Source: Larkinella soli
GTDB lineage: Bacteria > Bacteroidota > Bacteroidia > Cytophagales > Spirosomataceae
Direction: 5' to 3'
DNA: 64,000 nt
Assembly (NCBI RefSeq): GCF_003703975.1
Contig: NZ_QTJY01000002.1
Span: 124,001 to 188,000 of the forward strand
Shown in pieces: positions 1-64,000 of the stretch (its first letter is position 1; each line of letters opens with the position of its first letter). Position numbers and translations under genes: made by a program. The notes below the pieces were generated by a model. That model searched no databases and was not told where the DNA came from. It saw only the letters and a program-made list of their open reading frames with translations.

Positions 1-1613
1 ACGGCGCCCGGGCCGTTCTGGAATCCGCGGGCGTTCCAGACCGTCACGGTCACCACCGACTCGGTCTGGGCCCCTTTGGCGGCCTTCGCCACCCCGAACC
101 GCAATGACGTACCACTCAGGTTGTTATAACTCAGCGAGTTGTCGAAAAACTCGGAGACGGCGGTGGTTTTCCGGCTGTTCTGCCCGGCCACATAGCCCGT
201 TCCACCGGGTTGCCGCAGCACGGTCGGTGTGCCGCTGAAGTTGGTCTGATCGGCGCAAAGGCCCACGTTCAGCACTTCGATATACTGCTCCCGGACGAGG
301 GGGGCCGACTGGCCGGCGCTGTTATAAACTACCAGCGTCACCTTGAATTTACCCGGCTGCGTATAGGTCACAACGGGGTTCTGCTCCGAGGAAGTAGCCG
401 GCGAGCCGCCCTCGAACGTCCATTCCCAGCGGTTCGGGAAGTTGGTGGAAAGGTCGGTGAACCGGACCTGCCCGCCCAGCAGAATCTTCTGGCTTTCCGC
501 CCGGAAGTTGGGTACCGGCCGGCTGACGACCGTCGAGCCGCAGACGCTGGAGTTGATCAGGTTGGCCCGACGAACGGCGAACTGCATGACCGCCCGCATC
601 CGGGCTTTCTGGTCCCGGGTGAAGATGTTGAAACAGGCGTCGTCCGAGTAGTCCATGTAGTTTTCCACCATGTTGGTCGAGCCGCAGCTGGTTCTCCCTT
701 TCTGGCAGCCCCGGCTTTCGGAAGCCTGCGGAGGGGTGTCGTCGCAGAAGTCGTTGCCGCAGTTGGCGTCGCCCCAGATGTGGATCAGACCGAGCCAGTG
801 ACCGGTTTCGTGGGTCAGGGTCCGGCCCAGATTGTAAGGAGCCTGCAGCACCGGGAAATTTCCTTTTTCGGAGTTTCCGAACGAGTTGTACCGGATTACG
901 ACCCCGTCCGTACTGCCCGCCCCCGAGTTGGGAGAAAGGCCGGGCAGGTTGGACTGGCTCGGAAACTGGGCGTAACCCACCAGCCGGTCGTCGCTGGCGG
1001 CAAAGTCGAGCACCCAGATGTTGTAATATTTTTCGGGATCCCAGAAGGTGTTGGGCTTCAGCACCCCTTCGATGTCGCTTTTGCCCCAGGTCGATTTGCC
1101 GTAATTGGCGGCCCCGTTGATACGGTCGATGCCGCGCTCGCTCATCGTGCCGCCCTGCGGGTTGACCGCAGCCAGACAGAATTCGATCTCGATGTCGGCG
1201 CCCTGGGGGTTTTCGTTGAAACCGCGGGTTCCGACCTTGCGCCGGAAGTCCTCATTCAGCGTCTCAAGCTGGGACTTGATCTGCGCTTCGCTGAGGTTGC
1301 GGCCCGTTCCGACGGATTCCCCGGCGTGGACGACATGGACCACCACCGGGATCGTCAGCACGGCCTCGGCAAGACGGCCGGTTCGTTCCAGCTTCCTGAT
1401 CTGGGCAATCCGCTCCTGGAGCGTTTTCTCAAAGGCTTCCCGCGTACCCATCTCCGGATACTGGGCTCTTAACGCGCTATCCATCTGCATGGTTGCGCAT
1501 TTCTCCTCCGTGGGCCGCTGGGAGAGCCGCTGCCAGGCCGGAATCTGTTGCGCCCGAACCCAGCCGGCCGTACAGGAAAGAAAAAGGAATATGGGAAGTA
1601 AGCGTTGAAACAT
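1..1613 (-). CDS. Secreted M43 (pappalysin/cytophagalysin-like) zinc metallopeptidase with PKD domain, 3' end outside window
   Basis: The frame reads from an ATG at 1613 to the left edge without a stop, giving 537 codons of an incomplete protein. It opens with a signal peptide (residues 1-21, ending WVRAQ). The zinc site HETGHWLGLIH lies at residues 268-278 and matches HExxHxxGxxH. The Met-turn segment ENYMDYSDD is about 40 residues further on, and cysteines around 285-310 resemble the disulphide-rich loop of M43B peptidases. A PKD-like domain follows at about 370-450. The family cleaves peptide bonds in secreted or surface proteins. It is the last visible gene after susC-susD and two lipoprotein genes on the same strand, so it probably shares their transcript. 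A type IX secretion tail would lie beyond the edge and cannot be judged. Family assignment is firm; substrate is unknown. Confidence 0.9.
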   Translation of the reverse strand, partial: MFQRLLPIFLFLSCTAGWVRAQQIPAWQRLSQRPTEEKCATMQMDSALRAQYPEMGTREAFEKTLQERIAQIRKLERTGRLAEAVLTIPVVVHVVHAGESVGTGRNLSEAQIKSQLETLNEDFRRKVGTRGFNENPQGADIEIEFCLAAVNPQGGTMSERGIDRINGAANYGKSTWGKSDIEGVLKPNTFWDPEKYYNIWVLDFAASDDRLVGYAQFPSQSNLPGLSPNSGAGSTDGVVIRYNSFGNSEKGNFPVLQAPYNLGRTLTHETGHWLGLIHIWGDANCGNDFCDDTPPQASESRGCQKGRTSCGSTNMVENYMDYSDDACFNIFTRDQKARMRAVMQFAVRRANLINSSVCGSTVVSRPVPNFRAESQKILLGGQVRFTDLSTNFPNRWEWTFEGGSPATSSEQNPVVTYTQPGKFKVTLVVYNSAGQSAPLVREQYIEVLNVGLCADQTNFSGTPTVLRQPGGTGYVAGQNSRKTTAVSEFFDNSLSYNNLSGTSLRFGVAKAAKGAQTESVVTVTVWNARGFQNGPGA

Positions 1614-1678
1614 AGTCGAAAGGTTACGAAAATAAAAAGTAAGCCGCCCCACCCTGCGGAGCCAATCCGGCAACGGCA

Positions 1679-2167
1679 CTATTTGGTATTGGAATTAAAC
1701 GTAAATCGATAACTGGCATCGACGTCCGGGAAATAATACTCGATGGTCAGCGTGGTGGCCGTCAGGTTTTTGATGGTCCAGGGAAACTTCCCGCCCAGAA
1801 CGGGCAGGGCAAACTCCAGGGAGGCATTTCCGTTGACCAACGACCAGTTATCCTCAAAGATCACATCCGACTCGGCAGCATCGCATTTGGACGCTCCGTT
1901 TGTGTATTCAAATTTACGTTCTGCATTGGCGTGGAAAACGTACTGGTCGTCGGCCTCGCAGGGCTGGAGGATCGCCTGGATATTCTGAACCCCATCGGAT
2001 TTTCCCTCGTCCATGACCTGGAACGTGACCAGCCGCCAGGCTTTCTTTTCGGTCCCGGTCAGCAACTGGCTGTAGGTCACGGGTTTCGGCTCTACTTTTT
2101 CGGAGCAGCCGGTAAATATTCCGGTGCCGATCAGGGCCAGTGACAGGAAGCGTAATGCGAATTTCAT
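1679..2167 (-). CDS. Small lipoprotein, lipocalin-like
   Basis: A 162-residue protein with a lipoprotein signal: a hydrophobic stretch ends at FTGC with Cys at about residue 20. The rest has the look of the short lipocalin-like domains common in Bacteroidota: an opening TEKKAWRL strand, a YVFHANAERKFEY strand pair, a central NWSL strand and a final TLTIEYYF strand. That reading is by pattern only. The two cysteines at about residues 75 and 100 could form a disulphide. It lies 31 bp after the Calx-beta lipoprotein gene and 65 bp before the M43 peptidase gene on the same strand, so it is probably a surface or periplasmic accessory of this uptake and protease system. Specific function unknown. 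Confidence 0.8.
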   Translation of the reverse strand: MKFALRFLSLALIGTGIFTGCSEKVEPKPVTYSQLLTGTEKKAWRLVTFQVMDEGKSDGVQNIQAILQPCEADDQYVFHANAERKFEYTNGASKCDAAESDVIFEDNWSLVNGNASLEFALPVLGGKFPWTIKNLTATTLTIEYYFPDVDASYRFTFNSNTK

Positions 2168-2198
2168 ACTTCAAGCGTAAGGGTTTACAGAGTCCTTC

Positions 2199-3026
2199 TT
2201 ATTCCGGAATGTAGGTAAACGGCAGGGTCAGCGTCGTATCCTTCCCGTTGTCGCGGGGCAGCTTCAGCCGAAGATTCAGCGTGATCTGCCGGTTCTGCGG
2301 GTTCCAGGAGCCGGTTCCCCGAACGGTGTCGTATCCTGCCTGGAGTTCGGTGGTCACCTGGGCGGGAATCGTCAGCGAGTTATCCCCGTTGTCGACAAAG
2401 TTCAGCGGCACCTTGATGGCGTTCAGGCTGAACAGCCCGATGTTCCAGTTCGCAATCGTATAGGTTTTACAGTCCGTACTGGAGATGGCGATGTTTTTCA
2501 GGGTAACCGACTGGTTGCCCACCTTCAGCACCCCGGTATACGACCCGCCGAAGAGACAGTCGTCCTGAATGGTAAACGTCAGCGACCGTCCCAGCACGCC
2601 TTCCTTGCCCAGTCCGACCTTCAGGCTGCTGGGCTGAACGCCCGTCAGGGTGAAGGTCAGCGTCTGCGACTCCAGGATGTTGTTGGCGTTGTTGATCAGC
2701 TTCACCTTAATCTCGCCGAAGCTCTGGTTGGCGGGGATCGTCACGGTTCCTTTGGTCCCCTGGATGGCATAATCCTTCCCCTCCCGGGCGGTTCCGCTGA
2801 TGGTATAATTCACCGTAATGGGTTCGCTGAGCTGCGGACCGACGTGGTGAACCCGGATCGCAACCGGCTGGCTGAAACTCTCCCTGTAGGTCAGCGACGA
2901 GTCGGTAAACCGGACAAAATAAGGCCCTTCGAAGGTGCGGTCGATGTCCGACTTCTCACACGCAAAGAATGCGGTTCCGAGAAGCAGGGAAAGAAAGACG
3001 ACCGATTGTATACGTTTCCAATTCAT
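2199..3026 (-). CDS. Calx-beta-like surface lipoprotein downstream of SusD
   Basis: A 275-residue lipoprotein with signal peptide and lipobox (FFAC, Cys about residue 23). Residues 35-150 carry a Calx-beta/DUF4843-like pattern: YFVRFTDSS, then a tandem of strands with GKDYAI and GTVTIPANQSFGEI, as in domains that follow SusD in many Bacteroidota loci. The C-terminal half (from CLFGGSYTG) looks like a separate beta-rich module. It sits 46 bp after susD on the same strand. By position it resembles the SusE/SusF class of surface lipoproteins, which bind substrate and help deliver it to SusC. Which ligand it binds cannot be read from sequence. Position and lipobox are seen; the binding role is inference. 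Confidence 0.82.
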   Translation of the reverse strand: MNWKRIQSVVFLSLLLGTAFFACEKSDIDRTFEGPYFVRFTDSSLTYRESFSQPVAIRVHHVGPQLSEPITVNYTISGTAREGKDYAIQGTKGTVTIPANQSFGEIKVKLINNANNILESQTLTFTLTGVQPSSLKVGLGKEGVLGRSLTFTIQDDCLFGGSYTGVLKVGNQSVTLKNIAISSTDCKTYTIANWNIGLFSLNAIKVPLNFVDNGDNSLTIPAQVTTELQAGYDTVRGTGSWNPQNRQITLNLRLKLPRDNGKDTTLTLPFTYIPE

Positions 3027-3072
3027 TCCACTAAATGTTTTAATCGGATATGGGTCCTGAAGCTTCTCCCGT

Positions 3073-4452
3073 TCAATAGCCGGGGTTCTGCTGTCCTTTC
3101 AGGGACGGGTTTCGCTGAATTTCACTCTGCGGAATCGGCCAGCGTTCATAGCGGCTGTTCCAGTTGGGCGTAAAGGCCGACATGACGGCCTGGGCGCGGC
3201 CGGTCCTGACCAGGTCGTACCAGCGGTGTCCCTCGAAGGCGAGTTCGTATACCCGCTCCCGCTCGATGGCCGTCAGGACGTCGGCCTGAGCGGCTGCGGT
3301 GACGTTGGCGGCCTTGGCGCGGCTGCGCAGGACGTTCAGATCGGCCACGGCGCCGTTGGCACCCGCCAGCTTACCCAGCTGAGCGCGGGCTTCGGCCCGG
3401 ATGAGGTACATTTCCGCCAGCCGCATGATGACGATGTTGTTGTTGTCATCCGAAGCCGTCCCGTACTTCAGCACCGTCCAGCCGTTGTCGTCGCCCTTAA
3501 GGTTGGCCGAACTGAATTCGACGGTGGCCCGGCGCGTGCCGGATTCGGCCGAAAGCAGGGAGAAAACCAACTGGTCGGAAGGAATGACCTCCCGGCGGCC
3601 CACCAGCAGGTTGTTCAGGGCGAAGTTGCCGGTGCCCGGGTCGTCCGAGAGCGAGTAGCCCACTTCCAGAATGGATTCCCGGTTAAAGTCTTTCAGAACG
3701 ATGTCGGCATAATTCGGCTCGAGACTGAAGAGCTTCGAGTCGATCACGAGGGTGGCATACCGCTCGGCCTCCGCCCAGTTTTTGCCGTACAGATAAAACC
3801 GGGCGAGGGCTGCCCGGGCCGTCGTTTTGTTGGCGTAGGTGGAATTGGCGATGGTAGTCCCGGACCCGGCTTCCACCTGGCCCAGATCGGCTTCGGCGGT
3901 TTTCAGGTCTTCGAGGGCGAAGGCCAGAATGTCGGCTTTCGGTGATTTCGGCACCGACCGGTTCGTGCCCTGCTCCGTGGTGGTCACTTTCGGCATGTCG
4001 CCGTAGGTATAAGCGCCGATGAAATAGGCAAACCCGCGCAGGAATTTGGCTTCGGCCAGCACCTGTTTACGGGTCGCTTCCGGAATGCCCGCGATGTTCG
4101 GCAGACGCTCATGAATGAAGTTGGACAGATACACCGTCCGGTAAATGCTGCCCCAGAGCGCACCGACAGCCCCGTTGGCGGCCGTGACCTGCTTGGTTCC
4201 CAGTTCCCTGTAATCCGAGAAGGTACCGTTATGGCGGATGTAGTCGGCCATGAAATCCCCGGCGATCATCATCGGGGAAGCCATGCCCCGAAAGGCGCTG
4301 TAGGCCCCCACGCGAACCGGTTCCACGTCATTGGGTTCATTCAGCACCAGTTCATCCACCAGCAGGTCGACCGGCTGAGGCTCCAGGGTTTCTTTGCAGG
4401 AGGCCAGCCAGAACACCATCAGCAGGGCACTATATCGAAATAATCTCATCAT
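3073..4452 (-). CDS. SusD/RagB-family nutrient-binding outer-membrane lipoprotein
   Basis: About 459 residues with a lipobox WLASC (Cys19 from the chosen start) and the SusD/RagB layout: TPR-like helices in the N-terminal half (for example the FLRGFAYFIGAYTYGDMP segment) and a C-terminal segment with YELAFEGHRWYDLVRTGR near residue 410, a hallmark of the family. The start at 4452 was preferred because MMRLFRYS leads straight into the signal peptide; an in-frame ATG at 4473 would add seven residues. SusD proteins cap SusC and capture ligand at the cell surface. It follows susC by about 30 bp and is clearly co-transcribed. Ligand unknown; the associated protease suggests peptides or proteins, which is inference. 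Confidence 0.93.
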   Translation of the reverse strand: MMRLFRYSALLMVFWLASCKETLEPQPVDLLVDELVLNEPNDVEPVRVGAYSAFRGMASPMMIAGDFMADYIRHNGTFSDYRELGTKQVTAANGAVGALWGSIYRTVYLSNFIHERLPNIAGIPEATRKQVLAEAKFLRGFAYFIGAYTYGDMPKVTTTEQGTNRSVPKSPKADILAFALEDLKTAEADLGQVEAGSGTTIANSTYANKTTARAALARFYLYGKNWAEAERYATLVIDSKLFSLEPNYADIVLKDFNRESILEVGYSLSDDPGTGNFALNNLLVGRREVIPSDQLVFSLLSAESGTRRATVEFSSANLKGDDNGWTVLKYGTASDDNNNIVIMRLAEMYLIRAEARAQLGKLAGANGAVADLNVLRSRAKAANVTAAAQADVLTAIERERVYELAFEGHRWYDLVRTGRAQAVMSAFTPNWNSRYERWPIPQSEIQRNPSLKGQQNPGY

Positions 4453-4484
4453 AACTCTTATGTCGTTCACCATCTTTGGATTCG

Positions 4485-7400
4485 TTACAGGGTCAGCGTG
4501 ACGCCCACCATCAGGGTTTTGTACTGCGGAACCGTGAAATAGTCGATCCCCTGCGCCGAGGTGGAGCCGTCGAGGGTACTCACTTCGGGGTCGGGGCCGG
4601 TGTAGCGGGTCAGGGTCCAGAGGTTGGTGCCGGACACCGAGACCCGGGCGTTGGAAACGATCCGGAGCCGGCTGACATATTTCTTCGGCAGGTTGTATCC
4701 GATGGCTACGTTTTTCAGACGCAGGTACGAGCCGTCTTCCAGAAACCGGCTGCTGTGGTAGTTATTGTAGGTATTCTGATACACATAGCGCGGTACGCTG
4801 GTGAGGTCGCCCGGTTTCTGCCAGCGTTCCAGCGCCTTCCGCGACTGGTTGCTCTGCAGGTCGGCACCGGTGTTGATCGAGCTGACGCTGGTAAAGTTCA
4901 GGATTTTGTTGCCGTAGGAACCCTGAAAAAAGACGTTCAGCTCGATGCCCTTCCAGGAAACCCGGTTGGTAATTCCGCCGAACAGTTTCGGCTGGGCGTT
5001 CCCGATTACCTGCGCGTCGTCGGGGGTGATGCGCCCGTCGCCGTTGACGTCGTCGTAGATGGCGTCGCCCGTGGCCGGATCGACCCCGAGGAACTTGAGG
5101 CCCCAGAACGTGCCGAGCGGCTGGCCGGGCAGGATGACGTTGGTGCCGCTGACGCCGTTGCCGTCGTAGCCCCGGAACAGCGGCTCGGCGCTGGCCAGCT
5201 GAACCACTTTGTTGCGGTTATGGGAAATGTTGAAGTCGGTGCTCCAGCGGAAACCGTTCCGGTCGAAGTTGATGGTCGAAATCTGCAGTTCAAGCCCCCG
5301 GTTGGAAACCTGGCCGATGTTCCCCTGCAGCGTTCCGAAACCGGTGGTGGCCGGGATCGGCTCGGCAAACAGCAGCCGGTCGGTCAGGTTGTCGTAGGCT
5401 TCGACCGTGAAGCCGAGCCGCCCGTTGAAGAAGGAAACGTCCAGACCGACGTTGGCTTCACGCGTCCGCTCCCATTGCAGGGTCGGATTGGCCAGAGCCG
5501 CCGGACCCAGACCCGTGGCCCCGCTGTAGGTCGAGGCCGCCCAGGTGCCGAGGTACTGGAAGTCGCCGATGCGCTCATTGCCCGTAAACCCGAAGCTGGC
5601 CCGGAGTTTCAGTTCGTTCAGATTACGGAACTGCTCCATAAACTTCTCCTGCGAAATCCGCCAGCCGACCGAGGCCGAGGGAAAAAAGCCGAACTGCCGC
5701 GCCCGGCCAAACCGGGAGGAACCGTCGTAGCGGCCGGTCAGCGTGAGCAGATACCGGTCGTCGTAATCATAACGGACCTCACCGAACGTAGAGATCAAAC
5801 CGCTTTTGACCAGTCCGGAACTCCCGTTGTCGACGATCCCCGCCGAGGTAATATAGGTAAAGTCGTCGCTCGGGAAAAGCCGGCCCGTAACGCTTCCGCT
5901 TCGTTCCTGCCGCTGAAGCAGTTCAAAACCGGCGAGGGCGTTGATCCGGTGTTTTTCGTTGAAGATATGGTTGTAAGTGAGCGTGTTGGTACTGATAAAG
6001 GTAGAATAGGTGCCGGAGGTATAGACCCCGTAACCCTGCCCTCCGACGTTTTCGAGGTAACCGCCGATGGCCGTGGCCGACGATTCGAACTGGTCTTCCG
6101 TCACCTGGTTATAATCGACGCTGACCTTCGTCCTGAACCGAAGGTTCTGAAGCAATTCATATTCCGCCCACAGGCCGCCGAGGATTTTGACCGTGTACGT
6201 ATCGAAACGAGGCAACAGCGCCTGGGCAACCGGGTTGAAGTTCGGAAAACCGGCGTAGTTGGGGTCGCCGGGCCGATAGAGTTTTCCCTGCTCGTTGTAA
6301 GGGGAATAAAACGGCAGGCTTTTCACGGCCCCGGAATACACGCCGTCGAGGAAGTTGTCGCCTTTCACCCGCTTGTTGAGCGCCCGGGAGAGGGTGATGT
6401 CGTTTCCGAAGGAAAGCGCCGAATTGGCCTTATGGCTGAAGCTGAACTTGCCCGACATCCGGGTAAAGCGGTTGTTCAGTTGGATGCCTTCCTCGTCGCG
6501 GAAGTTACCGCTGATGTAAAAGTTGGTCCGGTCGTTCCCGCCGGAAGCCGAGAGCTGGTATTGCTGGTACACCCCCCGGCGAAGCACCGCATCCACCCAT
6601 TCGGTATTGACACCGTCGGTGACGCCTTTGATCAGCCCCAGCTTGTCGGGGTTCTGGCCGGCATTGGTGACGGCTTCCCGCTGAAGTTCCAGCAGTTCGG
6701 TCGAATTCAGCAGGTCCGGCCGGCGAACGACCTCGGTCATCCCGCGCTGGATGTCGGCGACGAAGGTGGTTTTCTGGTTGGCTTTCCCCTTCTTGGTGGT
6801 AATCAGCACAACTCCGTTGGCTGCCCGCGACCCGTAAATGGCTTTGGCCGAAGCATCTTTCAGTACCTGAATCGACTCGATATCGTTGGGGTTGATCAGC
6901 GAGAAGGCGTTGTCGTTCTGCCCGCCGAAATCCCGCGACGACAGAAAGCCGTCTTCCACCGGGACGCCGTCGACGATGAAAAGCGGACGGTTGCTGGCCG
7001 AAATGGAAGTGCTGCCCCGGACCCGGACCGTGATACCGCCCCCCGGCGTTCCGGACGACTGCGTCACGAGCACGCCCGAAGCCTGTCCCTGCAGCGCCTG
7101 GTCGACGCTCGCTACGGGAATCTCCTTGAATTTATCGCTGGTGATGGAAACGATCGAACCGGTGATGTCCTTCTTCTGGGCCGAGTTATAGCCGGTCACG
7201 ACGACCTGAGCCAGCTCGTTGACCGACTCCGCCATCTGAACGTTGATGACGGAACGGCCGCCGATGGTGATGTCCTGAGCGACAAGACCGATGGAAGAAT
7301 AAGTCAGGACGTCACGGTCGTCGGGGACGCTGATGGTATAGTTCCCGTTGGCGTCCGTACTGACCCCGGTGGTCGTTCCCTTGACAACGACGTTGACGCC

Positions 7401-7526
7401 GGGCAGGGTCGTACCGTCCTGAGCCGTCACCCGCCCCGTCACCCGGCGGATTTGCGCCAGTGCCGAAGGACCCGTAAGGACGATGAGGAACAACCAAATG
7501 AAAATCGAACTGTAATGGTTTCTCAT
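4485..7526 (-). CDS. SusC/RagA-family TonB-linked outer-membrane transporter
   Basis: A 1013-residue TonB-dependent receptor of the SusC class. Signal peptide 1-24 (ending SALAQ), carboxypeptidase-regulatory-like domain about 26-105 (RRVTGRVTAQDGTTLPGVNV), plug domain about 110-235 with ASAKAIYGSRAANGVVLITT, then a large beta barrel ending in a typical aromatic/hydrophobic C-terminus (MVGVTLTL). It imports ligand handed over by SusD, powered by TonB-ExbBD. It is the first gene of the minus-strand operon that runs through SusD, two lipoproteins and the M43 peptidase. The 273 bp upstream, before the neighbouring SusD, hold no gene and include that neighbour's terminator. I found no adjacent FecIR-type sigma or anti-sigma pair. 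Confidence 0.95.
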   Translation of the reverse strand: MRNHYSSIFIWLFLIVLTGPSALAQIRRVTGRVTAQDGTTLPGVNVVVKGTTTGVSTDANGNYTISVPDDRDVLTYSSIGLVAQDITIGGRSVINVQMAESVNELAQVVVTGYNSAQKKDITGSIVSITSDKFKEIPVASVDQALQGQASGVLVTQSSGTPGGGITVRVRGSTSISASNRPLFIVDGVPVEDGFLSSRDFGGQNDNAFSLINPNDIESIQVLKDASAKAIYGSRAANGVVLITTKKGKANQKTTFVADIQRGMTEVVRRPDLLNSTELLELQREAVTNAGQNPDKLGLIKGVTDGVNTEWVDAVLRRGVYQQYQLSASGGNDRTNFYISGNFRDEEGIQLNNRFTRMSGKFSFSHKANSALSFGNDITLSRALNKRVKGDNFLDGVYSGAVKSLPFYSPYNEQGKLYRPGDPNYAGFPNFNPVAQALLPRFDTYTVKILGGLWAEYELLQNLRFRTKVSVDYNQVTEDQFESSATAIGGYLENVGGQGYGVYTSGTYSTFISTNTLTYNHIFNEKHRINALAGFELLQRQERSGSVTGRLFPSDDFTYITSAGIVDNGSSGLVKSGLISTFGEVRYDYDDRYLLTLTGRYDGSSRFGRARQFGFFPSASVGWRISQEKFMEQFRNLNELKLRASFGFTGNERIGDFQYLGTWAASTYSGATGLGPAALANPTLQWERTREANVGLDVSFFNGRLGFTVEAYDNLTDRLLFAEPIPATTGFGTLQGNIGQVSNRGLELQISTINFDRNGFRWSTDFNISHNRNKVVQLASAEPLFRGYDGNGVSGTNVILPGQPLGTFWGLKFLGVDPATGDAIYDDVNGDGRITPDDAQVIGNAQPKLFGGITNRVSWKGIELNVFFQGSYGNKILNFTSVSSINTGADLQSNQSRKALERWQKPGDLTSVPRYVYQNTYNNYHSSRFLEDGSYLRLKNVAIGYNLPKKYVSRLRIVSNARVSVSGTNLWTLTRYTGPDPEVSTLDGSTSAQGIDYFTVPQYKTLMVGVTLTL

Positions 7527-7748
7527 GTAAGGCTAACAGGTGTTTTGAATCCGTCGGGAGCCGCTTGACCGATTTCCCAGGACCAGATAATTGTACAACA
7601 ATATACTGATTTTTCAATATAATAAACGCTTCGTAACTGCTATTATACTAAACGATAAGCAAGACCTCTCCGATGTATACCAAATAAAATAATTGTTCAA
7701 CATTCACCATGACGCAGAATCCTGGTAAACCGTTGTAGCTGACCCCAT

Positions 7749-7781
7749 AAAAAACGCCGGACTACGAGTCCGGCGTTTTTT
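7749..7781 (-). terminator. Intrinsic terminator after the second SusC/SusD pair
   Basis: A perfect 9-bp stem CGCCGGACT / AGTCCGGCG with loop ACG is flanked by six A on one side and six T on the other. On the minus strand it lies 18 bp after the susD stop at 7800 and ends in a run of T. The symmetric flanks would let it work in both directions. It separates the two SusC/SusD operons. Confidence 0.85.
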
Positions 7782-7799
7782 GAAGTGCTCTCTTTGGGA

Positions 7800-9200
7800 T
7801 CAGTAACCCGCATTCTGAGTCAGTTGGGAGTTGGCGTCGATCTCCCGCTGCGGAATGGGCAGCACCAGTTTCGGATCGTTCCAGTTTAACTCACCCGTTT
7901 TTCCTTTGGTCCGCTTGATGTCGTGAATCCGCACGCCTTCAAACGCCAGTTCCAGCTGACGTTCTTTCAGCACGTCGGCCACGGTCGGAGCCGCGATGGC
8001 CGGAACGCCCGCCCGGGCGCGAACGGCATTCAGGTCGGCCGCCGGGGTCGCCCCCACGGCCGAATTCAGCCGGAGGTTGCATTCGGCGCGGGTCAGCAGG
8101 ATTTCGGCCAGCCGGATGATCGGGATGTTTCCGCCGAAGTCGGTCCATTTGCCTGAATAATACCGGGTTCCGGCGCCCTTGAAACCGATGTAGAACAGGT
8201 TTTTCCGGCGGAGGTCGTTCGGATTGTAAGATTCGACGAAGCCGTTCAGCACCTGAACGTCACCCCGGCCAACGGCCGAACCGCCGGAAGGAATGCTGGC
8301 ATAAAACGTCGTCAGACCGTCGTTGGACGTACCTGGGTTATTCTGCGTATTCTCCTGAATTTCAAAGATGCTTTCGTCCGAGTTCCGGTTCGTGAACGGC
8401 CCCGTGACGCTGGAGTTGAGCTGGAAGTTACCGGAAGCAATGACCTCATTGGCGGCCGCCAGCGCTTTGGCATAGTCGGACTGCTGCAGATACACCCGTG
8501 ACAGAAAACCGAGGGCGGAGAATTTATCGGCCCGCACGTCGTTGTCTTCCGGCAGCAGCGTCGACGCTTTAGTCAGGTCATCGATCACCTGGGTGTACAC
8601 CTGCGCCACCGTAGCGCGCGGCTGGGTTTCAGCCGCCTGCTCCTGGGAGAGCGTGGCCCGCGTAATCAGCGGTACGCCCGGCTGGTCATTGGCCGCCGTA
8701 GCACCCCAGGGAAGGCCGAACAGCCGGACCAGCTCGAAATACATGATGCCCCGCAGGAAACGGGCTTCGCCTTCGAAAGCCGCTTTCTGTTCGGCGTCCG
8801 ACACTTTGTCGAGGGCCCCCAGCACGCTGTTGGCCACGTTGATCACCTGATAGGCGACGATCCAGGTCCGCTGGGCTTCCGAGTTGGTTGCCAGCATCTG
8901 CCGGTTGGTCACCTCCCGGTAACCGGCGAACGTACCGCGCCAGGCCACGTAATTGTCCGACGCCAGCAGTTCGGCCAGCAGATTCAGGTTCGTACCATAG
9001 AGTTCGGCATCGGCCAGGCCGCCACCCAACTGGGCGGGCAGTACGCCATAGGCGCCGACCAGCGCACTTTCGATGTCCTGAGCCGACGACAGCGCCGTTG
9101 CCGCATCGACCGACTGACGGGGTTCGATATCCAGCCGCTTATCGCAGGACGTTACGCCCAACGTCAGTGCCAGACCGAAAGATATGATTGTTTTTTTCAT
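7800..9200 (-). CDS. SusD/RagB-family outer-membrane lipoprotein (second locus)
   Basis: 466 residues from the ATG at 9200, chosen because it begins a clean lipoprotein signal peptide (MKKTIISFG to GVTSC, Cys19); an upstream in-frame ATG at 9257 would add 19 residues that do not fit a signal. The family pattern is clear: FLRGIMYFELVRLFGLPWG near residue 125 and ERQLELAFEGVRIHDIKR near 420. Many such lipoproteins bind oligosaccharides, but no glycosidase is beside this pair, so the ligand is open. It follows susC (stop at 9267) by 66 bp and ends at the terminator 7749-7781, forming a two-gene operon. Confidence 0.93.
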   Translation of the reverse strand: MKKTIISFGLALTLGVTSCDKRLDIEPRQSVDAATALSSAQDIESALVGAYGVLPAQLGGGLADAELYGTNLNLLAELLASDNYVAWRGTFAGYREVTNRQMLATNSEAQRTWIVAYQVINVANSVLGALDKVSDAEQKAAFEGEARFLRGIMYFELVRLFGLPWGATAANDQPGVPLITRATLSQEQAAETQPRATVAQVYTQVIDDLTKASTLLPEDNDVRADKFSALGFLSRVYLQQSDYAKALAAANEVIASGNFQLNSSVTGPFTNRNSDESIFEIQENTQNNPGTSNDGLTTFYASIPSGGSAVGRGDVQVLNGFVESYNPNDLRRKNLFYIGFKGAGTRYYSGKWTDFGGNIPIIRLAEILLTRAECNLRLNSAVGATPAADLNAVRARAGVPAIAAPTVADVLKERQLELAFEGVRIHDIKRTKGKTGELNWNDPKLVLPIPQREIDANSQLTQNAGY

Positions 9201-9266
9201 TGAATTTAAGTCAGGTTTCGCCCTGCCCGGCGGAAATCGGAAGTACCGCCGGGCCAAGACAGTGGA

Positions 9267-12200
9267 TTAAAAACCGAGGTTTACACCAAACGTAATGGTC
9301 CGGGCCTGCGGGGGCGTATAAAAATCGTGACCCAGCGCAATGTTGGCCTGCTGGTTGGTCGAGTTTACATACTGGGTGCTCACTTCGGGGTCGTACCCGT
9401 TATAATCCGTGAACGTCAGCAGGTTCAGACCCGATACATACACGCGGGCCGTCTGGATGAACGCTTTTTTCACCAGTCGGCTCGGCAGGTTGTAGCCCAG
9501 CGTTACCGTCTTCAGGCGCAGGAACGAGCCGTCCTGTACCCAGCGTGACGAGGTGCCCGTCCCGTTGGCGGCTCCGAATTCGGCCCGGGGCACGTCCGTA
9601 ACGTCACCCGGCTTCTGCCAGCGACGCAGCTGGTCCCGGGTCTGGTTGTCGAAATAATCGCCGTTGACGGACTGGAACAGACCGGCCGTATTGAAGATGT
9701 CGTTTCCGTAGACGAACTGGAACAGCACACTCAGATCGAAGCCTTTGTACGAGAAGTTGTTGGTCAGACCGCCCGTGAAATCCGGGTTCGGGTTGCCCAC
9801 GAACCTCTCCGGCGCCGAAGCGTAATCGCTCGTCGGTTTGCCGTCCGACCCTTCATACAGGGCATCGCCGGTCTGCGGATCGACGCCGACGTACTTCTTG
9901 CCGTAGAACACCCCCAGCGGCTGGCCTTCCGTCACGTAGCTCAGGAAGCGGGAGTTGGCCCGGATCGGCGACACGTTCAGCTTCGTTACCCGGTTCCGGT
10001 TGAACGAAATGTTGAAGTTGGTCGACCAGCGGAACGCGCCCACCAGGTTCTGTGAAGTGATGCTGAATTCCAGACCGCGGTTCCGGAGGCTGCCCACGTT
10101 GCGGGCGATGGTCGTAAACCCGTTGATGGCCGGCTGCGGAACGTTCAGCAGCAGGTCGTCGGTCACTTTGTTATAAACGTCGATCTGGCCGTTCACGCGG
10201 TTGTTGAGGAAACCGAACTCCAGACCAAGGTCGAACTGGGTCGAGCGTTCCCACCGCAGATCGGAGTTAGCCACCTGCGTCGGCCGGATTCCGACCTGAT
10301 CGGCGTAGTTGATGGCGTTGTACAGACCCCGGGAAGCAAAGTTGCCGATTTCGGAGTTACCGGTCAGACCATAGCTCGCCCGCAGCTTCAGAAGGCTGAG
10401 CGACGGAAGTGCGTTTTTGATGAACGGCTCCTCGTTCAGAATCCAGCCGACGGAGGCTGAGGGGAAGAAACCGTACCGGTTGTTGGTCCCGAAGCGCGAG
10501 GAACCGTCGAGACGGCCCGTCAGGCTGAGCAGATACCGGTCGCGGAATTTATAATTGGCGCGGGCCAGGTAGGAAACGATGCTGAAGCCCGTCTCATTGG
10601 AGCTGGCATCCCGTTTCTGGCTGGCGCTCGACAGGGTCTGAAACTTATCGTTCGGGAAATTACGGGCTTCGGCCCGGACATCCTGAATGTTCTGCTCCTG
10701 GTAGGTGATACCGGCCAGAACGTCGAGGCTGTGTACGTCACCGAAGTTCTTCAGATAACTCAGCGTGTTGTTGGTCGTCCAGTTGTTCACGCGGGTCTGC
10801 GACTGGTAGCCGTAGCCGGTCGGTGCCCCGTCTTCGGTCAGACGGCCCTGGTAGATTTCCTCCTGAAGGTTCAGAATGTCGAAGCCGTATTCCGAACGGA
10901 ACGACAGGCCCGGCACGATCTGATACTGTCCGAACAGGTTCCCGAAGGTCCGGAAAGTCCGGGCGTAATTGTAGGCGTTGTTGAGCTCGACCAGGTTGTT
11001 GTAATACAGCGTCCCACGGTTGTAACCGGTCGGATCGTTCGGATTATTGATGGCCTGGATCGGCGGCAGGGCGTTCAGCTGAACAGGGTTCGAGAAAGCG
11101 TTGTCGCCCGGTACTTTCTTGTTGTTGACGCGGGAGAAGGCAATGCTGGTTCCGATCGAAAACTTGTTGCTGATGTTGTGGTCGAGATTCAGCCGGATGT
11201 TGTTCCGGTTGAATTTATTACCGATGATGAAGCCTACCTGGTTGTTGGTGGCGCCGGTCAGGCTGAAGCGGGTTTTCTCGTTCCCGCCGTTGATGCCGAA
11301 GTTGGCCTGATTGACCGAACCCTGGCGGAAAGCCGCTCCCGCCCAGTCGCTGTTGATGGTCGAGTTCGGGTCCAGACCGTAGCCGGGGAATCCGTCGACG
11401 GGGTCGGCCGGGTCGATGCCGGCATTCGTCAGCGACTCCCGGAACAGTTCGAGGTATTCGGGGCCATTCAGGAATTCACGGATGCGGGTCGGGTTGGTAA
11501 TCCCGGTATAATAGCCGAGCTGGACGTTGGTCCGGCCGGCTTTTCCGCGCTTGGTCGTGATCAGCACCACCCCGTTGCTGGCCCGCGAGCCGTAGATAGC
11601 CGAAGCCGACGCATCCTTCAGAATCTCAATGGATTCGATGTCGTTCGGGTCGATGTCGGCCAGCGGGCTGAACAGTTCCGTATCGGTCGTGTTGACGTCC
11701 TGCGAGGTAATGGGAATTCCGTCGAGAACGTAAAGCGGTTCGTTTCCGGCCGAGATGGAGGCCGCACCGCGCACGCGGATCTGAAGGGCGGTTCCGAGTT
11801 TTCCGCTCCCCTGAGTGATCTGAACGCCCGGCGTCCGGCCCTGCAGGGCCGTTTCAAAAGTCTGCACCGGCAGAGCGGCAATTTCATCCCCCTTCACGGT
11901 CAGCTGCGAACCGGTCAGGTCACGCCGTTGCTGGGTACCGTACCCTACCACCACCACTTCACTCAGCGCGCGGGTGTCGTTGGCGAGCTGCATGTCGATG
12001 GTGCTGCGGTTTCCGATGGCCACCTCCTGGGTGGTCGTTCCGATGAAACTGAACACCAGCGTGCCTCCGCCCGGAGGCACATTGATTGAGTAGTTTCCAC
12101 TGGCATCGCTCTGTGTGCCGCGCGATGTCCCTTTCAACTGAATGGACACGCCCGGCAAAGCCGAACCATCTTCGGATGAGGTAACTTTCCCCGTTACCCT

Positions 12201-12272
12201 CCGATCCTGCGCTAAAGCCGATACCCACACCAGCGTGACCAGCAAACAGCTTAGCAGTAGCCTTCTTCTCAT
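9267..12272 (-). CDS. SusC/RagA-family TonB-linked outer-membrane transporter (second locus)
   Basis: 1001 residues from the ATG at 12272, which starts directly on the signal peptide MRRRLLLSC to SALAQ; the longer in-frame start at 12326 adds 18 residues with no signal character. Carboxypeptidase-regulatory-like domain about 23-100, plug about 110-235 (ASASAIYGSRASNGVVLITT), barrel to the C-terminus ending TFGVNLGF. It is paired with the SusD at 7800-9200. It shares the plug signature with the first SusC but differs through the barrel, so the two systems probably take different ligands. The upstream 291 bp contain two short palindromes that may be regulatory. Confidence 0.95.
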   Translation of the reverse strand: MRRRLLLSCLLVTLVWVSALAQDRRVTGKVTSSEDGSALPGVSIQLKGTSRGTQSDASGNYSINVPPGGGTLVFSFIGTTTQEVAIGNRSTIDMQLANDTRALSEVVVVGYGTQQRRDLTGSQLTVKGDEIAALPVQTFETALQGRTPGVQITQGSGKLGTALQIRVRGAASISAGNEPLYVLDGIPITSQDVNTTDTELFSPLADIDPNDIESIEILKDASASAIYGSRASNGVVLITTKRGKAGRTNVQLGYYTGITNPTRIREFLNGPEYLELFRESLTNAGIDPADPVDGFPGYGLDPNSTINSDWAGAAFRQGSVNQANFGINGGNEKTRFSLTGATNNQVGFIIGNKFNRNNIRLNLDHNISNKFSIGTSIAFSRVNNKKVPGDNAFSNPVQLNALPPIQAINNPNDPTGYNRGTLYYNNLVELNNAYNYARTFRTFGNLFGQYQIVPGLSFRSEYGFDILNLQEEIYQGRLTEDGAPTGYGYQSQTRVNNWTTNNTLSYLKNFGDVHSLDVLAGITYQEQNIQDVRAEARNFPNDKFQTLSSASQKRDASSNETGFSIVSYLARANYKFRDRYLLSLTGRLDGSSRFGTNNRYGFFPSASVGWILNEEPFIKNALPSLSLLKLRASYGLTGNSEIGNFASRGLYNAINYADQVGIRPTQVANSDLRWERSTQFDLGLEFGFLNNRVNGQIDVYNKVTDDLLLNVPQPAINGFTTIARNVGSLRNRGLEFSITSQNLVGAFRWSTNFNISFNRNRVTKLNVSPIRANSRFLSYVTEGQPLGVFYGKKYVGVDPQTGDALYEGSDGKPTSDYASAPERFVGNPNPDFTGGLTNNFSYKGFDLSVLFQFVYGNDIFNTAGLFQSVNGDYFDNQTRDQLRRWQKPGDVTDVPRAEFGAANGTGTSSRWVQDGSFLRLKTVTLGYNLPSRLVKKAFIQTARVYVSGLNLLTFTDYNGYDPEVSTQYVNSTNQQANIALGHDFYTPPQARTITFGVNLGF

Positions 12273-12399
12273 AGAAATAGGATAGGTTTGTTGAAATAAG
12301 AATACATTGGATACCAGATAACCCAAAACGGGTTACTACAATTAACCGCAATTTAACGCAAACAGGGTGAGAAGAGATGCGGTAACGGCAAAAAAAATT

Positions 12400-12435
12400 G
12401 TATGCAGGCATACGAAAAATATCCTACTTAAGTAG
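12400..12435. promoter_or_regulatory. Two palindromes upstream of the second susC
   Basis: GTATGC-AG-GCATAC occupies 12400-12413 and the perfect palindrome CTACTTAAGTAG occupies 12424-12435, 10 bp apart. They lie about 130-160 bp upstream of the susC start in AT-rich DNA, downstream of the patatin gene, so susC is the only nearby target. They may be operators; no regulator gene is adjacent. The spacer shows no clear TAnnTTTG element. Confidence 0.35.
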
Positions 12436-12563
12436 TTATACCTTGTTTTTAGGCAGAATACTGGCTGATTCTCATAGCCTTACCGGCTCAGGAAGACAAG
12501 AGCATCTAAAAGACTATTGGGGTATACGTTTTGGGAAACTTAATGTTACCGTTTCACCCATTT

Positions 12564-13340
12564 TTACCCCTGAGGATTGGGGAGAGCCATGAGGCTGGCG
12601 ACGGTTTTCTCCAGAGAATGGACGTGTTGGTAACCGACCCTGAAGATTTCGCGGGCCCGCCGGAGATCGAAAACGTCGAACCGGCTTAGTTCGGGGGGTT
12701 CGATCAGGAGATTGCACTTCGAGAACCGTTCCTTCGTCTTGCTCTGAACGGCCAGGATCAGGCTCCGCTCCAGAACACCCTTGATGGACGAGATCGGCTT
12801 TTGAAGCCCAAACGGGTTGCAGTGAACGCCGACGACGAAATCGACCTTGTTTTCAATGACTTCCACCGGCATATTGTTCAAGACGCCCCCGTCCACATAC
12901 TGCCGCCGGTTGATCCGGTACGGTTCGAAGATGCCGGGCAGGCAGCAGGAGGCCAGGACCGGCCGCACCAGTTCGCCTTCTTCGAATACCACCAGTTCAC
13001 CCGCGTTCAGGTCGGTCGCTACGACGTGCAGCGGTATCTTCAATGCTTCGAACCGGTCATCCGGAAAAAAAGGGCGGATCAATTGTTCCAGACGGTCGAG
13101 CCGGAGCAGGCCCATGCGCGTGAAGGCAGGACGGACATACCGCAGGAAAGGCATGGCCTCAACCATTTTCAGAATTTCGTCGGGCGAATAGCCGTTGCCG
13201 AGCAGGGCCCCCACAAAAGCGCCGGCGCTGGTTCCGGCAATCCGGTCGAAGCCGATTCCCTGCTCCTGAAGGGCTTTGACGGCCCCCAGATGGGCCATGC
13301 CCCTGGCTCCTCCCCCCGATAACACTAATCCGATTTTCAT
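12564..13340 (-). CDS. Patatin-like phospholipase (RssA type)
   Basis: 258 residues with all patatin landmarks: the oxyanion loop GGGARG at 9-14, the nucleophile elbow GTSAG with Ser38, and the catalytic Asp in DGG at 150-152. Short one-domain patatins of this length (RssA/YlbK group) hydrolyse acyl ester bonds of phospholipids and are usually cytoplasmic or membrane-associated; no signal peptide is seen. It stands alone on the minus strand between the MBL-fold gene and the second SusC/SusD locus, with about 100 bp upstream. The physiological substrate is not known for this group. Confidence 0.92.
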   Translation of the reverse strand: MKIGLVLSGGGARGMAHLGAVKALQEQGIGFDRIAGTSAGAFVGALLGNGYSPDEILKMVEAMPFLRYVRPAFTRMGLLRLDRLEQLIRPFFPDDRFEALKIPLHVVATDLNAGELVVFEEGELVRPVLASCCLPGIFEPYRINRRQYVDGGVLNNMPVEVIENKVDFVVGVHCNPFGLQKPISSIKGVLERSLILAVQSKTKERFSKCNLLIEPPELSRFDVFDLRRAREIFRVGYQHVHSLEKTVASLMALPNPQG

Positions 13341-13437
13341 CTTAAAGAAACCTTAAAACCTACGGCGGGTTTCGGACCCAACCTGAAATTAACGAAAAAC
13401 ACGACAACCGGAAACCGGACATTCATTTCGCCGATTA

Positions 13438-14274
13438 TCAGATAAAGTCCATCAGTCGTCCCCGTTCCCGGATGCGGACGCCTTTCTCCGTTTCTTCCAC
13501 CGTAGCGGCCTCGGTAACCGGGTCATGTTCAAATACCAGCACCCAGTCTTCTTCGGCGGCCTGCCGGAGCAGCCGTGCTTTTTCCTCCATGGTAATCAGC
13601 GGCCGAACGTCGTAACTCATGACCCAGGGCAACGAAATATGAGCTGCCGACGGAATCAGATCAGCAACGAAAGCCACCGTCCGCCCGCCAACCCGAATAA
13701 TCGGAAGCGTCATTTTTTCGGTATGTCCGTCCACGAAAAGGAATGAATTATCAGACAACAAAAAAGGAGTTTCATCGACAAAGTGTAACTGCCCGCTTTC
13801 CTGGAGCGGCAGAATATTCTCGGAAAGGAAGGAAGCTTTCTCCCTCGGATTGGGCTGGGTGGCCCATTGCCAATGGCCGCCATGACACCAGTACAGGGCG
13901 TTGGGAAACGTGGGCCGGAGTTTCTCTCCTTCCCGCCGAACCGCCCCGCCGACATGGTCGAAATGCAGATGTGTCAGCAGCACGTCCGTGACATCCGTTT
14001 CCGAAAAACCCGCCTTTTTGATCGAATCAGGCAGGCTGGCATCGCCGTGCGGTTCGTAATGGCTGAAAAACCGGGAGTCCTGCTTATCGCCCAGCCCCGT
14101 GTCGACCAGCACCAGCCGATTGCCGGTTTCCAGGAGCAGGCACCGCATCGCCCAGGTGCATCGGTTGTTTTCGTCGGCCGGATTCTGTTTATTCCATAGT
14201 GCTTTCGGAACCACTCCGAACATGGCGCCCCCATCCAGTTTGAACAGGCCGGTATCAATCGTATGTACAGTCAT
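13438..14274 (-). CDS. MBL-fold metallohydrolase (lactonase-like)
   Basis: 278 residues from the ATG at 14274; this start was taken because the sequence from MTVHTIDTG onward is the conserved domain start, while an upstream ATG at 14343 only adds 23 unrelated residues. The zinc motif THLHFDHVGG is at 101-110, preceded by VDTGLG (58-63) and followed by further His and Asp ligands (WCHGGHWQW, FVDGHTEKM, FEHD). This arrangement is that of the AHL-lactonase/glyoxalase II-like branch of MBL hydrolases. No signal peptide, so probably cytoplasmic. It is monocistronic. Quorum-quenching activity is possible but not demonstrable from sequence; the substrate remains open. Confidence 0.88.
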   Translation of the reverse strand: MTVHTIDTGLFKLDGGAMFGVVPKALWNKQNPADENNRCTWAMRCLLLETGNRLVLVDTGLGDKQDSRFFSHYEPHGDASLPDSIKKAGFSETDVTDVLLTHLHFDHVGGAVRREGEKLRPTFPNALYWCHGGHWQWATQPNPREKASFLSENILPLQESGQLHFVDETPFLLSDNSFLFVDGHTEKMTLPIIRVGGRTVAFVADLIPSAAHISLPWVMSYDVRPLITMEEKARLLRQAAEEDWVLVFEHDPVTEAATVEETEKGVRIRERGRLMDFI

Positions 14275-14783
14275 ACCCGAAAAATGAGTAAACGTTTTGG
14301 TTTGCGCAATGGTTTTTCGGACAAAAGCGATTATTATTGACACAGGTCGTGCAGCAGCAAATTATATTACCATAAGTAAATATATTGTTTGCGAAGATTT
14401 AACTTGCATTTGCCAGACACAGTTCTTACCTTTGAATCAATATTGGTTACTTGACGTGTATGAAAATGTTAAATCTTCCTCCACTCCGCTTCAAATGAGG
14501 CAGGATTTTTGCTCTATCTTTCTTGTACTTCCCCGCTTCAATCTCAAGGGGAATGTTTTGAAAGGGAGCTTATTTCAGCACGTTAACTTCCTGATTTAGA
14601 AATCCATTTTCAGCTTGGCTGATCAACGATATTTAAGATTTCGCTTGCAAATAAGTGATCAACCGGAAAGTCCGACGCAGAATTTCTGATAGACTGGAGC
14701 GTTTGTCAGGAAAGGTTGTACCGGTCTTTTTTGAGCCTTGTCCTTAACGGGGCAAGGTAGGTAGGACAGAGAAAAATGGTAGT
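14275..14783. other. AT-rich gene-poor spacer
   Basis: About 510 bp with markedly lower GC than its surroundings (near 40 percent by eye). No frame codes for a recognisable protein on either strand. A plus-strand frame 14297-14599 and a minus-strand run of about 40 codons without a start (about 14459-14560) show no domain. The word CCGCTTCAA occurs twice (14486-14494 and 14533-14541) and GATCAAC twice (14621 and 14658). It could be the worn remnant of a mobile element, or a long upstream region for the MBL-fold gene. Confidence 0.4.
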
Positions 14784-14817
14784 AAAAATCCCCGGACCAG
14801 AGATTCCGGGGATTTTT
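14784..14817 (-). terminator. Intrinsic terminator after modC
   Basis: A 13-bp perfect stem AAAAATCCCCGGA / TCCGGGGATTTTT with an 8-nt loop, lying 5 bp after the modC stop on the minus strand and ending in T residues. The A and T flanks are symmetric. Confidence 0.85.
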
Positions 14818-14821
14818 CTTT

Positions 14822-15670
14822 TTATTCCTCCCGCTTTTTTTCGGTCCATACGCTCAATTTTTCTCCCTCTCTCCAGTGGGCCGGCGGGGTTTCGGCCTTG
14901 ATGACGACGGTCGTGCCGTCCAGGCCGATGGTGACCTCACTGCCTTCCTTCCCGGTATGCATCCCGACGATGGTCCCGCTGACGGCCTGGTCGGATCGCC
15001 CCGGCAAAGACGTGGGGGTGCCGTTGAACCGAACCCGCCCCTGCTCCATTTCGACCAGCCGGTCGGCGGTCCTGAATATTTCTTCCTGCTGATGACTGAC
15101 GAGCAGCGTCGTCGTTCCGAACCGGCGGTGCAGCCGCACCAGGTCCGCCAGCAGCTGCTGACGGGTTTCGCGGTCCAGGGCCGAAAAGGGCTCATCGAGC
15201 AGCAGCAGCCCGGGCCGGCGGGCCAGTGCCCGGATCAGCGCCACCCGCTGCCGTTGCCCGCCCGAAAGCGTCGCCGGTTTCCGGCCGGCCAGCCCCTGCA
15301 GGCCCGCCAGTTCCAGCAATTCGTCCACCATGTCGTCCCGTTTGTTTTCGGTAGCATACCGGACGTTTTCCAGGACGGTCATGTTTGGAAAGAGGGCCGC
15401 ATCCTGAAACACCATCCCCACCCGGCGTTGTTGGGCCGGGCGGTCGATGCGCCGTTCGGTATCGAGCCAGACCTCGCCGTCGACCGACAGGAAGCCGGCT
15501 TGCGGGGTTGCCAGACCGGCCAGAATGCGTAACAGGGTCGTCTTTCCCGAACCGGAAGGGCCGTACAGCCCCGTCAGGCTGCCGGTTTCGAAAGTCAGAT
15601 CGACCTGAAGGTCGCCCGGACCGGTGGCGAACTGAAGCGGCATCCAGGCGCGAAGTTGAATCGTCGGCAT
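14822..15670 (-). CDS. modC: Molybdate ABC transporter ATP-binding protein
   Basis: 282 residues from an ATG at 15670 that overlaps the modB stop in TGATG, which decides the start over an in-frame ATG five codons earlier. Walker A GPSGSGKTT at about 37-45, Q-loop around VGMVFQDAALFP, ABC signature LSGGQRQR, Walker B LLLLDEPFSALD, and H-loop SHQQEE are all present. The C-terminal tail after about residue 215 is a short TOBE-like extension typical of ModC. It hydrolyses ATP to drive molybdate uptake through ModB. Last gene of modABC, followed by a strong terminator. Confidence 0.93.
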   Translation of the reverse strand: MPTIQLRAWMPLQFATGPGDLQVDLTFETGSLTGLYGPSGSGKTTLLRILAGLATPQAGFLSVDGEVWLDTERRIDRPAQQRRVGMVFQDAALFPNMTVLENVRYATENKRDDMVDELLELAGLQGLAGRKPATLSGGQRQRVALIRALARRPGLLLLDEPFSALDRETRQQLLADLVRLHRRFGTTTLLVSHQQEEIFRTADRLVEMEQGRVRFNGTPTSLPGRSDQAVSGTIVGMHTGKEGSEVTIGLDGTTVVIKAETPPAHWREGEKLSVWTEKKREE

Positions 15671-16341
15671 CAAAAGGTCACCCACCGTTTGTTGATGGCG
15701 TAAACGGCCAGCAAAATACCAAACGAGACTGCCAGCAGCAAGAGTGAATAGGCATTGGCTGTCTCATAATGCAGCAGTTCCACCTCATCATAAATGGCGA
15801 CGGAGGCCACCCGGGTCTGGCCGGGCAGGTTGCCGCCGATCATCAGGACCAGCCCGAACTCGCCGATCGTATGCGCAAAAGAAAGCACGATGCCCGTCAG
15901 CAGAGAGGGTTTGATGTTGGGCAGAAGCACCCGGAACAGGGTCTGCCGGCGGGATTTCCCGAGCGTGTAGGAGGCCTCTTTTAGAGAAACCGGCAGATTT
16001 TCAAGCCCGGCCTGAATCGGATGCACCATAAACGGCAGGCTGTAAAAGAGCGAAGCCGCCACGAGTCCCTCGAAAGTGAACAGCAGGCGGACGTTGAACC
16101 AGGATTGCAGCAGCCCGCCCAAAAAGCTCGTCGGGCTGAACGCCAGCAGAAAGTAGAAGCCCAGCACCGAGGGCGGCAGCACCAGGGGCAGGCTGATGAC
16201 GGCTTCGACCACCGGTTTCAGCCGGAAACGGGAATGAGCCAGCCATCCGGCAATCGGAATGCCCAGAATCAGGAGCAGAAGGGTGGTAACGGTTGCCAGC
16301 CGGAGGGTCAGCAGGAGCGGCTGCCAGTCGAAATCGGTCAT
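15670..16341 (-). CDS. modB: Molybdate ABC transporter permease
   Basis: 223 residues, the usual ModB length. About five membrane segments are visible, starting with LRLATVTTLLLLILGIPIA. The EAA loop that contacts ModC reads EASYTLGKSRRQTLFRVLLP at about 130-150, and the family segment VLPPSVLGFYFL is near residue 55. It forms the inner-membrane channel for molybdate. Its ATG overlaps the modA stop by 4 bp and its stop overlaps the modC start, so translation of the three genes is tightly coupled. Confidence 0.93.
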   Translation of the reverse strand: MTDFDWQPLLLTLRLATVTTLLLLILGIPIAGWLAHSRFRLKPVVEAVISLPLVLPPSVLGFYFLLAFSPTSFLGGLLQSWFNVRLLFTFEGLVAASLFYSLPFMVHPIQAGLENLPVSLKEASYTLGKSRRQTLFRVLLPNIKPSLLTGIVLSFAHTIGEFGLVLMIGGNLPGQTRVASVAIYDEVELLHYETANAYSLLLLAVSFGILLAVYAINKRWVTF

Positions 16342-17075
16342 GAGCGGTCGGGAAGGCGGTATCCATATTGCCGAAAAATAGCCCGGGCCCTGGCCGAAAA
16401 CAGAAATTCATAAAACTTCCGGGCGGCAGGAGCGGCATTTTTCAGCAGCACTACGCCCTGGGCGATGGGAGCGGCACCCGGCACCTCCGCCCAGCGGCCC
16501 TTCCCATTGAAACCCGGCTCCAGAACCACGGATTTGGCCGTAAACCCCGCTTCGACCGCCCCCGAAACGATGTACTGATTCACCTGGGCGATGCTTTCCG
16601 CGTAAACAATCTTCGACTCGATCCGTGAACGCAGGTGCTGCCTGGTCAGCACCTCCATGGCCACAGAGCCGTAGGGAGCGGTTTTCGGATTGGCGACGGC
16701 AATTTTCCGAATCCGGTCATCGGTCAGCCCTGAAAGGTTTGCCCCCGTCTTCAGTTCGGGGCGGGTCCAGAGCACCAGCACCCCGTAAGCATAGATCCGG
16801 GGTTTGCCGACGGCCTGCCCGGATTCGACCAGCGCCTGGGGATACGCCATATCGGCCGAGAGAAACAGGTCGAACGGCGCGCCCTGACGGATTTGGGCCG
16901 TGAGCTTGCCTGAAGAATTGACGATGGGTTCCAGCTTCAGGGCCGACTGGCGCTCAAATTCTTCCTGAAGTTTCTCCATGACGAACTGGGCGTTGGCCGC
17001 CACGGCCACCCGGACCTTCTGGGCGCCGGCCTGCACACCCACCAGCATCAGGAGCAAAAACAGCCCGTTACGCAT
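16338..17075 (-). CDS. modA: Molybdate-binding periplasmic protein
   Basis: 245 residues from the ATG at 17075; the start was chosen because MRNGLFLLLMLVGVQAGAQ is an immediate signal peptide, whereas a start at 17114 adds 13 charged residues. The mature protein has the ModA pattern: VRVAVAANAQFVMEKL, NSSGKLTAQI with the Ser that binds the oxyanion, GAPFDLFLSADM, AVANPKTAPYGSVA and the AQGVVLL segment near the C-terminus. It captures molybdate or tungstate for ModBC. First gene of the operon, 86 bp from the divergent DUF4385 gene. I see no Mo-cofactor riboswitch in that short spacer. Confidence 0.92.
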   Translation of the reverse strand: MRNGLFLLLMLVGVQAGAQKVRVAVAANAQFVMEKLQEEFERQSALKLEPIVNSSGKLTAQIRQGAPFDLFLSADMAYPQALVESGQAVGKPRIYAYGVLVLWTRPELKTGANLSGLTDDRIRKIAVANPKTAPYGSVAMEVLTRQHLRSRIESKIVYAESIAQVNQYIVSGAVEAGFTAKSVVLEPGFNGKGRWAEVPGAAPIAQGVVLLKNAAPAARKFYEFLFSARARAIFRQYGYRLPDRS

Positions 17076-17161
17076 ACCAGGAAATGTTCTTTTCCGATTT
17101 TTCGACAAAACCAAAGGTAAGGATTTTAGGTTAAACCCGTCTCAACCCAAAGACGCATCCC

Positions 17162-17653
17162 ATGCCAACTCCCTTCGATTATTCACTCGATTACCGGAAC
17201 CTCGACCTGCGGAAACACCCGGAACTGTATCGCGTCGGAAAGGGAGAGCAGGGCGTCCTGCTGGTCGAGCCGTATAAATCCGAAATCCTCCCCCACTGGC
17301 GGTTTAAAACGCCCGAAATTGCTCGGGAGTCGTCGGAGAAGATTTACGCCTTATTCCTGGAATACAGGAAGCAGGGCGATTTCGTCGGGATGGACATGGC
17401 CCGGAAATTTCTTCAGATGGGCGTGACTCGGTCCCGGCGGTATGCCAACCACCGCAGCGGCAAAAAATACGACGGCCCCGTTCCCGACGATCAGAAGGGC
17501 CGCAGCGGCAGCCACGGCCGGGAAACCCTTCCGCTCGACACCGATCCGGTGAAAGCCGAAAGTGCGGCCGTCTTCCGGGAAAAATACCTGCTCGCCCGCG
17601 AAGACCCCGACTACAAACGGCTGCGAAAACAGTGGCAGGAAGAAAAAGGATAA
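17162..17653 (+). CDS. DUF4385 family protein
   Basis: 163 residues, matching the DUF4385 pattern as I know it: FDYSLDYRNLDLRKHPELYR near the start, then VGKGEQGVLLVEPYKSEILP, HWRFKTPEIARESSEKIY and VGMDMARKFLQMGVTRSRRY. It is rich in charged residues and without a signal or membrane segment, so probably cytoplasmic. The biochemical role of the family is not established. It is divergent from modA and convergent with the malic enzyme gene. The tail from about residue 130 is highly charged (REDPDYKRLRKQWQEEKG). Confidence 0.85.
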   Translation: MPTPFDYSLDYRNLDLRKHPELYRVGKGEQGVLLVEPYKSEILPHWRFKTPEIARESSEKIYALFLEYRKQGDFVGMDMARKFLQMGVTRSRRYANHRSGKKYDGPVPDDQKGRSGSHGRETLPLDTDPVKAESAAVFREKYLLAREDPDYKRLRKQWQEEKG

Positions 17654-17654
17654 C

Positions 17655-17686
17655 CGCCGGTACGCCGGTACGCCGGAGCGCCGGAA
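17655..17686. repeat. Four tandem 8-bp units
   Basis: CGCCGGTA, CGCCGGTA, CGCCGGAG and CGCCGGAA follow each other without gaps in the 40-bp spacer between the convergent DUF4385 and malic enzyme genes. No intrinsic terminator with a T tract is seen in this spacer. Confidence 0.7.
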
Positions 17687-17693
17687 CGTCTTG

Positions 17694-19964
17694 TCAGCAT
17701 TTTCCCTGGGCCTCCACGACGGCAATCGCCACCATGTTGACGATCTCACGCTCCGACGAACCGAGTTGCAGGACGTGAACCGGCTTGCGCAGGCCCACCA
17801 GAATCGGCCCGATGGCATCGAAACCGGCGGCTTCCGACATGAGGTTGTAGGCGATGTTCGAGGCCGAAAGGTTCGGGAAGATGAGCGTATTGGCCCCTTC
17901 CTCCACCAGTTTGCTGAACGGGTGATTCTGCGCCAGCAGTTCGGTATTGAACGCCAGGTGGGCCTGAATTTCGCCGTCCACGATCAGATCGGGGTGTTTC
18001 CGCTGGAGAATCTCGACGGCCCGGTTCATCTTCTGGGCGTCTTCGCCCCGGGCGCTGCCGAAGTTCGAATAGGTCACCAGGGCAATCCGGGGCCGGATGT
18101 TGAAGCGTTCGACGGCCTGCGCGGTCAGTTCGGTGATTTCGACGATCTCCTCGACCGTCGGGTTGAAGTTCACGGTCGTGTCGGAAAAGAACAGCGGGCC
18201 GCGCTTCGTCAGCAGGATATACATCCCGGCCACGCGCTGCACCCCGGCTTCCTTCCCGATCACCTGCAGCGCCGGGCGGATGGTGTCCGGGTAGTTGCGG
18301 GTCAGGCCCGAAATCAGGGCGTCGGCTTCCCCGGTTTCGACCATCATCGCCCCAAAGTAGTTGCGGAAGTACATCAGCCGGCGGGCTTCGGGGGCCGTAA
18401 CGCCCTTTCGCTGCCGCTTGCCGTAAAAGAGTTCGGTAAACTTACGGGAGAGCTCCTCCTGCTCCGGCGCCCGCGGGTCGATGACGGGAATGTTGCCCAG
18501 GTCGAGGTTGTTTTCCGTAATCAGGGAGCGGATGCGGCTTTCTTCTCCAAGCAGAATCGGAAAGGCGATGCCCTCGTCGCGCACCTGCTGGGCGGCTTTC
18601 AGTACCTTCAGATTTTCGGCGTCCGCAAAAACCACCCGTTTCGGGTCGGATTTGGCTTTGTTCAGGATCACCCGGGAAATCTGGTTGTCGTGTCCCAGCC
18701 GCCGGGCGAGCTGGTGCTCGTAGGCTTCCCAGTCTTCGATGGGGTGTTTGGCGACGCCCGACGCGATGGCCGCACGGGCCACGGCCGGAGCCACCGTCAC
18801 CAGCAGCCGCGGATCGACCGGTTTCGGAATGATGTAGTTCCGGCCGAACATCAGATTGGCTTCGCCGTAGGCCAGGTTGACGATGTCGGGAACCGGCTTT
18901 TTCGCCAGATCGGCCAGGGCATGGACGGCGGCCAGCTTCATGGCTTCGTTGATCTCCGTCGCCCGGACGTCGAGGGCGCCCCGGAAAATGAAGGGAAACC
19001 CGAGCACGTTGTTGACCTGGTTCGGGTAATCGGACCGCCCCGTCGCCATGATGATGTCCCTGCGGGCGTCGACGGCTTCGGGGTAGGAAATCTCGGGCGT
19101 CGGGTTCGCCATGGCAAACACGATGGGGTCGGAAGCCATCGAGCGCACCATGTCCTGCGATACCGTGTTTCCTTTCGACAGGCCGATGAACACGTCGGCG
19201 CCCGTCATGGCCTCCTGAAGGGTATGCAGGTCGCGGTCGGTGGCAAATGAGCGTTTGCGGTCGTCGAGGTCGGTCCGGTCGGCACGGATGACGCCCTTGC
19301 TGTCGCACATGACGAGGTTGTCCGGATCGGCTCCGAGGGCAATATAGAGTTTGGTGCAGGAGATGGCCGAAGCCCCGGCGCCGTTGACGACGATCCGGAC
19401 CTCACCGATTTTCTTTTTCACGATTTCGAGAGCGTTCAGCAGCGCGGCCGCGGAGATGATGGCCGTCCCGTGCTGGTCGTCGTGCATGACCGGAATGTTC
19501 AGTTCGGTCCTGAGCCGTTCCTCGATCTCGAAACATTCCGGGGCTTTGATGTCTTCCAGGTTGACCCCGCCGAAGGTCGGTTCCAGAATCTTGACGGTAC
19601 GGACGAACTCGTCGACGTTTTTGGTATTCAGTTCGATGTCGAACACGTCGATATCGGCGTAGATTTTGAACAGCAGGCCCTTTCCTTCCATGACGGGCTT
19701 GCCCGCTTCGGGGCCGATGTCGCCCAGCCCCAGCACGGCCGTTCCGTTGCTGATGACGGCGACGAGGTTGCCTTTGGCCGTATATTTATAGACGTCTTCG
19801 AGGTTTCCGGCGATTTCGAGGCAGGGTTCGGCCACGCCGGGGGAATAGGCCAGCGACAGGTCGCGCTGGGTATTGGTTTCTTTGGTAGGTATGACTTCGA
19901 TTTTGCCCGGGCGCCCTTTGGCGTGGTATTCGAGAGCATCTTCCCGGCGGATTTTTTTCTCCAT
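17694..19964 (-). CDS. maeB: NADP-dependent malic enzyme fused to phosphotransacetylase-like domain
   Basis: 756 residues, the standard MaeB length. N-terminal malic enzyme part (about 1-420): [12 protein letters not shown], the metal and substrate region [24 protein letters not shown], and the Rossmann segment [12 protein letters not shown]. The C-terminal part (about 430-756) has the phosphotransacetylase fold pattern ([60 protein letters not shown]). Malic enzyme converts malate to pyruvate and CO2 with NADPH; in MaeB proteins the C-terminal domain is usually regulatory, sensing acetyl-CoA. Monocistronic on the minus strand. Confidence 0.96.
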
Positions 19965-20062
19965 ACAGTGCGATATCAGGATGGTCAGGATGAGGAACGG
20001 TCGGTCGCTGGTTCGGACCGGGTCGCTAAGGTAAGGAAAAACCGGCTACCGAAGGCTCCGAA

Positions 20063-20100
20063 AAAGAAAACCCCCACCGGTTCAGGTAGGGGTTTTCTTT
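20063..20100 (-). terminator. Intrinsic terminator after the small membrane protein gene
   Basis: A 16-bp stem with one mismatch (left arm 20063-20078, right arm 20085-20100, 6-nt loop) between the small membrane protein gene and maeB, both on the minus strand. Read on the minus strand it ends in TTTTCTTT. It would end the upstream transcript before the maeB promoter. Confidence 0.8.
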
Positions 20101-20122
20101 AACCGTCGGTAAACGGTCGGAG

Positions 20123-20389
20123 TCAGTCGTTGCGGGTTTTCTGGCTCAGCCGGTGCATTCCGGAGGCCAGCGAGTTGGAGAACGTGGTGGTGACGCCCGG
20201 GTCGCTGCCCGGCGAAGTCACCGTTTGAATCATGCCTTTGGTGGTCGAAATCGTTTCCCGGACCTGCTCATACTGCATCCGCCAGAAAAACATGGCAACC
20301 ATTAAAAGCGACAAGATGGATAGTTGGATAACCTGCCAGTTTGAAAGTTTCAAATCCGGCCATTGATAAGACGGGTTCAAAGGTTTCAT
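20123..20389 (-). CDS. Small single-pass membrane protein of unknown function
   Basis: 88 residues from the ATG at 20389; an in-frame start at 20461 would add 24 residues of no clear character. One membrane helix is seen at about 23-39 (WQVIQLSILSLLMVAMFFW), followed by a soluble tail with a possible short coiled coil (QYEQVRETISTTKGM) and a Thr/Ser-rich end. The gene stands alone between the maeB and MFS genes with its own terminator, which supports it being real. I do not recognise a family. Confidence 0.55.
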   Translation of the reverse strand: MKPLNPSYQWPDLKLSNWQVIQLSILSLLMVAMFFWRMQYEQVRETISTTKGMIQTVTSPGSDPGVTTTFSNSLASGMHRLSQKTRND

Positions 20390-20533
20390 GTGGGTTAAGT
20401 GATTCAAGGTGCTACGGTTACACAGTCGCAACGGCCGTTTAGGAAGCTCGATTGCGATCATTCAAAGTTAATAAAATTCAGTAAAACCCGGCAAAATTTT
20501 ACTAAAATTTAATGAGAAAGTGATAAAAAACGG

Positions 20534-20558
20534 AAAACCCGCCAAAACGGCGGGTTTT
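20534..20558 (-). terminator. Intrinsic terminator after the MFS transporter gene
   Basis: A 10-bp perfect stem AAAACCCGCC / GGCGGGTTTT with loop AAAAC, 26 bp after the MFS stop codon on the minus strand. The stem itself ends in TTTT, and beyond it on the minus strand come CGTTTTTTATCA residues. Confidence 0.8.
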
Positions 20559-20583
20559 CGTTAATAGATGATTAAGTATTCGT

Positions 20584-21837
20584 TTATAGCTGGGGCTGCT
20601 GCGAAACCACCTTTTCGTCGATGTGTCCCGGTTTGCGGTTTCGCATCAGGAAATACAGGATGGAGAAGGCCACGATCAGGATGATCGGGAACGTGGTCAT
20701 TTTGGCCAGGGTCGCCTGTCCGGCGGCCAGTTCGAGCGCATCGCCCGACAGACCGGCCGCTGCTTTCTCCGCCCGCTCGGTGTCGATCCAGCGACCGATA
20801 ATCGGCTGAAAGATATAGGAAGAGAACATCCCGACGCCCCCGATGATGGACATCCCCAGGGCCCCGCTTTTCGGAATCCGCTCGGCCACGAAACCGACCA
20901 TCGTCGGCCAGAAGTAGCACACGCCGATGGCGAAGAAGACGGCGGCTACATACACCATCGCCCCGGTCTGGGTGCTGAGCAGGTAGATGCCGATGGTGGC
21001 GAAAACGGCCGAACCGAGCAGAACGCCGGTCTGGTCGAGCCGGTGGATGATGGGCCCGCCGAAATACCGGCCGACGGCCATCAGACCCGTCACCAGGGCC
21101 AGAATCAGCATCGGGCTGGCACCACTCTTACTCAGAATCAGGCTGGACCACTGCTGCGGACCGAATTCGGAGATGGCCGTCAGGGCCATGCAGCAGAACA
21201 TGAACAGGTACAGCGGAGTCAGCATGGCTCTGAAGTTGTTGGACAGAGAAGAAGCACCCTCGACGGTGGCTTTCGGGAACGTCTGACCGAAGAAAAGGAA
21301 GGCATACACGATGGTCGGGATCAGGATCACCCAGATCTGCGCCTGCCAGGGCAGCCCGGCGTCGGTCATGAACTTGGAAATCAGACTACCGACCACGATA
21401 CCACCCGGGAACCACATGTGAAAGCGGTTCAGCATCTTGTTCATCTGCGACCCGGTGTACATATCGGCGATCATCGGGTTACAGGCGGCTTCCGTACATC
21501 CGTTGCCGAGGCCGATCAGGAACGTCGAGAGCAGCAGACCGGTATAGCCGCCCGAGTAGATCGTGAGCAGAATACCGAGGGTGTGGGAAAGGAAGGCCAC
21601 CGACATGATGATCCGCGGTCCGACGGTATGGTACACCAGCCCCCCGATGATCATGGAAATCGGAAAACCGAAAAACCACATGGAGTTAATATACCCCAGT
21701 TGCTCGGCAGACAATCCGAACTCGGTCCCCAGCTGAGGCAGGATACCGGCCCGGATACTGAAGGAGAACGCCGTCGTGATAAGCGCGAAACAACTGGCGT
21801 TGAAAAGTCGGCTTCGGTTAATGTGCGTTGTCGACAT
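20584..21837 (-). CDS. MFS transporter (sugar/nucleoside proton-symporter type)
   Basis: 417 residues with about twelve membrane segments in two halves. The first half contains SMWFFGFPISMIIGGLVYHTVGPR-type loop 2-3 residues and the stretch GLGNGCTEAACNPMIADMY, which recalls the FucP/nucleoside-symporter branch of MFS. The C-terminus is short and charged. It most likely imports a sugar, polyol or nucleoside for the divergent catabolic genes at 22056-25523, with which it shares a 218-bp promoter region. This functional link is inferred from position. Substrate cannot be read from sequence. Confidence 0.9.
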   Translation of the reverse strand: MSTTHINRSRLFNASCFALITTAFSFSIRAGILPQLGTEFGLSAEQLGYINSMWFFGFPISMIIGGLVYHTVGPRIIMSVAFLSHTLGILLTIYSGGYTGLLLSTFLIGLGNGCTEAACNPMIADMYTGSQMNKMLNRFHMWFPGGIVVGSLISKFMTDAGLPWQAQIWVILIPTIVYAFLFFGQTFPKATVEGASSLSNNFRAMLTPLYLFMFCCMALTAISEFGPQQWSSLILSKSGASPMLILALVTGLMAVGRYFGGPIIHRLDQTGVLLGSAVFATIGIYLLSTQTGAMVYVAAVFFAIGVCYFWPTMVGFVAERIPKSGALGMSIIGGVGMFSSYIFQPIIGRWIDTERAEKAAAGLSGDALELAAGQATLAKMTTFPIILIVAFSILYFLMRNRKPGHIDEKVVSQQPQL

Positions 21838-21930
21838 AATGAGATGCAGGGGGTTTAGTTGATAGTTGCTAAGATTTAACGAAGGGAAATATGCAAAATT
21901 TCCGAAAAATAAGTAAACCTGCTAATTTCC

Positions 21931-21979
21931 CCGCCGAAATTTAACGAGGTTTGCTCGTCGATGTCCGTATTTTCGGCGG
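21931..21979. promoter_or_regulatory. Nested inverted repeats in the MFS/oxidoreductase divergent region
   Basis: CCGCCGAAA (21931-21939) is matched by TTTCGGCGG (21971-21979). Inside it, ACGAG (21944-21948) pairs with CTCGT (21954-21958) around GTTTG. The element lies 94 bp from the MFS start and 77 bp from the Gfo/Idh/MocA start, which fits a shared operator or a leader hairpin. No regulator gene is adjacent. Confidence 0.4.
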
Positions 21980-22055
21980 AGTTCCGCCCTTCAGAAGCCG
22001 GACGTCCCTCTATAAACGCCTATTTCTCAACCAAACCCACAGTTGTCAGTCTACC

Positions 22056-23213
22056 ATGACGCACAGAAAAATTCGGATGGGCATGATTGGCGGTAGCCTT
22101 GAAGCCTTTATCGGGGCTGTTCACCGCCGGGCTGCCGTCTTCGATGGTGAAATCGAACTGGTCTGCGGAGCCTTCAGCTCGAACCCTGAAAAATCGAAAG
22201 CGACCGGCCGGGCGCTCTATCTGCCCGAAGACCGCGTATACGGCAGTTTCGAAGAAATGATCCTCCGGGAAAAGGAGCTTCCCGAGGGAGAACGGATGGA
22301 TTTCGTGTCGATCGTGACGCCCAACCACGTCCACTTTCCGCCCGCCAAACTGGCCCTTGAAAACGGTTTCCATGTGGTTTGCGATAAACCCATGACCCTG
22401 AACCTGGCCGAAGCGAAGGAACTGGCCCGCATCGTAAAGGAAACCGGCCGGCTGTTCTGCCTCACCCACAACTATACCGGCTACCCGATGGTGAAGGAAG
22501 CCCGCGAGATGGTCCGGAGCGGCAAGCTCGGCAAGCTCCGCAAGATCGTCGTGGAATACCCGCAGGGCTGGCTGTCGAAGCTGGAAGAAGCCACCGACTA
22601 CAAACAGGCCATCTGGCGGACCGACCCGGCCCAGTCCGGCGCGGCCGGCTGCATGGGCGACATCGGCACACACGCCGAGAACCTGGCCGAATACATCACG
22701 GGCCTGAAAATCACCGAACTCTGCGCCGACCTGACCATCTTTGTCGAAGGCCGCAAGCTCGACGACGACGGCAACGTGCTGCTGCATTTCGAAGACGGGG
22801 TCAAGGGTGTGCTGCACGCCAGCCAGATCGCCAACGGCGAGGAAAACAGCCTCAACATCCGCATCTACGGGGAACTCGGCGGGCTGGAATGGCACCAGAT
22901 GGAGCCGAACACGCTGATCTACAAGTCGCAGGAGGGCCGGCGGATTCTCCGGCCGGGCGTCGGGGAGCTGTCGGCCGCGGCCCGGGCCCACATCCGGGTT
23001 CCGGCGGGTCACCCGGAAGGTTTCTTCGAAGCGTTCGCCAACCTGTACCGCAACTTCGCCATCACCCTGCGCAGCCGGATGAACGGCCAGGAACCCGACC
23101 CGGTTTATGCCGACTTTCCGGGGGCTGAGGACGGCATCCGGGGGCTCGCCTTCATCGAAACGCTCCTCAAATCGAATCAGTCCAACGAAAAATGGACGAA
23201 GTTTGTCGAGTAA
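22056..23213 (+). CDS. Gfo/Idh/MocA family NAD(P)-dependent oxidoreductase
   Basis: 385 residues from the ATG at 22056, which directly precedes the Rossmann strand [10 protein letters not shown]; a start at 21951 would add 35 residues of non-family sequence and is rejected. The nucleotide loop reads [16 protein letters not shown], a variant of the usual GGGPGAFIG found in one subgroup. The family motif is [15 protein letters not shown] near residue 110, followed by [10 protein letters not shown] and the C-terminal substrate domain with [14 protein letters not shown]. Such enzymes oxidise or reduce hydroxyls of sugars and cyclitols with NAD(P). It begins a three-gene operon with a second oxidoreductase and a TIM-barrel isomerase, divergent from an MFS transporter. 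Confidence 0.93.
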
Positions 23214-23288
23214 GCGCAGCCCGTCCCTTCGAAACCACCTTTATTCAACTCGTTTATCCCAAACCAAAAAGTACTCTAACTGAAAAAA

Positions 23289-24434
23289 ATGGAAAAAGTC
23301 AAAGTTGGTGTAGTAGGAACCGGCTTCATCGGCCCGGCCCACATCGAAGCCCTGCGTCGGCTTCCGAACGTCGAAGTAGCCGCCCTGTGCGAAGTGACCG
23401 TCGAGCTGGCCAAACAGAAAGCCGAAGGGCTCGGCATCCAACGTTACTACACCTTTGAGGACCTGCTGAAACAGGACGACATCAAAAGTGTGCATATCTG
23501 TACGCCCAACTTCCTGCACTACTCGCAGTCGAAAGCCGCCCTGGAAGCGGGAAAACACGTCGTCTGTGAAAAGCCGCTGGCGAAAGACCTGAAGGAAGCC
23601 GAAGAACTGGTTCAGCTGGCCGCTCAGACGGGGCTGGTCAACGCGGTTCACTTCAACCTGCGGTATTACCCGCTGGCCCGCCAGATGAAGGTGATGCGCG
23701 AGAAAGGTGATCTGGGCGAGGTGTACTCCATCATCGGATCGTACCTTCAGGACTGGCTTTTCTACGAGACGGACTACAACTGGCGTCTGGAGCCGGACAA
23801 ATCCGGCGACTCCCGCGCCATCGCCGACATCGGCTCCCACCTGATGGACGTTCTGGAATACATCACCGGGCTCAAAACCGTAGCCGTGATGGCCGATTTC
23901 AACACCATTCACAAAACGCGCAAGAAGCCGCTCAAACCGGTGGAAACCTATTCGGGCAAGATGCTCCAGCCGGAAGACTACGCCGACGTACCCATCAATA
24001 CCGAAGACCACGCCAACGTGCTGCTGCGTTTCGACAACGGCAACCGGGGCGTCATTACGGTATCGCAGGTATCGGCGGGCCGGAAAAACCAGATGAAGCT
24101 GGAAATCGCCGGTTCGAAGAAAACCTTCGCCTGGAACTCCGAAGCTCCGAATGAACTCTGGATCGGAAACCGCGACGGCTACAACGAGACGCTGATGCGC
24201 GATCCCTCGCTGTTCTATCCCGAAGCCCGCTCGGTCATCTCGTTCCCCGGCGGCCACAACGAAGGCTTTCCGGATACGTCCAAGCAGATGTTCAAAGAGG
24301 TGTATGCGGCCATCGAAGCCGGAAAGCAGCCGGAAGCCCCGACCTTCCCGACTTTCGCCGACGGCTACCGCGAGCTGCTCATCTGCGAAAAAATTCTGGA
24401 ATCGAACCGGAAGCAGGGCTGGGTCGAGATCTGA
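23289..24434 (+). CDS. Gfo/Idh/MocA family NAD(P)-dependent oxidoreductase
   Basis: 381 residues. The nucleotide-binding motif GVVGTGFIGPAHIEAL is at about 6-21, the EKP motif in VVCEKPLAKDLKEAEEL near residue 96, and the catalytic-domain segment IADIGSHLMDVLEYITGLKT near 180, where the His corresponds to the usual active-site His. It lies 75 bp after the first oxidoreductase of the same superfamily and 36 bp before the isomerase. Two different dehydrogenases with an isomerase suggest successive oxidation and reduction of a sugar or cyclitol, as in keto-sugar or inositol-like pathways. The exact substrate is not visible. Confidence 0.94.
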   Translation: MEKVKVGVVGTGFIGPAHIEALRRLPNVEVAALCEVTVELAKQKAEGLGIQRYYTFEDLLKQDDIKSVHICTPNFLHYSQSKAALEAGKHVVCEKPLAKDLKEAEELVQLAAQTGLVNAVHFNLRYYPLARQMKVMREKGDLGEVYSIIGSYLQDWLFYETDYNWRLEPDKSGDSRAIADIGSHLMDVLEYITGLKTVAVMADFNTIHKTRKKPLKPVETYSGKMLQPEDYADVPINTEDHANVLLRFDNGNRGVITVSQVSAGRKNQMKLEIAGSKKTFAWNSEAPNELWIGNRDGYNETLMRDPSLFYPEARSVISFPGGHNEGFPDTSKQMFKEVYAAIEAGKQPEAPTFPTFADGYRELLICEKILESNRKQGWVEI

Positions 24435-24470
24435 ACCCGGTCCATTTTATAGCCAAAACCATAAAACAAT

Positions 24471-25523
24471 ATGAAGACAATTCAAGGCCCCGCCGTCTTT
24501 CTGGCGCAGTTTCTGGGCGATACCGAACCCTTCAATTCCCTCGAATCCATAGCGAAATATATGGCCGGGCTTGGGTATAAAGGCATTCAGCTGCCCACCT
24601 GGGACCCCCGGGTGATCGACCTGAAACAGGCCGCCGAGAGCAAGGGCTACTGCGATGACCTGAGCGGGAAGCTGAAGGACATCGGGGTGGAGATCACCGA
24701 ACTTTCGACTCACCTTCAAGGCCAGCTGGTGGCGGTTCATCCGGCCTATGCCGCCATGTTCGACGGCTTCGGACCGGCCGAACTCGCCGGACGGCCGAAA
24801 GAACAGCAGGAATGGGCCGTTCAGCAGCTGATGTGGGCCGCCAAAGCCAGCGAAAACCTGGGGCTGACCTCCCACGTCACCTTCTCGGGCGCGCTGCTTT
24901 GGCCGTTCGTCTACCCCTGGCCCCAGCGCCCGGCCGGTCTGACCACCACGGCGTTTCAGGAACTGGCGAACCGCTGGAAGCCGATTCTGGATGCTTTCGA
25001 CGCATCGGGCGTGAACGTCGGGTATGAACTGCATCCGGGGGAAGACCTCCACGACGGCATCACCTTCGAGATGTTCCTCAACTACCTGAACGGGCACCCG
25101 CGGGCCGGGATCAACTACGACCCAAGCCACTTCGTGCTCCAGCAGCTCGACTACCTCCAGTTCATCGACTTCTACCACGACCGGATTTATGCCTTCCATG
25201 TCAAGGATGCCGAGTTCAACCCGACGGGCAAACAGGGCGTGTACGGCGGTTATCAGGGCTGGGTCGAGCGGGCCGGTCGCTTCCGTTCGCTGGGCGACGG
25301 TCAGGTGGATTTCGGCGGCATCTTCAGCAAACTGGCGCAGTACGACTACGACGGCTGGGCGGTTCTGGAGTGGGAGTGCGCCATCAAACACCCCGAACAG
25401 GGAGCAGCAGAAGGTGCGCCCTTCATCGAAAGTCACATCATCCAGGTTACGGAACGGGCGTTCGACGACTTTGCCGGCACGGGTGCCGACGAAGACTTCA
25501 ACAAGCGCGTGCTGGGTCTGTAA
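24471..25523 (+). CDS. Sugar phosphate isomerase/epimerase-like TIM barrel
   Basis: 350 residues of the xylose isomerase-like/AP endonuclease 2 fold. Probable metal ligands are in GYELHPGE (Glu, about residue 185), NYDPSHF (Asp and His, about 220), FHVKDAEF (His and Asp, about 243) and VLEWECA (Glu, about 303), the spacing expected for this superfamily. No signal peptide. Third gene of the catabolic operon, ending 22 bp before a strong terminator. Members interconvert keto and aldo sugars or epimerise them; acting after two Gfo/Idh/MocA dehydrogenases fits an oxidise-isomerise-reduce scheme, which is inference. Confidence 0.92.
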   Translation: MKTIQGPAVFLAQFLGDTEPFNSLESIAKYMAGLGYKGIQLPTWDPRVIDLKQAAESKGYCDDLSGKLKDIGVEITELSTHLQGQLVAVHPAYAAMFDGFGPAELAGRPKEQQEWAVQQLMWAAKASENLGLTSHVTFSGALLWPFVYPWPQRPAGLTTTAFQELANRWKPILDAFDASGVNVGYELHPGEDLHDGITFEMFLNYLNGHPRAGINYDPSHFVLQQLDYLQFIDFYHDRIYAFHVKDAEFNPTGKQGVYGGYQGWVERAGRFRSLGDGQVDFGGIFSKLAQYDYDGWAVLEWECAIKHPEQGAAEGAPFIESHIIQVTERAFDDFAGTGADEDFNKRVLGL

Positions 25524-25545
25524 CGAATCGCGTTTTCGCTCCTAC

Positions 25546-25581
25546 AACCGGCCGGGTCCTCAGGATTCGGCCGGTTTTTTA
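25546..25581 (+). terminator. Intrinsic terminator after the catabolic operon
   Basis: AACCGGCCG (25546-25554) pairs with CGGCCGGTT (25568-25576), with an inner TCC/GGA pairing, followed by a run of T to about 25580. It lies 22 bp after the isomerase stop. Confidence 0.88.
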
Positions 25582-25680
25582 TTTGTTTCGGTTTCCGTTC
25601 AGGGCAAGGACCCGAAGGGCCCGCCACTCGAACCGGCTTTTCACCGCTCCGCCCGATTCAAAACCCGATAGTCAAACGGG

Positions 25681-25713
25681 TTGTCTTATAGAGAAATCGA
25701 CACCCTATTTTTG
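25681..25713 (+). promoter_or_regulatory. Bacteroidota-type promoter of the outer-membrane receptor gene
   Basis: The -7 element TATTTTTG (25706-25713) matches TAnnTTTG exactly, and a TTG at 25681-25683 stands 22 bp upstream as a -33 element. Transcription would start near 25719, about 40 bp before the ATG at 25760. Confidence 0.6.
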
Positions 25714-25759
25714 TAACTCTTTACCCCATGTCTTCCCAGACCAATCCATACAACCTGCC

Positions 25760-28345
25760 ATGAAAAAGATTCTACCTCTCTTTCTTCTTTTCTGTTCCAC
25801 TTTTAGCCAGGCCCAGTTTCCGATGGGCGGCCCCGGCGGCAGCCGGCCGGCCGCCACGATTCCCGGAACGGCCAACCCCGATGCGCCCCGCGGCAACGGA
25901 AAGATTTCGGGCACGCTGGTCGATTCCACCACCAGTAAGCCGGTGGAATTCGCCACCGTGGCCCTACTAAGTGTTCAGACCGGTAAACCCATCGACGGAA
26001 CCACTTCCGACGACAAGGGGAAATTCACACTCTCCAAACTCGCTGCGGGCGATTACCGCCTTCAGGTTTCGTTCCTGGGCTATAAAAACAAGGAAACCGG
26101 CGTCCTGAAGATCGGCCGGGGCACCGAGATCAACCTCGGAAACCTAATGATCAGCCCGGACATCCGGACTCTCAGCGAAGTGAACGTGGTCGGGCAGGCG
26201 GCACTGGTCGAGGAAAAAGTGGACCGGCTGGTCTACAACGCCGACAAGGACATTACCAACAAGGGCGGGGACGCGACCGACGTGATGCGCAAGGTGCCGA
26301 TGCTCTCGGTCGACCTCGACGGCAACGTGACGCTCCGGGGCAGCCAGAACGTGCGGGTGCTGATCAACAACAAACCGTCTACAATCGTGGCCAGCAGCGT
26401 AGCCGACGCCCTCAAGCAGATTCCCGCCGATATGATCAAGACCGTGGAGGTCATTACGTCTCCCTCGGCCAAATACGACGCCGAAGGCTCGGCCGGGATC
26501 ATCAACATCGTTACGAAGAAAAACACGTTGCAGGGCCTGACGCTCAACATCGACGGCGGGGTGGGCAACCGGGGCTCGAACCTCGGGGTGAACGGCAATT
26601 ACCGGGTCGGCAAGATGGGTTTCAGCCTCGGCGGTTTCGGCCGGGCCAACTACAACATCAAAGGGCGGTTCCAGAATACGCAGCGCAGCTACTTCGACGG
26701 CCGCACCTCGGAAACCCGGCAGTTTGCCGATACCCGCAACCAGGGACTTTTCGGTAACTACCAGCTGGGCTGGGACTACGACCTTGCTAAAAACCAGAGC
26801 ATCACGGCCAACATCCGCTACGGCGCCCGGAACGGAAAAACGTCGCAGAACCTCACGACGATCCTCTTCCCCGGCGGAATCCTTCCTTCGCAGACGACCA
26901 ACCGCGACGTCGACATCCAGGACCTGTCCGGTACGGTAGACGTGAACGTCGATTATACCCGAACTTATAAGAAACCGCAGCAGGAATTCAGCATTCTGAC
27001 GCAATACAGCCGGAATAACCGGACCAACAATTACGAGGCCGAACTGCTGGGCAACGCCTTCGTCGTGACGGGCCGCGACCGCAACGACAACAGCAGCTAT
27101 AACCAGGAAACCACCCTCCAGATCGACTACCAGACGCCGGTGAAAACCAATCAGTTGCTGGAGTTCGGAGGAAAAGGCATTTTCCGGCAGGTGAACAGCG
27201 ACTACCGGTATTTTGTCTCGACGGGCAGCGAAGGTTCCTACGGCCCGAACCCCCTGCGGCCGAACAACGGGCTTGACTACGACCAGAACGTGGCGGCCAC
27301 GTATCTGTCGTATACCTACACGACCAAAAGTAAATACACGTTCAAGGCCGGAGCCCGGTACGAATACACCATGATCGACGCGACCTTCCGGACCGAAACC
27401 CCGGGTGAAGCCATCAACCTTCCCAACTACGGAAACCTGGTGCCGAGCATCAATATCTCTAAAACGTTAAAGGGCGGTAAAACCGTCAAGGTGGCCTACA
27501 ACCGGCGTTTGCAGCGGCCCGGCATCCAGTTTCTGAATCCGAACGTGAATGCGGCCAACCCGCAGAACATCACCCGCGGCAACCCGTACCTCGAACCGGA
27601 ACTGACCGATAACCTCGAACTCTCGACCAGTACGTACATCAAATCGACTTTCCTGAATTTCTCGCTGTTCGCCCGCCGGACCGACAACTCCATCGAAAGC
27701 GTGCGGACGACGAGCGAAGGGGGCGTCATCACGACGACCTACCAGAACATCGGCCACAAGGAGAACTACGGCGCCAACCTCTTCGGAAACGCCAGCCTGT
27801 TCTCCAAATGGCAGATCGGCGGTGGGGTCGACGCCTATTATTCCTACGTGACCAACAACAGCCCCACCCCTTCGCTGAACACGAGCAACTCGGGCTGGAT
27901 CGTCACCGGTCGGTTCTTCACCAGCCTCACCCTGAAGAAAGGCTGGGGCGCGCAGGGCTTCGGCTTCATCCGGGGCCGGGACGTGCAGTTGCAGGGCTAC
28001 CAGAGCGGTTTTGCCTTCTACAGCCTCGGTTTCAAGAAAGACTTCAAGGACAGCAAGGGCCAGACGAAGGGCAGCCTTGGGCTGGCGGCCGAGAACTTCT
28101 TCACCAATCCGTTCAAACTCCGCACCCAGCTCACCTCGCCCACCTTCGAGCAGACGAGCCTCAACTACTTCTACAATAGAGGCTTCCGGGTAACGTTCAG
28201 CCACCGGATCGGCAAGATGAGCTTCGATCAGCCCCAGGGCCGCCGTCGCAAGTCGGTCAATAACGACGACATCAAGGAGGGCGGTGACAACGGCGGTGGA
28301 GGAGGCCAGCAGCAGCAGGCCCCGGCCGGAGGCAGACCGCGGTAA
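25760..28345 (+). CDS. TonB-dependent-receptor-like outer-membrane beta-barrel protein
   Basis: 861 residues from the ATG at 25760, where a signal peptide begins (MKKILPLFLLFCSTFSQAQ); the frame is open upstream but that part overlaps the isomerase and terminator. After a Gly/Pro-rich linker (20-50) comes a carboxypeptidase-regulatory-like domain (about 52-140), a plug-like domain (about 150-255, with ITSPSAKYDAEGSAGIINIV) and a long barrel of the OMP_b-brl_3 type. The last 30 residues are a low-complexity Gly/Gln tail, unusual because such barrels normally end in an aromatic residue. This class lacks a SusD partner and its ligands are mostly unknown; some are linked to metal or peptide export. 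It has its own promoter and is monocistronic. Confidence 0.9.
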   Translation: MKKILPLFLLFCSTFSQAQFPMGGPGGSRPAATIPGTANPDAPRGNGKISGTLVDSTTSKPVEFATVALLSVQTGKPIDGTTSDDKGKFTLSKLAAGDYRLQVSFLGYKNKETGVLKIGRGTEINLGNLMISPDIRTLSEVNVVGQAALVEEKVDRLVYNADKDITNKGGDATDVMRKVPMLSVDLDGNVTLRGSQNVRVLINNKPSTIVASSVADALKQIPADMIKTVEVITSPSAKYDAEGSAGIINIVTKKNTLQGLTLNIDGGVGNRGSNLGVNGNYRVGKMGFSLGGFGRANYNIKGRFQNTQRSYFDGRTSETRQFADTRNQGLFGNYQLGWDYDLAKNQSITANIRYGARNGKTSQNLTTILFPGGILPSQTTNRDVDIQDLSGTVDVNVDYTRTYKKPQQEFSILTQYSRNNRTNNYEAELLGNAFVVTGRDRNDNSSYNQETTLQIDYQTPVKTNQLLEFGGKGIFRQVNSDYRYFVSTGSEGSYGPNPLRPNNGLDYDQNVAATYLSYTYTTKSKYTFKAGARYEYTMIDATFRTETPGEAINLPNYGNLVPSINISKTLKGGKTVKVAYNRRLQRPGIQFLNPNVNAANPQNITRGNPYLEPELTDNLELSTSTYIKSTFLNFSLFARRTDNSIESVRTTSEGGVITTTYQNIGHKENYGANLFGNASLFSKWQIGGGVDAYYSYVTNNSPTPSLNTSNSGWIVTGRFFTSLTLKKGWGAQGFGFIRGRDVQLQGYQSGFAFYSLGFKKDFKDSKGQTKGSLGLAAENFFTNPFKLRTQLTSPTFEQTSLNYFYNRGFRVTFSHRIGKMSFDQPQGRRRKSVNNDDIKEGGDNGGGGGQQQQAPAGGRPR

Positions 28346-28375
28346 GGAGCGGGGGCAGACGCCCCAACTCCTTAC
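28342..28375. terminator. Hairpin spanning both stop codons of convergent genes
   Basis: GTAAGGAG (28342-28349) pairs with CTCCTTAC (28368-28375), and inside it GGGGC pairs with GCCCC around AGAC. The TAA of the receptor gene and the TAA of the ROK gene lie in opposite arms, so the two stop codons pair with each other. There is no T tract; it may be a weak bidirectional terminator or an mRNA-end stabiliser. Confidence 0.5.
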
Positions 28376-29292
28376 AACATTGCGGCCCCGAACACGCCAG
28401 CGCTGTCGCCGAGTTTGGGGCGGAGGATGGGGGTGCTCAGGCGGCCTTCGTTGAAGACGTATTTTTTGGCCCGTTCGACTCCCTCCGTGTACAGCAGGTC
28501 GATGTTGCCGACACCGCCCCCCAGGACGATGGCGTCAGGGTCCAGAACGTTGATAATGACTGAGATGGCCCGACCGAACCCTTCCAGAAGCCGCTCGATG
28601 GTCTGGGTGGCGAAGGCGTCGGTTCCGGCTTTATGGCGTTCGTAGATTTCTTTCAGACTGCGCTTTTCCCCGCTCACGTCATGATAGAACCGCTGGAGGG
28701 CCGGACCGGAGAAAACCTGCTCATTGCATCCGCGCTTTCCGCAGAAACAGGGATAGCCGTTCTCCTCCAGGATGATATGGCCCCACTCTCCGCCGATGCC
28801 CTGAAGGCCGTTCAGCACCACAGGCTGGCCGTCTTTTCCGCGAAACACCACTCCCCCGCCGACGCCCGTACCCATGATGACGCCGAATACCGACCGGAAA
28901 TCCGGGGCTACCTCCGGCACCGCCCCAAGCGTGGCCTCGGCCAGCGCAAAGCAGTTGGCGTCGTTGGCGAGCGTCACCGGCACGTCCAGCGTTTTTTCGA
29001 GTTCCAGCGGAAGGGGCGTTCCGTTCAGGCAGGTGGTGTTGCAGCCTTTCATCACCTGCCGGCCCGGGTCGAAGGTGCCGGGCGTTCCGAAGCCGATGTG
29101 GTCGGGACGGTATCCGGTTTCGGCTTTCAGAAGATCGACCAGCCGGCCGACCTGACGAACGATGTGCGGGTATCCTTTTTCGGCTTCCGTATCGATCCGT
29201 TTCCGGATCACCACCGCATCCGGGGAGGGAGCGGAAAGGACGACGCCTTCGATTTTGGTACCGCCCAGGTCGATACCCCAGTAGGTCTGCAT
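28372..29292 (-). CDS. ROK family sugar kinase
   Basis: 306 residues from the ATG at 29292, chosen because YWGIDLGGTKIEG, the phosphate-1 motif, follows at once; a start at 29343 adds 17 residues. The zinc-binding ROK signature CFCGKRGCNEQ is at about 165-175, and the second ATP segment VLGGGVGN near 270. Such kinases phosphorylate glucose, fructose, N-acetylglucosamine or related sugars with ATP in the cytoplasm. No HTH domain, so it is an enzyme rather than a ROK repressor. Convergent with the receptor gene and divergent, 59 bp apart, from a methyltransferase gene. Exact sugar unknown. Confidence 0.93.
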   Translation of the reverse strand: MQTYWGIDLGGTKIEGVVLSAPSPDAVVIRKRIDTEAEKGYPHIVRQVGRLVDLLKAETGYRPDHIGFGTPGTFDPGRQVMKGCNTTCLNGTPLPLELEKTLDVPVTLANDANCFALAEATLGAVPEVAPDFRSVFGVIMGTGVGGGVVFRGKDGQPVVLNGLQGIGGEWGHIILEENGYPCFCGKRGCNEQVFSGPALQRFYHDVSGEKRSLKEIYERHKAGTDAFATQTIERLLEGFGRAISVIINVLDPDAIVLGGGVGNIDLLYTEGVERAKKYVFNEGRLSTPILRPKLGDSAGVFGAAML

Positions 29293-29301
29293 TGAAGAAG
29301 A

Positions 29302-29337
29302 GTTAATTTTGGAAATAATTTCAAATGTAAAATTAAC
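29302..29337. promoter_or_regulatory. Inverted repeat and -7 element between ROK and methyltransferase genes
   Basis: GTTAATTTT (29302-29310) and AAAATTAAC (29329-29337) form a perfect 9-bp inverted repeat. Inside it GAAATAATTTC (29312-29322) is itself palindromic. On the minus strand TACATTTG (29329-29322) matches the TAnnTTTG -7 element for the ROK gene, 30 bp before its ATG. A bound regulator would therefore cover the promoter. Confidence 0.45.
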
Positions 29338-29351
29338 CGTCAATCTCCTCT

Positions 29352-30101
29352 ATGGCCTGGTACGAAAACTTTTTTCACGGAATGATTCAGGAGGCCTGGA
29401 AAACCGCCCAGGACGAGGAGGAAACCGAACTGGAGTGCGATTTTTTGCTGGACGTCCTGAATCTGGAGCCGGGCTGGCGGGTGCTCGACGTGTTCTGCGG
29501 GTACGGCCGCCACGCCCTGCCCCTGGCCCGTAGCGGCTGCCGGGTGACCGGCGTCGACATTTCGGAGGAGTATCTGGAAGAGTTCCGTACTGCGGCCCGC
29601 AGGGAGCGGCTGGCTGTCGAGACGGTTTCGGGGGACGTCCTGACCGTTCCCCTGCCCGGCGGCTTCGATGCGGCTTTCTGTTTTGGCAACAGCTTCAGCT
29701 TTTTTCCGCACGACCGCATGCTGGCCTTCCTTCAGAAAATTGCCGGACAACTGAAGGACGGGGCGTGGTTCGTGGCCGATACCGGCATGATTGCCGAAAG
29801 CGTCCTGCCCGATTTTCAGGAACGGACCTGGGTCAGCGTCGGCGACATTACCGTGCTGATGGAAAATGAATACGACGCCCGGCAAAGCCGCATCGACTCC
29901 CGACTGACCTACCTCCGTCGCGACCATACCGAACACCGTCTGGCCCAGCATTACCTGTATACGGTAGCCGGACTCTGCCGATTGTTTCAGGAAGCGGAGC
30001 TGGAAGTGACCGAACTTTTCGGCAACCTCGACGGCACCGATTTCCGGCTGGGCGACGACCGGCTGCTGATCGTTTCGCGGAAAAATCCAGCCGGATTTTA
30101 A
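29352..30101 (+). CDS. Class I SAM-dependent methyltransferase
   Basis: 249 residues. Motif I of the Rossmann-like methyltransferase fold is VLDVFCGYGRHALPLA at about 44-59, followed by VTGVDIS (motif II acidic Asp) and a post-II region GDVLTVPLPGGFDAAFCFGNSF with FGNSFSFF as motif IV. No targeting signal, so cytoplasmic. The C-terminal half has the extra strands seen in small-molecule methyltransferases. The substrate cannot be told. The gene is divergent from the ROK kinase over only 59 bp, so their promoters overlap. Confidence 0.88.
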   Translation: MAWYENFFHGMIQEAWKTAQDEEETELECDFLLDVLNLEPGWRVLDVFCGYGRHALPLARSGCRVTGVDISEEYLEEFRTAARRERLAVETVSGDVLTVPLPGGFDAAFCFGNSFSFFPHDRMLAFLQKIAGQLKDGAWFVADTGMIAESVLPDFQERTWVSVGDITVLMENEYDARQSRIDSRLTYLRRDHTEHRLAQHYLYTVAGLCRLFQEAELEVTELFGNLDGTDFRLGDDRLLIVSRKNPAGF

Positions 30102-30114
30102 TTATTAGGCCAAG

Positions 30115-30132
30115 CAAATAAGCAATTATTTG
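30115..30132. repeat. Short inverted repeat after the methyltransferase gene
   Basis: CAAATAA (30115-30121) and TTATTTG (30126-30132) are separated by GCAA, 14 bp after the methyltransferase stop. No T tract follows, so a terminator is doubtful; it could be a weak hairpin or binding site. The rest of the 168-bp spacer is AT-rich with no further feature except the palindrome at 30242-30254. Confidence 0.35.
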
Positions 30133-30241
30133 AACTTGAAGCGGTTAGGGAAAATGTTTTTTGCATCTATTGTATAATTTTCAGAAAATTTGATCGTTAG
30201 TTGGCACTTTCGCTCAGATCTCCGTAGTTTAACGGCTAATA

Positions 30242-30254
30242 TTAACACTGTTAA
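30242..30254. promoter_or_regulatory. Palindrome just upstream of the TetR-type gene, probable operator
   Basis: TTAACA-C-TGTTAA is a perfect palindrome ending 15 bp before the ATG at 30270. TetR-family genes are commonly autoregulated through such sites. The binding is inferred from position and symmetry. Confidence 0.5.
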
Positions 30255-30269
30255 CTTGCCGATAACCTA

Positions 30270-30863
30270 ATGGAAATTCTGGAGCGTAAGCAAAGAAGTC
30301 GGGAACAGACCCGTACGGGAATTGTCCTGACGGCCAAAGAAATTGCCCGACGCGAAGGTTGGCAGGCGGTCTCCATCCGCAAAATTGCCGACGCAATCGA
30401 TTACAGCGCCCCCATCGTTTACGAGTATTTTGACAGCAAGGATGTCCTGCTGGATGAAATCCGGAACGAAGGTTTTCGCCACTTACGCCAGGAGTACGAA
30501 CGCATCAGGCACGTCTACCGGGACCCTGAAAAACGACTGTTCGAGATGTCCGTCGGCCAGTGGCAATTCGCCATAGACCACCCCGAAATTTACCAGGTAA
30601 TGTATAACCTCGACGGTGCCTACTGCACGCTGCCCGTCTGTGAATCGAGCGAGATGGAAGCCGTCAGTGCGATCATCCGGGAAATTCTGTTCTCATTTAT
30701 TCCCAAATCCAAGGAAAGTATTCAGAAGCTTTATTTCGAGTGGTGGTCGCTGTCGCACGGCATGATCACGCTCGCCATGATGCTCCGCGACCACCAGCCG
30801 CTGGAGCAGTCGGAGCAGGTCTACCGTGAGTCTATCCGTCGGTTTGTGCGCGGCCTGCGCTGA
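30270..30863 (+). CDS. TetR/AcrR family transcriptional regulator
   Basis: 197 residues. The N-terminal HTH is clear: TRTGIVLTAKEIARREGWQAVSIRKIADAIDYSAPIVYEYF-type spacing at about 12-52, with SIRKIADAI as helix 2 and SAPIVYEYF as the recognition helix region, followed by DSKDVLLDEI. The C-terminal domain (about 75-197) is the ligand and dimer domain and has a WHG-like segment (WWSLSHGMITLAMM). It probably represses its own gene and the NmrA-like gene that starts 16 bp after its stop. A palindrome lies directly upstream. The inducer is unknown. Confidence 0.92.
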   Translation: MEILERKQRSREQTRTGIVLTAKEIARREGWQAVSIRKIADAIDYSAPIVYEYFDSKDVLLDEIRNEGFRHLRQEYERIRHVYRDPEKRLFEMSVGQWQFAIDHPEIYQVMYNLDGAYCTLPVCESSEMEAVSAIIREILFSFIPKSKESIQKLYFEWWSLSHGMITLAMMLRDHQPLEQSEQVYRESIRRFVRGLR

Positions 30864-30878
30864 AGTTCCTGATTTCCT

Positions 30879-31757
30879 ATGCCTTCCATTCATTCCATCG
30901 CCGTCATCGGCGCAACGGGAATGCTGGGCCGTCCGGTGACGGAAGAACTGATCCGGGCGGGCTTTCAGGTTCGGGTGTTGGCCCGTCACCCCGATTCCGT
31001 ACGCCCCTTGTTTCCGGAAGCCGAAGTAGTGCGGGGAGACCTGGCTGACGAAAAAAGTCTGCTGGCCGGCCTGCAGGGGCAGGATGCCGTATACCTGAAT
31101 TTATCCATCAGACAGCCGGAAAAGGAAACCGCTTTCCACACCGAATCCGACGGATTGCAGAATCTGCTGAATGCCGCCCGGTTTGCGGGTATCCGGCGCA
31201 TCGGTTACCTGTCCTCCCTTGTCATGCGGTACCAGGGCATGAACGGGTTTCACTGGTGGGCCTTCGACGTCAAACAGGCCGCCGTCCGACTCATCAAAGC
31301 CTCCGGGATTCCCTACAGCCTCTTTTACCCGTCCAGCTTCATGGAAACCATACCCTTCCAGCAGCGGCTCGGGAACCGCATCCTGCTGGTCGGGAAATCG
31401 CCGGTGAAATTGTATTTTATCGCAGCCCAGGATTACGGCCGGCAGGTAGCCCGCGCTTTTCAGCAGGCGGAGGAGGGAAAACCGCAGGAATACGTCATTC
31501 AGGGCCCCGAGCCAATTACGCAGGACGATGCGGCCCGGCAGTTTGCCGCCCATTATCCGAAAGCCCGGCTGAAAATCACGACCGTGCCGCACTGGGTGGT
31601 CCAGGCAGCCGGCAAACTGGCGCAGCAGGCTCATTATGGAGCCCACATCACCGAGGCCCTGAATAAGTATCCCGAAACGTTTGAAGCGGAGAGATCATGG
31701 CAGGAACTGGGCAAACCGGAAACGACGATCCGCGAGTTTGCCCGTCAGTGTCCCTGA
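30879..31757 (+). CDS. NmrA-like NAD(P)H-binding protein
   Basis: 292 residues of the atypical short-chain dehydrogenase class. The dinucleotide-binding motif VIGATGMLGRPV is at about 8-19, with VRVLARHPDS placing an Arg where NADP specificity is set. The segment GYLSSLV and the YSLFYPSSFMETIP region match NmrA/NAD-dependent epimerase-like proteins. The catalytic Tyr-Lys pair of classical SDRs is not evident, so it may be a redox sensor or quinone reductase-like enzyme. It follows the TetR gene by 16 bp and is probably its target. Its stop is immediately next to the convergent thioredoxin stop. Confidence 0.87.
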   Translation: MPSIHSIAVIGATGMLGRPVTEELIRAGFQVRVLARHPDSVRPLFPEAEVVRGDLADEKSLLAGLQGQDAVYLNLSIRQPEKETAFHTESDGLQNLLNAARFAGIRRIGYLSSLVMRYQGMNGFHWWAFDVKQAAVRLIKASGIPYSLFYPSSFMETIPFQQRLGNRILLVGKSPVKLYFIAAQDYGRQVARAFQQAEEGKPQEYVIQGPEPITQDDAARQFAAHYPKARLKITTVPHWVVQAAGKLAQQAHYGAHITEALNKYPETFEAERSWQELGKPETTIREFARQCP

Positions 31758-32108
31758 TCAGAGAACGGCCGTCGTTGCCAGCAGACCGCTGACGTCCTGG
31801 GCCAGCAGGTGTTTGGGCGTCAGGCCGATCCGGCGGTGAACCAGCTCGCCGTCGCGGAAAAACAGAATAGTCGGCAGGTTGCGGACGTTGAAACGGCTGG
31901 TGATCACCGGGTTGGACTCGACGTCGAAGGTCGCGACGGTGGCGGTGCCGTCGAGGTCGGAAGCCAGTTCATTGATGATCGGCTCCATCCGGCGGCAGGG
32001 CCCGCACCAGTCGGCACCGAAATCGACAACGAGCAATCCTCCTTTGGCCATCAGTTCATCCCAGTTGTGGTCAGTGGCGTAAACCGCCTTCTTTGATTGT
32101 GTGTTCAT
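31758..32108 (-). CDS. Thioredoxin family protein
   Basis: 116 residues from the ATG at 32108 (an in-frame ATG at 32132 would add 8). The active site is ADWCGPCRRM at about 32-41, preceded by VVDFGADW and followed by the cis-Pro loop RNLPTILFF at about 76-84. Full thioredoxin length and no signal peptide, so a cytoplasmic disulphide reductase. It lies 48 bp after an ECF sigma factor gene on the same strand and may be co-transcribed with it. Active-site context WCGPC is canonical. Confidence 0.92.
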   Translation of the reverse strand: MNTQSKKAVYATDHNWDELMAKGGLLVVDFGADWCGPCRRMEPIINELASDLDGTATVATFDVESNPVITSRFNVRNLPTILFFRDGELVHRRIGLTPKHLLAQDVSGLLATTAVL

Positions 32109-32156
32109 TGGAAAACGAAGTTGATTTTTCAATGAATACCGGGATACCGCTACGAA

Positions 32157-32708
32157 TCACCCGTTTTCCGAAACTTTTTTCAACTGCTGGATGCACTTGT
32201 ATTTCTGGTTGGCGGCCGTGTGCAGGTTTTTCCAGCCCATTGTCGACATGAGGTCGGTGATCGGCTCCTCCCGGAAGTAGATGGATTTCAGAACGTGCCG
32301 GCAGTGACCCGTGATCCGGTTCATCCAGGCATGGACCTGCTGCTCACGCATCTCGTCCGAAGCGGTTTCCTCCGACAGCGCGTCGCGACGGTCCTGGAGC
32401 GTAATCAGTTCCTCTTCGTCGGTGGTAATCAGCTTGTCGTCCCGGAGTTTTTTCAACCAGAGGTTCCGGGCGATGCCGTAGAGAAAGGTTTTGAGGGTAG
32501 ACCTCAGCTGAAAGTCAGGCCGAAGGATTTTCTGGTAGAGCACCACCACCGATTCCTGAAAAACATCTTCGGCATCACCCTCCGTGCCGTGGTTCCGGCG
32601 GATGAACCGGGCCACCGGGGGATAATACTGTTTATAAAGTAACTCGAAAGCCGAAGCTTCGCCGGATCGCAGCCCTTCCACGAGGGCAAATTCGCAAACA
32701 CCGTTCAT
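32157..32708 (-). CDS. ECF-type RNA polymerase sigma factor
   Basis: 183 residues with sigma-70 region 2 (about 20-90: FELLYKQYYPPVARFI, GDAEDVFQESVVVLYQKI, LKTFLYGIARNLWLKKLR) and region 4 (about 130-180: CRHVLKSIYFREEPITDLMS and the HTH segment with KCIQQLKK). No region 1.1 or 3, which defines the ECF group. No anti-sigma gene is adjacent, which is unusual, though many Cytophagales encode such orphan ECF sigmas. The next gene on the strand is a thioredoxin, 48 bp away. Target promoters are unknown. Confidence 0.9.
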   Translation of the reverse strand: MNGVCEFALVEGLRSGEASAFELLYKQYYPPVARFIRRNHGTEGDAEDVFQESVVVLYQKILRPDFQLRSTLKTFLYGIARNLWLKKLRDDKLITTDEEELITLQDRRDALSEETASDEMREQQVHAWMNRITGHCRHVLKSIYFREEPITDLMSTMGWKNLHTAANQKYKCIQQLKKVSENG

Positions 32709-32816
32709 TGCAGTGGTTTCTTTGCGGCCCGAAGTCCATTCTGCGGGCCGCTCACTCCTTCATTCCCGGCAGGCGGCCGCAATCACCCGGCGGGCCGGAA
32801 TTTTTTTATAAAAACG

Positions 32817-33641
32817 TCAGGGTTCCTCCGCCAGCGATCGTACTTCGATTTCGCTATTGTGAAAAACCAGCGAATAGGGTTCGACGGTGTGAGTCAGCCA
32901 GACGTTCCCGCCGATGACGGAATCGTGGCCGACGACCGTCTTACCGCCCAGAATGGTGGCGTTGGCGTAGATGATGACGTTGTCTTCGATGGTCGGATGC
33001 CGCTTTTTGGAAGCCATCGACTTGGCGACGTTGGTCGCTCCGAGGGTGACGCCCTGGTAAATCTTGACGTTGCTGCCGATGACGGCCGTCTCCCCGATCA
33101 CGACGCCGGTGCCGTGGTCGACGAAGAAGGAAGATCCGATTTTGGCGTTCGGATGAATGTCGATGCCGGTGTGTCCGTGGGCGTATTCGGTCATCATCCG
33201 GGGGAGCAGCGGCACTTCCAGCCCGGTCAGGACGTGAGCCACCCGATAGACGGCGATGGCATAAAAGCCCGGATAAATGGCGATGACCTCCTCCACCCCG
33301 ACGGCCGCCGGGTCAAAGGCGGCAATGGCATGGGCATCCAGCAGCATTTCTTCATAGGTAGCCGGAAGCAGGTCGAAAAATCGTTCCGTCGTCGCGTCCC
33401 GGTCGGCCGGAAGGTGGTCTTCGAGCGGTTTGAGCAGACAGCTCAGCTGACGTTTCAGGTCGGCGTAGGTGTCGGCCGTACTGATGACAAACTGTTTACA
33501 ATCCTGCGTAATGGGAAACATGAACCGGATCAGGCTGTCGATAAACCGACCTACATCGGGCCGCGACGGCAGCCGGTAGCGGAAAGCGGCATTCTGTTCG
33601 GCCATTCGTTCAAAGAAACGCTGCTGCTCGTTCGCATTCAT
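32817..33641 (-). CDS. cysE: Serine O-acetyltransferase
   Basis: 274 residues. The N-terminal helical domain (1-150) is followed by left-handed beta-helix hexapeptide repeats (about 165-260). The active-site signature is [11 protein letters not shown] followed by [17 protein letters not shown], with the His of DHGTG as catalytic base, and the acetyl-CoA-binding turn is [20 protein letters not shown]-like. It makes O-acetylserine from serine and acetyl-CoA, the first step of cysteine synthesis. It is monocistronic. Its 281-bp leader side, shared with the divergent sugar dehydrogenase, holds a terminator that competes with another stem, so attenuation is likely. Confidence 0.94.
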
Positions 33642-33703
33642 AGAAAAACAGTTGTAAAATCTACTAAGACTATCGAATCTATATAATTATTTTGATTTGG
33701 GGT

Positions 33704-33762
33704 AAAAAAAAGCCCTCATGCTGAGGGTGAAAAAGTTACGGCAAAGATCGTGGATCACCCTC
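33704..33762 (-). promoter_or_regulatory. Candidate transcription attenuator in the cysE leader
   Basis: Reading towards cysE: arm A GAGGGTGA (33762-33755), 24 nt, arm B TCACCCTC(A) (33730-33722), loop GCA, arm C TGAGGG (33718-33713), then eight T (33711-33704). B pairs with C to give a terminator (6 bp plus T8), or with A to give an 8-bp alternative stem. The two pairings exclude each other. The terminator ends 62 bp before the cysE ATG. Ligand or effector unknown; no known riboswitch core is recognised. Confidence 0.55.
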
Positions 33763-33934
33763 CCCGATGTGAGGAACGGCAACAACAGCAGGTAACTGGC
33801 CGGTGAACGGACTTTGTCTTCATTTTATACCACAATTCGCTGAATCAGAAACAAAAACAGGGCCATAAAGTTCATTCTTTGGCTTTGGCCGACAAGTTGC
33901 TACGTCGAAAATAATAAACTACATGCATACCATA

Positions 33935-35167
33935 ATGGCTCACATCAAAAAAACGGCTGTGGCCCTGTTGGGATCACTGGTTGCAACGGCTCTCTTCGCC
34001 CTGCTGGTGTCGACGGCCTGCCAGTCCCGGGAGACCGGCCCGGACAATGCGCAGCTCACTGGCACCCCGGCGATCACTGGTCCGGCGGACGTCCAGCTGG
34101 TGAACGCCTTTCCGGGTCTGAAATTTGAACAGCCCGTCGAATTTACACACGCCGGTGACGGCACCAATCGTGTGTTTCTGGTAGAACAGGAAGGCCGCAT
34201 CCGGGTCTTCGACAACAACGCTTCGGTAAAGAATGCCGATGTGTATCTGGACATTCGCAATAAAGTCGCTGCCGGCGGGGAGATGGGCCTGCTGGGTCTC
34301 GCCTTCCATCCGAATTTTAAACAGAACGGTTATTTCTACGTCAACTATACGAAAAATAACCCGCGCGAAACGGTCATTGCCCGTTTCAAAGCGACGCCCG
34401 GCCAGAACCGGGTCGATGCCTCGACGGAGACGGTCCTGCTGAAATTCGGGCAGCCTTATGCCAACCACAACGGCGGCAAGGTGGCTTTCGGACCGGACGG
34501 TTTTCTGTACATCGCCACGGGTGACGGCGGCAGTGGGGGTGATCCGCAGAACCATGGGCAGAACCTCAAATCCTATCTGGGAAAAGTGCTGCGCATCGAC
34601 GTCGACAAGACGGACAAAGGCCACTACGGCATTCCGGCCGACAACCCGTTTGTCGGAAACGCGAACGCCCTTCCGGAACTATACGCCTACGGGCTGCGCA
34701 ACCCCTGGCGGATGAGCTTCGACACGCAGACGGGCCAGCTCTGGGCAGGCGATGTTGGACAGAATAAACTGGAAGAAGTCGATATCATTACCAAAGGCGG
34801 CAACTACGGCTGGCGACTGAAAGAAGCGAAAGACTGTTTCAATCCCGGCAGTAACTGCGATCAGGGAAAACTGATCGACCCCATCCACCAGTATCCCCGT
34901 GACCAGGGGGTTTCCATCACGGGGGGTGTCGTTTACCGGGGAAAGCAGATCCCCGCTCTGATCGGAAAATATGTGTACGGTGATTACGCCAGCGGCCGCA
35001 TCTGGGCGCTGAGCTTTGAAGGCGATCGAAAAACCGACAACCAGTTATTAACCAGCGACGCCGGACCGGTTTCGGCCTTCGGTGAGGATGCCAATCGGGA
35101 GCTGTATGTGTTGGATCACAGTAGCGGTATAGTGAAGCGGTTTGTGGTGAGACAGTCTATGCGGTAA
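33935..35167 (+). CDS. PQQ-dependent sugar dehydrogenase-type lipoprotein (GSDH/sorbosone family)
   Basis: 410 residues from the ATG at 33935 (an in-frame ATG at 33923 would add four). Lipoprotein signal with lipobox VSTAC. The six-bladed propeller of the glucose/sorbosone dehydrogenase family is seen in GEMGLLGLAFHPNF, HNGGKVAFGPDGFLYIATGDGG, YAYGLRNPWRMSFD and LWAGDVGQNKLEEVDII, with the final GVVYRG and YVYGDYASGRIW strands. Family members oxidise aldose sugars using PQQ and calcium outside the cytoplasm, although many relatives have no measured activity. The first blade has LVNAFPGLKFEQPVEF. Monocistronic with a strong terminator. Confidence 0.92.
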   Translation: MAHIKKTAVALLGSLVATALFALLVSTACQSRETGPDNAQLTGTPAITGPADVQLVNAFPGLKFEQPVEFTHAGDGTNRVFLVEQEGRIRVFDNNASVKNADVYLDIRNKVAAGGEMGLLGLAFHPNFKQNGYFYVNYTKNNPRETVIARFKATPGQNRVDASTETVLLKFGQPYANHNGGKVAFGPDGFLYIATGDGGSGGDPQNHGQNLKSYLGKVLRIDVDKTDKGHYGIPADNPFVGNANALPELYAYGLRNPWRMSFDTQTGQLWAGDVGQNKLEEVDIITKGGNYGWRLKEAKDCFNPGSNCDQGKLIDPIHQYPRDQGVSITGGVVYRGKQIPALIGKYVYGDYASGRIWALSFEGDRKTDNQLLTSDAGPVSAFGEDANRELYVLDHSSGIVKRFVVRQSMR

Positions 35168-35192
35168 CATTTTTCGGCAGCTGGTTAAACGA

Positions 35193-35223
35193 AGGCAGGG
35201 TCTCACCGACCCTGCCTTTTTTT
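35193..35223 (+). terminator. Intrinsic terminator after the sugar dehydrogenase gene
   Basis: AGGCAGGGTC (35193-35202) pairs with GACCCTGCCT (35208-35217) around TCACC, followed by a T tract to 35223. It is 26 bp after the stop. Confidence 0.92.
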
Positions 35224-35267
35224 ATGCGATATTCCTGTGTAGTTTAGGGAAAACTTCCTGAACCGTC

Positions 35268-35747
35268 ATGTATACCACCACCCTTCACACCCCCCTGGGT
35301 TATGCCGTCATTACGGGCAATGAAGACGGTATCGCCAGCGTTCGCTGCCTCAGCGAGCCGGTTCCGGACTCCCTTTTCGTGCCGGCGGTCCTGCATCGCT
35401 GCGCCCGCCAGCTGGAGGAATATTTCGCCGGCCGCCGTCGTTCTTTCGACCTTCCCCTCTACCCGCACGGCACCATTTTTCAGCGTTCGGTCTGGCAGAC
35501 GCTGGCGGAGGTCCCCTACGGAAAAACGCTGTCCTACATGGACCTGACCCGTCGGCTGGGCAGCGAAAAAGCAATTCGGGCGGTGGCGGCCGCCAACGGA
35601 AAAAACCCGGTCTGGATCATCATTCCCTGCCACCGGATCATCGGCTCCCACGGCGAATTGACCGGATACGCAGGCGGCCTCTGGCGCAAAAAATGGCTGC
35701 TCGACCACGAAAAGGGCGATGACGGCCAGTTGAGTCTGGGATTTTGA
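35268..35747 (+). CDS. ogt: Methylated-DNA-protein-cysteine S-methyltransferase
   Basis: 159 residues. The methyl-acceptor motif IPCHRIIG is at about 123-130, preceded by the recognition helix segment SEKAIRAVAAANGKNP with the arginine finger, and by FQRSVWQTLAEVPYGKTLSY. It repairs O6-alkylguanine by moving the alkyl group to its own cysteine. The short single-domain form lacks the Ada regulatory domain, so ogt is used as the symbol. It is the first gene after a strong terminator. Confidence 0.93.
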   Translation: MYTTTLHTPLGYAVITGNEDGIASVRCLSEPVPDSLFVPAVLHRCARQLEEYFAGRRRSFDLPLYPHGTIFQRSVWQTLAEVPYGKTLSYMDLTRRLGSEKAIRAVAAANGKNPVWIIIPCHRIIGSHGELTGYAGGLWRKKWLLDHEKGDDGQLSLGF

Positions 35748-35830
35748 GTTGGGGGGTGGAGAAGTTCAGGATTTGGGAAGTTAAGTGTTCGGGGTTGGAG
35801 ATTTAGGGAGTAAAGGCTTAAATTGGTCCT
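35748..35830. repeat. Degenerate G-rich heptamer tract
   Basis: A strand-biased spacer in which the plus strand carries loose copies of GTTnGGG and GATTTAGGG-like words (for example at 35750, 35776 and 35807) and almost no C. It holds no coding sequence and no clear terminator. Tracts of this kind occur between genes in Cytophagales, as far as I recall. Confidence 0.5.
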
Positions 35831-35880
35831 GATTTTGCTGTTTTTCTTAACCATAGTTGCCAACGGCTTTTCGTCTCAGC

Positions 35881-36756
35881 GTGAAACTGGTTCAATTATT
35901 CCTTTTTCTTGTACTTCTGACCACTACTACCGGCTGCTTCCGGCGATGGCGGATGAGCGACCGTGAGATTCAGGAACATTTTGCGGGCCGGGCCGTGAAA
36001 CCGACCTATATTACCGTCGAAAACGACAGTATGCGGCTCTTCGTAGCCAGCATCGGCCCGGATACCCTCCCTCCTCTCCTGCTGATTCATGGGGCTCCGG
36101 GTTCGTGGTATGGATATCTGAAAGTCATCGACGATACGCTGATCCAGAAGCAGTTCCATATTCTGGCCGTTGACCGGCCGGGGTACGGCAAGTCCCGGAA
36201 AGGCCGCAAACCCTATACTTCCATCACCCGGCAGGCGCAGTGGATCGCCCACGCCCTTAACCTGAACCATTCGGGCCGGAAGGCCGTGGTGCTGGGGCGC
36301 TCCTACGGCGCCCCGATAGCCGCCCGGCTGGCGATGCTCTATCCGGGCCGCATCAAACACCTGTTCCTGGTGGCGGCCCCGCTCGATCCGACGAGGGAGA
36401 AGTATTTCTGGTTCTCCAAATGGGGAAAGCTGCCGCCCATTCAGTTGTTCCTGCCCCGGCAGCTGAACCTCGCTACGGCCGAGAAATTCACCCATGTCTC
36501 CGAACTGCGTCAGATGGAACCGCTCTGGCCGAAGCTGAACGTCCCGGTGACGCTCCTCCACGGCGGGCGCGACTGGCTGGTGGATCCGAAAAACCTTGAA
36601 TTTGCCAAAGGCGTTCTGGCGGGAAAACCGGCTGAATTCATCTTCCTGCCCGATGCCGGACACATGATCACCAACTCCCATACGGAACTGGTCCGGAAGC
36701 TGATATTCGACAGTGTGGGGTTCGGCGCCCAAACCGCCCAGGGATCGGCGAACTAA
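35881..36756 (+). CDS. Alpha/beta hydrolase lipoprotein
   Basis: 291 residues from a GTG at 35881; this start gives a textbook lipoprotein signal (KLVQLFLFLVLLTTTTGC, Cys at about 19), while the upstream in-frame TTG at 35857 adds eight residues. The fold signatures are LLIHGAPGSWYGYLKV (oxyanion region), the nucleophile elbow GRSYGAP, VTLLHGGRDWLVDP with the acidic residue, and DAGHMI with the catalytic His. It is therefore a membrane-anchored serine hydrolase facing the periplasm or cell surface. Substrate unknown. It is followed by a PLP dehydratase gene 32 bp downstream. Confidence 0.87.
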   Translation: MKLVQLFLFLVLLTTTTGCFRRWRMSDREIQEHFAGRAVKPTYITVENDSMRLFVASIGPDTLPPLLLIHGAPGSWYGYLKVIDDTLIQKQFHILAVDRPGYGKSRKGRKPYTSITRQAQWIAHALNLNHSGRKAVVLGRSYGAPIAARLAMLYPGRIKHLFLVAAPLDPTREKYFWFSKWGKLPPIQLFLPRQLNLATAEKFTHVSELRQMEPLWPKLNVPVTLLHGGRDWLVDPKNLEFAKGVLAGKPAEFIFLPDAGHMITNSHTELVRKLIFDSVGFGAQTAQGSAN

Positions 36757-36773
36757 ACCCCGCCGGGATTGCG

Positions 36774-36781
36774 TACCTTTG
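36774..36781 (+). promoter_or_regulatory. Possible -7 element of the PLP dehydratase gene
   Basis: TACCTTTG matches TAnnTTTG exactly and ends 7 bp before the ATG at 36789, so a transcript from it would be almost leaderless. No -33 TTTG is seen at 17-23 bp upstream, so this stays a weak candidate. Confidence 0.3.
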
Positions 36782-36788
36782 CCTTTCT

Positions 36789-37757
36789 ATGATTACTCCG
36801 GAAACCATTCGGGCCGCGCACGAACGCATCCGGCCCCACATCCACCGCACGCCCGTGCTGACCAGCGACACCGTGGACCGGATCGGCGGAGCGCGGGTCT
36901 TCTTCAAACCCGAAAACTTTCAGAAGATCGGGGCCTTCAAAGCCCGGGGCGGCCTCAATGCCGTTCTGCAACTGCTGGAAACCGAACAGAAGGCAGGCCG
37001 CCGGCTCGGCCCGGTCACCACCCATTCTTCCGGCAATCACGCCCAGGCGGTCGCGTTTGCGGCCCGGCAGGTCGGAGTAAAAGCCTTCATCGTCATGCCC
37101 CGCACGGCCCCCTCGGTTAAAAAAGCCGCCGTCCGGGCCTACGGCGCCGAAATCATCGAGTGCGAGCCTACCCTGGAAGCCCGGGAAGAGGGGGTCCGGG
37201 AAGTAATCGAGCGCACCGGAGCCACCCTAATTCATCCCTTCGACGACGACCGTGTGATCGCCGGCCAGGCCACGGCCGCCTGGGAACTGATCGAAGACGC
37301 CGGGAATGACCAGCCGTTTGATTTCCTGATGGCGCCCGTCGGTGGGGGCGGTCTGCTAAGCGGCACCGGGCTGAGTGCGCACTTCCTCTCCCCAACTACG
37401 CAGGTGGTGGCGGCCGAACCCGACGGAGCGGCCGATGCGGTATTGTCGTTTTCGTCGGGACGGGTGGAGAAAGCTCCGGTCGTAAATACCATCGCCGACG
37501 GCCTGCTGACGACGCTCAGTGACCGCACCCTGGCTTATATCCGGGAACACGTGACGGACATCCTGACCGTTTCAGATGCTGAAATCGTGGCCGCCATGCG
37601 GCTGTTATGGGAGCGGATGAAGATAGTGGTGGAGCCGTCCGGGGCGGTGCCGCTGGCGGCCTTGCTGAAACACCCCGACCGGTTTGCGGGCCGGAAGGTC
37701 GGAATCATTCTGTCCGGCGGTAACGTAGATCTGGGAAAACTGCCGTTCTCCTCTTAA
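36789..37757 (+). CDS. PLP-dependent serine/threonine dehydratase or serine racemase-like enzyme
   Basis: 322 residues of fold-type II PLP enzymes. The lysine that binds PLP is in ENFQKIGAFKARGG at about 41-54, the phosphate loop SSGNHAQAVAFAA near 84, and the Gly-rich cofactor loop VGGGGLLSG near 186. The length and lack of an ACT regulatory domain place it with catabolic threonine dehydratases, serine racemases and hydroxyaspartate dehydratases rather than with the biosynthetic IlvA. It converts serine or threonine to a 2-oxo acid and ammonia, or racemises serine. A SnoaL-like gene begins 13 bp downstream and is probably co-transcribed. Confidence 0.92.
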   Translation: MITPETIRAAHERIRPHIHRTPVLTSDTVDRIGGARVFFKPENFQKIGAFKARGGLNAVLQLLETEQKAGRRLGPVTTHSSGNHAQAVAFAARQVGVKAFIVMPRTAPSVKKAAVRAYGAEIIECEPTLEAREEGVREVIERTGATLIHPFDDDRVIAGQATAAWELIEDAGNDQPFDFLMAPVGGGGLLSGTGLSAHFLSPTTQVVAAEPDGAADAVLSFSSGRVEKAPVVNTIADGLLTTLSDRTLAYIREHVTDILTVSDAEIVAAMRLLWERMKIVVEPSGAVPLAALLKHPDRFAGRKVGIILSGGNVDLGKLPFSS

Positions 37758-37769
37758 AAACCGTGCCTT

Positions 37770-38249
37770 ATGTCCCTGACTTTTGAAACCTGGCAGTCGA
37801 TCATCGACACCGTCAACGGCGTTTTTTTATACAGCGATTCCCACGACTGGGACGCCCTTCAGACCTGCTTTGCCGATCCGTTCGTGCTGGACTATACGTC
37901 GATGAACGGCGGAGAGCCGGCCACCCTGACTCCGGCCGGGATCGCGGAGGACTGGCGGGGCTTCCTGCCCGGTTTTCAGGCAACACACCATCTGATCGGC
38001 AACCATCGCGTCCGGCTGACCGAAGCCGAAGCTGCCGTGTTCTGCTACGGTACGGCCACGCATTACCTGCCTACCGAAACCGGGCTGCCGGTCTGGACGG
38101 TAGCCGGCACCTATGATTTCCGGCTTCGGTCGGAGAACGGAGGGTGGAAAATTACCCGCATGACCTTTCATTTTAAATACGAGGACGGGAACCGGCAGCT
38201 CCCGGCGCTGGCCCTTCAGGCGCTCCGGGAATCAGGCCCGGCCGTGTAG
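37770..38249 (+). CDS. SnoaL-like (NTF2 superfamily) protein
   Basis: 159 residues of the cone-shaped NTF2/SnoaL-like fold: an N-terminal helix (WQSIIDTVNGVFLYSDSHDWDALQTCF), DPFVLDYTS, a helix RGFLPGFQATHHLIGNH with conserved His residues, then strands ending GGWKITRMTFHFKYEDGN. This matches the nuclear transport factor 2-like domains that serve as small hydrolases, isomerases or binding proteins. No signal peptide. It is in a likely operon with the PLP dehydratase. Function unknown. Confidence 0.85.
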   Translation: MSLTFETWQSIIDTVNGVFLYSDSHDWDALQTCFADPFVLDYTSMNGGEPATLTPAGIAEDWRGFLPGFQATHHLIGNHRVRLTEAEAAVFCYGTATHYLPTETGLPVWTVAGTYDFRLRSENGGWKITRMTFHFKYEDGNRQLPALALQALRESGPAV

Positions 38250-38345
38250 ATTGCCGGCGGACGTCCCTCCGCTTGGCCCGACAACTAGTGAAATCAGGCC
38301 GTCCGGCGGAAAGCGGTCGTCCTCTTCCGGGCTTTAACAACAAGA

Positions 38346-38371
38346 TAGCCGGCCCAAGGCTGGACCGGCTA
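38346..38371 (-). terminator. Probable weak terminator of the 64-codon gene
   Basis: TAGCCGG pairs with CCGGCTA, and CCA with TGG, with one mismatch and loop AGGC. On the minus strand it is 33 bp after the stop at 38405 and is followed by TCTTGTTGTT. The plus-strand side has no T run, so it fits the minus-strand gene better. Confidence 0.45.
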
Positions 38372-38404
38372 CTCCATTCTGCCTAAAACGCTAAGAAAAC
38401 ACTC

Positions 38405-38599
38405 CTATTCAGCCAAATTTACGATTCTGCCGGCCCCGGAAATTCGAGTCCGGGCCATGCGATGTCGACACCAGCGGAGCAGTTGTATGCGTTCTACCGG
38501 AGAAAGCCATCGAAGCAGTTTGCGCAGTTCCTTTCGAAACAGCCCCCGGTCGAACTCAACCTTGTCTAAAACACTTTGACTGTATTCTAACCAGGACAT
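38405..38599 (-). CDS. Small conserved basic protein
   Basis: 64 residues, beginning MSWLEYSQSVLDKVEFDRGLF and continuing with ELRKLLRWLSPVERIQLLRWC. It is predicted helical and basic, with no signal or membrane segment. I recall similar short proteins (W-L-E-Y, F-D-R-x-L-F, E-L-R-K) in other Cytophagales, so it is probably real; no function is known to me. Strong support comes from its promoter region: a four-copy 11-bp-phased TTAGAA array (38642-38680) and a CATCTTTA box (38623-38630) laid out as in front of nhaD. It probably belongs to the same regulon. Confidence 0.72.
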   Translation of the reverse strand: MSWLEYSQSVLDKVEFDRGLFRKELRKLLRWLSPVERIQLLRWCRHRMARTRISGAGRIVNLAE

Positions 38600-38622
38600 A
38601 TGCTTTAAAGAGGTTTACAGTG

Positions 38623-38680
38623 TAAAGATGGGACCGCCCCCTTAAAGACTCCTTAGAACCCGATTAGAAAAAAATTAGAA
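38623..38680 (-). promoter_or_regulatory. Phased TTAGAA array and -7 box upstream of the 64-codon gene
   Basis: On the plus strand TTAAAG, TTAGAA, TTAGAA and TTAGAA start at 38642, 38653, 38664 and 38675, exactly 11 bp apart. Reading towards the gene, the array is followed by 11 bp and then CATCTTTA (38630-38623), 24 bp before the ATG. The same layout occurs at 40126-40183. Direct repeats with 11-bp period are typical of OmpR/PhoB-type response regulator sites. Confidence 0.7.
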
Positions 38681-38700
38681 TTCGGTCAAACCGGGCCGGT

Positions 38701-39972
38701 TCAGGAAACGATCCAGAACAGCACCAGCGCCCCGGCCGCGTAACCGGCCAGCGCCAGCGGACCGATCTGCTTCAGATAACCGGTAAACGTCAGCCGCTCG
38801 ATGCCCATCACCGCCACCCCGGCCGCCGATCCGATCAGCAGCAGGCTGCCCCCGGTGCCGGCACAATAGGCCAGCAGATGCCAGAATCGGTGGTCCTGCG
38901 GGAAAGTCTTCAGACTATACATGCTCATGGAAGCCGCCACCAGCGGCACGTTGTCGACCACCGCCGAGGCCAGGCCGATCACCAGCGTCGTCAGTTCTAC
39001 GGAAGCCACGTTCCGGTCGAGCCAGTGCGCCACCTGCTCCAGGATGCCGGCGGCTTCCAGCGCCCCGATCGCCAGCAGAATTCCCACGAAAAACAGGATG
39101 CTGCCCGTGTCGATTTTGCTCAGGGCATAGGCGGCCGACAGCGGCCGGCGGTCTTCCTCGTCCTTCCGGTGATGCAGCGCTTCCGACATCACCCAAACTG
39201 TTCCCAGCCCCAGCAGCATACCGAGGTAGGGAGGCAGCCCGGTCAGCACCTTGAACACCGGCACCATCACCAGCATACCGACCCCGGTCAGAAACATAGT
39301 GTTCCGTTCGCGGGCCGTCACCGATGCCTCCGACTCCGGCCTGAAAGCCTCGACCGGTTCGACCGGCCCGGAAAAGCGGAAGTGCAGGATCAGCAGGGGA
39401 ACGATCAGGGCGACGAGACTCGGAAGAATCAGGGTCAGAACGACCGCCGAGGTCGAAATCTGTCCGCCGATCCAGAGCATGGTCGTGGTGACGTCGCCCA
39501 GCGGTGACCAGGCCCCTCCGGCATTGGCCGACAGAATGATGATTCCGGCAAACAGCTGGCGAAGCTTCTGAAAGGGAATCAGCTTGGGCAGCAGGGACGC
39601 CATGACGATGGCCGTCGTCAGGTTGTCGAGCAGGGCCGACAGGACGAACGTAATGCCTCCGATGACCCAGAACAGCGTTCGGATGCGCCGGGTGCGGATG
39701 CGGTCAGTAATGATCTGGAAGCCGTTGTGGGCGTCGATCAGCTCCACGATGGTCATGGCGCCGAGCAGGAAAAAGGCAATCTCGGCGATCTGCGCAAGGT
39801 GGTGCGTCAGTTCCTCCACCACGGGTTCGTGGGCAGGTGAATACAGCCGGTATACGGTCCAGGCCAGAACGCCGGTCAGCAGGGCAGTGGCCGCCTTGTT
39901 CAGCCGGATGGTATGCTCCAGCGTAATCAGCAGGTAGCCCAGGAAGAAGAGAATTATCAGCAGTATAATCAT
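38701..39972 (-). CDS. nhaD: NhaD-type sodium/proton antiporter
   Basis: 423 residues with about eleven to twelve membrane segments. Conserved family stretches are LAQIAEIAFFLLGAMTIVELIDAHNGF, LSALLDNLTTAIVM, ANAGGAWSPLGDVTTTMLW near residue 150, and in the second half ASAVVDNVPLVAASM and AYCAGTGGSLLLIGSAAGV. These belong to the NhaD/arsenite-permease-like IT superfamily. It exchanges sodium or lithium for protons in the inner membrane. Upstream, between it and the histidine kinase gene, lie a phased TTAGAA array, a -7 box and, right before the ATG, a terminator hairpin. Regulation by the adjacent two-component system and by attenuation is inferred. Confidence 0.93.
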   Translation of the reverse strand: MIILLIILFFLGYLLITLEHTIRLNKAATALLTGVLAWTVYRLYSPAHEPVVEELTHHLAQIAEIAFFLLGAMTIVELIDAHNGFQIITDRIRTRRIRTLFWVIGGITFVLSALLDNLTTAIVMASLLPKLIPFQKLRQLFAGIIILSANAGGAWSPLGDVTTTMLWIGGQISTSAVVLTLILPSLVALIVPLLILHFRFSGPVEPVEAFRPESEASVTARERNTMFLTGVGMLVMVPVFKVLTGLPPYLGMLLGLGTVWVMSEALHHRKDEEDRRPLSAAYALSKIDTGSILFFVGILLAIGALEAAGILEQVAHWLDRNVASVELTTLVIGLASAVVDNVPLVAASMSMYSLKTFPQDHRFWHLLAYCAGTGGSLLLIGSAAGVAVMGIERLTFTGYLKQIGPLALAGYAAGALVLFWIVS

Positions 39973-39985
39973 TGTCGAAGGAATT

Positions 39986-40019
39986 AAAAAAATAACCGGT
40001 CACCTGGTAACCGGTTATT
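39986..40019 (-). terminator. Terminator hairpin 13 bp before the nhaD start, candidate attenuator
   Basis: AATAACCGGT (39991-40000) pairs with ACCGGTTATT (40010-40019) around a 9-nt loop; on the minus strand a run of seven T, two of them in the stem, follows to 39986. The nhaD ATG is at 39972, so no promoter fits between hairpin and gene. Transcription of nhaD must pass through it, either from the 40126-40133 box or from the kinase operon. It may instead simply end the kinase operon. Confidence 0.75.
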
Positions 40020-40125
40020 AGGAACACCTGAATTAGCAATTTTTGCCAAAAATCTTCTATTAGTTTCCGCACAAAAGAGAGACCGGCGCAGGCTGGACTG
40101 TGTCCGGTGAAACGCCTTTCCATGA

Positions 40126-40183
40126 CAAAGATGCGGCTGCGGTATTAGAAAACACTTAGAAGGACGTTAGAAAAAAGTTAAAA
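40126..40183 (-). promoter_or_regulatory. Phased TTAGAA array and -7 box upstream of nhaD
   Basis: On the plus strand TTAGAA, TTAGAA, TTAGAA and TTAAAA start at 40145, 40156, 40167 and 40178, an exact 11-bp period. The array begins 6 bp after the histidine kinase stop. Reading towards nhaD it is followed by 11 bp and CATCTTTG (40133-40126), one mismatch from TAnnTTTG. Transcription would start near 40120, giving a leader of about 150 nt that contains the terminator at 39986-40019. Confidence 0.72.
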
Positions 40184-40188
40184 ACCGG

Positions 40189-41556
40189 CTAAAGATGAGC
40201 CAGCCAGACCGTAAACCGGCTTCCTTCGTGCAGCCTGCTTTCGACGGTGATCCGCCCCTGGTGCAGCTCGACGATCCGCTGGCAGATCGGCAGCCCGATG
40301 CCGAACCCTTCAAACCCGACGGCTTTCGGCGAGCGGTAAAACGGCTCAAAAGCCCGCTCCATTTCCTCCGGAGCCATGCCGATGCCCCGGTCTTCGATGC
40401 TGACCCGGCAGAACTTCCGGTCCGTCCCGATCCGGATCCGGGCCGTTCGGTCGGTGGAGTACTTACAGGCATTGTCCAGAAGGTTCTGCAACACCCGCTT
40501 CAGCAGTTCCTCATTTCCCGAAACCATCGTTTCGTTTTCGGAATCGGGCAGGTTCTCATAATCGAACTCGATGCGGTATTCCGGCTTGGCGCTGATCAGT
40601 TCGTCCTTTGCCATCAGCACGACCTCCTCCATCCGGACCGGTACGAGGGGCATCTGGGTGAGGTTCTCCAGCGTCCGGGCCAGAAACAGCAGGCTGTTGG
40701 TCAGGTTGATGAGCCGGTCGGTATCGGATAGCAGGTTGTTCAGGATTTCCTGGTATTCTTCCGGGCTGAACCGGCGGAGCAGGCCCAGCTGAATTTCCGA
40801 TTTCAGGGCGGCCAGCGGGGTGCGGAGTTCGTGGGAGGCATGGGAGACGAAACTGCGCTGCTGTTCGAAAGCCTGTTCGAGCCGCCCCAGCACGACGTTG
40901 AAGTTGACGGCCAACTGATCGATTTCGTCTTTCCGGTCGCCTTCGTCGAGCCGCTGCTGGAGGTTGCGGGCGGTGATGGTCGAGATCTGCCGGTTGATCT
41001 GGTCGATGGGCTGGAGCGACTGTCCGGCGAAGAAGATACCAAGACCGACGGTGATCCCGATCCCGAAGATCAGCCCCCAGACCAGGGTGATCCCGAGGTT
41101 GAGCTGTTTGTTGCGGCCGAAGAGGTCATAGGCCGAGGCCAGCACCACCAGTTTCCGGCCGCTCTCCTCGAACAGGATGCCGACGAGTTGATTCTGGTCG
41201 CTCCAGGTTTCCACGTCCTTCTGCTGCCGGACCTCGTCGAGGAGTTGTTTCTGGTAATGAATCACCTGATCGTCGACGCTCGCATAGATCAGCCGGTTCT
41301 TTTCGTCGAAGACCAGCACCTTTTCGTCATAAAGCGCAGTCAGCGTGTTCCGGTCGATGATTTTCAGGAGTTTCTGGTCCACCTCACTGACCATGACCAG
41401 AAACCGGGCGGTGGTGCGGGCCTTGCTTTTCAGGCGGTCGTAGAAGTCCTCCCGGGCGTAGGCCGCCGAGGTCAGGTAGATGATGAACGAGAAAACCAGC
41501 AGGATCGACGCAACGATCAGCGAGAACTGAAGGGCAATCCGGTTTCTGATCTTCAT
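40189..41556 (-). CDS. Sensor histidine kinase with HAMP domain
   Basis: 455 residues. Membrane segments at about 9-29 and 165-187 enclose a periplasmic sensor domain of about 135 residues with no recognisable ligand fold. HAMP follows (about 190-240), then the HisKA dimerisation domain with the phospho-acceptor in SHASHELRTPLAAL (about 245), and the ATPase domain with N box LLDNACKYS, G1 DRGIGMAPEEM, F box FEPFYR and G2 GFGIGLPICQ. It phosphorylates the response regulator encoded 4 bp upstream. The domain plan is that of CusS/EnvZ-like metal or envelope-stress kinases. What it senses is not evident; the neighbouring nhaD hints at ions or pH. Confidence 0.94.
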   Translation of the reverse strand: MKIRNRIALQFSLIVASILLVFSFIIYLTSAAYAREDFYDRLKSKARTTARFLVMVSEVDQKLLKIIDRNTLTALYDEKVLVFDEKNRLIYASVDDQVIHYQKQLLDEVRQQKDVETWSDQNQLVGILFEESGRKLVVLASAYDLFGRNKQLNLGITLVWGLIFGIGITVGLGIFFAGQSLQPIDQINRQISTITARNLQQRLDEGDRKDEIDQLAVNFNVVLGRLEQAFEQQRSFVSHASHELRTPLAALKSEIQLGLLRRFSPEEYQEILNNLLSDTDRLINLTNSLLFLARTLENLTQMPLVPVRMEEVVLMAKDELISAKPEYRIEFDYENLPDSENETMVSGNEELLKRVLQNLLDNACKYSTDRTARIRIGTDRKFCRVSIEDRGIGMAPEEMERAFEPFYRSPKAVGFEGFGIGLPICQRIVELHQGRITVESRLHEGSRFTVWLAHL

Positions 41557-41560
41557 GGAG

Positions 41561-42247
41561 CTACTCTACTTTTAGAACATACCCCATGCCGGCGCGGGTG
41601 TGAATGAGCCGGGGTTCGAAGCCACGGTCGATTTTCTTCCGTAAATAGTTGATATATACCTCCACTACATTGGTACCCGGATCGAAATTCAGGCTCCAGA
41701 CCTTCTCGGCCAGGTCTATTTTGGAAACCACCCTTCCCCGGTTCCGCAGCAGGTATTCGAGCAGGGCGAACTCCCGGGCGGTCAGGTCGATGGTGGTGCT
41801 GCCCCGTTTCACCTGTTTGGTCGTCACGTTCACCTCCAGGTCGGCGATGTGCAGCACCTCGTCGGCGGCATCCCGCTGGAGCACTTCGGCCCGGCGCAGA
41901 CAGGTGGCAATGCGGGCGTTCAGCTCCCGGAAATCGAACGGTTTGACGATGTAGTCATCGGCACCCCGTTCCAGCCCCTCTACCTTATCCTCGATCTCCC
42001 CCAGGGCCGTCAGCATGATGATGGGCAGCTGGGGTTTTTCGGCCCGGATATTCCGGCAGATTTCGTAGCCGTTCAGGCCCGGCAGGTTAATGTCAAGCAG
42101 GATCAGATCGAACGATTGCCGGAGGGCCAGGTCCCGTCCGTTGTAGCCTTCGTAGGCAATCTCGGTTTCGTAGCCCTCCTCCGCCAGCCCCCGGCCGATG
42201 TTCTGCGCAATCCGGCGGTCGTCCTCGATGATCAGGATCCGCTTCAT
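41561..42247 (-). CDS. OmpR/PhoB-family response regulator
   Basis: 228 residues from the ATG at 42247, one base after the map stop; an earlier in-frame ATG at 42295 would lie inside map and is rejected. Receiver domain 1-120: acidic pair IIEDDRRIA, phospho-acceptor Asp in LILLDINLPGLNG (about 51), Thr in IMLTAL, Lys in DYIVKPFDFREL. Winged-helix DNA-binding domain from about 130: LTAREFALLEYLLRN and the recognition helix NVVEVYINYLRKKID. Proteins of this family bind direct repeats with an 11-bp period as dimers, matching the arrays at 40145-40183 and 38642-38680. Confidence 0.95.
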   Translation of the reverse strand: MKRILIIEDDRRIAQNIGRGLAEEGYETEIAYEGYNGRDLALRQSFDLILLDINLPGLNGYEICRNIRAEKPQLPIIMLTALGEIEDKVEGLERGADDYIVKPFDFRELNARIATCLRRAEVLQRDAADEVLHIADLEVNVTTKQVKRGSTTIDLTAREFALLEYLLRNRGRVVSKIDLAEKVWSLNFDPGTNVVEVYINYLRKKIDRGFEPRLIHTRAGMGYVLKVE

Positions 42248-42248
42248 G

Positions 42249-43016
42249 TCAGTAATCCCAAAGGCGGTTGGCCTCCGTGACGATGATGGGATCACCGTCG
42301 GTCACGATCACCGTATGTTCGTGCTGGGCCACCCAGCTCCCGTCGGGGGTCGCCAGCGTCCAGCCGTCCTTCCGTTCGACCACGTAGGAAGCCCGGCTGG
42401 AGATAAAGGTTTCGACGGCCACGACCGTATTTTTCCGGAACCGGCTTTTGACCGATTTGTCGTAGTAGCACAGGATCTCGTGCGGAGCCTCGTGGATGGC
42501 CCGCCCGACGCCGTGGCCGGCCAGGTTGGTGATGACCCGGAAACCGTGCTGACGGGCCTCCCGCTCGACCACCCGTCCTACCTCGTTGATCCGGGCACCG
42601 GCCCGCACCACGTTCAGTGCCTTCCGCAACGCCGACTGCGAACATTCGACCAGCCGGCGTTTAATCGGCCCGGCCTCCCCGATCACGAACGACGCCCCGT
42701 TGTCGGCAAAATAACCATCGAGTTCGGCCGAAATATCGATGTTGATCAGGTCGCCTTCCTTCAGAATTTTCGCCGGACTGGGAATGCCGTGGGCGGCTTC
42801 CTCATTGACGCTGATGCAGATAGCTCCCGGAAAACCGTAGGCCAGCCTGGGCGCGGGCCGGGCACCGTGGCGGGCCAGCAGTTCCAGCGCGATGGTGTCG
42901 AGGTCTTTGGTCGATAAGCCGGGGCGCGTAAACTGACGCAGCAGGTACAGCGTCCGGCCCACGATTTCTCCAATTTGCCGGATGCCGGCCCAATCCTGTT
43001 GTGATTCTAATGACAT
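42249..43016 (-). CDS. map: Methionine aminopeptidase, type I
   Basis: 255 residues with the pita-bread metal ligands in order: Asp residues in DISAELDGYFADNGASF, His in GHGVGRAIHE, Glu in VAVETFIS and Glu in QHEHTVIV. The Asp-x10-Asp spacing is normal; the residues around the second Asp (ADNGASF rather than the more usual GDTSRTF) are a variant. It removes the initiator Met. Type I map is often found beside secY in the ribosomal protein cluster, so this copy next to a two-component system may be a second, paralogous map. It lies 38 bp after the TIM-barrel gene and its stop is one base from the response regulator start. Confidence 0.92.
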   Translation of the reverse strand: MSLESQQDWAGIRQIGEIVGRTLYLLRQFTRPGLSTKDLDTIALELLARHGARPAPRLAYGFPGAICISVNEEAAHGIPSPAKILKEGDLINIDISAELDGYFADNGASFVIGEAGPIKRRLVECSQSALRKALNVVRAGARINEVGRVVEREARQHGFRVITNLAGHGVGRAIHEAPHEILCYYDKSVKSRFRKNTVVAVETFISSRASYVVERKDGWTLATPDGSWVAQHEHTVIVTDGDPIIVTEANRLWDY

Positions 43017-43053
43017 GGTTTTGTTTCTTTGTTTGATGGAGCAGGATACGGCC

Positions 43054-44049
43054 TTATCCGGCCAGACCCGCCGTCCTCAGCATGGCTTTTAACGTTTTCA
43101 GATCGCTCGCCATGGCCTGGAAGACCTTTTCTTTGGGAACGGTGATCGTGCGGCTTCCCTGATCGGCGCCCCCGAGCGGGTATTCCAGGTGAAGCGAGAT
43201 CGGCACCCGGAGGTTAAACTGCTTCAGCATCGCGAAATACCCCGGAAAGTCGACCATTCCCTGCCCCAGCGGTACGCTCACCGCCCGCCAGCGCCCGTCG
43301 GTCTTTTCCCAGATCATGTCCTTGACCGCCACCGACCGCACATACGGCTGAATGATCCGCAACCCGGTCGGCCAGGAGGTTCCGCCCTCGACCGTCGCGT
43401 GCCGGATGTCGTACTGGCACCCCAGATTCGGGCTGTCGATTTCCTGAAGGACGCCGGCCAGGTCCCAGACCGAGGAGCCAAAGTTAGTACCTGCGTGGTT
43501 CTGATACCCGCCCAGCAGCCCGAATTCCTGATTTAACTTCGCCAAACCGCCCAGTTGCCGGCGGTATTGCTGCAAGGCCGACCGGATCGGCTGGTTTTCG
43601 GGGTATTTCAACCAGCCGGTCCGGTAATACCGGATGCTCAGCTTCCGGGCGGTTTCCAGGGTCGGGCGGGCGGCCGGGTCGTCGGCTCCGGTGAGCGCGG
43701 TAGTCATCATCAGCACTTGCTGATTCTTTTTATGGAGAACCTCCACCACCTTCGGCAGGTCCTCGCGGACGCGCTCCGGTTCGACGTGCCCGCCCGGCCG
43801 CACCGTCAGGTCCACCCCGTCGAAACCCAGGTCGGCCGACACGGCCGCCAGTTCGGTGGGGTTCAGAAAGTGCAGCAGCTTGGAAAAAATATGAATGCTG
43901 AACCCGTCCGTCGGATCGGCGGACGGAAAGGCGTCGGCCGGTCGGAACCGGGTGTCACCGGCGATGCCGGATTGGGGCAGCCCGGCGGTCAGGCCGGCGG
44001 CCATCAGGCCTTTGATCACATCTCGACGCCGAAAGGGTACGGAAGACAT
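43054..44049 (-). CDS. Exported sugar phosphate isomerase/epimerase-like TIM barrel with Tat-type signal
   Basis: 331 residues. The N-terminus FRRRDVIKGLMAAGLTAG is a twin-arginine signal, so the protein is probably folded before export. The rest is the xylose isomerase-like barrel: FDGVDLTVRPGGHVEPERV, GGYQNHAGTNFG, QYDIRHATVEGG (Asp and His ligands) and VAVKDMIWEK, with ISLHLEYPLGG near the end. It shares the superfamily with the isomerase at 24471-25523 but is only distantly alike. It is the first gene of a probable four-gene operon with map, response regulator and kinase, and is divergent from the hydrolase at 44130. Substrate unknown. Confidence 0.88.
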   Translation of the reverse strand: MSSVPFRRRDVIKGLMAAGLTAGLPQSGIAGDTRFRPADAFPSADPTDGFSIHIFSKLLHFLNPTELAAVSADLGFDGVDLTVRPGGHVEPERVREDLPKVVEVLHKKNQQVLMMTTALTGADDPAARPTLETARKLSIRYYRTGWLKYPENQPIRSALQQYRRQLGGLAKLNQEFGLLGGYQNHAGTNFGSSVWDLAGVLQEIDSPNLGCQYDIRHATVEGGTSWPTGLRIIQPYVRSVAVKDMIWEKTDGRWRAVSVPLGQGMVDFPGYFAMLKQFNLRVPISLHLEYPLGGADQGSRTITVPKEKVFQAMASDLKTLKAMLRTAGLAG

Positions 44050-44094
44050 AGGGGTCAGGTGGTTTGAAACTGAACGTGCAATTACAAAAAGATG

Positions 44095-44102
44095 TATGTT
44101 TG
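44095..44102 (+). promoter_or_regulatory. Possible -7 element of the alpha/beta hydrolase gene
   Basis: TATGTTTG matches TAnnTTTG exactly, 27 bp before the ATG at 44130. The nearest TTTG upstream (44063-44066) is 28 bp away, longer than the usual spacer. Confidence 0.35.
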
Positions 44103-44129
44103 TTACAACTAACCATTTTCAGAGCAATC

Positions 44130-45116
44130 ATGAAGATTGTCCGCCGTGCGCTGAATATCCTGCTGGTTCTGTTTGTCTTATTAAACATAATTCTGGCTTT
44201 CCAGGCTTACCGTTTTACCTATTTTTACGATAATCCGAATCTGATCAGGACGCGGAAGGCGTCGGAATATTCGACCGGGGAGAAAATCGAAGGCGCTTTG
44301 TTCGGTATGAAGTTCCTTAAGCCGGTCGTCGGGGCAAAACCGACCGTTCCGTTTGAAACCGTTAAACTGACGAATGAACTGGGCCAGCGTCTGGAAGCCT
44401 GGTTCATCCCAGCCGAAAACCCGCGGGGCACCGTCATTCTCTGCCACGGCCACGCCCAGACCCGTTCCAACATCCTGCCCGAAACCGAATATTTCCATCA
44501 GCTGGGGTTCAACACGCTGTCGTTCGATTTTCGGGCGCACGGCAACAGTGGCGGCAACATCTGCACCATCGGCTACGATGAAACCAGCGACCTCAAGGCG
44601 GCCTACACCTTTGTGGAGCGGAGCCATGAAAAGAACATCATCCTCTGGGGCGTGTCGATGGGGGCGGCTACCATCCTGAAAGCCGTACCCGAATTCAACC
44701 TCAAACCGACGCGCGTCATCCTGGAATGCCCGTTTGCCTCCCTCTACGATGCCGTCGAGGGCCGCCTGCGCTCGATGCATGTGCCGCCCCACCCGGTTTC
44801 GGAACTACTGATGGTGTGGGGCGGACTGGAGCGCAGTATGTGGTCGTTCGGTTTTCAGCCTGCCGAATACGCCCGGAGCCTGTCGATGCCGGTCCTGCTG
44901 AACTGGGGGGCCAAAGACCCCCGGGTGCTGCGCGACGAAACGGAGGAGATTTTTGCGAATCTGGTGTCCTCCCAGAAGCAGTTGGTCGTCTTCGAAAACT
45001 CCGGCCATGAATCCTATTGCGTGCGCGAGGGTGCTAAATGGAAGGAAACCATCGGCGGCTTCCTGAAAGCCGCTCCCCTGACCGAGGCCGTCGAACCGAT
45101 GGTCAGCCTTCGCTGA
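44130..45116 (+). CDS. Membrane-anchored alpha/beta hydrolase
   Basis: 328 residues from the ATG at 44130, chosen since MKIVRRALNILLVLFVLLNIILA is a clean N-terminal membrane anchor; a start at 44064 adds 22 residues. Landmarks are ILCHGHAQTRSNI (oxyanion loop), DFRAHGNSGG, nucleophile elbow GVSMGAA, VLLNWGAKDPRV with the acidic residue, and ENSGHESYC with the catalytic His. It resembles the peptidase S9/YfhR-BAAT-like hydrolases anchored at the inner membrane. Substrate unknown. The sugar dehydrogenase gene begins 63 bp downstream on the same strand. Confidence 0.88.
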   Translation: MKIVRRALNILLVLFVLLNIILAFQAYRFTYFYDNPNLIRTRKASEYSTGEKIEGALFGMKFLKPVVGAKPTVPFETVKLTNELGQRLEAWFIPAENPRGTVILCHGHAQTRSNILPETEYFHQLGFNTLSFDFRAHGNSGGNICTIGYDETSDLKAAYTFVERSHEKNIILWGVSMGAATILKAVPEFNLKPTRVILECPFASLYDAVEGRLRSMHVPPHPVSELLMVWGGLERSMWSFGFQPAEYARSLSMPVLLNWGAKDPRVLRDETEEIFANLVSSQKQLVVFENSGHESYCVREGAKWKETIGGFLKAAPLTEAVEPMVSLR

Positions 45117-45179
45117 AGCGCTCCCGAACAAAGCCGTTCGACAGCAGGTTGACGTACTGATTGCTCAACCTGCTCAACC

Positions 45180-46490
45180 ATGAAAAAAATTTCGATGGCC
45201 CTGGCGGCTCCGCTGCTTATCGGGCTGATGGCGGCCTGCGGCCAGAACCGAAACGCCGAAGAAACCACTTCCGCCGAAACCACCAACTCCCCCACCGCCC
45301 CCGACCTGCCCGAACCCTCCGAAGGCAAGTCCCGGTTCAGTAACGTGGTCGGATGGGAAGAGGGCCAGAAGCCCGTCGCCCCCGCCGGTTTCACGGTCAC
45401 CGAATTTGCCCGTGACCTCAAAAATCCCCGATGGACGTATGTGACCCCGAACGGCGACGTGCTGGTGGTCGAATCCCAGACGGAGCGCAAAGGCATCAAA
45501 AAGGTGCAGGCGGTGGTCAGCGGCAAGGCCAATTCGGAAACCGGTGGGAAAAGCGCCAACCGCATCACGCTGTTCCGGGATACCGACAAGGACGGCCGCC
45601 CGGACCTCCGCGAAACCTTCCTGACCGGCCTGAACCAGCCCTTCGGCATGCTCGTGCTCGGCAATTCTTTCTATGTCGCCAATACCGACGGCGTGCTGAA
45701 ATACCCCTATGAACCGGGCCGGACGAAGCTTTCGGCGCCCGGACAGAAAATCCTCAGCCTCCCCGCCGGGGGTTACAACAACCACTGGACCCGCAACCTG
45801 ATCGCCCGCCCCGACGGCGCGAAAATCTACGTGTCGGTGGGGTCGGGCAGCAACGTGGCCGAGAACGGCATCGAATACGAAAAACGGCGGGCCGCCATCC
45901 TGGAGTTCAACCCCGACGGGTCGGGCGAGCGAATTTATGCGGGCGGCCTCCGCAACCCCGTCGGAATGGACTGGCAGCCGGGTTCCAATACGCTCTGGAC
46001 GGCCGTCAACGAACGCGACGACCTGGGCGACGACCTGGTGCCGGATTACATCACCAGCGTGAAGGAAGGCGCGTTTTACGGCTGGCCCTACGCCTATTTC
46101 GGCCAGAACGAAGACCCCCGCCGGAAGGGCGAACGCCCCGATCTGGTGAAAAAGTCCGTGGTGCCGGACGTAGCGCTGGGTGCCCACACGGCCTCGCTGG
46201 GTCTCACCTTCTATGACCGGGAAGCCTTCCCGGCCAAATACCGCCATGGGGCTTTTGTCGGCCAGCGGGGCTCCTGGAACCGCTCGGCCCTGGCCGGCTA
46301 TAAGGTGGTATTTGTTCCCTTCAGGAATGGCCGGCCTTCCGGGCCGCCGGAGGATTTCCTGACCGGCTTCCTCATCAACGACAAGGATGTTCACGGCCGG
46401 CCGGTCGGGGTGACGGTGCTGCCGGACGGGTCGCTGCTGGTGGCCGACGATGCCGGCGGGCGGGTTTGGCGAGTCAGCGCAAATCCTTAA
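45180..46490 (+). CDS. PQQ-dependent sugar (sorbosone-type) dehydrogenase lipoprotein
   Basis: 436 residues with lipoprotein signal MKKISMALAAP to LMAAC. It belongs to the sorbosone/glucose dehydrogenase propeller family: TEFARDLKNPRWTYVTPNGDVLVVE, TGLNQPFGMLVLGNSFYVANTDGV, NHWTRNLIARPDGAKIYVSVGSGSN, GGLRNPVGMDWQPGSNTLW, and GAFYGWPYAYFGQ with the final GSLLVADDAGGRVW blade. This subgroup (with the YGWPYAY motif) differs from the protein at 33935-35167, so the window holds two different branches. Probable role: periplasmic oxidation of sugars with PQQ; not proven for most members. Confidence 0.92.
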   Translation: MKKISMALAAPLLIGLMAACGQNRNAEETTSAETTNSPTAPDLPEPSEGKSRFSNVVGWEEGQKPVAPAGFTVTEFARDLKNPRWTYVTPNGDVLVVESQTERKGIKKVQAVVSGKANSETGGKSANRITLFRDTDKDGRPDLRETFLTGLNQPFGMLVLGNSFYVANTDGVLKYPYEPGRTKLSAPGQKILSLPAGGYNNHWTRNLIARPDGAKIYVSVGSGSNVAENGIEYEKRRAAILEFNPDGSGERIYAGGLRNPVGMDWQPGSNTLWTAVNERDDLGDDLVPDYITSVKEGAFYGWPYAYFGQNEDPRRKGERPDLVKKSVVPDVALGAHTASLGLTFYDREAFPAKYRHGAFVGQRGSWNRSALAGYKVVFVPFRNGRPSGPPEDFLTGFLINDKDVHGRPVGVTVLPDGSLLVADDAGGRVWRVSANP

Positions 46491-46496
46491 CTTCAC

Positions 46497-46522
46497 GGGG
46501 CCACGCCCGACCCCGTGGCCCC
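46497..46522 (+). other. GC-rich hairpin in front of the glyoxalase-fold gene
   Basis: GGGGCCACG pairs perfectly with CGTGGCCCC around CCCGACCC, 7 bp after the sugar dehydrogenase stop and 6 bp before the next ATG at 46529. No T run follows, so it is more likely an mRNA structure between cistrons than a terminator. Confidence 0.5.
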
Positions 46523-46528
46523 CTCTCC

Positions 46529-46888
46529 ATGCCACAGGCCATTACGCCCATCCTCCGTATTTTCGATTATGACAAGGCCGTCGACTTCTATGTCAACTGG
46601 CTGGGTTTCAGGATCGATTGGGAACACCGGTTCGAAGACAATACTCCGGTGTATATGGAGATTTCGAAAAGTGACCTTCGACTGCACCTCTCCGAACACC
46701 ACGGCGACGGCGTTCCGGGCGTAAAAATGCTCGTGGAATATCCTGAACTGGAGAACTACCACCGGGAGCTGCTCGACAAGCGATACAAATACATGCGTCC
46801 GGGGCTGGAAGATGCCTTCTGGGGCGCCCTGACCATGCAGGTGATCGACCCGTTCGGCAACCGTCTGGAGTTTTTCCGACGGAAATGA
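46529..46888 (+). CDS. Glyoxalase/bleomycin-resistance fold protein
   Basis: 119 residues from the ATG at 46529, just after a hairpin; an in-frame ATG at 46466 would overlap the preceding gene. Single vicinal-oxygen-chelate domain: ITPILRIFDYDKAVDFYVNWLGF, EISKSDLRLHLSEH with a metal-type His and GALTMQVIDPFGNRLEFFRR with the C-terminal Glu. The pattern is close to small bleomycin-resistance-like proteins, which often lack a proven substrate. Cytoplasmic. Probably co-transcribed with the sugar dehydrogenase gene, since only 38 bp separate them. Confidence 0.9.
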   Translation: MPQAITPILRIFDYDKAVDFYVNWLGFRIDWEHRFEDNTPVYMEISKSDLRLHLSEHHGDGVPGVKMLVEYPELENYHRELLDKRYKYMRPGLEDAFWGALTMQVIDPFGNRLEFFRRK

Positions 46889-47118
46889 GGCCGTCCTAAT
46901 ATGCATCTCATGCGTTGTGCCCTGATGCTGTTCTCCCTGGCTTTCCTTTGCTGGATAAGCTCCTTTTATAGAGTTGTTTGGGATGCGGGTAAAGTCCCGG
47001 AAGCCGTACCCGAAGACATTGCCCCGAACGGCCTCCGGGAGATTCGTCCGTTTTTTCCAATCCGGAAAACGGCTTCCTTTGCTGTCGGATGCCGGAATAG
47101 GCACAAAAAGAACAGGCC

Positions 47119-47634
47119 ATGCTTCTTCCGAAAGAAAGAGATCACCGCTTCATCACCCTCCGGCGGGGCGGCACTTTAACGGATCCCCATCATCACTTAC
47201 TTGCCTTGTGGGCGGCCGAGTGCGCCGAACACGTACTGCCCCTGTTCGAGCAGGTCAGTCCGGACGACCGGCGACCCCGCCAGGCCATCGAATTGACACG
47301 GGCCTGGGTAAGGGGAGAGATCCCGATGAAACAGGCTCACCAGGCGGCTTTCACCGCCAATTCGGCTGCAAAAGGATTGCCGGATGCTGCCCGGTTTGCC
47401 GCCCTCTCAGCCGGACAGGCGGTGGCGGTGGCCCATGTGGCCGCCCATGAACTGGGTGCGGCCGCCTATGCCATCCGGGCGATTAGCGAGTCCGTTGCGG
47501 AGAACGAAAAGGAAGAAGCGGGACGGCAAGAATGCCAATGGCAGCGGGACCGGCTCCCGGAAGCCATCCGCGACCTCGTCCTTGACGACCAGCGTTTAAG
47601 AAACCACCTGTGCTGGTTCGTATTCAATTGTTGA
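47119..47634 (+). CDS. Putative immunity protein, Imm-5-like
   Basis: 171 residues with the pattern I associate with the Imm-5-like family: LRRGGTLTDPHHHLLALWAAECAEHVL, then RQAIELTRAWVRGEI and a repeated Ala-rich helix pair with AQAVAVAHVAAHELGAAAYAI. The protein is all helical and lacks a signal, so it acts in the cytoplasm. Members are annotated as immunity proteins in toxin clusters, but no toxin, Rhs or T6SS/T9SS effector gene lies next to it here, so it may be an orphan defending against toxins of other cells. Separated by 230 bp of gene-free sequence from the glyoxalase-fold gene. Confidence 0.78.
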   Translation: MLLPKERDHRFITLRRGGTLTDPHHHLLALWAAECAEHVLPLFEQVSPDDRRPRQAIELTRAWVRGEIPMKQAHQAAFTANSAAKGLPDAARFAALSAGQAVAVAHVAAHELGAAAYAIRAISESVAENEKEEAGRQECQWQRDRLPEAIRDLVLDDQRLRNHLCWFVFNC

Positions 47635-47748
47635 CGTACCGTCAGAAAAACACCTTCCGCTTCTTCCGGCCTCCCGGGAGCAATACCCATAGAAACCGTG
47701 GTTTTTACGCATTCGTGAACGGTCGGCAAAACCGGTAGGAATACGCTG

Positions 47749-47777
47749 TTTCCGGGTGGCTCGGCTGCCTACATTTG
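47749..47777 (+). promoter_or_regulatory. Bacteroidota-type promoter of the lipoprotein gene
   Basis: TACATTTG (47770-47777) is an exact TAnnTTTG -7 element. TTTC at 47749-47752, 17 bp upstream, may serve as the -33 element with one mismatch to TTTG. The ATG is at 47800. Confidence 0.5.
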
Positions 47778-47799
47778 ATGAAAACAAACCTCTTTCATC

Positions 47800-48525
47800 A
47801 TGCAGACGATCCGTTTTTTCGCCTATTGTGTTCTCGGTTGTTTTCTTCTGAGTTCGTGCCGAAGCTCGGCCATCCTGACGTCCAAATTTGAAAGCGATTC
47901 CGTCGGCAGCCTGCCGAATAAAACCCTGCCCGGCGATCCGGCAGGGGATGAGATCACCTACAGTTCCCAGCTTGAACCCCGGTTACGGGTGGCGGCTTCG
48001 GCTTCGCCCGGTCAGAAAGCGCTCCAGTTCAGCCAGTCGCCGGCCTCCGGCCTGAACGCCCAGAATCAGTGGGTGGGGTTCCGGGGCACCTCGACGGATT
48101 TTGTGCAGACGATCTGGTATTTCTATACCGCGACCCTTCAGGGTGCCGGGGGCGGGTTGACGGTCGACGTAACGGACGGCTCGGCGGGCATGATCGCGCG
48201 TATGTTCATCCGGAGCGACGGACAGGTTTCGCTGATGCGGTCCTTCGACGGCTCCACACCCCCGCAGGTCCTCGGAACCCTCCCCACGGGCGTATCGCAT
48301 ACGGTCTTTTTCACGGTTAATTTAAGCACGAATCGACTCAACGTCAGCATCCTGAAAAGCGGAGGCAACCTGATTGCCAACGACGTGCCGGTGCTGCTCG
48401 GCTCCGGACTGGCTTACGCCAACCCGGCTCGCCCGATGATCAGCTTCCGGTACGACGAAGGCTTCTCCGACGGCCGGCGGTATGATCTGGAAGAGGTGTT
48501 CATCACCCGCAAGCAGCCCAACTGA
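47800..48525 (+). CDS. Lipoprotein of unknown function, jelly-roll-like
   Basis: 241 residues with a lipoprotein signal ending LLSSC. The rest is beta-rich with evenly spaced strands (TIWYFYTATLQGAGGGLTVDV, MIARMFIRSDGQVSLMRSF, HTVFFTVNLSTNRLNVSIL), recalling LamG or jelly-roll carbohydrate-binding folds; I cannot assign a family. It ends with YDLEEVFITRK. It has its own promoter and shares a bidirectional terminator with the convergent RND gene, so it is a single-gene unit. Confidence 0.75.
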   Translation: MQTIRFFAYCVLGCFLLSSCRSSAILTSKFESDSVGSLPNKTLPGDPAGDEITYSSQLEPRLRVAASASPGQKALQFSQSPASGLNAQNQWVGFRGTSTDFVQTIWYFYTATLQGAGGGLTVDVTDGSAGMIARMFIRSDGQVSLMRSFDGSTPPQVLGTLPTGVSHTVFFTVNLSTNRLNVSILKSGGNLIANDVPVLLGSGLAYANPARPMISFRYDEGFSDGRRYDLEEVFITRKQPN

Positions 48526-48541
48526 CCGGTCCGAAGCCAAA

Positions 48542-48579
48542 AAAGAAGCCCCGGTTTTCGGCCGGGGCTTCTTTTTTAT
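48542..48579. terminator. Bidirectional intrinsic terminator
   Basis: AAAGAAGCCCCGG (48542-48554) pairs perfectly with CCGGGGCTTCTTT (48562-48574) around a 7-nt loop, with T on the plus side to 48577. It separates the convergent lipoprotein and RND permease genes and can serve both. Confidence 0.9.
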
Positions 48580-48589
48580 TTCCAATAAG

Positions 48590-51500
48590 TTACAATTCTT
48601 CGACCAGCTTCCGGTCTTCCGTCTGCTGGGGCTGATCCTCGTACATCGACGTATCGACAGCTTTGAAGCGGGACATGAACGAGTACATCGCCGGAATGAC
48701 GAAGAGCGTCAGCACCAGAGAGAAAAGAATACCGCCTACGATGACGACCCCCAGCGGAATCCGGCTTTTGGCGGCCGCCCCAAGACCCATGGCGATCGGA
48801 AGAGCACCGAAGGCCGTCACGAGGCTGGTCATCAGGATCGGGCGCAGACGCAGCGCGGAAGCCTCGATGGCCGCATCCAGTTTGCTCATGCCCTCCTTGC
48901 GTTTCTCGTTCGCAAATTCCACGATCAGAATCCCGTTCTTGGTCACCAGACCAATCAGCATGATGATCCCGATCTGGGAGAAGATGTTGAGCGTCTGGTT
49001 GAACAGCCAGAGCGACAACACCGCCCCGGCGATGGCCAGCGGCACGGTAATCATGATGATGAACGGATCGGTAAAGCTTTCAAACTGTGCCGCCAGAATC
49101 AGATAGATCAGCACCAGCGCCAGCACGAAGGCGAACAGCGTGTTCGACGAGCTTTCGGCAAAGTCACGTGAAGGACCGGAAAGCGCCGTCTGGAACGTAT
49201 CGTCCAGCGTCCGGGCGGCAATGGCCCGCATGGCGTCGACGCCGTCGCCGATGGTTTTACCCGGTGCCAGACCGGCCGATACCGTTGCCGATTTGAAGCG
49301 GTTATAGTGATAAACCTGCGGAGGACTGGACACTTCGGAAAACCGGACGAGGTTGTCGAGCTGGACCAGCGCCCCCACGTTGTTGCGGACATAGAACGAA
49401 GCCAGGTCCACCGGCTCGTCGCGGTCGTCGCGCGATACCTGCCCAATCACCTGATATTGCTTGCCGTTCATCAGGAAGTAGGCCAGACGCCGGTTGCTGA
49501 GGGCCAGCTGGAGGGTCTGGGCCACATCCTGCACCGACACGCCGAGATTCGTCGCCTTTTCGCGGTCGATGGTGAGGTTCAGCTCCGGCTTATTGAATTT
49601 CAGGTCGACGTCGAAGCCCTGGAAGGTCGGATCTTTCTGGACCTCGTCCATAAACTTCGGCAGCCGTTCCTGAAGCCGCTGGAAGTTCAGGTTCTGGATG
49701 ACGAACTGCACCGGCAAACCGCCCCCGCCCCGGCCGACCTGAATGGTCTGCTCCTGGGTGGCGTTCATGCGGGCTTCCGAGAAGGTTCTCAGCTTCCGGC
49801 TCAGATAATCGGTGATGTCCTGCTGGGAACGCTCACGCTCGCCCGGATCGACCAGGTTGAGCGCCACGAATCCAGAGTTGACCGCCCCGGCTCCCGACAT
49901 ACCGGGAGCAATGACGCTGAAGGTAAAGCTGATTTCCGGAATGGAATCCAGAACGAACTGGTTGACCCGTTCCGTAATGCGGGACATCGCTTCATAACTC
50001 GTCCCTTCGGGTGCCGTAATCGGAATCCGGATACGGCTGCGGTCTTCCATCGGAGCCAGCTCGGATTTGAGCGTAGAGCCGATACCGAAGATCATCGCGA
50101 TACAGATCGCGATCAGCCCGAAGGCCCACCGACGCTGGCGCATGAACCGGGTCAGCGAACTGCGGTAGGAATTATCCAGCCACTGATAGAACGGTTCGGT
50201 CTTTCGGTAGAACCAGGATCCCTTGCCGTGGTCTTTACTGACAAGTTTGACACTCAGTACGGGGGTCAGGGTCAGGGAGACGAAAGCCGATATCAACACC
50301 GATCCGGCCACGACGATCCCGAACTCGCGGAAAAGCCGGCCCGTGAACCCCTGAAGGAAGATTACCGGCAGGAACACGACCGCCAGGGTGATGGAGGTCG
50401 AGATGACGGCAAAGAAAATTTCTTCCGAACCTTCCTTGGCCGCCCGCTTGGGGTCCAGCCCCTGCTCGATCTTTTTGAAGATGTTTTCCGTGACCACGAT
50501 CCCGTCGTCGACGACCAGACCGGTGGCCAGTACGATCCCGAGCAGGGTCAGCACGTTGATACTGAAGTCGGCCACATACATGATGAAGAACGCACCGATC
50601 AGCGATACCGGAATGTCGATCAGCGGCCGGATCGAAATCAGCCAGTCGCGGAAGAACAGGTAGATGACCAGCACGACCAGCACGAAGGCGATCAGAATGG
50701 TTTCGGCCACTTCCTCGATCGACTTCCGGATGAAGGTCGTCCGGTCGATGCCGTTCAGAATCTTGATGTCCGGCGGCAAATCCCGGCGGATCTCGGCCAG
50801 CCGTTTATTGTATTCGTTGGAGATATCGACGTAGTTGGCGCCCGGCTGCGGAACCAGGACGATAATGGCCCCGGAGGCATTGTTCTGCTTCGCCGAGGTT
50901 TCCTCATTCTCCGGCCCCAGAACGGCATAGCCGACGTCCTTGAACCGAACGATCTGGTCGTTGGTCTGACGCAGGATGAGGTTGTTGAAATCCTCCTCAC
51001 TGAACAGACGCCCGGCGGCTTTCACCGTCAGCTCGGTATTGTTCCCGTAGATTTTTCCGCCGGGAAGTTCCACATTCTGGCGGGTGAGGGCCTCCTGAAT
51101 GTCCTGAGCCGTCAGGCGGTAGGCCGACAGCTTCAGCGGGTCGATCCAGAGCCGCATGGCGTACCGCTTCAGACCGAAGATCATGACCTGGCTGACGCCG
51201 GGAATAGTCTGCAGCCGCTCCTGAAGCACGTTTTCCGCATAATCCGACAGTTGCATCGGGTTCCGGGTCGTACTCTGGATCGGCATGAAGATGATCGGGT
51301 CGGAGTTGGCGTCGGCCTTCGTCACGACCGGAGGAGCGTCGATATCCTGCGGCAGCTGACGCTGGGCCTGCGACACCTTGTCCCGCACGTCGTTGGCGGC
51401 CCGTTCCAGGTCGGCGCCCAGTTCGAACTCGACGGTAATGTTGCTGGAGCCGAGCGCGCTGTTCGACGAAATGGTCCGGATGCCCTCGATACTGTTGAGC

Positions 51501-51709
51501 GACTTCTCGATCGGCTCGGTAATCTGGGATTCGATGATGTCCGGGTTGGCGCCGGTGTAACTCGTGCGGACCGAAATGATCGGAGGGTCTACGGCCGGGT
51601 ACTCGCGAACGCCCAGAAAAGTAAAACCGATCACCCCGAATAGTACGATGATGATCGACATTACCATTGCGAACACCGGGCGCTTGAGACTTAACGATGG
51701 TAGGCTCAT
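48590..51709 (-). CDS. RND multidrug-efflux-type permease (HAE1/AcrB-like)
   Basis: 1039 residues, the normal length of an inner-membrane RND pump. Twelve membrane helices in two halves. Helix 4 has the proton-relay pair in LATGLVVDDGIVVTENI (about residue 400). The porter domain starts with VREYPAVDPPIISVRTSYTGA and contains the typical GVSQVMIFGLKRYAM segment; the second half has GLVTKNGILIVEFANEKR. It exports drugs, bile salts or lipids through the adaptor encoded 31 bp upstream. No TolC-like outer-membrane factor is nearby, so it must use one from elsewhere. The C-terminus is short and charged. Confidence 0.95.
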   Translation of the reverse strand: MSLPSLSLKRPVFAMVMSIIIVLFGVIGFTFLGVREYPAVDPPIISVRTSYTGANPDIIESQITEPIEKSLNSIEGIRTISSNSALGSSNITVEFELGADLERAANDVRDKVSQAQRQLPQDIDAPPVVTKADANSDPIIFMPIQSTTRNPMQLSDYAENVLQERLQTIPGVSQVMIFGLKRYAMRLWIDPLKLSAYRLTAQDIQEALTRQNVELPGGKIYGNNTELTVKAAGRLFSEEDFNNLILRQTNDQIVRFKDVGYAVLGPENEETSAKQNNASGAIIVLVPQPGANYVDISNEYNKRLAEIRRDLPPDIKILNGIDRTTFIRKSIEEVAETILIAFVLVVLVIYLFFRDWLISIRPLIDIPVSLIGAFFIMYVADFSINVLTLLGIVLATGLVVDDGIVVTENIFKKIEQGLDPKRAAKEGSEEIFFAVISTSITLAVVFLPVIFLQGFTGRLFREFGIVVAGSVLISAFVSLTLTPVLSVKLVSKDHGKGSWFYRKTEPFYQWLDNSYRSSLTRFMRQRRWAFGLIAICIAMIFGIGSTLKSELAPMEDRSRIRIPITAPEGTSYEAMSRITERVNQFVLDSIPEISFTFSVIAPGMSGAGAVNSGFVALNLVDPGERERSQQDITDYLSRKLRTFSEARMNATQEQTIQVGRGGGGLPVQFVIQNLNFQRLQERLPKFMDEVQKDPTFQGFDVDLKFNKPELNLTIDREKATNLGVSVQDVAQTLQLALSNRRLAYFLMNGKQYQVIGQVSRDDRDEPVDLASFYVRNNVGALVQLDNLVRFSEVSSPPQVYHYNRFKSATVSAGLAPGKTIGDGVDAMRAIAARTLDDTFQTALSGPSRDFAESSSNTLFAFVLALVLIYLILAAQFESFTDPFIIMITVPLAIAGAVLSLWLFNQTLNIFSQIGIIMLIGLVTKNGILIVEFANEKRKEGMSKLDAAIEASALRLRPILMTSLVTAFGALPIAMGLGAAAKSRIPLGVVIVGGILFSLVLTLFVIPAMYSFMSRFKAVDTSMYEDQPQQTEDRKLVEEL

Positions 51710-51740
51710 GGACTGGTTAATGGTTTACTTACCTATTACT

Positions 51741-52919
51741 TTATTTCATGGTGACGCTGTTATCCGATGCCGAGGCCACTGAAGACGACTGCACGGGCAA
51801 CTTGTCAAGCTTGGCCACTTTGACCGGAGCATCCGGCCGCAGAAAGATCAGACCCGTGGTCGCGACGGTATCGCCCGACTGAAGCCCGCCGGTGATCTCC
51901 ACGACGTTGGCATTACGAATGCCGATTTTGACGTCCGTAAATACCGCTTTCCCGTTTTCGATGACGACCACCTGGCTGCCCCGCGCCTGCGGAATGACCG
52001 ATTGCGTCGGCACCACCAGGGCCTTCTGGTTACTGAAAACCAGATTCACTTTGGCGAACGTGCCGGGGCGCAGCGCCGAGGAGTTGTTGTTCACCCGGGC
52101 ACGGATGCGCAGGTTCCGGGTGGCTTCTTCCACACCCGGCTCGATGGCATACACGGCCCCGTTGAATAGTTTATCCGATCCGTCGATCTGGAACGAAATG
52201 GTACTGCCCAGTTTTACATTCGGACCGTATTTCTCGGGAATGGAAAAATCCAGCTTCATGGAGCTGGTCTGCTGAAGCCGGGCAATCAGCGTCGTCGGAC
52301 TCACGACGGCCCCCAGGCTGACGTTCCGAAGACCGATCGTTCCCGAAAAAGGAGCCCGGATTTCGGTTTTGCGCAGGGCGGCCTTCGTCACTTCGATGTC
52401 GGCCAGGGCCCCTTTCAGGTTGGTGACGATGATGTCATATTCCTGCTGGCTGATCCCACCGCGCTGGAGCAGCTGCTTGTTCCGTTCCTCGATCCGGCGG
52501 TTGTTTTCCTCCACGACCCGGAGTTTCTGAAGCTGGGCCTGAAGGTCTCCGTCATAGATTTTGACCAGCAGCGTTCCCTGCGACACCGGCTGGCCTTCGC
52601 GAATGTTCATCTGAACGATCCGTCCGGAAATCTCGGGGTAAATATCAACCTGCTCGGCGGCTAACAGAGAACCGCTGGCTACTACTTCGTCTTTCAGGTT
52701 CTGGGCAGAAACGACATAGGCGTTCACGGAGGCAGGGCCTCCCCCGCCGGGTCCACCCGGCCCCCCACGGCCTCCGCCGGCCTGACCGGAAGGCGCACCG
52801 CCCCCCCGTCCGCCGGGCCCAACGCCTTCAGGCTGCCGGAACTTATTATAATAAATAAGGGCACCCAGTACGAGTACTACCAAACCAATTGAAATCCATC
52901 TTTTCACTGAAATATTCAC
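51741..52919 (-). CDS. RND efflux periplasmic adaptor (membrane fusion protein)
   Basis: 392 residues. An N-terminal membrane anchor (ISIGLVVLVLGALIYY, about 10-25) is followed by a Gly/Pro-rich linker at about 31-66 that is longer than usual. Then come the biotinyl-lipoyl-like half motifs (EISGRIVQMNIREGQPVSQGTLL), a helical hairpin (about 130-180), the beta-barrel domain (RAPFSGTIGLRNVSLGAVV, SIPEKYGPNVKLG) and the membrane-proximal domain. It couples the permease to an outer-membrane channel. The two genes form an operon with the adaptor first. Confidence 0.93.
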   Translation of the reverse strand: MNISVKRWISIGLVVLVLGALIYYNKFRQPEGVGPGGRGGGAPSGQAGGGRGGPGGPGGGGPASVNAYVVSAQNLKDEVVASGSLLAAEQVDIYPEISGRIVQMNIREGQPVSQGTLLVKIYDGDLQAQLQKLRVVEENNRRIEERNKQLLQRGGISQQEYDIIVTNLKGALADIEVTKAALRKTEIRAPFSGTIGLRNVSLGAVVSPTTLIARLQQTSSMKLDFSIPEKYGPNVKLGSTISFQIDGSDKLFNGAVYAIEPGVEEATRNLRIRARVNNNSSALRPGTFAKVNLVFSNQKALVVPTQSVIPQARGSQVVVIENGKAVFTDVKIGIRNANVVEITGGLQSGDTVATTGLIFLRPDAPVKVAKLDKLPVQSSSVASASDNSVTMK

Positions 52920-53035
52920 GTTGTACCGGGAGCGGTGTTGCCCCCGTGGAGAAAGCCGGCCAGACGTTTTGACTACTGTCAGGAGTCCAAAATTTCAACT
53001 AACTTAGCATCCAAAATGTTCCGTTCCAAAAGCCA

Positions 53036-53452
53036 ATGACAGTCGAAGAGTACATTAATCGACAGACGCCCGAAAACAGTCGCCTGTTGGCCGAATTACA
53101 TCGATTAATCCTGGACACCGGCCCGAAGATTCAGCAGAAGATCAAATGGGGGATACCGTTTTACACCTATAAAGGCGATCTGTGTTACCTGAATCCGCTC
53201 CGGACCCCGGAAGGCGGCATCGACCTGTGCTTCCTGAGGGGGTTCGAGCTGGCCGACGAGCAGGGCGTACTGGAAGCCCGGGGCCGGAAAACGGTGCGGT
53301 CCATCGCCGTCCGGACGGGCAGCCTCGACGAGAAGCTGATCCGTGAACTGCTGCATCAGGCCATTCTGCTGAATCAGACCTCCCGCGAAAAACCGGGCGG
53401 TTTGTTGTCCCGACCGAAAGGGGGAGAATCTCCGAACCCGCCCACGGCCTGA
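53036..53452 (+). CDS. DUF1801 domain protein
   Basis: 138 residues. VEEYINRQTPENSRLLAELHRLIL at the start and KIKWGIPFYTYKGDLCYLNPL at about 37-58 match the DUF1801 (YdhG-like) fold, ending with VRTGSLDEKLIRELLHQAI. The final 20 residues are Pro/Gly-rich and not part of the domain. Cytoplasmic; the family's role is not established (some members are linked to iron handling). It stands alone, divergent from the RND adaptor. Confidence 0.85.
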   Translation: MTVEEYINRQTPENSRLLAELHRLILDTGPKIQQKIKWGIPFYTYKGDLCYLNPLRTPEGGIDLCFLRGFELADEQGVLEARGRKTVRSIAVRTGSLDEKLIRELLHQAILLNQTSREKPGGLLSRPKGGESPNPPTA

Positions 53453-53474
53453 CCTGCCGCAGGGAGCGATGTGA

Positions 53475-56400
53475 TTACCGCCCGCACAGCTTGCGGTAAT
53501 CACATCGTTCACACACCTTCCGGTCGTCGGTCTTCCGGAACGGGCTTTCCGGATCGAACAGTTCGGCAATCAGCCGTTTCAGATGGCTTTCGGTCTGAGC
53601 CACATATTCCTCCGGGCTGCCCAGGTGCAGGTTGTTTTCGATGAAACCGCCTTCCAGATTCCGGAACGAGTAAAAGCCGGCGACCACCTTCAGGCTCGCA
53701 CCCGGTATCCACTCCTCCCCGAACCGCAGCCCGTTTTCGCGCAGCATCTTCTTATACACCAGATACTGATACACCCAAAGCTGGCGGGCCTTCTCCTTCA
53801 TGGGGTCACTCAGCAGAATGTCGGTCGTGCGGGCTTCGGCGTCGCGGGCTTCCACCTTGCCGGTTTTGTAGTCGGCCACCCGGATCAGCACCGTGCCGTC
53901 GGACCGGTGCAGCCGCTCGACGCGGTCGATCTTGCCGGCGATCCGGATGCGGAGCGGCCCGATGGCCGTGTCCACGTCCAGGGTCGTGTCCCACTCCTCC
54001 TCGGTCTGCAGGACCTCCAGATGGCCGTTATAGCGCTCGATCTGAAGGTCGTTGAACCGCACCATGAGGTCTTCGGCGATGCGGTACATGAGCAGGTTCA
54101 TGCCCGACTCGGTTACCCGGTTGCGGAAAAGCTCCTGATATTGAGCCTTCAACTCGTTGATAACCACCTCCTTCGTCACCGGCCGGCCTTTCATGCGGTA
54201 TTGCTGGTCGAGCTGCTCGAGCGTCCGGTGGACCCAGTCGCCGAACTCGGCGGCATCCATGTCGTCCGACACCTCCTCATCCCGCATTTTGATGACCTGG
54301 CTGAAGTAGTATTTCAGCGAACAGCTGACGTAATTGTTCAGATTGGTCGGATACAGCCCGCCCACGACCCGGCCCTCGGCCAGCAGCCGGCCCGAAAGCC
54401 GTTCCTTCAACTGATGCAGGATGGCCTCGCTTTTCGGGATACGAAGGTTCTCGAAATCGAGCGCCGGCAGCCGGTCTTCTTCGAGCCGCCCGAAACGCAC
54501 CATCGGGTAGCTGACCGTCACCTGACTGCCGGGCACCCGGCTGAGTTCGTGTTCGAGCTGGAGAATATACCGGCTTTTCTCGCCCTTGCTGGTGCCGTAG
54601 GCATCGGCGGAGGTGACATAGAGCAACGCGACCTGCTTCGCCCGCTGGAGCAGCCGGTAAAAGTGGTACGACATCACCGACTCCTGATCCTGGTAGGTCG
54701 GCAGGCCCACGGCCATGCAGGCATCGAACGGGATGAGGGAATTCAGCCGGCGGGCCTGGGGCAGCACGCCCTCGTTGACCGACAGGATGATCAGCCGCTC
54801 GAAGTCGAGCGCCCGGGTTTCGAGCATCCCCATCACCTGGAGGGCACTGGTGCCTTCGCTCTCGAACGGAATACTGGTCTGCCGGATCAGCTCGTAGAGG
54901 AACTGTTTCAGGCTTCGGATGTCGACCAGCTCGTTGCGGCCGTCGCGTTCCAGAGTGGTTTCCAGTTGCCGGAGCAGGTTCTGGAACAGGTACAGGTATT
55001 CGGTTTCGATGGCGTCCTGTTTCTGGAGATACACCTCTTTCAGCAGGTCGATGAGGGCGTAGAACTGGTGAATGACGGCCAGCGGCTTATCGTCGGGCCA
55101 GCGTTTGAACAGCACCCGAAACAATTCGCAGTGGTTGCCGGCTTCGAGCAGCTGCTTTTCGTCGAGGTAGACCAGGTGGTCGGTCCGGATGGTTTCGAGC
55201 GTTTTCCGAACGAGCCGCTCATTCGGCACGCCGGGGGTATTCAGGCAGGTTTCCTCATACTGCCGGATGAAGGGGTGGCTCAGGACTTTGGTCACGTGCC
55301 GGTGGTTGTATTTCGGAATATACACCGTGCCGCTTCCATCCTTCCGGGCAAAAGCCGCCACCGTTCGCTGCATCTCGAACAGCGCATCCACCAGCGTGAA
55401 CAGGAGGGAATTCCGGAGGGAGAGGCCCATCGTCACGTTCAGGTCGGTGTTCGAACCGCCCAGTGAATACAGAACCGGCAGCAGCAGCGTTTCGTCGCCC
55501 AGCACCAGGGCCGTATCGGCGACGGCTGCCGAAGGGTCGGTTTCGGGACCGATTCCGGCGCCCCCGGTTTCGGCGGGAACGGCCGCTTTCCACTGCTGGT
55601 AGAGATGCCCGGCTACTTTGGCCTGCATGCTGGCGTTCGGTACGCCGATGATCTGGATGTGCTTCGGACTGTGGGTCAGGTGGTTCTCGATCAGGTTCCA
55701 GGGGCCTGACCAGCCTTCCTCCCGGTATTTTCGGAGCATCCGGCCGGCTTCCTGCCGTTTGGAGTCCATATAGTAGACGTCGGTATCCCACAGCATTTCG
55801 GCCTTGCCGGCTTTGACCAGGTTCCGGACGATCTTTTCCTCCGACCGGCTGAGGGCGTTGAAACCCGCAAAATAGAGGTACTCGTAGACGGGATTGTCGC
55901 GCACTTTCTCCTCCACCTGATCGGCCAGCATCCGGTAGGCCATGCCCCGGTAGGCCCAGCCTTTGGACAGCAGGCGGTCGTGCAGTGCCTGGTAGGCAGT
56001 CTGGAGATTTTCAAACAGGCGAAAATACCGCTGGGTCCCGCTGGTTTCCAGCCGGGCGGCCCGCCCGTCGGGCAGTTCGAGTTTCCAGCGTTCGAGGGCT
56101 TTGGCGGCCGTCATGTAGCTGAACAGTTCCGAAGGCGAAATCAGATACTGGTCGATGCGGTCGAAATCGTTGAGCAGAATGCTGGCCCAGTTCAGAAAAC
56201 GGCTGAATTCCAGGTTGGGGTCGATCTCGCGGAAGACCTCATACAACTCGAAAAGCAGGCTGACGGGGTCGATGAGCTGAACGCCCGCACTCTGGGTGAT
56301 GAAGTCGTCGACGGCGACGACGTTGGGAGAAAGAAACGGGGTATCGGCGTGCCGGCTGAGGTGATGCTGGAAAAACGAAACGGCCCGGCGGGTCGGCAGG

Positions 56401-56477
56401 ACCACCCATACGTCCTCCATGCGCGTTCCGTGGCGCCGGAAAACCTGGGCTGCGGCCTGTTCAAGAAATGATTGCAT
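53475..56477 (-). CDS. AddB/RexB-like PD-(D/E)XK nuclease of a DNA-end resection complex
   Basis: 1000 residues. The C-terminal nuclease has GKIDRVERL and VADYKTGK (Asp-Tyr-Lys at about 869-871), the PD-(D/E)XK metal and catalytic residues, inside an iron-sulphur cluster frame formed by a Cys near 700 (NNYVSCSLKYYF) and Cys 989, 992 and 998 (CERCDYRKLC). This Cys plan is that of AddB. The N-terminal helicase-like part (ILSVNEGVLPQARRLNSLIP near 560) is degenerate: where AddB keeps GxxGxGKT, here the start reads VWVVLPTRRAVSFFQ with no Walker A Lys. It probably works with an AddA helicase encoded elsewhere to process double-strand breaks. Confidence 0.85.
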   Translation of the reverse strand: MQSFLEQAAAQVFRRHGTRMEDVWVVLPTRRAVSFFQHHLSRHADTPFLSPNVVAVDDFITQSAGVQLIDPVSLLFELYEVFREIDPNLEFSRFLNWASILLNDFDRIDQYLISPSELFSYMTAAKALERWKLELPDGRAARLETSGTQRYFRLFENLQTAYQALHDRLLSKGWAYRGMAYRMLADQVEEKVRDNPVYEYLYFAGFNALSRSEEKIVRNLVKAGKAEMLWDTDVYYMDSKRQEAGRMLRKYREEGWSGPWNLIENHLTHSPKHIQIIGVPNASMQAKVAGHLYQQWKAAVPAETGGAGIGPETDPSAAVADTALVLGDETLLLPVLYSLGGSNTDLNVTMGLSLRNSLLFTLVDALFEMQRTVAAFARKDGSGTVYIPKYNHRHVTKVLSHPFIRQYEETCLNTPGVPNERLVRKTLETIRTDHLVYLDEKQLLEAGNHCELFRVLFKRWPDDKPLAVIHQFYALIDLLKEVYLQKQDAIETEYLYLFQNLLRQLETTLERDGRNELVDIRSLKQFLYELIRQTSIPFESEGTSALQVMGMLETRALDFERLIILSVNEGVLPQARRLNSLIPFDACMAVGLPTYQDQESVMSYHFYRLLQRAKQVALLYVTSADAYGTSKGEKSRYILQLEHELSRVPGSQVTVSYPMVRFGRLEEDRLPALDFENLRIPKSEAILHQLKERLSGRLLAEGRVVGGLYPTNLNNYVSCSLKYYFSQVIKMRDEEVSDDMDAAEFGDWVHRTLEQLDQQYRMKGRPVTKEVVINELKAQYQELFRNRVTESGMNLLMYRIAEDLMVRFNDLQIERYNGHLEVLQTEEEWDTTLDVDTAIGPLRIRIAGKIDRVERLHRSDGTVLIRVADYKTGKVEARDAEARTTDILLSDPMKEKARQLWVYQYLVYKKMLRENGLRFGEEWIPGASLKVVAGFYSFRNLEGGFIENNLHLGSPEEYVAQTESHLKRLIAELFDPESPFRKTDDRKVCERCDYRKLCGR

Positions 56478-56508
56478 TCACGATTTGCTGGACAAAGGGG
56501 GCGCGAAG

Positions 56509-56548
56509 GTCCGAACGGTCGGACGTATTCGCAGTTCCTATGCGAATA
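56509..56548. repeat. Two adjacent hairpins between miaE and the AddB-like gene
   Basis: GTCCGA/TCGGAC (56509-56524, loop ACGG) is directly followed by TATTCGCA/TGCGAATA (56526-56548, loop GTTCCTA). No T run on either side. They may end the miaE transcript or lie in the leader of the AddB-like gene. Confidence 0.5.
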
Positions 56549-56578
56549 TCTCAGTTATGGCCGCCTTTTCAAAATAAA

Positions 56579-57172
56579 TCAATGGAATCGATCGCTCCGC
56601 ACCTCCAGATTCCGCATGATTCCGGCTTCCGCTTCGAGCAGTTCCTTCCAGCGACGGCGCACCACCTCCTTCGGCAGGTATTCTTCGGCCAGCTCGATGA
56701 AGTTGCGATAGTGACCGGCCTCCGAAATCATCAGTTCCCGGTAGAATTTTTTCAGCCCCTCGTCATTCAGATGCTCCGACAGCAGCTTGAACCGCTCGGC
56801 GCTGCGGGCTTCGATCAGGGCGTTCAGCAACAGTTTTTCCATCAGCTGCTCATGGCGGTCCGACGGTTTTCGCAGGATGGTCTGCAACTGGTTGACGTAC
56901 TCGTCCTTCCGCTGCCGGCCGAGCGGGATGTTCCGTTTTCGAAGTTCTTTCAGCACCCGTTGAAAATGACCCCACTCCTCGGCCACGACCGGCGTCAGCA
57001 CCTCCACCAGCCGGGCTTTTTCGGGGTACTGGACGATCAGCGAGATGCACGACGATGCGGCTTTCTGTTCGCAGTAGGCATGGTCGATCAGAATGTCGCC
57101 GATGTTCATTCCGGCGATGTCGACCCAGCGCGGATCGCTGGGGAGTTCCAGTCCTAACGTAGTCAGTGACAT
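56579..57172 (-). CDS. miaE: tRNA 2-methylthio-N6-isopentenyladenosine hydroxylase
   Basis: 197 residues from the ATG at 57172, 2 bp after the DUF1835 stop; a longer start at 57217 overlaps that gene. Diiron ligand motifs are spread over a four-helix bundle: IGDILIDHAYCEQKAAS, VAEEWGHFQRVL (ExxH), NALIEARSAERFKLL and ISEAGHYRNFIEL (ExxH). MiaE hydroxylates ms2i6A37 in tRNA with O2, needing a MiaB/MiaA-made precursor. Length is normal. It is translationally coupled to the DUF1835 gene. Confidence 0.92.
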   Translation of the reverse strand: MSLTTLGLELPSDPRWVDIAGMNIGDILIDHAYCEQKAASSCISLIVQYPEKARLVEVLTPVVAEEWGHFQRVLKELRKRNIPLGRQRKDEYVNQLQTILRKPSDRHEQLMEKLLLNALIEARSAERFKLLSEHLNDEGLKKFYRELMISEAGHYRNFIELAEEYLPKEVVRRRWKELLEAEAGIMRNLEVRSDRFH

Positions 57173-57174
57173 GA

Positions 57175-58110
57175 TCAGTTGGTTAGCTGCACCAGCCGGT
57201 CTTCTTCCGAATCCCACCGATAGGGAGAATCGGCGGTCTGAAAATAACCGCCCAGCCAGCGTTCGACCGGGGCATGCGTCCGGCGGCCGGTCATGAGGTC
57301 GGTCCCGTTTTCGGTCAGTCGGACCTCCAGTTCGGAATGGTCCCAGAGCCGGCCGTCGCCCTCGCGGATGTATTGCTCCACGCTCAGGTCGCCCATGCCG
57401 TACACCCGGTCCTGACGCAGAAACCGCCCGATCAGCACCCGCTCCGATTTAGGGCCTTCCATCAGGATGGCGGCCAGCTGCTGTTCGATCAGGTTCAACC
57501 CGTTTTCGGTGAACGGAAACCGCTGGAGGTGCAGGATCAGCGCATCTTCCAGAAACCGCAGCCGTCCGAATTCTTCCGCGCCCAGCGCCTGAATCGCCAT
57601 CGGGTCGGAGCCGGCATACGCATTCCAAACCCGCCGGGCCAGATCGAGTTCGGCCCGGGTCAGCGGTTCGGCCTGAAGGTACAGCGATCCGAGTTGGGCG
57701 CCGTTGAGTTCGCCCATGCCCTTGAAGAACGGCACACCGGGGAAAGCATCGACCGACACCTGTTTCAAAACGGTTTTACCCAGGTCCCGGCCCGAAAACC
57801 AGGCCAGCAGGAACACCAGGTTGATCTGGCAGAACAGGTCGTGTTCGAACCAGAGACAGACCTCGTCGTAATCCGTAAACCGGCTTAGCTTTTCAAATTC
57901 CCGAACCACCTTTCGGTCGTAGGTCCCGGCCGTATCCTCCCCTTCCAGCCACCGCCGACGGACGGCCCAGAGGTCGTCGAATGAACCCGAAGCGGCCAGG
58001 ACCGGGCCTTCGGAAAGGGCTTCCCGCCAGGTGACGACATCGCCGGGGAGGTTGGCTTCGGCAAAGGACTGGGCAGTGGAGTCGCCGTTCAGAACGTGGA
58101 GCTGTTTCAT
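57175..58110 (-). CDS. DUF1835 domain protein
   Basis: 311 residues from the ATG at 58110, at the conserved domain start (KQLHVLNGDSTAQSF); a start at 58158 would overlap the porin stop. The DUF1835 pattern GDVVTWREALSEGPV is at about 25-39, and the C-terminal half (ending SPYRWDSEEDRLVQL) belongs to the companion DUF3658-like region. The family appears to bind or cleave small acidic substrates, but its role is unproven. The gene ends 2 bp before miaE. No signal peptide. Confidence 0.87.
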   Translation of the reverse strand: MKQLHVLNGDSTAQSFAEANLPGDVVTWREALSEGPVLAASGSFDDLWAVRRRWLEGEDTAGTYDRKVVREFEKLSRFTDYDEVCLWFEHDLFCQINLVFLLAWFSGRDLGKTVLKQVSVDAFPGVPFFKGMGELNGAQLGSLYLQAEPLTRAELDLARRVWNAYAGSDPMAIQALGAEEFGRLRFLEDALILHLQRFPFTENGLNLIEQQLAAILMEGPKSERVLIGRFLRQDRVYGMGDLSVEQYIREGDGRLWDHSELEVRLTENGTDLMTGRRTHAPVERWLGGYFQTADSPYRWDSEEDRLVQLTN

Positions 58111-58139
58111 GTCGTATTTGTTTGGTTTACAAGAGATTG

Positions 58140-60125
58140 CTAATCGAATAAAAGCCAATGCACTCCGAACGAGAGCGACCGGCGCATGGCCGGAAAATAG
58201 GGCGACGCGTCATAGATCCGGCCGAACAGGTCCTGGTTGGCGTTAGTCATCTTCACGAACAGCCGCACCCGGTTGATCCGGAAATTGGCGAAGGGCGCAG
58301 CCATCAGATACCGGTCGAGGGTCGTATTGTTCTGGAGGTGAAACTGCTGGGTCAGCGGCATATACATATCGGCTTTGTAGGAGGATCGGTAATGCACCTC
58401 GATGCCGGCCAGCACGTAGAGCTTTTTAAACAGCAGCAGTTCGTATTCGATCCGGGCGTTGGCAAACAGGTCGGGAATGCGGAGGATATTTTCGCGCGAA
58501 ACGATGGTGTAATAGGTCTGGCCCAGCAGGGAGAACTTGCCGGAGCGAAACTCCCAGCCCAGCCCCGTCCGCAGGATACTGAACGCATCCGTTTCCTGCC
58601 GTGGCACGGCTTTCTCGTCGAAATAGATGTAGTTGGACAGCAGGTAATAGTCCAGCCCCGGTTGCAGCCGGAATCCGCCCAGACGAAGATTCAGAAGCCC
58701 GTAGGCGTGCTGCGTTCCCCGAAGTTTAAAGTCGTTGTCCCACTGGAGGTTATTGCTGATGAACCGTTCCTGAAGAAGCGTAGGCGAGGCAAAAACACTC
58801 TCATAACCTGCCGTCAGAAACCGGCTTTCCAGGCGTCCCTGTAACCGGAGGTCCCGGCCGATCAGGTATTCGAGTTCGGCGGTGGCCCGGGTCAGGCTGT
58901 CCGGGAAATAATAGCCCAGCCAGCCGCCCACGAAATTCTCGAACCGGCGGGTGCGGTAACTGCTGTCGGGCAGAAACCGCCCGATATTGAACTGGTTGGT
59001 CAGGCCGTAGATCCGCTGCCGGAGCCAGGCCCGGTAATTGAAGGCCGACCGCCCGGTCGAAAACTGACCCTTCAGCCCGAACTGGTTTTCAAACAGCCGG
59101 AAGCGGGTCGTCTGCCGGGTTTCGAGGCTGTCGAAATACACCTGAGGGTAGAAAGGCCGCCCGAGTTCCGCAATCGTATCGAGGTTCTGGGTCAGGTTCA
59201 GGTCGTTGTACCGGTAACTCTGACCCCGGAAGTCGAGGGTATGATAGACCTGAAAGGCGGTATCGAGAACGTACTGGTGGTACAGATGCAGGTCGTTGTG
59301 GATTTCCTTCGAGTTGGCCTGCCGCAGAAAGGGCGTGCCCTGAAACCGGTTGCTGGTCGCCGAGTCGGATTTGGTCAGCACGATACCGCCCTGATCGCCC
59401 GAACGGTGGTTCAGGTTGTTGTAATGAAACAGCAGGGTATACTTCTTATTTTTCGAGGAATAGTTGGTATGCGCCACGAAATTCCAGTTCTCAACCAGCC
59501 GCTGGTTGGCCGTCGCGGTCGTACCGTTTTCACCGAACTGGAGGTCCGAGGTCATCCGCTGGATGTTGAACCCGACGTTCCAGCGGGGGGCGATGTTCTG
59601 GGTGAAGTCGAAATTCAGGATGTTCTGGCCTCTTCCGCCGAGGACCAGGTACATATTGGTGTAGGGCGAGCGGGTGTCGAAATACCGGACGTTCTGCGTG
59701 GCGATGCCGTAGGGCGCATACGCGTTGAAACCGGTCTGCCGCCCGATGGCCGGCGTTTCGTAAAAGATCGGCCGCAGGGCCGTGCCGAGGTTGCCCAGGT
59801 CGGTAAACTGGTTGTTGCTGCGGTCGAGGTAGTTATACTGGTGGATGCCTTCCAGCAACGTATCGAGGGTAAATAGCTTCCGGCGGTTGTTCAGCACGTC
59901 GCTTTCGAGGAAATACCGGGTCGTGCGCGGCCCGTAGATCATCCTGGTAGTGTCGTCGATGATGGCTCCACCGGCATTGCCTCCCGTACTCCCCGACCCG
60001 GCTCCTCCGGGCCGGCTGCCGCTGCCGCCCGGAAACTGCGGCAGCCGGCTCGGAATCTGGGCCGAAGCCGGCCCGGCCAGCAGCAGGAAGACCATAAATA
60101 AAAGAAGTAAACGCAATCGATTCAT
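58140..60125 (-). CDS. Porin_10 family putative porin
   Basis: 661 residues. Signal peptide 1-22 (MNRLRLLLLFMVFLLLAGPASA), a Gly/Ser-rich linker (26-55), then TTRYFLESDVLNNRRKLFTLDTLLE and GIATQNVRYFDTRSPYTNMYLVLGGRG, which are characteristic of the Bacteroidota Porin_10 family, and a long run of outer-membrane strands (LFHYNNLNHRSGDQGG, FRLFENQFGLKGQF, ARIEYELLLFKKLYVLAGIEV) ending with the aromatic HWLLFD. It is an outer-membrane beta barrel; its transported molecule is unknown. The DUF1835 gene follows 29 bp later and is probably in the same operon. Confidence 0.9.
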   Translation of the reverse strand: MNRLRLLLLFMVFLLLAGPASAQIPSRLPQFPGGSGSRPGGAGSGSTGGNAGGAIIDDTTRMIYGPRTTRYFLESDVLNNRRKLFTLDTLLEGIHQYNYLDRSNNQFTDLGNLGTALRPIFYETPAIGRQTGFNAYAPYGIATQNVRYFDTRSPYTNMYLVLGGRGQNILNFDFTQNIAPRWNVGFNIQRMTSDLQFGENGTTATANQRLVENWNFVAHTNYSSKNKKYTLLFHYNNLNHRSGDQGGIVLTKSDSATSNRFQGTPFLRQANSKEIHNDLHLYHQYVLDTAFQVYHTLDFRGQSYRYNDLNLTQNLDTIAELGRPFYPQVYFDSLETRQTTRFRLFENQFGLKGQFSTGRSAFNYRAWLRQRIYGLTNQFNIGRFLPDSSYRTRRFENFVGGWLGYYFPDSLTRATAELEYLIGRDLRLQGRLESRFLTAGYESVFASPTLLQERFISNNLQWDNDFKLRGTQHAYGLLNLRLGGFRLQPGLDYYLLSNYIYFDEKAVPRQETDAFSILRTGLGWEFRSGKFSLLGQTYYTIVSRENILRIPDLFANARIEYELLLFKKLYVLAGIEVHYRSSYKADMYMPLTQQFHLQNNTTLDRYLMAAPFANFRINRVRLFVKMTNANQDLFGRIYDASPYFPAMRRSLSFGVHWLLFD

Positions 60126-60200
60126 AAAGACGGAACGGTCATTGGCACAACGGCGGACCGGCGGTTTTTCGGATTCGGCTTCCGGCGAATTTTTCGGCGG

Positions 60201-61388
60201 TTAAGATTTTTTAACAGGGGCCGGGGCCGTTTCCAGACCGCCGGCCAAGGTAATCATACTTTTGAACTGTTCTTCGCTGTTCAGAAACTTTACGGCAATG
60301 GGCAGGTAGTAAAAATCCGGCAGATCCTGTCTGCTCCCGGCCACCAGCGGCTCCAGTTTCACAAAATCCTTTTCGGTCGTCAGCACCGCCCCTCCGGCCG
60401 GAACCGCCTGACGAATACGCCGGAGATCTGCCGCCGAATACCGGTGATGATCCGGGAACGGCAGATGCGCGGCCAGTTGGAAGTGGCCCGCCACATACCG
60501 CTCCAGAGGTTCGGGCCGGGCGATGCCCGACACCAGAACCACCCCCCGGCCCCCTCCCTGGTGAGGAGGAGGGGATGTTGCCCCCTTTTCCCCCTCCGGG
60601 GGTTTGGCTCCGCCGGACTCCACTCCCCCGTCCGGGGGCTGGGGGGCTTTCACGCTCCCCCTCCTTATCAAGGAGGGGGCCGGGGGGTGGTACGGCACCG
60701 GCTCACCATAAGCCAGCCCCGTAAAAAATACCGGCACGTCCGGTTTTCCATACCGTCGGATCGTCTCCCGGATTTCGGTTTGTTCGGCCGGGCTCAGGTC
60801 TTCGGGGCATTTGGTAACAAGGACGGCATCGGCCCGCCCTGCTCCGTGCCTTCGTTCGCGCAGCCGCCCGCCGGGAAAAGGGGCATCGTTGAAAAAAAGC
60901 CGGTGATAATCGGTCAGCAGCAGATTCAGATGGGGTGAAACGGGCCGGTGCTGATAGGCATCGTCCAGCACGATCACCTGCAGACCCGGACGAGCCGTCA
61001 GCAGTTGGGGAATGGCTTCCGCCCGCTTCTCTCCGACGCAGACGGTGACGCCCGGCGCGTGTTTCCGGTACAGCAGCAGCGGCTCGTCGCCGATGGTGTC
61101 GGCCGTGTCGGAGGCTCCGGCGATCCGGAAGCCCCGGGTTCGCCGGCCATATCCCCGGCTCAGCGTGGCAATCAGGCCTTCTTCCTTCCCCGGAACGCTT
61201 TTCAGCAGTTGCAGCAGATAATCCACCTGGGGCGTCTTGCCGGTTCCGCCTACGGTCAGATTGCCGACACCGATGGTATACACCGGGGGCCTTAACGTTT
61301 CCTTAATACGGCTGTCATACAGCCAGTTACGAAGGTCGGTTACTCCTCCATACAACCAGTTTAACGGGTTTGACAGTCGGGCAGACAC
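60201..61388 (-). CDS. lpxK: Tetraacyldisaccharide 4'-kinase, with in-frame repeat insertion
   Basis: 395 residues, about 45 longer than typical Bacteroidota LpxK. The start has PLNWLYGGVTDLRNWLY (membrane-anchor type) and Walker A GNLTVGGTGKT at 42-52, then VIVLDDAYQHRPVSPHLNLLL with the catalytic Asp pair. It phosphorylates the lipid A precursor at the inner membrane. Between VFFTGLAYGEPVPY and VLVSGIARPEPLERY an insert of about 51 residues (233-284), rich in Pro, Gly and Arg, is encoded by the repeat at 60538-60691. Because lpxK is normally essential and the frame is open, the insert is presumably tolerated as a surface loop. Confidence 0.92.
   Translation of the reverse strand: MSARLSNPLNWLYGGVTDLRNWLYDSRIKETLRPPVYTIGVGNLTVGGTGKTPQVDYLLQLLKSVPGKEEGLIATLSRGYGRRTRGFRIAGASDTADTIGDEPLLLYRKHAPGVTVCVGEKRAEAIPQLLTARPGLQVIVLDDAYQHRPVSPHLNLLLTDYHRLFFNDAPFPGGRLRERRHGAGRADAVLVTKCPEDLSPAEQTEIRETIRRYGKPDVPVFFTGLAYGEPVPYHPPAPSLIRRGSVKAPQPPDGGVESGGAKPPEGEKGATSPPPHQGGGRGVVLVSGIARPEPLERYVAGHFQLAAHLPFPDHHRYSAADLRRIRQAVPAGGAVLTTEKDFVKLEPLVAGSRQDLPDFYYLPIAVKFLNSEEQFKSMITLAGGLETAPAPVKKS
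60538..60691. repeat. Short interspersed repeat with terminal inverted repeats, inserted in lpxK
   Basis: About 154 bp. The ends ACCACCCCCCGGCCCCCTCC (60538-60557) and its exact complement (60672-60691) form 20-bp perfect terminal inverted repeats, extended to about 35 bp with some mismatches. Each end also folds on itself (CCTCCTTGATAAGGAGG type), and the interior carries two more hairpins (CCCCCGGACGGGGG and CCCCCGGAGGGGG). It has no coding potential of its own beyond the host frame. It resembles small non-autonomous repeat units. Confidence 0.8.
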
Positions 61389-61433
61389 TAAGATTCGGGT
61401 AATAATTTGTTAACAGGCATGTCGACAACCAGC

Positions 61434-61441
61434 CAAAATTA
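61434..61441 (-). promoter_or_regulatory. Possible -7 element of lpxK
   Basis: On the minus strand this reads TAATTTTG, an exact TAnnTTTG match, 46 bp before the lpxK ATG at 61388. On the plus strand TACTTTTA at 61443-61450 could serve menC with one mismatch, so the divergent promoters would almost touch. No clear -33 element for either. Confidence 0.35.
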
Positions 61442-61482
61442 CTACTTTTAATGGTCAATGCCCGTAACTTCCTCCAACCCCA

Positions 61483-62595
61483 ATGAGTCTCAAAGCCGAT
61501 GTTTTAAAATACACATTACGCTTTACGTTCGAGGCAGGGACGTCACGGGGAGTTTTAACACAAAAAGACAGTTACTTTGTACGAATTCAGGACGACGAAG
61601 ACCCATCCGTGACCGGCTGGGGAGAATGCGGACCGCTCAAAGGACTCAGCATCGACGACCGGCCGGACTTCGTGGACCAGCTCCGGCACATCTGCCGGGT
61701 CTTCAATCGGCTTGACCTTCAGCTCTTTCGGTGGAACATCCCCATCGTTCTCTCTCAGCTGATCAGCGGCCAGTTTCCCTCCATTCAGTTCGGTTTCGAA
61801 ACCGCCATGCTCGACTACATCAACGGCGGCCGGCGGGTGGTGATCGACAGCGACTTTGCGACCGGCAACCGGGCCATTCCCATCAACGGGCTGGTCTGGA
61901 TGGGTCGTCCGGATTTCATGCGCCGGCAAATTGAAGAAAAGCTGGAGGCTGGTTACACGACCCTCAAACTGAAGATCGGCGCCCTGGACTTCGACCAGGA
62001 ATGCGCCCTGCTCGACTCCATCCGCTCCCGGTTTTCAGCCACCGAGATTACGCTGCGGGTGGACGCCAACGGCGCCTTCCGTCCCGACGAGGTGCTGGAT
62101 AAACTGGATCGGCTGGCCGCCTACGATCTCCATTCGATCGAACAGCCCATCCGCCAGGGGCAGCCCGACCTCATGGCCGACCTTTGCCGGCAGACTCCGG
62201 TCCCGATTGCCCTCGACGAGGAACTGATCGGGCACATGGAATACGTGGACAAAACCCGCCTGCTGAAAAAGATTCAGCCTCAATATATCATCCTGAAACC
62301 CAGCCTATTGGGCGGCTTTATTCATTGCAGTGAATGGATCGAGGTCGGCAACCGGCTCGGCATCGGCTGGTGGATCACCTCCGCCCTCGAATCGAACATC
62401 GGGCTGAACGCCATCGCCCAGTATACGGCCCAGTTCAAAAACCCGCTGCCGCAGGGCCTCGGCACCGGGCAACTCTATCACAACAACATCGACAGCCCCC
62501 TGAGCATCAGCCAGGGCTTTCTCCGCTCCGACCTGAATAAACCCTGGAACCTCGAACTGCTGGAAACCGGCCAGCCGGTTTCGGTGGGGGGTTAA
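61483..62595 (+). CDS. menC: o-Succinylbenzoate synthase
   Basis: 370 residues of the enolase superfamily. Catalytic Lys pair in TTLKLKIG at about 164-171, metal ligands Asp in RVDANGAFRP (about 196), Glu in SIEQPIRQG (about 221) and the DE pair in IALDEELIG (about 245), second Lys in YIILKPSLLGGF (about 272) and the phosphate-side TSALES (about 305). This combination, with GWGECGPL near the N-terminus, is typical of OSBS in Bacteroidota. It dehydrates SHCHC in menaquinone synthesis. It is separate from other men genes in this window. Its stop is 15 bp from the convergent hemF stop. Confidence 0.92.
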   Translation: MSLKADVLKYTLRFTFEAGTSRGVLTQKDSYFVRIQDDEDPSVTGWGECGPLKGLSIDDRPDFVDQLRHICRVFNRLDLQLFRWNIPIVLSQLISGQFPSIQFGFETAMLDYINGGRRVVIDSDFATGNRAIPINGLVWMGRPDFMRRQIEEKLEAGYTTLKLKIGALDFDQECALLDSIRSRFSATEITLRVDANGAFRPDEVLDKLDRLAAYDLHSIEQPIRQGQPDLMADLCRQTPVPIALDEELIGHMEYVDKTRLLKKIQPQYIILKPSLLGGFIHCSEWIEVGNRLGIGWWITSALESNIGLNAIAQYTAQFKNPLPQGLGTGQLYHNNIDSPLSISQGFLRSDLNKPWNLELLETGQPVSVGG

Positions 62596-62610
62596 GCAAA
62601 TTTCTTTCGC

Positions 62611-63525
62611 CTACAGGTCCGCCCAGTTGATGCCTTTCCGAAGCTGATTCAGCGTCTGTTCTTCCCGGCTGCCCGGCTCGGGCCGAAAGTCGTAGGTCCA
62701 GTTGGCCTGCGGTGGCATACTCATCAGAATCGACTCCGTCCGGCCGTTGGATTCCAGTCCGAATTTGGTGCCCCGGTCCCAGACCAGGTTGAACTCGACG
62801 TAGCGGCCCCGGCGCAGAAACTGCCACTGCTTCTCGCGCTCCCCGTAGGCCAGCGGGTTATTCTTCTCCATGAAGTGCGTGTAAATCGGAGCAAACGCAT
62901 TGCCGACCTCCTGCACGAAGGCGAAAAGATCCTCCTTTTTCCGGGTATCCGACGGCCGGAGATAATCGAAGAAAATTCCGCCGATGCCCCGGGTCTCGCT
63001 TCGGTGCGGGATGTAAAAATAATCGTCGGCCCAGGCTTTGTATTTCGGATAGTAATCGGGATGATGCCGGTCGCAGACGGTTTTCAGTTGGCGGTGAAAC
63101 CAGCGGGCGTCGTCGGCGTCGATATAATGCGGGCTCATGTCGATGCCCCCTCCGAACCAGCAGTCGCCGGTACTTAGTTCGAAATACCGGACATTCATGT
63201 GAATGATCGGGACCAGGGGATTGCGGGGGTGCAGAACGATGGAAACGCCCGTCGCGTAGAACTCCACCGGCCCTTCCGCGTTCATCTGTTTCCTGACCGA
63301 CTCCGAAGCCGGTCCGTAGACGGCCGAAAACAGAACGCCCCCCTTTTCGATCACGTTGCCGTTTTGGAGCACGCGGGTCCGCCCCCCGCCCCCTTCCGCC
63401 CGCTCATAGAGGTCTTCATGGAAACGCGCGCCGTCGGCGGCTTCGAGCGCCTGGCAGATGCGATCCTGCAGACCGGTGAAAAATTCGGTGATGGCTTGTT
63501 TATCGACGGATTCAGGGGTTACCAT
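62611..63525 (-). CDS. hemF: Oxygen-dependent coproporphyrinogen III oxidase
   Basis: 304 residues. Family stretches are all present: EGGGGRTRVLQNGNVIEKGGV near 47, SIVLHPRNPLVPIIHMNVRYFE near 98, WFGGGIDMSPHYIDADDARWFH near 120, HRSETRGIGGIFFDYL near 170 and RRGRYVEFNLVWDRGTKFGL near 240. It converts coproporphyrinogen III to protoporphyrinogen IX with O2 in haem synthesis, in the cytoplasm. Its presence indicates aerobic life. Monocistronic, convergent with menC. Confidence 0.96.
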   Translation of the reverse strand: MVTPESVDKQAITEFFTGLQDRICQALEAADGARFHEDLYERAEGGGGRTRVLQNGNVIEKGGVLFSAVYGPASESVRKQMNAEGPVEFYATGVSIVLHPRNPLVPIIHMNVRYFELSTGDCWFGGGIDMSPHYIDADDARWFHRQLKTVCDRHHPDYYPKYKAWADDYFYIPHRSETRGIGGIFFDYLRPSDTRKKEDLFAFVQEVGNAFAPIYTHFMEKNNPLAYGEREKQWQFLRRGRYVEFNLVWDRGTKFGLESNGRTESILMSMPPQANWTYDFRPEPGSREEQTLNQLRKGINWADL

Positions 63526-63597
63526 ACGGAACGGTTTTGCTTCGGATGCCGCAAAGTTCGGAAAGAAGCCGGAGAGTTTGCAAGGAAACCGCCGGAA

Positions 63598-64000
63598 CTA
63601 CTCGCTGGTCTTGAGGGAAAACCGGATGGGGCGCTGTTTGTCCTGAAGCAGCAGCAGGCCCTGTTCGCTTAGCTGGTGGAGCAGTTTGCCGGCCCGGCTA
63701 CCGGAGATATTCACGAGCTGGGCAAACCGGCCGACCGTGATGGTTTCGTTTTTTCGCAGATACTGAATCAGGTTCCGGACGTTCGGCGATTGCAGCAACT
63801 GGTTGTCGGGAGCCTCGTCACCGCTCAGGATCAGGCGATTGGTCGGGATGGATTTATCCTTTGAACGGATATAGATGGTGCGGTTGCCCTGTTCGTCGAG
63901 GGCATAGTGGGGCTTGTCTTCGCTCTCCGGGACGTCGATCAGAATCACTTTGCGGCCCTCATGAATCGCCACCTCGTAGCTGACGGAGATGGCCGGGTCG
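63598..64000 (-). CDS. AlbA_2-type putative DNA-binding/ATP-binding protein, 5' end outside window
   Basis: The frame runs from the right edge to a stop at 63598, giving about 134 codons; no stop lies between 63972 and the edge, so a GTG at 63972 is not the true start. The part seen reads VILIDVPESEDKPHYALDEQGNRTIYIRSKDKS, the end of an AlbA_2 (Schlafen-like) domain, followed by a short linker and a winged-helix-like C-terminus (IQYLRKNETITVGRFAQLVNISG and KLLHQLSEQGLLLL). Such proteins are thought to act in transcription or stress responses. It lies 72 bp from hemF and reads in the same direction. Confidence 0.75.
   Translation of the reverse strand, partial: DPAISVSYEVAIHEGRKVILIDVPESEDKPHYALDEQGNRTIYIRSKDKSIPTNRLILSGDEAPDNQLLQSPNVRNLIQYLRKNETITVGRFAQLVNISGSRAGKLLHQLSEQGLLLLQDKQRPIRFSLKTSE

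Follow-up and report, generated by a model that had tools for sequence, protein, structure and literature searches.

The PmrA box reads HTTAAD-N5-HTTAAD. In enteric bacteria OmrA, OmrB and other small RNAs are controlled by an OmpR-family regulator, are short and end in an intrinsic terminator. PmrA and PhoB bind head-to-tail on two direct half-sites, the upstream half-site covering the -35 element (PMC4660055), and direct repeats of such form are bound by PmrA, PhoB, KdpE and M. tuberculosis PhoP. AgrR of Cupriavidus, instead, is reported to bind an imperfect inverted repeat, ATTACA-N4 (PMC7380067). For Bacteroidetes promoters a -7 consensus TAnnTTTG and a -33 TTTG are given (PMC7366714).

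The locus described here lies in a 64,000-nt window (the whole stretch of DNA that was analysed) of Larkinella soli, assembly GCF_003703975.1, contig NZ_QTJY01000002.1, 124,001–188,000 of the forward strand. The features recognised or predicted in it, listed in the order in which they follow on the minus strand, are:

41561–42247, minus strand: OmpR/PhoB-family response regulator, 228 aa, heavy-metal CusR/CzcR-like (PF00072 and PF00486)
40189–41556, minus strand: sensor histidine kinase, 455 aa, heavy-metal CusS/CzcS-like (HAMP, HisKA, HATPase_c)
40145–40183, minus strand: array 1, predicted regulator operator; TTTTAA at 40178–40183 and TTCTAA at 40167–40172, 40156–40161 and 40145–40150, with an 11-bp period
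40126–40133, minus strand: CATCTTTG, -7-like element, exactly 11 bp (40134–40144) past the last unit of array 1
39986–40121, minus strand: predicted small non-coding RNA of about 136 nt, supported by alignment with genus-mates; its 5' end was placed according to the -7 element
39986–40070, minus strand: conserved 3' domain of the predicted RNA (AATAGAAGATTTTTGGC...ATTGCTAATTCAGGTG...terminator), from covariance model R3
39991–40019, minus strand: intrinsic terminator hairpin with a 13-bp stem; T-run at 39986–39992
38701–39972, minus strand: nhaD-type Na+/H+ antiporter, 423 aa (NF038006), putatively acquired later at a site flanked by the RNA terminator and array 2
38642–38680, minus strand: array 2, three TTCTAA units plus CTTTAA, 11-bp period, 20 bp 3' of nhaD
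38623–38630, minus strand: CATCTTTA, -7-like element, 11 bp past array 2
38405–38599, minus strand: gene12, conserved small ORF, 64 aa (MSWLEYSQSVLDKVEFDRGLFRKELRK...), without Pfam or NCBIfam match
38339–38417, minus strand: conserved 3' element with terminator after gene12 (TGTTTTCTTAGCGTTTTAGG...GTAGCCGG...CCGGCTATCTTGTT); weak R3 match, 14.8 bits

On the minus strand, which is that of both the kinase and nhaD, array 1 reads TTTTAA-N5-TTCTAA-N5-TTCTAA-N5-TTCTAA, followed by 11 bp and CATCTTTG. An earlier note on this DNA had reported TTAGAA at 40145, 40156 and 40167 and TTAAAA at 40178 (plus strand) with an exact 11-bp period, then 11 bp towards nhaD and a -7-like sequence, here located at 40126–40133, as well as an OmpR/PhoB-family regulator at 41561–42247 with its kinase; all of these were found as reported, the regulator having the receiver and winged-helix domains of its family (PF00072, PF00486). 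The gap between the kinase stop codon (40189–40191) and array 1, given there as 6 bp, is actually 5 bp. Absent from that note were the second array of the same geometry 3' of nhaD (38642–38680) and the 13-bp intrinsic-terminator hairpin (39991–40019) between array 1 and nhaD.

The locus resembles those of PmrA/BasR, PhoB and KdpE of Proteobacteria in combining an OmpR/PhoB-family regulator with direct half-sites about one helical turn apart, and sequence comparison places chains of BasR/PmrA, KdpE and M. tuberculosis PhoP close to the regulator in structure. The earlier statement that no site of this form was described was too strong, given the direct repeats bound by PmrA, PhoB, KdpE and M. 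tuberculosis PhoP. However, the half-site is here TTCTAA instead of HTTAAD, which only some units (e.g., CTTTAAG) fit, the array as such not matching the PmrA box; moreover, against the two units of PmrA, PhoB and KdpE, three to six are found, 11 bp from a Bacteroidota -7 element, with binding predicted. The long direct array also differs from the imperfect inverted repeat of AgrR. With CusRS/CzcRS and CusCBA/CzcCBA the locus shares the best NCBIfam models of regulator and kinase (TIGR01387 and TIGR01386) and, in the genus-mates, a TolC-HlyD-RND operon of CusA/CzcA type, but both proteins remain below the curated cut-offs (regulator 248.5 bits against 279.2 for the heavy metal response regulator model; kinase 223 bits against 292.55 for the heavy metal sensor kinase model) and the efflux operon is missing. 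The likeness to OmrA/OmrB is that of an OmpR-family regulator driving a short terminated RNA, whereas the RNA of the window was found in one genus only and inside the regulator's own efflux locus. In a limited search of the open-access literature, in which the motif itself was little queried, no description of the TTCTAA operator, its Bacteroidota geometry, the short RNA or the cargo exchange was found. The operator form, and OmpR-controlled short RNAs in enterics, are known; what looks new is the sequence, the Bacteroidota setting, the short RNA and the exchange of cargo.

Allowing at most two mismatches, the two-unit pattern occurs six times in the window, always in one of the two arrays, whereas 100 shuffles gave 1.52 on average and 5 at most. 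In the own genome (6.92 Mb) its exact form has eight occurrences, corresponding to five arrays, two of them in the window. The exact three-unit motif gave five matches in the own genome against none for the reversed control, and 80 matches in 56 of 150 family genomes against one, some of the 80 overlapping inside one array and many coming from related species. A draw across the phylum yielded a three-unit match in 11/296 genomes, own genome included, with one reversed-control match, thus indicating that the exact form of the motif is mainly confined to its own family. At 21 of 29 exact-pattern loci in other genomes (29 out of the 75 pattern matches outside the own genome) a kinase/regulator of the window's class was encoded within 1.5 kb.

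A census was then taken of 94 regions 3' of window-related kinases, drawn from the kinase matches listed, nearly all by kinase score: the 30 best matches (window included), 60 further ones with some skipped, and L171, L172, L173 and L175; lower-ranked matches, the L174 kinase and the second one of L175 were left out. Three units with at least 16/18 matching positions were present within 320 bp of the stop in 41/94 regions, compared with 0.1% of the trials for dinucleotide-resampled sequences, 1/94 for reversed segments and 0/94 in the opposite orientation. When the TAnnTTTG score was determined at distances 0–44 past the last unit of these 41 arrays, a dominant peak appeared at 11 bp (mean 3.68 out of 5), the means at the other 44 distances ranging from 0.59 to 2.2, with 1.93 and 2.2 at distances 10 and 12 and no array scoring at least 4 at either. 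At 11 bp a score of at least 4/5 is reached by 24/41 arrays, at the next best distance (35) by 6/41. Many of the 41 arrays come from close relatives, the 35 training promoters being reduced to 20 by an 85% identity filter, and 17 of these 20 score at least 4/5 for the -7 element at 11 bp. The consensus over 13 promoters (the C19 row and one further row left out) has TTCTAA in the first three units and TnTAA in the fourth. Array presence varies with the first gene behind the kinase: 35/40 regions with a TolC-type gene, 2/2 with gene12 (one genus) and 2/50 with other genes. The corresponding 2/2 for nhaD (window and G036) is not independent, since both arrays were known beforehand, the window being the discovery site and L171 (G036) having joined the census after its array and nhaD had been seen. 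Direct half-sites with an 11-bp period, a fixed position relative to the core promoter and a family regulator encoded nearby, the marks of a tandem direct-repeat operator, are therefore all found here, and the assignment of the array as a tandem-repeat response-regulator operator is well supported by sequence comparison, binding of the regulator being predicted.

Kinase orthologues, 78–79% identical, are present in 8/8 genus-mates, in each of which the kinase has an array of its own and a TolC...RND operon behind it. The RND protein of one of them (L162) reaches 950.7 bits with TIGR00914 (CusA/CzcA), above the cut-off of 701.45, those of the remaining mates being assigned by homology clustering only; HlyD and the regulator were called in 7/8, antisense frames having been picked in place of HlyD (L158) and of the regulator (L160). 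Directly past the RND stop, 7/8 mates have an array, then non-coding DNA whose tail is conserved (...ATTGCTAATTTCAGGTGATTYCGATAGCCGGT...terminator), a further array and gene12; the eighth (G071) carries array, RNA, terminator, array and gene12 as one block at another site, separated from the kinase by about 24 kb. The window shows the order HK-[array 1]-RNA-terminator-nhaD-[array 2]-gene12, and the genes beyond gene12 (clusters 6 and 7) are common to the window and 6/8 mates. The TolC-RND efflux operon is missing at the window locus, and the best match of the own genome to a mate's TolC, the only component sought, is 40% identical, against 84–94% among the mates themselves. From the T-run of the RNA to the next array there are roughly ten bases in the mates, a gap that in the window is filled by nhaD. 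Conservation of the repeats upstream of nhaD in relatives keeping the kinase had been proposed in the earlier note as the test of its reading; the outcome went against nhaD, as 8/8 mates keep kinase and array, with TolC-RND instead.

Array 1 is identical at 37–45/66 positions to the best-matching stretch behind the RND genes of the mates (in G058 this stretch is the gene12 array) and at 35–39/66 to their TolC arrays, the TolC array being the closer one in G043. By themselves these identities do not tell the two candidate ancestors apart, and array 1 was assigned to the short-RNA unit because of the shared RNA tail; its origin as the old TolC promoter was set aside, given that the tail matches the unit 3' of the RND gene. 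Since the efflux operon follows the kinase in 8/8 mates and in many other genera, loss in the window lineage is the simpler direction, and we infer from gene order that the efflux operon was lost and nhaD gained. The antiporter gene, thus, seems to have replaced a metal-efflux operon at this locus.

Between the kinase stop and nhaD the window can be aligned with the short-RNA unit of the mates (array, CATCTTTG, AATAGAAGATTTTTGGC...ATTGCTAATTCAGGTG, hairpin). The covariance model R3, built from seven mates without the window, matches window positions 39986–40070 with 54 bits (E 2e-9) and the held-out G071 with 112 bits, while R2, a model with the window included, finds the unit in 9/9 genus genomes. 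Weak matches were obtained in eight genomes outside the genus (E 1.5e-4 to 8e-3, at most 38 bits) and, in second place, also in three genus-mates; occurrence of the RNA outside the genus was not retained, the ten weak matches aligned (L294 and L297 not among them) agreeing mainly in hairpin and T-run. The predicted RNA has a fold z of -2.68, with 2/200 shuffles at least as stable. Ten stem pairs are kept in 80/80 cells, the one double change, G-C to A-U, being that of the window; covariation of the terminator is thin, the shuffle control reaching the observed values in 43 to 302 of 500. Predicted length is about 136 nt in the window and 168–233 nt in seven mates, and conservation is confined to the 3' domain of the body, the 5' half not being conserved. 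By eye, this 5' half appears to contain long REP-like palindromes (GGTGAGACAAGAG-type arms) in the mates L156, L157, L159, L161 and L162.

A search of 38400–40300 against Rfam returned nothing over the gathering score (best STnc240, 26 bits against 55, E 0.43), on which ground a known riboswitch or sRNA in this interval was rejected. A coding function was considered as well, an open frame (39704–40123) starting in the leader, but a 1-nt deletion and length changes that break the frame in the conserved tail speak against it. Own promoter, conserved non-coding body and intrinsic terminator, as looked for in a small-RNA gene, are all present, and we infer that the predicted short RNA is a real transcript. 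Among the starts of the genes of the locus, duplex energies indicated no consistent target for it.

In the genus-mates the array corresponding to array 2 likewise stands before gene12. The conserved 3' element after gene12 precedes a CheY-like gene in the mates; in the window the CheY-like gene is missing and the element kept.

The antiporter gene scores 159.3 bits with NF038006, passing the cut-off of 80, and 375 bits with TIGR00775, below the cut-off of 577.1, and at this locus it is absent in 8/8 genus-mates. The vertical nhaD copy of the genome is C18:33646, 71.9–73.5% identical to the nhaD of four genus-mates; the window copy is a different one. In the nhaD tree the latter forms a long branch that joins the G089 nhaD (93/90) or, without the G089 row, the g31 copies (98/95), a window plus g31 clade not being rejected with all rows included (p-AU 0.247); its affinity is unsure because of the long branch.

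The units of array 1 are short and AT-rich and its Tandem Repeats Finder score is low (38), as would suit an AT-rich repeat arisen by chance or a structural sequence without regulatory role. Such an origin, which we regard as hardly credible, is opposed by the fixed 11-bp distance and by the controls with reversed pattern, resampling and opposite orientation. A real operator might, on the other hand, be read by one or several paralogous regulators within a shared stress network, and not by the signal of the window kinase. Among the 11 Trans_reg_C matches of the own genome, four other regulators are 47.8–51.3% identical to that of the window and have nearly the same recognition helix, with small changes as in TNVVEVYINYLRKKID, so that another of the five might bind at array 1. 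All five gene pairs of this class have arrays nearby (that of the C19 regulator just outside the scanned locus and detected by the promoter model R1), whereas the other six matches showed no array inside about 1.5 kb, the operator code thus belonging to a small regulator family; sites of the same form also precede trehalose genes and transporters. In the nine genus genomes, however, 25/39 R1 matches fall at the orthologous locus and the best two of each of the 8/8 mates are there, as for a dedicated pair, four mates' arrays having been in the R1 training set; array 2, also a training member, is the best genome-wide match in the own genome. In addition, the sites of the paralogue C2:441 drift to NTTTAA, hinting at a separate half-site preference. 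Reading by a paralogue appears to us quite improbable, and the proposal that the array is an operator of the adjacent OmpR/PhoB-family regulator, as predicted, agrees with its conservation beside orthologous kinases, the fixed -7 distance and the position of the mates' best sites.

Array 1 could also be the promoter and operator of nhaD itself, the hairpin acting as an attenuator of the nhaD leader until induction relieves it, so that the regulator would control sodium/proton exchange. Indeed, the first gene met downstream in this orientation is nhaD, and the 13 nt from the T-run to its ATG leave no room for a promoter of its own, so that its transcription would require read-through or a promoter within the RNA gene. 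In G036, a different genus, the order is RR-HK-array-leader-hairpin-nhaD at nearly equal distances, a 12-bp terminator-like hairpin ending at 137 nt, against 135 nt in the window. A profile trained on promoters behind kinases with L126, L171, L229, L138, L140 and L142 excluded (window and G036 among them), gives scores of 53.1, 30.6 and 22.8 to the nhaD upstream regions of the window, G145 and G036, and the own nhaD genes of four genus-mates are preceded by two units with a negative profile score (resampling p 0.003–0.010). A TTCTAA-type array therefore precedes nhaD in two other genera (G036, G145) and weakly in the mates, and nhaD may be a natural client of the regulator family. Nevertheless, most of the examined nhaD genes have no array, 3/53 rows scoring above 20 (51 distinct rows, two genomes entering twice, chosen out of 105 genomes with a match); the array-RNA-terminator unit occurs in 8/8 mates without nhaD behind it and was thus not made for nhaD; and a strong terminator separates array 1 from the gene, which array 1 can drive only by read-through. 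A direct nhaD promoter as the sole function is weakened by the terminator and by the mates' unit without nhaD, and we consider this explanation unlikely. Of the earlier claim that the regulator controls sodium/proton exchange, direct control is not supported, in view of the terminator and of the short-RNA unit in 9/9 genomes, whereas control by read-through is possible.

The explanation we hold to be probable, from comparison of the sequences, is that array 1 is the regulator's operator for the short RNA and array 2 that for gene12, the efflux operon having been lost and nhaD inserted with read-through at best. The arrays, their geometry and conservation, the RNA unit throughout the genus and the differing gene content can be read from the compared genomes. 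The phosphorylated regulator (41561–42247) would bind array 1 as two head-to-tail dimers on four half-sites, the last of which precedes the -7 element by 11 bp, so that RNA polymerase would be recruited at this point; binding and activation would answer a signal such as metal or envelope stress. The direct product would be the short RNA of about 136 nt ending at the hairpin 39991–40019, and array 2 would drive gene12 likewise. In the ancestor the same system would also have driven the TolC-HlyD-CusA/CzcA metal-efflux operon; in the window lineage this operon would have been lost from the locus and an nhaD of a second lineage would have entered between the RNA terminator and array 2. Most transcripts from array 1 would then stop near 39986, and nhaD would be expressed through read-through or from a promoter inside the RNA gene. 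More tentatively, the locus may be a conserved regulatory shell with exchangeable cargo: three operators of like design would have served the efflux operon, the RNA and the gene of a tiny protein, and nhaD, placed behind the RNA, would have come to use it as a terminated leader, with five paralogous systems of the genome sharing one code and a family of regulator-controlled short RNAs existing in this group of Bacteroidota.

The locus offers a sequence-level operator code for a response-regulator family of Bacteroidota, where the -7 promoter was already known, by which regulons (efflux pumps, trehalose genes, small proteins) become predictable by pattern. It would also provide a short RNA built into the locus of a metal-type two-component system and a case of regulatory parts outliving the genes once controlled, and it warns that the next downstream gene is not necessarily the target when a terminator intervenes.

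Further arrays of the own genome have contexts of their own. Among its 15 best array sites (the best 15 of 21 R1 matches) four (window, C6:310, C2:441.03 and C1:70.2) have a hairpin of at least 11 bp with a T-run in the 230 nt behind the array. The same feature occurs in 103/3000 random 230-nt segments, a control that includes coding DNA and would be higher for intergenic DNA. At the three sites outside the window, L059 (C6:310882–310937), L267 (C2:441031) and L268 (C1:70180), a short leader lies behind the array, and then a strong terminator; L059 lies before a TreS-like gene, L267 before a paralogous regulator and L268 has no clear next gene. These are possible further regulator-controlled short RNAs. 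Arrays also stand before a trehalose-6-phosphate synthase/phosphatase fusion (L055, C3:435–440 kb) and the TreS-maltokinase-like gene of L059, suggesting that a paralogous system controls trehalose. L056 (C4:90390–90458) and L060 (C19:77725–77781) directly follow two other kinases and precede tiny ORFs of 101 and 95 aa without Pfam match, then a SulP-like transporter or an HlyD-RND pump. At L271 (C2:440539–440595), finally, four NTTTAA units are followed by 11 bp, a perfect TAATTTTG and a very short ORF some 700 bp upstream of a paralogous regulator.
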